16,556 nucleotides of DNA. Origin: Sulfurihydrogenibium yellowstonense SS-5 (lineage in GTDB: Bacteria > Aquificota > Aquificia > Aquificales > Hydrogenothermaceae). The notes below the pieces were generated by a model. That model saw only the letters and a list, made by a program, of their open reading frames with translations. It made no database searches and was not told the origin of the DNA. Each line of letters opens with the position of its first letter. Position 1 is the first letter of the stretch. Location of the stretch: NCBI RefSeq assembly GCF_000173615.1, contig NZ_ABZS01000008.1, positions 1 through 16,556 on the forward strand, written 5' to 3'. A program made the translations under genes and the position numbers. Positions 1 through 16,556 of the stretch are shown here, piece after piece.

Positions 1-653
1 CCTATAACCCTATCACTTATACCAGGTATACTTTTTAAAAGCTTGTATTCCTCTTGAAAATTCTTCTTAGTCAATTCTTTTATCTCTTTCTCAAGTTCTT
101 TTATGTTTTTTTCTATTTTTCTGATTAGATCATCATAATATTCCAAGTTCTCTTTCAATTTTTTGATTGGTATTGGTACATGACTTAAAGATTCTCTTTG
201 ATTTCTTAGCTTTGTAAGCTGATGCTGTAGGTCTTCTAATATCTTTAGTTTTATTTCTATTTCTTTTTCTACATCTGGTTTTGGTTTATAAAGCTCTCCA
301 TCGAAAAACGTTCTTCCATACTGTGCAATAAAGTATGAATCAGTCTTATCTGTTTTGACTCTTGTCATTTTAGCTTCCATAAACTTCTTTATCTAAAATG
401 GATTTACTACTGCTACTTGATAGCCATTTTCATACAGATAATTAGCAAGCTTTAAATGATAAACTCCTGTATGCTCCATTATGATAAGCATATCTGACTG
501 CTTAAACTTTTTAAGATAAGGCTTTATTTTCTTTTCAAACTCAACTGGGTCTGATTTAACTTCAAAGGTTTCTTTCTTGTTATCATACAATACTGTAGCA
601 GTGAATGAGTTTTTAGATACATCAACTCCAACGACGATTTTGTAGTTGTTCAT
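1..653 (-). pseudogene. IS110-family transposase, interrupted by an in-frame TAG, C-terminus outside the window
   Basis: This is a DEDD-type recombinase that moves IS110 elements using a bridge RNA. I start it at the ATG at 653 because AAAGGAGGT lies just upstream; the earlier in-frame ATG at 671 would place that ribosome site inside the coding sequence. From 653, Asp11 lies in VGVDVSK, Glu60 in MEHTGVYH, and Asp102 and Asp105 in RVKTDKTD, so the catalytic tetrad is complete. A TAG at 395-393 follows VVNPF as codon 87. Past it the same frame stays open to position 1, encoding IKKFMEAK, a lysine/glutamate-rich coiled-coil stretch and LLKSIPGIS, the start of the C-terminal transposase domain. 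One substitution, for example TTG (Leu) to TAG, would explain the stop. The catalytic serine of the C-terminal domain lies outside the window. Only Asp11 and Glu60 precede the stop, so without readthrough the product should be inactive. Confidence 0.85.
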
Positions 654-689
654 AAGATTACCTCCTTTCATAAAATACTTGACATGAGA

Positions 690-853
690 GAAACTTCCTG
701 ATAACCTATCATCGTAATCAATACAGGCTTAAAAGCCTAATGTTCTGATTCAGGTTTTAGGAAGTAGAGGAAGGACAGTCTACAAACATTCTGAGCGGTC
801 TTAAAAGACCAATGACAATAACTTGATCTGTCCTTCCTTTTTTCTCCCATGTC
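690..853 (-). ncRNA. Putative IS110 bridge RNA (two internal guide loops)
   Basis: On the minus strand two similar modules follow one another. Module 1 has an 11-bp perfect stem (AGGAAGGACAG, 838-828, with CTGTCCTTCCT, 778-768). It encloses an asymmetric internal loop of 17 and 18 nt closed by the inner hairpin GGTCTTTTAAGACC (810-797). Module 2 has ACTTCCT/AGGAAGT (765-759 with 699-693) plus AACCT/AGGTT (756-752 with 707-703). It encloses a loop of 13 and 17 nt closed by AGGCTTTTAAGCCT (738-725). IS110 bridge RNAs are known to sit in the leader upstream of the transposase and to carry a target-binding loop then a donor-binding loop, each with a left and a right guide. Order, size (about 160 nt) and location all fit. 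Both 5' loop strands end in CATT, and both 3' strands contain ATG near the inner hairpin side, as expected if all guides encode a shared core. The transcript ends are estimates. Confidence 0.78.
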
Positions 854-860
854 TATAATT

Positions 861-889
861 ATTATAAAACTTATTCTCTTGTAGATTAA
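861..889 (-). promoter_or_regulatory. Likely promoter of the bridge RNA / transposase transcript
   Basis: On the minus strand there is a perfect TATAAT (866-861) with a weak TTAATC at 889-884, 17 nt upstream. Transcription would begin near 853, about 15 nt before the first bridge-RNA stem. It lies inside the inferred left end, as expected for an IS110 leader. In such AT-rich DNA, TATAAT alone is weak evidence. Confidence 0.45.
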
Positions 890-962
890 AATTTTTAGTA
901 TATTTAATATACGATGACATATAAGGTTATCCTTCCTTTAATGCGTATCATTCAACCTTTCG

Positions 963-996
963 CTGTCATTCTGAGGACTTTAGTCCGAAGAATCTC
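963..996 (+). repeat. Copy of a dispersed palindromic repeat (TGTCATTCTGAGG type)
   Basis: The stretch starts CTGTCATTCTGAGG, contains the small palindrome GGACTTTAGTCC, and ends GAAGAATCTCA. The same TGTCATYCTGA ... GATCTC / GATTCTC pattern appears in the inverted repeat at 4253-4346, and a decayed reverse copy lies near 12878. This is therefore a repeat family of the genome. It lies outside and next to the inferred IS110 left end and contains the predicted target of the bridge RNA. Confidence 0.7.
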
Positions 997-1020
997 ACTT
1001 TTAAATTTTATAAAAATCAC

Positions 1021-1040
1021 TAATTTCTCACCCAAGGTAT
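1021..1040 (+). repeat. 20-bp direct repeat, left copy
   Basis: TAATTTCTCACCCAAGGTAT is repeated exactly at 1233-1252. The left copy is followed by AAAGGGTG, so CACCC and GGGTG can pair around the AAGGTATAAA centre. Confidence 0.8.
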
Positions 1041-1235
1041 AAAGGGTGTAAATATGTTAAAGTATGTGAAGATAAACAAGAAAAGAGTAAAAGGCAAATT
1101 ATTGAAGCAGTTAATTCTCAAATAAAAAATTTCAATCTTATAAGTAGATGGAGAAAGATTAAAACTTTTGTTGCTTATCTATATTCATATGCTATTGGTT
1201 ATAGCTTTTTTAGAAAAAGTAAACTATGGAGGTAA
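1041..1235 (+). pseudogene. Relic of a transposase C-terminus
   Basis: This frame, with no plausible start codon, reads through about 64 codons and ends at the TAA at 1233-1235, inside the right copy of the direct repeat. Its product contains RQIIEAVNSQIKNFNL, RWRKIKTFVAYLYSYA and IGYSFFRKSKLW. The mix of a short acidic/amide segment, RWRKIKT and an aromatic hydrophobic helix resembles the C-terminal tail of DDE transposases. I cannot name the IS family. The catalytic core is missing, and only the tail remains between the 20-bp direct repeats. The most economical reading is an internally deleted insertion sequence. It could also be a small non-autonomous element. Confidence 0.5.
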
Positions 1236-1252
1236 TTTCTCACCCAAGGTAT
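1233..1252 (+). repeat. 20-bp direct repeat, right copy
   Basis: This is an exact copy of 1021-1040. It starts with the TAA that ends the transposase relic. Direct rather than inverted orientation argues against ordinary terminal inverted repeats. Confidence 0.8.
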
Positions 1253-1264
1253 TTTAAATTATCA

Positions 1265-1294
1265 TATCCAATATATCTATCTCTATGTTAGAAT
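1265..1294 (+). promoter_or_regulatory. Possible promoter for the hydroxyacid dehydrogenase / mqnC pair
   Basis: TAGAAT at 1289-1294 is a fair -10 box. The -35 region (TATCCA, 1265-1270, 18 nt away) is poor. A start near 1301 would give a very short leader before the GGAGG at 1309-1313. Confidence 0.3.
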
Positions 1295-1321
1295 AGATTT
1301 AAACAATTGGAGGGATGTATT

Positions 1322-2344
1322 ATGAATATCTATTTTTTTGAGACGGAAGATTGGGAAAGATTGTACTTAGAGAAAAAAATTCAAGACTCAGGAATTCAAG
1401 GAAGTGTTAAATTTACAAAAGAGCCACTTGATGATACAAATGTAGACCTTTACAAAGATACAGAAGTAGCTATTGTATTTATATATTCCAAGCTAACAAA
1501 AGAAGTAATTGACAAGATGGAAAATTTAAAATTAATCATTACAAGGTCAACAGGATATGATCACATAGATGTTGAACATGCTAATAAAAAAGGTATAACT
1601 GTTTGTAATGTTCCCGGATATGGTAATAATACAGTTGCCGAGTATACATTTGGATTAATACTTGCTTTGGCAAGAAAATTTAAACCTATGATAGAAAGAA
1701 CGTCAAAAGGTATATTTTCAAGAGATGGATTAACAGGAATAGACTTAATGGGTAAAACTATAGGTGTAATTGGTGCCGGAAGGATTGGAAAACATGTAAT
1801 AAGAATAGCCCATGGCTTTGGAATGAAAATACTTGTTTATGATAAAGTTAAAGATAATGAATTGATTGAAAAATACGGCGTTGAGTATGTAGGACTTGAA
1901 GATCTGCTTAGAAGTTCTGACATCGTTACCCTACATGTACCATACACACCGGCAACGCATCATTTGATAAACAGATTTAACATTAAACTTATGAAATTAG
2001 ATGCTATGCTTATTAACACTTCAAGGGGTCCTGTAGTCGAGATAGAAGCTATAGTTCAAGCACTTAAAGAAGGAAGGCTTGCAGGCGGTGTAGGTCTTGA
2101 TACATTTGAAGCAGAAGATGTTTGGATTGAAGAAGAATATCTAAAGAGAGATGATATCCCTGCAATAAAGTTAAAAAAAGCATTAGAGACATTTTATATT
2201 TTACATTCTGAAAATGTTATCGTATCTCCACATAACGCTTATAATACAAAAGACGCACTTTATAGAATATTAGATATTACACTTGATAACTTAAAATCAT
2301 TCATAGAAGGAAATCCAAAAAATATAGTAGGGGTTTCAAGTTGA
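1322..2344 (+). CDS. D-isomer-specific 2-hydroxyacid dehydrogenase (D-lactate dehydrogenase-like)
   Basis: A cytoplasmic NAD-dependent oxidoreductase that interconverts a 2-keto acid and its D-2-hydroxy acid, probably pyruvate and D-lactate. The start is the ATG at 1322, 8 nt after GGAGG (1309-1313); an upstream in-frame TTG at 1307 overlaps that ribosome site and is rejected. In the 340-aa product the substrate-domain motif RSTGYDHID is at 75-83. The Rossmann motif GAGRIG is at 151-156, with Asp174 at the end of the second strand suggesting NAD over NADP. The catalytic triad is Arg235 (NTSRGP), Glu264 (FEAED) and His304 (SPHNAYN). Residues 266-300 are somewhat long and lysine/glutamate-rich. 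The stop overlaps the mqnC start (TTGA), so the two are likely co-translated. Substrate is uncertain, since this family also includes glycerate, phosphoglycerate and formate enzymes. Confidence 0.85.
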   Translation: MNIYFFETEDWERLYLEKKIQDSGIQGSVKFTKEPLDDTNVDLYKDTEVAIVFIYSKLTKEVIDKMENLKLIITRSTGYDHIDVEHANKKGITVCNVPGYGNNTVAEYTFGLILALARKFKPMIERTSKGIFSRDGLTGIDLMGKTIGVIGAGRIGKHVIRIAHGFGMKILVYDKVKDNELIEKYGVEYVGLEDLLRSSDIVTLHVPYTPATHHLINRFNIKLMKLDAMLINTSRGPVVEIEAIVQALKEGRLAGGVGLDTFEAEDVWIEEEYLKRDDIPAIKLKKALETFYILHSENVIVSPHNAYNTKDALYRILDITLDNLKSFIEGNPKNIVGVSS

Positions 2345-3423
2345 TAAAAGAACAGTCTTATTTAACAGAAAAAGTTTTAAACGGCGAAAGATTAGAGCCA
2401 GAAGAAGCATTATATATGCTTGAGAATTTTGATCTATTGTCTCTTGGCAGGCTTGCTGATTATGTTAGAGCGAAAAAACATCCGGATAATATAGCTACGT
2501 TTGTTATAGATAGAAATATAAATTATACGAACATATGCGTTGCAGGATGTAAATTTTGTGCTTTTCAAAGAAGAAAATCAGATAGTGATGCTTATGTCCT
2601 TGAACTTGATGAGATATTTGCTAAAATTCAAGAGCTTATAGATTGGGGTGGAACTACCTTACTAATGCAAGGTGGCTTAAATCCTGATTTAAGACTTGAT
2701 TTTTATATAGAGTTATTTTCAAGAATAAAAGAAAAATTTCCGCAAATACAAATTCATTCACTTTCAGCAACAGAGATTAATTATCTTGCTAAACTTGAAA
2801 AAATGAGCATAAGGGATGTTTTGATAAAGTTAAAAGAAGCAGGATTAATGTCTCTTCCGGGCGGCGGTGCAGAAATTTTATCTGATGAAGTAAGAGTTTT
2901 AATATCTTCAAATAAAACTACAACAGCTCAATGGCTTGAAGTCCATAGAACAGCCCACGAGCTTGGAATGAGGTCAACGGCAACAATGATGTTTGGACAT
3001 GTTGAAAAACCAAAGCATATCATCGAACATTTAAACCATATTAGACAGCTTCAAGACGAAACAGGCGGATTTACCGCATTTATACCATGGACTTTTCAAA
3101 AAGGTAATACACAGCTTGACCATTTAGAACCGGCTACTTCTGTGTGGTATTTAAAGGTTTTAGCATTGGCAAGAGTTTATCTTGATAATTTTGATAATAT
3201 TCAATCATCTCATGTAACTCAAACGATGAAAGTTGGTCAAATCGGCTTAAGATTTGGTGCAAATGATTTAGGAAGCACTATGATTGAAGAGAATGTAGTA
3301 GCTTCTACAGGCTTTAAAGTTTCAAGTCCAAGACCGGAAAAAATGGCAAAACAAATTAAAGATGCCGGCTTTATTTCTGCACAGAGAGATACATATTATA
3401 ATATTGTTAAAATTTTTGATTAG
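2341..3423 (+). CDS. mqnC: Radical SAM dehypoxanthine futalosine cyclase, futalosine menaquinone pathway
   Basis: This enzyme converts dehypoxanthine futalosine to its cyclic form, a step of menaquinone biosynthesis by the futalosine route. It needs a [4Fe-4S] cluster and S-adenosylmethionine. The 360-aa length is normal. The radical SAM cysteines are Cys66, Cys70 and Cys73 in NICVAGCKFCAF, preceded by the family signature VIDRNINYTN. Other conserved stretches are LLMQGGLNPDL, PGGGAEIL, STATMMFGHVE and FIPWTFQKGNT. The start is a TTG overlapping the previous stop, weakly primed by GTAGGGG; internal ATGs would remove conserved N-terminal helices. MqnE (aminofutalosine synthase) and CofH are related, but the CVAGCKFCAFQR context and PGGGAEIL fit MqnC best. 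Linkage with a hydroxyacid dehydrogenase suggests a respiratory redox role, which is inference. Confidence 0.9.
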   Translation: MIKEQSYLTEKVLNGERLEPEEALYMLENFDLLSLGRLADYVRAKKHPDNIATFVIDRNINYTNICVAGCKFCAFQRRKSDSDAYVLELDEIFAKIQELIDWGGTTLLMQGGLNPDLRLDFYIELFSRIKEKFPQIQIHSLSATEINYLAKLEKMSIRDVLIKLKEAGLMSLPGGGAEILSDEVRVLISSNKTTTAQWLEVHRTAHELGMRSTATMMFGHVEKPKHIIEHLNHIRQLQDETGGFTAFIPWTFQKGNTQLDHLEPATSVWYLKVLALARVYLDNFDNIQSSHVTQTMKVGQIGLRFGANDLGSTMIEENVVASTGFKVSSPRPEKMAKQIKDAGFISAQRDTYYNIVKIFD

Positions 3424-3441
3424 TTAATTGGAGTTTCTAAA

Positions 3442-3804
3442 ATGGCTTACGTTATAGATTATGAGCTTTTAGAGAAGTTAGAGGAAAAAGTAGGCAAAGA
3501 AGAGGCTAAAAAGATTGCTCAAACTATTGAACTGATCTATAACGAATTAGACAAAAAATCAGAAATTTTAGCACAGCAAAAAAAGCTTGAGCTTAAAGAC
3601 GAACTTACTAAGGAATTGGCTACAAAGGCTGATTTAGCAATCATAGAAGCAAAGTTAGAGAAAATTGAAGCTAAATTAGAAAAGGAAATGCTTAAACTTG
3701 ATAAGAAATTTACAATCATGTTTTTGATTCTTGCTTTTTTGATAATTTTCATAAACAAAGATGCGATAGAGTTAATAATCAAACTTTTGCCGTTTGCAAA
3801 ATAG
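3442..3804 (+). CDS. DUF1640-like coiled-coil protein with C-terminal membrane anchor (paralogue 1)
   Basis: A 120-aa protein of unknown function. Residues 1-40 form an acidic/basic helix (LEEKVGKEEAKKIAQTIELI). Residues 41-88 are a lysine/glutamate coiled coil containing ELATKADL, the KADL-type motif common in DUF1640 and related coiled-coil anchor proteins. Residues 89-103 (FTIMFLILAFLIIFI) form one membrane segment, followed by an amphipathic tail ending LLPFAK. There is no signal peptide, so the helix probably faces the cytoplasm. The ATG at 3442 follows GGAG (3430-3433) and lies 18 nt after mqnC, so co-transcription is likely. It is nearly identical over long stretches to the next gene, a clear tandem duplication. 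The family link rests on pattern recognition only. Confidence 0.75.
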   Translation: MAYVIDYELLEKLEEKVGKEEAKKIAQTIELIYNELDKKSEILAQQKKLELKDELTKELATKADLAIIEAKLEKIEAKLEKEMLKLDKKFTIMFLILAFLIIFINKDAIELIIKLLPFAK

Positions 3805-3814
3805 GGAGCCAAAA

Positions 3815-4168
3815 ATGGCTTACGTGATAGACCATGAACTTTTAGAGAAGCTGGAACAAAAGGTAGGTAAAGAAGAGGCTAAAAAGATTGCTCAGACTAT
3901 TGAGCTTATTTATAAAGAACTTGATAAAAAATCAGAAGTCTTAGCACATCAAAAAAAGCTTGAGCTTAAAGATGAACTTACGAAAGAACTTGCTACAAAG
4001 GCTGATTTGATATTAGTTAAGACAGAACTTGAAGCTAAAATTGAAAAAGAAGTGTTAAAACTTGATAAGAAATTTACAATCATGTTTTTGATTCTTGCCT
4101 TTTTGATAGTTTTCATAAACAAAGATGCTGTTGAGTTATTAATCAAACTTTTGCCGTTTGCAAAATGA
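3815..4168 (+). CDS. DUF1640-like coiled-coil protein with C-terminal membrane anchor (paralogue 2)
   Basis: A 117-aa tandem duplicate of the preceding gene, with the same order: helical head, coiled coil with ELATKADL, membrane segment FTIMFLILAFLIVFI, and tail ending LLPFAK. I choose the ATG at 3815, preceded by AGGGAG at 3803-3808. That ribosome site overlaps the stop of the first copy (3802-3804), suggesting translational coupling. An in-frame TTG at 3794 gives only a spurious 7-residue extension. The copies differ mostly just after ATKADL, where copy 1 reads AIIEAKLEKIEAKLEKE and copy 2 reads ILVKTELEAKIEKE, making copy 2 three residues shorter. Both membrane segments are nearly unchanged. 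Function unknown; the two could form a hetero-oligomeric coiled coil. Confidence 0.75.
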   Translation: MAYVIDHELLEKLEQKVGKEEAKKIAQTIELIYKELDKKSEVLAHQKKLELKDELTKELATKADLILVKTELEAKIEKEVLKLDKKFTIMFLILAFLIVFINKDAVELLIKLLPFAK

Positions 4169-4252
4169 AAAATAGATTATAATTTACTTCTCAACCTTTT
4201 CACAAATCAACAACTAAAATTGTTTTAAAATTTTCGTAAGTTCAATTTTCCG

Positions 4253-4346
4253 TGTCATCCTGAGGCTGTAAGCTGAAGGATCTCATCTTTTGATTTTTTG
4301 ATTCGAAAAGGAAAAAAAGAGATTCTTTGCCGACTTCAGAATGACA
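4253..4346 (+). repeat. Palindromic dispersed repeat between convergent genes
   Basis: The left arm starts TGTCATCCTGAGGC and runs to GATCTCATCTTTT. The right arm ends CTTCAGAATGACA, and its reverse complement starts TGTCATTCTGAAG and runs to GAATCTCTTTTT. The imperfect arms (about 33 nt each) would fold into one long hairpin. It lies between the plus-strand paralogue pair and minus-strand bioF, where it could end transcription from both sides. The bioF stop codon (4338-4336) lies inside the right arm, so the last bioF codons come from the repeat. It has no coding capacity and looks like a MITE- or REP-like element. Confidence 0.75.
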
Positions 4347-5496
4347 ACCTTGATTTTTGGAGTAGCCTCATTAACTCATCTATAGCCTCACACAGCCTTT
4401 CAATATCTTCATAAGAATGATTATAATTTATCGTTATTCTAAGTCTTGAAGTTCCTTCTGGGACTGTTGGCGGTCTTATTGCTTGAACAAAAAAGCCTTT
4501 CTCTAATAATCTATCTCTTAATTTTATAGCATTTTCTTCTTTTCCAACTATCAAAGAGATTATAGGAGTACCAAAAAACCTTACATCTATCCCTTTATTT
4601 TTTAAGGAGTTTGCCAAATACTTAGACTTTTCTAAAACTTCTTTTCTTCTAAAGTCCTCTTTTGCTAATATTTTAAAATTCTCAAGAGATATAAAGTTTT
4701 GTACAGGAGATAAACCTGTTGTAAATATAACAGACCTCATAGTATTTACAAGATAATCTATCAAAATCCTACTTCCACAAATAAAAGCCCCATAACTACC
4801 AACAGCCTTAGATAATGTTCCCATCTGAATGATATTACTATCTGGTATTAAATTAAAATAATTAAGACTTCCTCTTCCTTCTTCTCCAATTATACCGGTT
4901 GCATGAGCATCATCAACTATAACAACAGCATCATACTTTTTTGAAATTTCTATGATTTTATCAAGTGGAGCAATATCTCCTTCCATACTAAAAACGCCGT
5001 CTGTAATGATTATCTTCTTTCCTTTCGTGTGATATTTTTTTAGCTTTTCTTCTAAATCTTCTACATCACAATGTTTATAAATAACTTTTTTTGCCTTAGA
5101 GATTCTAATCCCATCGATGATTGAAGCATGATTTAACTCATCGCTAAAAATAATGTCTTCTTCGTCAGAAATGGCTTGTATAAGTCCAATGTTAGCCATA
5201 TATCCACTACCAACGACTATACAATCTTCTGTTTGCTTGAACTTGGAGATAAATTTTTCAAGCTCTTTTTGGATTAAATGATATCCTGATACTAAAACAG
5301 ATGCACCACTTCCAAGAGATAGTTTATCAATATTATGAATCAGCTTTTGTTTTGTAATTGGATTATCTTTTAGACTTAAATAGTCATTTGATGAGAAATT
5401 AACAATATTTTCATTTAATATTAGTCTTGTTCTGTATCTGTTTTTTTGTTTTATCTCTTGTAATTTTTGAGATAAAATCTCATCTAAGTTTAACAT
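4336..5496 (-). CDS. bioF: 8-amino-7-oxononanoate synthase (biotin synthesis)
   Basis: A PLP-dependent alpha-oxoamine synthase that condenses pimeloyl-thioester with L-alanine to 8-amino-7-oxononanoate, the first ring-forming block of biotin. The product is 386 aa, normal for the family. The PLP lysine is Lys230 in GTLSKAVGSYGAF; Asp195 and His198 (VDDAHATG) hold the cofactor. NFSSNDYLSL near residue 33 and GSGASVLVSGYHLIQKELE at 62-80 are BioF-type signatures. The ATG at 5496 lies 2 nt after the hisH stop, with TAAGG inside the end of hisH, so bioF ends the trpA-hisH-bioF operon. The C-terminus (QKSRLSF) is encoded by a dispersed repeat and is probably not conserved. 2-amino-3-ketobutyrate CoA ligase (kbl) is the main alternative, judged less likely. 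Confidence 0.85.
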   Translation of the reverse strand: MLNLDEILSQKLQEIKQKNRYRTRLILNENIVNFSSNDYLSLKDNPITKQKLIHNIDKLSLGSGASVLVSGYHLIQKELEKFISKFKQTEDCIVVGSGYMANIGLIQAISDEEDIIFSDELNHASIIDGIRISKAKKVIYKHCDVEDLEEKLKKYHTKGKKIIITDGVFSMEGDIAPLDKIIEISKKYDAVVIVDDAHATGIIGEEGRGSLNYFNLIPDSNIIQMGTLSKAVGSYGAFICGSRILIDYLVNTMRSVIFTTGLSPVQNFISLENFKILAKEDFRRKEVLEKSKYLANSLKNKGIDVRFFGTPIISLIVGKEENAIKLRDRLLEKGFFVQAIRPPTVPEGTSRLRITINYNHSYEDIERLCEAIDELMRLLQKSRLSF

Positions 5497-5498
5497 CC

Positions 5499-6122
5499 TT
5501 ACTTATCGCTTTCATAAACAAACTTTCTAAAATTTTCAAGAAGTTTTAGACCAAGTGTTTGACTTTTTTCTGGATGGAACTGTACTGCCCATATGTTGTC
5601 TTTTTCAATGCTTGAGCAGAAATCTATTCCATAATCTGTTGCAGTTGCTATAATATCTTTTTCATCCGGTTTAACATAATATGAATGAACAAAATAAAAA
5701 TATGAACCATCTTCAATATCTTTAAACATTTTTGAATCTTTTTTCTTCCAAATCTGATTCCAACCCATATGGGGTATTTTTATGTTTAATTTATCATCAA
5801 ATCTTACTACACTACCTTTTATAACTCCAAGTCCTTCATGAGAGCCAAACTCATAGCCATACTCAAATAGTATTTGTAATCCTAAGCATATACCAAAGTA
5901 GGGTTTTCTATTTTCTATATGCTTAATTATTTTATCTTTCAAGCCAAGCTTTTCTAAGTTATGAATTGCATCCCCAAAAGCTCCAACACCCGGAACAACT
6001 ATTGCCTTTGCTTTGTCTAAATCCGAAGGGTCTGATGTTCTCAGCACATTAAACCCTACTTTTTCAAGAGCTTTCTCTACACTCCTTAAATTACCCATTC
6101 CATAATCAACTAATGCTATCAT
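5499..6122 (-). CDS. hisH: Imidazole glycerol phosphate synthase, glutamine amidotransferase subunit
   Basis: A class I glutaminase that supplies ammonia to HisF for making imidazole glycerol phosphate and AICAR in histidine synthesis. The 207-aa product carries the catalytic triad Cys79 (GICLG), His183 and Glu185 (QFHPEKS). The N-terminus ALVDYGMGNLRSV and the PGVGAFGDAI segment (44-53) are typical HisH signatures. The ATG at 6122 lies 17 nt inside the end of trpA, with AAGGAG in the trpA coding sequence as its ribosome site, so translation is likely coupled. Its partner HisF is not in the window. A histidine subunit between a tryptophan gene and a biotin gene fits the scattered pathway operons of the inferred lineage. 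Confidence 0.93.
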   Translation of the reverse strand: MIALVDYGMGNLRSVEKALEKVGFNVLRTSDPSDLDKAKAIVVPGVGAFGDAIHNLEKLGLKDKIIKHIENRKPYFGICLGLQILFEYGYEFGSHEGLGVIKGSVVRFDDKLNIKIPHMGWNQIWKKKDSKMFKDIEDGSYFYFVHSYYVKPDEKDIIATATDYGIDFCSSIEKDNIWAVQFHPEKSQTLGLKLLENFRKFVYESDK

Positions 6123-6870
6123 GCAGCTCCTTCACCAAAGATTTTAATCCTTCAAAATCTTTTTTACCTTGTAATTTTACTATCGCACTTCCAACTATAA
6201 CACCGTCTGCAAAGCTTGATATAATTTTAGCATGTTCTCCCTTTGAAACGCCAAATCCAACAGCAATTTTTTTATCTGTTATTTTCTTAATTTCTTCTAC
6301 TTTGCTTTTAAGCTCTTGCCATGGCAAACTTTCTCTTTCCCCTGTAATGCCTGTAATTGATACGTAATATATAAAATTATCACTCATGTTTGAAACAAGT
6401 TTAACCCTTTTTTCATGCGATGTTGGAGCAAGCAGAAAGATTACAGATAATCCATACTGATTTGCTATTTTTTTTAAGCTTTCTCCCTCCTCCGGTGGTA
6501 AATCTGGAACGATTAATCCATCAATACCATTTTCTCTTGCTATCTTACAAAAATTTTCTTCTCCCATTTTAAAAATTGGGTTGTAATATGTCATTGCGAT
6601 AAGCGGCTTGTCTGGAAATCTTTCTTTTATAGTTTTTGTAATTTCAAAGACTTTAACCGGTGTAATACCATCTTTTACAGCTTTTTCGTGGGCTGCTTGG
6701 ATTGTAATGCCATCAGCAACCGGGTCTGAAAAAGGAAATCCAACTTCTAAAATATCGGCACCATTTTCTAATAAAACTTCTGCCGTCTTGATACTGTCTT
6801 CAACAGATGGATATCCTGCCATAAAGTAGCAGATAAGCGGTTTTTTAATCTCAAATATTTTTCCTATCAC
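6106..6870 (-). CDS. trpA: Tryptophan synthase alpha subunit
   Basis: Cleaves indole-3-glycerol phosphate to indole and glyceraldehyde 3-phosphate; indole is channelled to TrpB. The 254-aa TIM barrel has the catalytic residues Glu42 (LEVGFPFSDP) and Asp53 (VADG), matching Glu49 and Asp60 of the E. coli enzyme. The phosphate-binding loops VSITGITGERE, VGFGVSKGEHAK and DGVIVGSAIV are intact. The start is GTG at 6870, with AAGGAG 8 nt upstream. No ATG lies in the expected N-terminal region, and GKIFEIKKPLICYFMAGYP aligns with the normal start of the family. No trpB is present in the window. The 3' end overlaps hisH by 17 nt. Upstream lie a short orphan reading frame and the Rpn-like gene. Confidence 0.93.
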   Translation of the reverse strand: MIGKIFEIKKPLICYFMAGYPSVEDSIKTAEVLLENGADILEVGFPFSDPVADGITIQAAHEKAVKDGITPVKVFEITKTIKERFPDKPLIAMTYYNPIFKMGEENFCKIARENGIDGLIVPDLPPEEGESLKKIANQYGLSVIFLLAPTSHEKRVKLVSNMSDNFIYYVSITGITGERESLPWQELKSKVEEIKKITDKKIAVGFGVSKGEHAKIISSFADGVIVGSAIVKLQGKKDFEGLKSLVKELHDSIS

Positions 6871-6908
6871 TGAACCATCTCCTTAAATTTTGTCAAAGCG
6901 TTATCTAA
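6868..6908 (-). pseudogene. Possible 3' remnant of a lost upstream gene
   Basis: Immediately before trpA the minus strand reads LDNALTKFKEMVQ and then TGA, which overlaps the trpA GTG start as GTGA. An overlapping stop with in-frame helix-like codons is what the end of a co-translated upstream gene looks like, but only about 13 codons remain before the Rpn-like gene. I cannot identify the source. It may be chance, since the frame has no start of its own. Confidence 0.25.
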
Positions 6909-6910
6909 CA

Positions 6911-7848
6911 CTATAAATAAATATCTCTCAACTCTTCAACACTTTTAGCTAAGGCTACTTTTGTAAAGATTTCATCCAATTTATCTGCATCTTCGCATTT
7001 ATTAATAAAACTCTCTAAACTCTCTGGAATATTTCCAAACTTAAGCTGAATTAACTTAATTATAGCCTTTCTTTGAGCTTCTAACCTACCCTCCAATTTA
7101 CCTTTCATCCAACCTTCCATCTTCCATTTCTCAGTTAATGTCATCATCTTCTCATCACCTCCCGAAATCTCTTTCAAAATCTTTTCAACTTTTTCAGCAT
7201 CTTTCTTTATCAAAACAATATAATCCAAAATTATAAACAAGGAATCCGATTTATGCTTAATTATTAACTCAAGGATTGGTCTAAGGTTTTGAATATCATC
7301 AAAAATACGCTTCATAACAAGTATAGCCAAAATTACATCCATATTTTTAGAAATTCTGTTTTTTAACTCTTCATCTGGTATTTTGTTTAAGTCTATGAGT
7401 ATGTAATTTAGTTTTTGCGTGTATTCTTGTAAATCTTTGTCTTTTACTGTTGGCAGGTTGGTTGGAATATTCCATTCTCTTTCTCCATGATAAAAAACAA
7501 TGTTAATGATCGGTGGATAATATTCTTTTTTATGGCTTCTTCCCATATTACAGCATTGTAGTATAAAAGCTGTATTGGTAATGTTTTATCTACATAAGAT
7601 TTATGTTCAAAAACAAATCTTATAAAGGTATCTTCATTGTTTATCTTACAGCTAAAAAGTAAATCAAGCACGAATTTTTTAGACTTTTTGGAGAATTTTT
7701 CTGTATTTACAAGAGTTATTGAAGATGGGTCTAATTTTGATGCCAATGTTGGAATAAATAAGTCTAAAACTGTCTGAAGGCTTTTTGGATTAGAAAACAT
7801 TTGTTTAAAAAACCAATCGTGAGGCTGTAGGCTTTTATCTTCCATCAT
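6911..7848 (-). pseudogene. Rpn/YhgA-like PD-(D/E)XK nuclease-transposase, split by a -1 frameshift
   Basis: This family (Transposase_31, recombination-promoting nuclease) contains DNA endonucleases tied to recA-independent recombination. The first frame starts at the ATG at 7848, or more likely at 7845, which sits 5 nt after GGAG. It encodes HDWFFKQMFSNP, then Asp62 (VLDLLFSCK) and Glu81-His-Lys83 (FVFEHKSY), the PD-(D/E)XK core. After LLYYNAVIWEEAIKK the homology continues in the -1 frame as EYYPPIINIVFYHGERE down to 6911, with the C-terminal KLEGRLEAQRKAII and LRDIYL. Joining at the A AAA AAG heptamer (7531-7525) gives about 312 aa, the usual family length. Either a base was lost from an A run, or the site is a true slippery sequence. 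It sits alone between engB and trpA, suggesting a later insertion. Confidence 0.8.
7525..7531 (-). other. A AAA AAG slippery heptamer, candidate -1 frameshift site
   Basis: In the zero frame the codons are ATA AAA AAG, exactly the X XXY YYZ layout of the dnaX-type site. A -1 slip continues as GAA TAT TAT and joins the two halves of the Rpn-like protein. A purine-rich, Shine-Dalgarno-like GGGAAGAAG ends a few bases upstream, a known stimulator position. I see no convincing stimulatory hairpin downstream. Confidence 0.5.
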
Positions 7849-7916
7849 GTCTCCAAACGTGGATTTTGTTTAGTTAAAACTATAGGTTAATATAAATCTT
7901 TCTTGCTTTTTACCAA

Positions 7917-8510
7917 TCAACCCTCAGACTTAACCATTGATAAAATGTCACTTGTAAGCTTATCTATATTTGTTCCCTCTTTTGCAGAAACTAAATAAAC
8001 CGGAACATTCTTGCTTAAATCTAATGTCTCTCTTATAACTTTTTCAGCTTTTGCTTTTTCACTTTGATTTAACTTGTCTATTTTTGTGCCAACAACTATG
8101 TAAGGTTTTTCAAAAGATTCAAGCCATTCTTTCATTAAAACATCAAGATTTGTAGGTGGATATCTTGTATCTACAAGCATGATGATCAAATTTAGATTTT
8201 CTCTATTTAAAAGATAATCTTCTATCATTCTTTTCCAATTTTGCTTTTCTTTATGTGATACTGCCGCAAATCCATAACCAGGCAGGTCTACAAAGTAAAT
8301 ATCATCATTTAAGAGAAAAAAGTTGATAAGTCTTGTTTTTCCCGGTGTTGCACTTACCTTTGCAATGCTTCTTTTAAAGATAGCGTTTATTAAAGAAGAC
8401 TTTCCTACGTTGGACCTACCAACTATAGCTATCTCTGGCTTGTTTGGTGGCGGAAAGTCTTCCGGTTTAACTGCGCTTTTTACAAACTTTACACTTTTTA
8501 AACTGCCCAT
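7917..8510 (-). CDS. engB: Ribosome biogenesis GTPase EngB/YsxC
   Basis: A TRAFAC-class GTPase needed for late assembly of the large ribosomal subunit. The 197-aa product has all G motifs: G1 GRSNVGKSS (31-39), G2 threonine in TPGKT (55-59), G3 DLPGYG (75-80), G4 TKID (142-145) and G5 SAKEG (175-179). YGFAAVSHKEKQNWKRMIE is typical of the family. The ATG at 8510 lies 2 nt after the clpX stop with only a weak ribosome site, so translation probably depends on coupling to clpX. It closes the tig-clpP-clpX-engB run, linking nascent-chain folding and proteolysis with ribosome assembly. Confidence 0.95.
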   Translation of the reverse strand: MGSLKSVKFVKSAVKPEDFPPPNKPEIAIVGRSNVGKSSLINAIFKRSIAKVSATPGKTRLINFFLLNDDIYFVDLPGYGFAAVSHKEKQNWKRMIEDYLLNRENLNLIIMLVDTRYPPTNLDVLMKEWLESFEKPYIVVGTKIDKLNQSEKAKAEKVIRETLDLSKNVPVYLVSAKEGTNIDKLTSDILSMVKSEG

Positions 8511-8512
8511 TT

Positions 8513-9739
8513 TTAGCTTGCTTTTTCGTAAACATAGATTGGTGGTTTTTGCTTAAGAACTACATCTTTATCAATGATTACTTTTTTAAGTGTTTTTTGA
8601 TTTGGTGCTTCATACATAACATCAAGCATTAAGTCCTCTATAATAGCTCTCAAACCTCTTGCTCCTGTTTTCCTTTTGATGGCTTCTCTTGCTATCTTTC
8701 TCAAAGCATCCTCTGTAAACTCTAACTCTATTCCATCTATTGCAAGCAAGCTTTTGTATTGTTTTATTAAAGCATTTTTTGGCTCTGTCAAGACCCTTAC
8801 AAGCGCGTCTTCATCAAGCTCTTCTAAGGTTGCTATGACCGGTATTCTGCCAAGAAATTCCGGTATCAATCCAAACTTTATAAGGTCTTCTGGCTGGACT
8901 AAGGATAATAAATCTTTCTCCTCAGATTTTGATTTAATATCTGCACCAAATCCTATAGATTTTTTTCCAATTCTTTGTTTGATTATATCTTCAAGTCCGA
9001 CAAAAGCGCCACCGAGAATAAAAAGAATGTTTGTTGTATCGATTTGAATAAACTCTTGGTGTGGATGTTTTCTTCCGCCTTGTGGTGGTACGTTTGCGAT
9101 TGTTCCTTCTAATATTTTTAATAAAGCTTGCTGAACACCTTCACCGGATACATCTCTCGTAATTGATGGATTATCTCCAGATTTTTTTGCTATTTTATCT
9201 ACTTCATCTATATAAACAATTCCTTTTTCTGCTGCTTCTACATCGTAATCAGCATTTTGAAGCAATCTTGCAAGAATGCTTTCTACGTCTTCACCAACGT
9301 ATCCTGCCTCAGTGATGTTTGTGGCATCTGCAATGGCAAATGGTACGTTTAAGATTCTTGCCAAAGTTCTTGCCAAAAGTGTCTTACCGGAACCTGTTGG
9401 ACCAATAAGCAAAATATTGCTTTTCTCAATCTCAACGTCTTTATCTTTAAATAACTCTTTTTGATATATTCTTTTGTAATGATTGTATACCGCTACAGAT
9501 AAAATCTTTTTCGCCCTTTCTTGACCTATAACATACTCATCGAGTTTAGCTTTTATTTCTGCAGGCGTTGGAAGTTCTGATAAATTTTCAAACTTTTTGT
9601 TTTCAAGCTCTTCCCTAACTATAGATGCAAGTCTATCTACACAACTATCACAAACGAGTATATCGTTAGGTCCTTCTACTAATACATCTGCTTTACTTTC
9701 TGGTTTTCCACAGAAAGAACATTTTTTTTCTTTTGCCAT
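8513..9739 (-). CDS. clpX: ATP-dependent Clp protease ATPase subunit ClpX
   Basis: A hexameric AAA+ unfoldase that recognises tagged or damaged proteins and feeds them to ClpP. The 408-aa product is normal in length. The N-terminal zinc domain has Cys7, Cys10, Cys30 and Cys33. Walker A GPTGSGKT is at 113-120, the pore-1 loop GYVG at 146-149, Walker B ending DE at 178-179, the RKH pore loop at 223-225, and the sensor-2 arginine in GAR at 359-361. The tripeptide for ClpP docking expected in the IGF loop appears as IGF (262-264). The ATG at 9739 lies 5 nt after clpP, whose product is its partner. The nearest strong ribosome site (GAGGTG) is inside the end of clpP. Confidence 0.97.
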
Positions 9740-9744
9740 TTTTC

Positions 9745-10350
9745 TTACTTTTCACCTCTTTTATAAATAACTTTATCTATAAGACCATATTCCTTAGCCT
9801 CTTCAGCAGACATAAAGTAATCTCTTTCTGTGTCTGCTTCTATTTTTTCAATTGGCTGTCCTGTATGCTTTGCTAAGTATTCGTTTAACATTCTTTTAAG
9901 TCTTAGAATTTCTTTTGCATGGATTTCTATATCCGTAGCCTGTCCTTGGAATCCACCAAGCGGTTGGTGAATCATTATTCTTGCATTTGGTAGAGAGTAT
10001 CTCTTTCCCTTAGCCCCAGCGGAAAGCAAGAAAGCTCCCATAGATGCTGCTTGCCCCATACAGATTGTAACTACATCCGGTTTTATGTAGTTCATAGTAT
10101 CATAAATAGCAAGTCCGGCAGTCACTACACCACCGGGGGAGTTAATATACATATAAATATCTTTATCTGGGTCTTCAGATTCTAAGAACAAAAGCTGTGC
10201 AACAACTAAGTTAGCAATATGGTCATCAATAGGCGTTCCAAGAAGAATTATTCTATCTTTTAATAGTCTTGAATATATATCGTATGCTCTTTCGCCTCTT
10301 GGTGTTTGTTCTATAACTATTGGTATTAATTGATTTAAAATCTTATCCAT
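9745..10350 (-). CDS. clpP: ATP-dependent Clp protease proteolytic subunit ClpP
   Basis: A self-compartmentalised serine peptidase that forms the double-heptamer chamber served by ClpX. The 201-aa product has the catalytic triad Ser103 ([14 protein letters not shown]), His128 (MIHQP) and Asp177 (ERDYFMS). The YINSPGG oxyanion segment is at 68-74. The propeptide is short, as is common. The ATG at 10350 lies inside the end of tig (8-nt overlap), with GAGGAG 4 nt upstream. The tig-clpP-clpX order is widely conserved in bacteria. Confidence 0.97.
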
Positions 10351-11656
10351 TTTGCTCCTCTTTATTTTCTTGTTTTTCTCTTGCTTCTAACTCTTCTTTA
10401 GATATCTCTTTAATATTTGCCTTTTCTACTAGTATGTCAAGTGCTTTTTGTCTTGCAATATCTGATTTAATTCCTTCTAACATGCCTTTTTGGATTAAAT
10501 ACTCTCTCATATCAGCAAATGAAACATTATAAGACTGCGCCAACTTGGAAATTTGTGCATCTAACTCTTCATCAGATACAGTAATACCTTCTTTTTCAGC
10601 GATTTTTGAAAGGATAAGCATAACTCTAACATTATTAATAGCTGTTATAGTTAAATTTCCTTCTGCTGCTTCAATGATTTCTTTGTTTGGCTTAATTCCA
10701 TAGCTTTCAAGCTGAAATGTATATCTTTGAGTTAAATTGTCGATTTCTAACGCTAATAGAGAACCCGGAACTGGAAAATCATATTCTTGAGCTAATTTAT
10801 CTAAAATCTTTTGTTCAATTTCTTGTTTTCTAAGAGCTTTTAATTGATTTTCTATGTTTTCTCTAATTTTATTCTTAGCTTCTTCTACATTTTCACCAAG
10901 ACCTAAAGATTTTACAAACTCATCGTTAAATTCTGGAACAACTTTCCTTTTTACTTCCAAGATTTCTAACTCTATTTTTGCCTTACCTATTTCTTCACCT
11001 TTTTCATTATATAAAGGTGCGTTTTCAAGCTCTACCTTATCACCAACTTTTTTCCCTTTTATAGCATCTTCAATCTCTTTTCTTAAAGTACCCGAGCCAA
11101 TTATGGTTTCAAATTCATCCTCTTCTTCTTCGCCTTTATCAGAAACTATGTGATATTTGACCTTAACTTTATCGCCATCTTCTATTTCTTTATCTGCATC
11201 TTCATATCTAACATGGTTTTCTAAGATGTTTTTAATAGCATTTTCTACATCTTCATCTTTAACTTCAAGTTTGACAACTTCAACTTCTATACCTTCATAA
11301 GGCTTTAGTTCAAATTCTGGAGCAACTTCAAAGCTAACTTTCATTGATAATTTTTCATCATTTTCAAGCTTTACATCGCCGAACAATATTTCAGGCGTAA
11401 CTGGTTTGAGATTTTCTTTTTCAAGAATTTCAGGAAGATACTTATTGATGTATGCTTTAGCCACTTCTTCTTTTATAGCATCTTTATATTTTGCCTTTAT
11501 TACAGCCTTTGGAACATGACCTTTTCTAAATCCTTTTACTTCTGCTACTTTTGATATTTCTTTAATCACTTCTTCGGCTAATTCTTTTACTTTTTGCCCT
11601 TCATCCTCAATTGTTAAAGTTCTTAATAAGTTTTCTGCTTCTACTACTACGTTCAT
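10343..11656 (-). CDS. tig: Trigger factor, ribosome-bound chaperone
   Basis: A chaperone with peptidyl-prolyl isomerase activity that binds near the ribosomal exit tunnel and shields new chains. In the 437-aa product the ribosome-docking motif GFRKGHVP is at 42-49. The FKBP-like domain spans about 158-236 ([10 protein letters not shown] ... [20 protein letters not shown]), and a charged helical C-terminal domain follows to the end. The ATG at 11656 has GAGGAG 7 nt upstream. It is the first gene of the tig-clpP-clpX-engB operon, with a clear TATAAT box 34 bp upstream. The acidic insert EEEEDEFE in the FKBP domain is unusual but tolerated in a surface loop. Confidence 0.95.
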
Positions 11657-11689
11657 CTATTCACTCCTCTTAATAATTTTTAAAAGAAA

Positions 11690-11718
11690 ATTATACCATA
11701 AAGTTCAGCGAGTTTTAA
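11690..11718 (-). promoter_or_regulatory. Promoter of the tig-clpP-clpX-engB operon
   Basis: The minus strand carries TATAAT (11695-11690) with TTAAAA (11718-11713) exactly 17 nt upstream, a 4 of 6 match to the -35 consensus. The start would be near 11683, giving a leader of about 27 nt with the GAGGAG ribosome site. No heat-shock (CIRCE-like) repeat is visible. Confidence 0.55.
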
Positions 11719-11743
11719 ATTGCATATTTTTTGTGCAAAAGTA

Positions 11744-11772
11744 TTTTAAATTTTCAAATTTTGAATTATAAT
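11744..11772 (+). promoter_or_regulatory. Promoter of the upstream ORF and speD
   Basis: TATAAT at 11767-11772 is a perfect -10 box. The -35 region (TTTTAA, 11744-11749) is weak. Transcription from about 11779 gives a leader of about 90 nt before speD, containing the upstream ORF. It is divergent from the tig promoter. Confidence 0.5.
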
Positions 11773-11811
11773 ATTATTTTCTAATTCATCCTGAAAAGGA
11801 GGTTTTTTATC

Positions 11812-11901
11812 ATGGGCAGTAATAGCCCGACGAAAATGTACTTCAAAAAAATTATCAAGGAGGAAAGAAAATGGAAAAAACCCTCGGACTGCATATCTTA
11901 G
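11812..11901 (+). CDS. 29-codon upstream ORF overlapping the start of speD
   Basis: A perfect AAGGAGG (11796-11802) precedes an ATG at 11812. The encoded peptide begins MGSNSPTKMYFKK, is strongly basic (KEERKWKK) and ends PSDCIS. It stops at the TAG at 11899-11901, 31 nt inside speD in another frame. A small hairpin, GGGC (11814-11817) with GCCC (11825-11828), starts at the last base of the start codon. speD has its own perfect AAGGAGG (11857-11863) inside this ORF. Ribosomes translating the ORF would therefore cover the speD start region. Eukaryotic AdoMet decarboxylase mRNAs also use a polyamine-responsive upstream ORF, but any parallel here is speculation. No known protein family is recognised. 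Confidence 0.5.
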   Translation: MGSNSPTKMYFKKIIKEERKWKKPSDCIS

Positions 11902-12272
11902 CGGACCTATACGGTGTAGATTTTGAAAAAATTGACCACGTTGAAGATGTGAAAGCTCTTCTTGAAGGTGCAGTTAAGTACGCAAACTTAAGTAAATTAT
12001 CATCTCATTTTCATCAGTTTAATCCTCATGGTGCAACAGGAGTTATCCTCTTAGAAGAATCCCATATCTCTATTCATACCTGGCCAGAGCATGGTTATGC
12101 TGCAATAGACGTTTACACTTGTGGTGGCAAGGAAAAAACTTTCAAAGCTATGGAATACATCATTAAAACTCTCAAACCAAAGAGAATTGATGAGAAAATA
12201 GCTGAAAGAGGCGTAGTTCCGGTTAACCCTGAAGGTGTAAACATAGAAAAAATGCAGCTGGCACAAGTATAA
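11871..12272 (+). CDS. speD: S-adenosylmethionine decarboxylase proenzyme (class 1b)
   Basis: Makes decarboxylated AdoMet, the aminopropyl donor for spermidine and longer polyamines. The 133-aa proenzyme cleaves itself between Glu63 and Ser64 (LEESHISIHTWPE), turning Ser64 into the pyruvoyl cofactor. His69 and Cys84 (VYTCGG) are the expected processing and catalytic residues. SSHFHQFNPHGATGV upstream of the cleavage site is typical. The length fits the small bacterial and archaeal type, which works as a dimer. The ATG at 11871 lies 7 nt after AAGGAGG. The start lies inside a small upstream ORF, suggesting translational control. No speE is visible nearby. Confidence 0.95.
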   Translation: MEKTLGLHILADLYGVDFEKIDHVEDVKALLEGAVKYANLSKLSSHFHQFNPHGATGVILLEESHISIHTWPEHGYAAIDVYTCGGKEKTFKAMEYIIKTLKPKRIDEKIAERGVVPVNPEGVNIEKMQLAQV

Positions 12273-12346
12273 TCTGATTTTTAGCATTGTTATTTTAAAA
12301 ATCTGCCGGTAAATTTATTGTATCACTAAGATACGGAGGTATTACT

Positions 12347-12769
12347 ATGCTTAACAAAGACATGTTAGATTTACTCAAAGATTTTACGCCGGCAGTATTT
12401 GCAACAGTGAAAGATAATAAACCACATTTGGCATTTGTTTCATGGTTAATAGCTACAGATGAAAAAACGATCAAGGTAGCTTTAAGTAAAAATTCTGCAT
12501 CAGTAAACAATATTAAAGAAAATCCAAATGTGGCAATATCTGTATTTGGTCCATCTATAGCAGCAACTATTTACGGTACGGCTAAGATAGTTAAAGATGA
12601 AATAGAAACTATTCCATTTCCTGTTTCGGTGGTAGAAGTAAAAGTCGAATCTGTTGTTGATAACTTGTTCCCAGGTGCAACAGTTAAAGGAACTATTCCA
12701 TTTGAACACACCGGCAATATACAAAAGGCTTTAGAGCTTGATGAAAAAGTTTTAAATGCTTTAAAATAA
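12347..12769 (+). CDS. Pyridoxamine 5'-phosphate oxidase-like flavin split-barrel protein
   Basis: A 140-aa protein of the FMN-binding split beta-barrel fold. Evidence: the N-terminal helix followed by PAVFATVKDNKPHLAFVSWLI (about 15-35), KVALSKNSASVNNIKENPNVAISVF (43-67) and a third strand pair IYGTAKIVKDE (75-85). The alternation of a strand contacting FMN, an N-x-K loop and the helix SASVNNIKENPNV is typical of this superfamily. It is too short for PdxH and lacks its C-terminal dimer segment, so the true substrate is unknown. GGAGG at 12335-12339 gives good translation from the ATG at 12347. A small hairpin, GTATC (12320-12324) with GATAC (12330-12334), directly abuts this ribosome site. 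It lies 74 nt after speD and may share its transcript. Confidence 0.7.
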   Translation: MLNKDMLDLLKDFTPAVFATVKDNKPHLAFVSWLIATDEKTIKVALSKNSASVNNIKENPNVAISVFGPSIAATIYGTAKIVKDEIETIPFPVSVVEVKVESVVDNLFPGATVKGTIPFEHTGNIQKALELDEKVLNALK

Positions 12770-12877
12770 GTGAGATAATTAGAAAGTTATTATTGATTGT
12801 GAAAAGTCAGCAAGAAAAAAATATATGCTTTTGGCAAGAAGTTAAGATTCTTGAAAACGTTAAAAGAGGAGTGTCTT

Positions 12878-12970
12878 TGGACTAAAGTCCTCAAGATGGC
12901 AGAGAATTGAAAGTAATGACAATTCATGGATTGCCATTACAAAAGGTAGGAGTAAAGAATTGTCATTCTA
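12878..12970 (-). repeat. Decayed copies of the dispersed TGTCATTCTGA repeat
   Basis: GGACTAAAGTCCTCA followed by AGATGGCAG is the reverse complement, with changes, of the copy at 963-985. Next come an imperfect inverted pair, GTAATGACAAT (12913-12923) with ATTGCCATTAC (12930-12940), and TTGTCATTCTA ending at 12970. Together these look like nested, worn copies of the same family. Confidence 0.5.
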
Positions 12971-12995
12971 ACGTATAAAAAATGATATATCATCA

Positions 12996-13026
12996 ACTTT
13001 GGGGCAGTCTTTAAGCTGCCCTAGTT
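12996..13026. other. GC-rich hairpin in the dnaG upstream region
   Basis: GGGCAG (13002-13007) pairs with CTGCCC (13016-13021), flanked by AACT and AGTT (12996-12999, 13023-13026), which extend the stem around a small bulge. It could end transcription arriving from the speD side, but no T run follows on either strand, so a rho-independent terminator is not supported. Confidence 0.35.
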
Positions 13027-13135
13027 AAAAAATTAATCTCTCCCGATTTGAATTTAGGCATTAATGAGAAAGAGATGAAATATTGTCGTTTTACAGCCCT
13101 GGGGAAAATCTTGTATTTTTAGGTTTTAAAACATA

Positions 13136-13163
13136 TTGAAAAAATTTTTTAAAACAATATATT
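13136..13163 (+). promoter_or_regulatory. Probable dnaG-rpoD promoter
   Basis: TTGAAA (13136-13141) lies 16 nt before TATATT (13158-13163). The distance to the dnaG start leaves a leader of about 33 nt containing AAAAGGTGAG. Spacing and boxes are fair for a primary sigma factor promoter, though the background is very AT-rich. Confidence 0.45.
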
Positions 13164-13202
13164 AATACCTTGTGCAAATTATTTTTTAAAAGGTGAGTTT
13201 TA

Positions 13203-14813
13203 TTGGCTATATCTCCCGAAACAATTGATGAAGTCCAAAGAGTTGCTAATGTCTACGATATAATATCGGATTATTTATCTTTAAAAAAAACAGGTTCTGT
13301 TTATGTAGCTTTATGCCCTTTTCATAACGAAAGGACTCCATCTTTTGTAGTATCTCCAGCAAAAAATATTTTTAAATGTTTTGGTTGTGGAATCAGTGGA
13401 AATGCCATTAAATTCGTAATGGAATACGAAAAAATATCTTTTTCTGAAGCAGTCATAAAAATAGCACAAAAGTATGGAATAACGGTTAAATATATAGGCA
13501 ATGACAAAGATAAACATTTAAAAGGTTTATACTCTCTCACAAGGCAGATTACAGATTTTTATAAAAACCAACTTAAAGAAAGTCAGATCGCCAGAGAATA
13601 CCTAAAAAAAAGAGGAATACTACCTCAAACGATTATAGACTTTGAGATAGGATACTCTCCAGAAAATCCAGAAAGATTTAATAAATTTATTCAAGAAAAT
13701 AATATATCTATTGAAGATTTAAACAAAATAGGCTTGATATCAGTTCATAATGACAAAATTTATGATAAATTTAGCGGAAGAATAATTTTTACTATCAAAG
13801 ACCATAAAGGCAATATTGTAGGATTTGGTGGAAGGGCTTTAGATGAAAACAGGCATCCAAAGTATCTAAACTCACCAGAAACTCAAGTTTATAAAAAAAG
13901 TAAAGTTTTATATGGACTTTTTGAAAATAGTCAAATCATAAAAGAAAAAAGCCAAGTCATCATTGTTGAAGGTTATATGGATTTAATATCTTTATATCAA
14001 ATTGGCATTAAGAATGTTGTTGCAACACTTGGAACAGCGCTTACAAAAGAACATGCTAATCTTCTTAAAAAATATGTAAAAGAAGCCATTGTTATGTTTG
14101 ACTCTGATGAAGCAGGAAAAAAAGCAGTTATAAGAGCTGCAGAAATTTTATTATCTGAAGGAATTACTGTTAGATATGCTTATTATACTGAAGCAAAAGA
14201 CCCAGACGAACTATCAAAAAAAGGTTTAAATGTTGTAAAAGAAATTATAAACAATGCCGAAGATATTATATTCTTTTTGACACAAAAACTTAAAGAAATA
14301 AATAATTTAGAAGATAAACATCAGCTAATGAGGTATAAAACAATTTATAACTATATTTTAATGATTTTAGCAAATGTTAATGATCATGGATTAAAGGCAA
14401 GTTACGTGAACTATTTATCTCAGATGCTTGATAAAACGCCATCAAAAATAGAATCAGAAATCGATGATATAAAGAAATACCCTGAAAAGGAGTATCGGGA
14501 AATGGAAGAAGAAGCTGATAAATTAAATTTAAAATTAAGTTATAAGGAAAAAGTTTTTATTAAATATATCTATCAAAATCCAGAAGTACTAAAAGATGAA
14601 ATTTTTGATAAAATATCTTTTCCTGAAAAAATACAATATATTATAGATTTAATTAAAAATAATGCTGAATACGAGCTATTAATATCAGACATAATTCAAA
14701 ACACTAAAATACAGCCATCTTATGAATCTTTTCAAGACATTCTAAACGAGTTTGTAAAAAAACACGAAAAAGAAAGCCAAAGGCTTATGTGTGAAGCAAT
14801 GCTAAACAAATAA
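13203..14813 (+). CDS. dnaG: DNA primase
   Basis: Makes the RNA primers for lagging-strand synthesis. The 536-aa product starts with the CHC2 zinc finger (Cys38, His41, Cys59, Cys62), which scans template. The catalytic core follows, with GFGGRALDENRHPKYLNSPET at about 207-227. The TOPRIM fold carries Glu256 (VEGYMD) with Asp300 and Asp302 (MFDSDEAG), the metal-binding acids. The C-terminal part, which binds DnaB helicase, is short and lysine-rich, so the protein is smaller than the 581-aa E. coli enzyme. The start is TTG at 13203, preceded by AGGTGAG; MAISPETIDEVQRVANVYDII fits the normal N-terminus. It is followed by rpoD after 22 nt, as in the macromolecular synthesis operon. Confidence 0.95.
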   Translation: MAISPETIDEVQRVANVYDIISDYLSLKKTGSVYVALCPFHNERTPSFVVSPAKNIFKCFGCGISGNAIKFVMEYEKISFSEAVIKIAQKYGITVKYIGNDKDKHLKGLYSLTRQITDFYKNQLKESQIAREYLKKRGILPQTIIDFEIGYSPENPERFNKFIQENNISIEDLNKIGLISVHNDKIYDKFSGRIIFTIKDHKGNIVGFGGRALDENRHPKYLNSPETQVYKKSKVLYGLFENSQIIKEKSQVIIVEGYMDLISLYQIGIKNVVATLGTALTKEHANLLKKYVKEAIVMFDSDEAGKKAVIRAAEILLSEGITVRYAYYTEAKDPDELSKKGLNVVKEIINNAEDIIFFLTQKLKEINNLEDKHQLMRYKTIYNYILMILANVNDHGLKASYVNYLSQMLDKTPSKIESEIDDIKKYPEKEYREMEEEADKLNLKLSYKEKVFIKYIYQNPEVLKDEIFDKISFPEKIQYIIDLIKNNAEYELLISDIIQNTKIQPSYESFQDILNEFVKKHEKESQRLMCEAMLNK

Positions 14814-14835
14814 ATTTTAGGAGGACACTGCAAAA

Positions 14836-16548
14836 ATGATTAACTTACACGACAGGGATGATGTAAGAACTCTTATTAACCTTGCAAGAGAGAAGGGATA
14901 CGTAACCTATGCAGAAATAAGTACATATGTGGATGAAGAGTTTTTCTCATCCGACGAGAATATAGAAAGTCTTATTGAATACTTAAACGAGCTAAACATT
15001 GATGTTAGAGATGATGAAAAAATCAAATCAGAAGATGAAGATATTTCGGAACACTTAGGAATTGACCTAAGCGATGACGACGTTTGGAATAAAGCTGATG
15101 ACCCTGTTAAGCTTTATCTTAGAGAAATGGGTAAAATTCCACTTTTAAAAAGAGATGAAGAAATCAAATACTCAATGGAAATAGAAAGAGGTAGAAAAAA
15201 AGTATTTAGAGGACTTTTAAGAACATCTTTCTTAACAGAAAGACTTTTAGATGAATGGGCAAAAGTAATAGACGGAAAAGCAAGGGTTCATGATATCCTA
15301 AATTTAGATGAACCGGAAGTAAAGGATGAAGAAGAAACTTCAGAATCTGAAGAGTTTAGCTTAGAAAATAATAGCAATTACGATAAAACTACAGCAGATT
15401 TTATCAAAAAAGGTCTTGAACTTGCAAAACTATACAGAGATCTTTTAGAAAAAGAAAAAAAATATTTAGAGACAGGAAGCTTAGAAGATAAAAAAGAGTT
15501 TATATGGCAGCATGCAAAATTAAATAGATTTATAAAAAGCTTAAATATTAAATTCACAAAATTAGATAAAATAGCAGATGAATTAAAAGAGCTTTATACA
15601 AAGCTAAGGAAGAATGAAAAAGATTATGAAAAAAGAATAAAAATAATCTCTAAAATTCATCCTGATATAGATTTAATGCTTTCGCCAGATTATGAAAAAA
15701 ATCCGGAGATTCTTAAAAAGCTCGAAGAGCATGGCTTTTCTTATGGAAGGTATGAAATTCTAAGAACAGAAACATTGAAATTAAGAGATGAAATAGAAGA
15801 GATAAAACAAAAAATCGGGACAATCCCATCAGAATTTGACCATGTTTTAGATTTAATCCAGTCAGGCAGGAATGAAATCAATCATGTAAAACAAATATTA
15901 GTGAAAGCAAACCTTAGACTTGTTGTATCAATAGCTAAAAAATACACAAACAGAGGACTACAGTTTTTAGACTTAATCCAAGAAGGAAACATAGGTCTTA
16001 TGAAAGCTGTTGATAAATATGATTACAAGAAAGGATTTAAATTTTCAACTTATGCTACATGGTGGATTAGGCAAGCAATAACAAGAGCTATAGCAGACCA
16101 AGCAAGAACAATAAGAATTCCTGTTCACATGATAGAAACTATCAATAAACTTTTAAGAATATCAAGAACGCTAGTACAAGAGCTTGGTAGAGAGCCAACT
16201 CCGGAAGAGATTGCTAAAAAAGCCGGAATGCCGGCTGATAAGGTAAGAAAAATACTTAGAACGTCCCAAGACCCGGTATCTCTTGAAACTCCAATCGGTT
16301 CAGATGAAGAATCTCATCTTGGAGACTTTATAGAAGATAAAAGTGTTCTCTCTCCGGAACAGCACATGCTAAAACAAGCTCTAAGATTACAGTTGGATGA
16401 GGTTCTATCAACCTTATCAGAAAGAGAAGAGCAAGTTTTAAGGTATAGATTTGGTTTAGAAGATGATACAGAACATACGTTAGAGCAAGTTGGAAAAAGA
16501 TTTGGTGTAACAAGAGAAAGAATTAGACAGATAGAAGCTAAAGCATAA
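14836..16548 (+). CDS. rpoD: Primary RNA polymerase sigma factor (sigma-70), C-terminus apparently lost by a frameshift
   Basis: Directs RNA polymerase to housekeeping promoters. Region 1.1 covers about 1-60 and region 1.2 begins at [11 protein letters not shown] (89-99). An acidic, lysine-rich non-conserved segment spans 130-340. Region 2 is intact ([35 protein letters not shown]), region 3 runs from 430 to 510, and region 4 from 513. The helix-turn-helix of region 4.2 ([21 protein letters not shown]) is present, but the frame stops at TAA (16546-16548) right after EAKA. Nearly all sigma-70 proteins continue EAKALRKL and some 15-20 residues more. Reading GCA TTA AGA AAG CTC needs only one extra T in GCATAAGAAAGCTC, so a single T seems missing. 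Essentiality of rpoD makes a sequence error likely. AGGAGG (14819-14824) supports the ATG at 14836. Confidence 0.93.
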
Positions 16549-16556
16549 GAAAGCTC

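Follow-up and report, generated by a model that had tools for sequence, protein, structure and literature searches.

For 85.7% of the elements in the IS110 group a bridge RNA has been predicted (Durrant et al. 2024, PMC11208160), and a layout with a target loop and a donor loop, together with a junction promoter, is described for IS621 and its orthologues in the same study. Cleavage in IS621 occurs after a CT core (Hiraizumi et al. 2024, PMC11208158), and the same paper names the DEDD and serine residues of the IS621 recombinase. The targeting of REP sequences by IS110 elements had been described by 2006 (Tobes and Pareja, PMC1525189).

The window analyzed here is a stretch of 16,556 nt from Sulfurihydrogenibium yellowstonense SS-5, near the start of which lies the left end of an IS110 element, oriented on the minus strand. 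Its leader almost certainly encodes an IS110-group bridge RNA aimed at a REP-like repeat of the host genome, a reading built on features visible in the sequence: structure, covariation, guide complementarity, a promoter-like junction and insertion in repeats. An earlier note on this DNA had proposed a putative IS110 bridge RNA with the target-loop/donor-loop design, and guides that match both the element's own ends and its target support the proposal. The features, in order of position, are as follows.

3..653, minus strand: IS110 transposase from ATG 651-653, with an in-frame TAG at 393-395 (codon 87), cut by the contig edge
651-666: ribosome site, directly downstream of the leader hairpins
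690..843, minus strand: two-module part of the putative bridge RNA, as in covariance model R1 (see below)
693..699, minus strand: donor-binding module, outer stem, 3' arm AGGAAGT (second stem AGGT at 704-707)
710..716, minus strand: right donor guide (RDG) TACGATG, complementary to the left end CATCGTA
725..738, minus strand: donor module, inner hairpin AGGCTTTTAAGCCT (fold and covariation)
740..746, minus strand: left donor guide (LDG) AGAACAT, equal to the element's right end (RE ...TAGAACAT)
759..765, minus strand: donor-binding module, outer stem, 5' arm ACTTCCT (second stem ACCT at 752-755)
769..778, minus strand: target-binding module, outer stem, 3' arm CTGTCCTTCC (fold and covariation)
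787..797, minus strand: right target guide (RTG) CGCTCAGAATG, complementary to CATTCTGAGCG of the REP-like target
797..810, minus strand: target module, inner hairpin GGTCTTTTAAGACC (fold and covariation)
812..820, minus strand: left target guide (LTG) TATTGTCAT, of which TGTCAT matches the left target flank (target left half TATATGTCAT)
828..837, minus strand: target-binding module, outer stem, 5' arm GGAAGGACAG (fold and covariation)
900..913, minus strand: left end (LE) of the element, CGTATATTAAATAT, holding a -10-like TATATT (906-911)
914..925, minus strand: left half of the target, CTTATATGTCAT, with CAT (914-916) common to target and donor
965..997, plus strand: second REP-like repeat copy GTCATTCTGAGGACTTTAGTCCGAAGAATCTCA, facing away from the occupied copy

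Fold of the leader and the gene it precedes

Positions 690-853 of the minus strand gave a minimum free energy of -49.0 kcal/mol, against a mean of -35.0 (sd 4.1) for shuffled sequences (z -3.43), and one of 200 shuffles was as stable. Folding thus bears out the two tandem stem, internal-loop and hairpin modules that the earlier note had described on this strand; its coordinates and both inner hairpins were correct, and the 11-bp outer stem claimed for one module is present in module 1, where the two arms listed above are extended by one A-U pair. For module 2 it had given a stem of 7+5 bp, of which the 7-bp part stands and the 5-bp part does not, being 6 bp in the single-sequence fold, where the 7-bp stem is followed by a short second stem and the hairpin. 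In the covariance model this stem was set as 7 + 4 (ACCT/AGGT), and both parts (helices 4 and 5) are supported by comparative pairing. The true 5' end of the bridge RNA may lie further upstream, up to about position 899. Before the target loop there is a weak hairpin, without counterpart in the five relatives folded. Rfam contained no family that reached its gathering score in the window; at a relaxed threshold the sole match was mir-59, rejected as a chance match (21.6 of 80 bits), and on six related loci Rfam gave nothing except a tRNA.

The rest of the window transposase and the right end of the element are carried by contig C119, which overlaps window positions 1-1402 at 100% identity from its own first base and continues through the whole element, so that its right end is most probably that of the window element. 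Pfam family PF01548 matched both ORF pieces in the window, at 47.3 and 25.2 bits (the second below the cut-off of 29). This match, along with the NCBIfam name of an intact copy, L006 (336 aa, 'IS110 family RNA-guided transposase'), confirms that the fold precedes an IS110 transposase. The L006 recombinase matches the structures of IS621 (8WT6; phmmer E 3e-35) and ISCro4 (9T56), and its residues D17, E66, D108, D111 and S255 align with D11, E60, D102, D105 and S241 of IS621 (the 8WT6 chain numbering is 2 higher) and are invariant in a 15-row alignment. The DEDD RuvC and serine Tnp features are therefore read from this intact copy, the window copy having the TAG; a second intact recombinase gene is found in L005. 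The best protein match, 91% identical, was from Sulfurihydrogenibium sp. YO3AOP1; a viral collection held one relative, and a plasmid collection 1576 records, all below 60% identity. The element ends 17 bases after the stop codon, which leaves no room there for such an RNA, and the covariance model places it at the left (5') end, upstream of the recombinase gene and on the transposase strand, not at the other end.

Several copies are defective. L044 and L046 in genome G005 lie at different sites and stop at the same codon 166, L155 and L156 in that genome share an identical internal deletion (element 455-555), and L159, L160 and L163 in G002 an identical deletion (190-341) by which the donor module loses its 3' half and the gene its beginning. 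Identical defects at different sites suggest that defective copies have been mobilized in trans by intact ones, and gene conversion may instead be their source. Among G005 copies L057-L062 and L155, several are broken at element positions 717-773, where L058 has an IS256-family transposase; the break points are not identical, which would fit repeated hits on a short hot spot. In the metagenomic homologue P0010, the transposase gene has an in-frame insert (CHPEAVRPKDL...ILRFAQND) that looks like a pair of REP-like repeats. Elsewhere in the window (3442-4168) two short ORFs that resemble each other (MAYVID.ELLEKLE.KVGKEEAKKIAQTIELIY) lie in tandem, each with a hydrophobic stretch at the C-terminus.

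Element ends, target repeat and guides

Aligned copies place the junctions at ...GTCAT|CGTATATTAAATAT on the left and ...TAGAACAT|[TC]CTGAG on the right. The right flank begins with [TC]CTGA in 20 of the 22 right junctions found among 33 loci examined; the other two are L005, which is one base short, and L036, with CTAAGG. The left flank ends with GTCAT in 40/41 leader rows (L036 has GCCAT), a count in which CAT was partly demanded by the search motif and GT was not, and in which the rows are partly dependent (L001 and L003 are one locus, and L050 and L059 have a common flank). The element's own genome gave 13 leader matches, two of them weak. With the leader model there were at least 12 matches in G000 (one antisense), at least 12 in G002 and at least 22 in G005, all lower bounds, as stricter filters were used and at most 22 candidates were scored per genome; at E 0.01 none was found in the other 133 of 136 Aquificota genomes.

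The flanks are the two halves of a dispersed REP-like repeat, GTCATYCTGAG-N4-20-CGAAGRATC, with 197 copies in G000, 242 in G005 and 147 in G002, the three genomes of the genus that carry the element. It had no matches in four other genomes of the genus and five other genomes searched, and a reversed control pattern had none. A looser pattern was found in 8/136 Aquificota genomes; in five of these (G053 and G123-G126) the RNA model matched nothing, so the repeat can exist without the element. Dense clusters of the repeat occur without a bridge RNA match in G123 and G125, which belong to another family of the phylum (e.g., G125:C1:240593-246476). A Y1 transposase (PF01797) is present in one of the seven genomes of the genus, G005. 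A long string of the repeat was not found in the literature among the matches listed, and no title there concerns it.

Module 1 reads as the target loop, with guides for the REP-like repeat TGTCAT|TCTGAGCG, and module 2 as the donor loop, with guides for the element's own ends, AGAACAT and CATCGTA. As single strings the target is TGTCATTCTGAGCG and the donor AGAACATCGTATATT. In the target loop the left guide reads as the top strand and the right guide complements it, both running through the core, and the donor loop has the same layout against the circle junction (RE + LE). The first base of the RTG (797) is also the last base of the target-module hairpin. Among 5000 dinucleotide-shuffled leaders, the number that reached a single guide was 170 for LDG, 189 for RDG, 286 for LTG and 2 for RTG; the donor pair was reached by four, and neither the target pair nor all four guides by any. 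A chance fold would not match both the ends of the element and its target, and these matches thus support the bridge RNA reading. The CAT at the junction is the only sequence common to target and donor, so the core of the window element is CA or AT, and not the CT of IS621, a dinucleotide that belongs to IS621 itself and is not general to the family.

Relatives, compensatory changes and the circle junction

A genome scan by protein alignment kept 79 IS110 loci, and seven leaders from outside the genus were inspected by eye; the same guides were visible in five (L065, L066, L068, L070 and L071) and not seen in L067 and L069. The covariance model R1 was made from seven leaders of the genus only and run on 90 sources, including 58 of the 79 loci. 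Its best matches outside the genus were L065, L068, L066 and L070, with E-values from 9e-10 to 4e-8, and every one of these matches immediately precedes an IS110 gene. We take L065 to be from Thermoanaerobaculaceae, L068 from Atribacteria, L066 from Sulfurovum, L070 from TA06 and L071 from Neomarinimicrobiota. L019, from a different genus of Aquificota, matched at E 7e-5, and weaker matches came from eleven Bacteroidota loci (E 0.001-0.25), the unassigned bacterium L093 (0.02) and L071 (0.086); nothing at E 0.3 or better was seen in 41 of the 58 non-genus loci. The palindromic leaders of the genus also match R1 in antisense, at E 3.5e-5 to 0.02, so that by E-value alone just the four best matches stand; the weaker ones gain weight because they are located just upstream of an IS110 gene.

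The compensatory changes on which the earlier note had made its proposal depend are abundant. A structural alignment was made of 18 rows, 17 from outside the genus plus L012, a degenerate copy from within it; L077 was omitted for scoring the same as L076, and the other genus copies for matching in antisense as well. The Bacteroidota leaders (E 0.0003-0.05 at this step) contributed only to the pair counts. Two-sided changes occur in 33/33 stem pairs, in all six helices; 91.8% of the cells pair, against 59.9% when shuffled and 44-48% when slid, and the covariation score is 0.668 against 0.202 for shuffled rows. These pairing and covariation figures are inflated, as the rows were both found with the structure and fitted to it, an effect judged not enough for the twofold gap. 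The consensus fold given by RNAalifold on a plain MAFFT alignment of diverse leaders was rejected as wrong (2/19 pairs two-sided, with guide-to-guide pairs) because stems of differing sequence were misaligned, and that alignment was replaced by the near-copy model and structural alignment.

Guides and sites change together among elements. In a permutation test on six elements, chosen as those with guides readable by eye, the true guide-site pairing had the top summed score; of the 720 permutations, just one besides it did as well. For single guides, the permutations as good as the true pairing numbered 6 (LTG), 24 (RTG), 12 (LDG) and 48 (RDG) of 720. The donor guide tracks the right end, with TGGAACAT in L065, CAGTACAT in L071, and CAGTACGT versus CAGTACAT in L070. 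In L071 the left end has changed to CATTGT and the RDG to ACAATG, its right end equals the LDG, and the RTG fits 10/10 positions of the target CATCCTGAAC. The target guide of L066 tracks its target (CATTCCTG), and the LTG of L065, AAGCAGTCAT, equals its own left flank over 10 nt (10/10); just 6 bases of the L070 target are known because the contig ends there. The window LDG scored 8/8 on two foreign right ends versus 7/8 on its own, and the window LTG scored 6/8 on its own flank, no better than on some foreign flanks. Within the genus, the association of T and C guides with target type is only suggestive: Fisher's test gave p 0.11 on 16 copies, confounded by species and with two further copies dropped as neither type, and 3/7 T guides are located at C targets.

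Hairpins directly upstream of the ribosome site might regulate the transposase mRNA in cis, as a 5'-UTR control element or attenuator, rather than act in trans as a guide, and a study of the IS110-family element ISPpu9 deals with its leader as a control of expression (PMC8450116). An attenuator would not have to be complementary to the ends or the insertion site of its element, yet all four guides are present here and, in elements elsewhere, shift with their sites, which makes this explanation very improbable. A further alternative, in which the palindromes serve as binding sites in the DNA or derive from captured REP repeats and the RNA fold is incidental, is scarcely credible: the element does lie in a palindromic repeat, and words of the TGTCAT type are found in the flank and again in the leader, but the two-sided changes extend to every helix, the inner hairpins are unlike the REP-like repeat, and the guides are situated in internal loops.

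The bridge RNA reading is also consistent with a sigma-70-like promoter at the circle junction. Joining the ends of the window element gives TTGACA-17-TATATT, with TTGACA from the right end and TATATT from the left. Such a promoter has 11-12 of 12 consensus matches in 5/6 elements, where 0-4 of 500 shuffles were as good; L071 has 8 of 12, equaled by 357/500 shuffles. A promoter scan of the window alone gave nothing convincing, which agrees with a promoter formed only in the circle.

Proposed mechanism and comparison with known systems

From the work on IS621 we infer a course of excision, transcription, protein binding and strand exchange. The element would be excised as a circle, joining RE (TTGACA) and LE (TATATT) as a promoter from which the leader would be transcribed, and the DEDD/Ser recombinase would bind the leader RNA. 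The first internal loop would then pair with the REP-like palindrome, LTG with its bottom strand and RTG with its top strand, and the second with the circle junction AGAACAT|CGTATATT; strand exchange beside the common CAT would insert the element into one REP-like repeat.

Sulfurihydrogenibium is a thermophilic genus, and a naturally heat-adapted bridge RNA had been suggested. No clear signal of this was seen: the RNA has 38% GC and its predicted energy ranks second of six at 60-80 °C. At 70 °C the values were -16.2 kcal/mol for the window, -20.7 for L065 and -7.8 to -13.0 for the four others, which are shorter pieces. There is perhaps an even chance of a wider picture, in which an IS110 branch in hosts of at least six phyla keeps near-identical target guides because the REP-like target GTCATYCTGAR..GAAGRATC and its near variants span phyla, small guide changes follow repeat subtypes (TTCTGAG, TCCTGAA, TTCCTG), and the Sulfurihydrogenibium members, with their AT or CA core, are high-temperature bridge recombinases. 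The bridge RNA comes from a probable thermophile and has been read completely, with the two guides of each loop, the two element ends and the target. The element has many natural copies, some with an intact recombinase gene, and relatives in which guides have shifted together with sites. It is a candidate for bridge recombination at high temperature and on a core other than CT.

No published treatment of this Sulfurihydrogenibium IS110 element was found, going by titles and the starts of abstracts among the matches listed. IS621 (PMC11208160, PMC11208158) resembles the window element in having the RNA in the left end, a target loop followed by a donor loop, split guides with the core inside all pairings, the same guide order and strand sense, a circle-junction promoter, a REP target, and a DEDD and serine recombinase. 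It differs in its CT core, guides and target, and has a 5' stem-loop, of which the window element shows no clear example; the host of the window element is also probably thermophilic, and its recombinase is distant. ISPa11, ISPpu9, ISPpu10 and ISRm19 likewise have copies at one position of their species' REP repeat; those REPs are GC-rich, whereas the repeat here is a different one, GTCATYCTGAG..CGAAGRATC (PMC1525189). Tested IS1111 members have their RNA downstream of the gene (PMC11187229), unlike the window element, in which it lies in the left end and not, as in the IS1111 group, in the right. The seekRNA of the IS110-type ISEc21, like the RNA here, lies upstream and matches both target strands (PMC11187229). 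The bridge RNA is of a kind already known, and the Sulfurihydrogenibium element is a new example of that kind.
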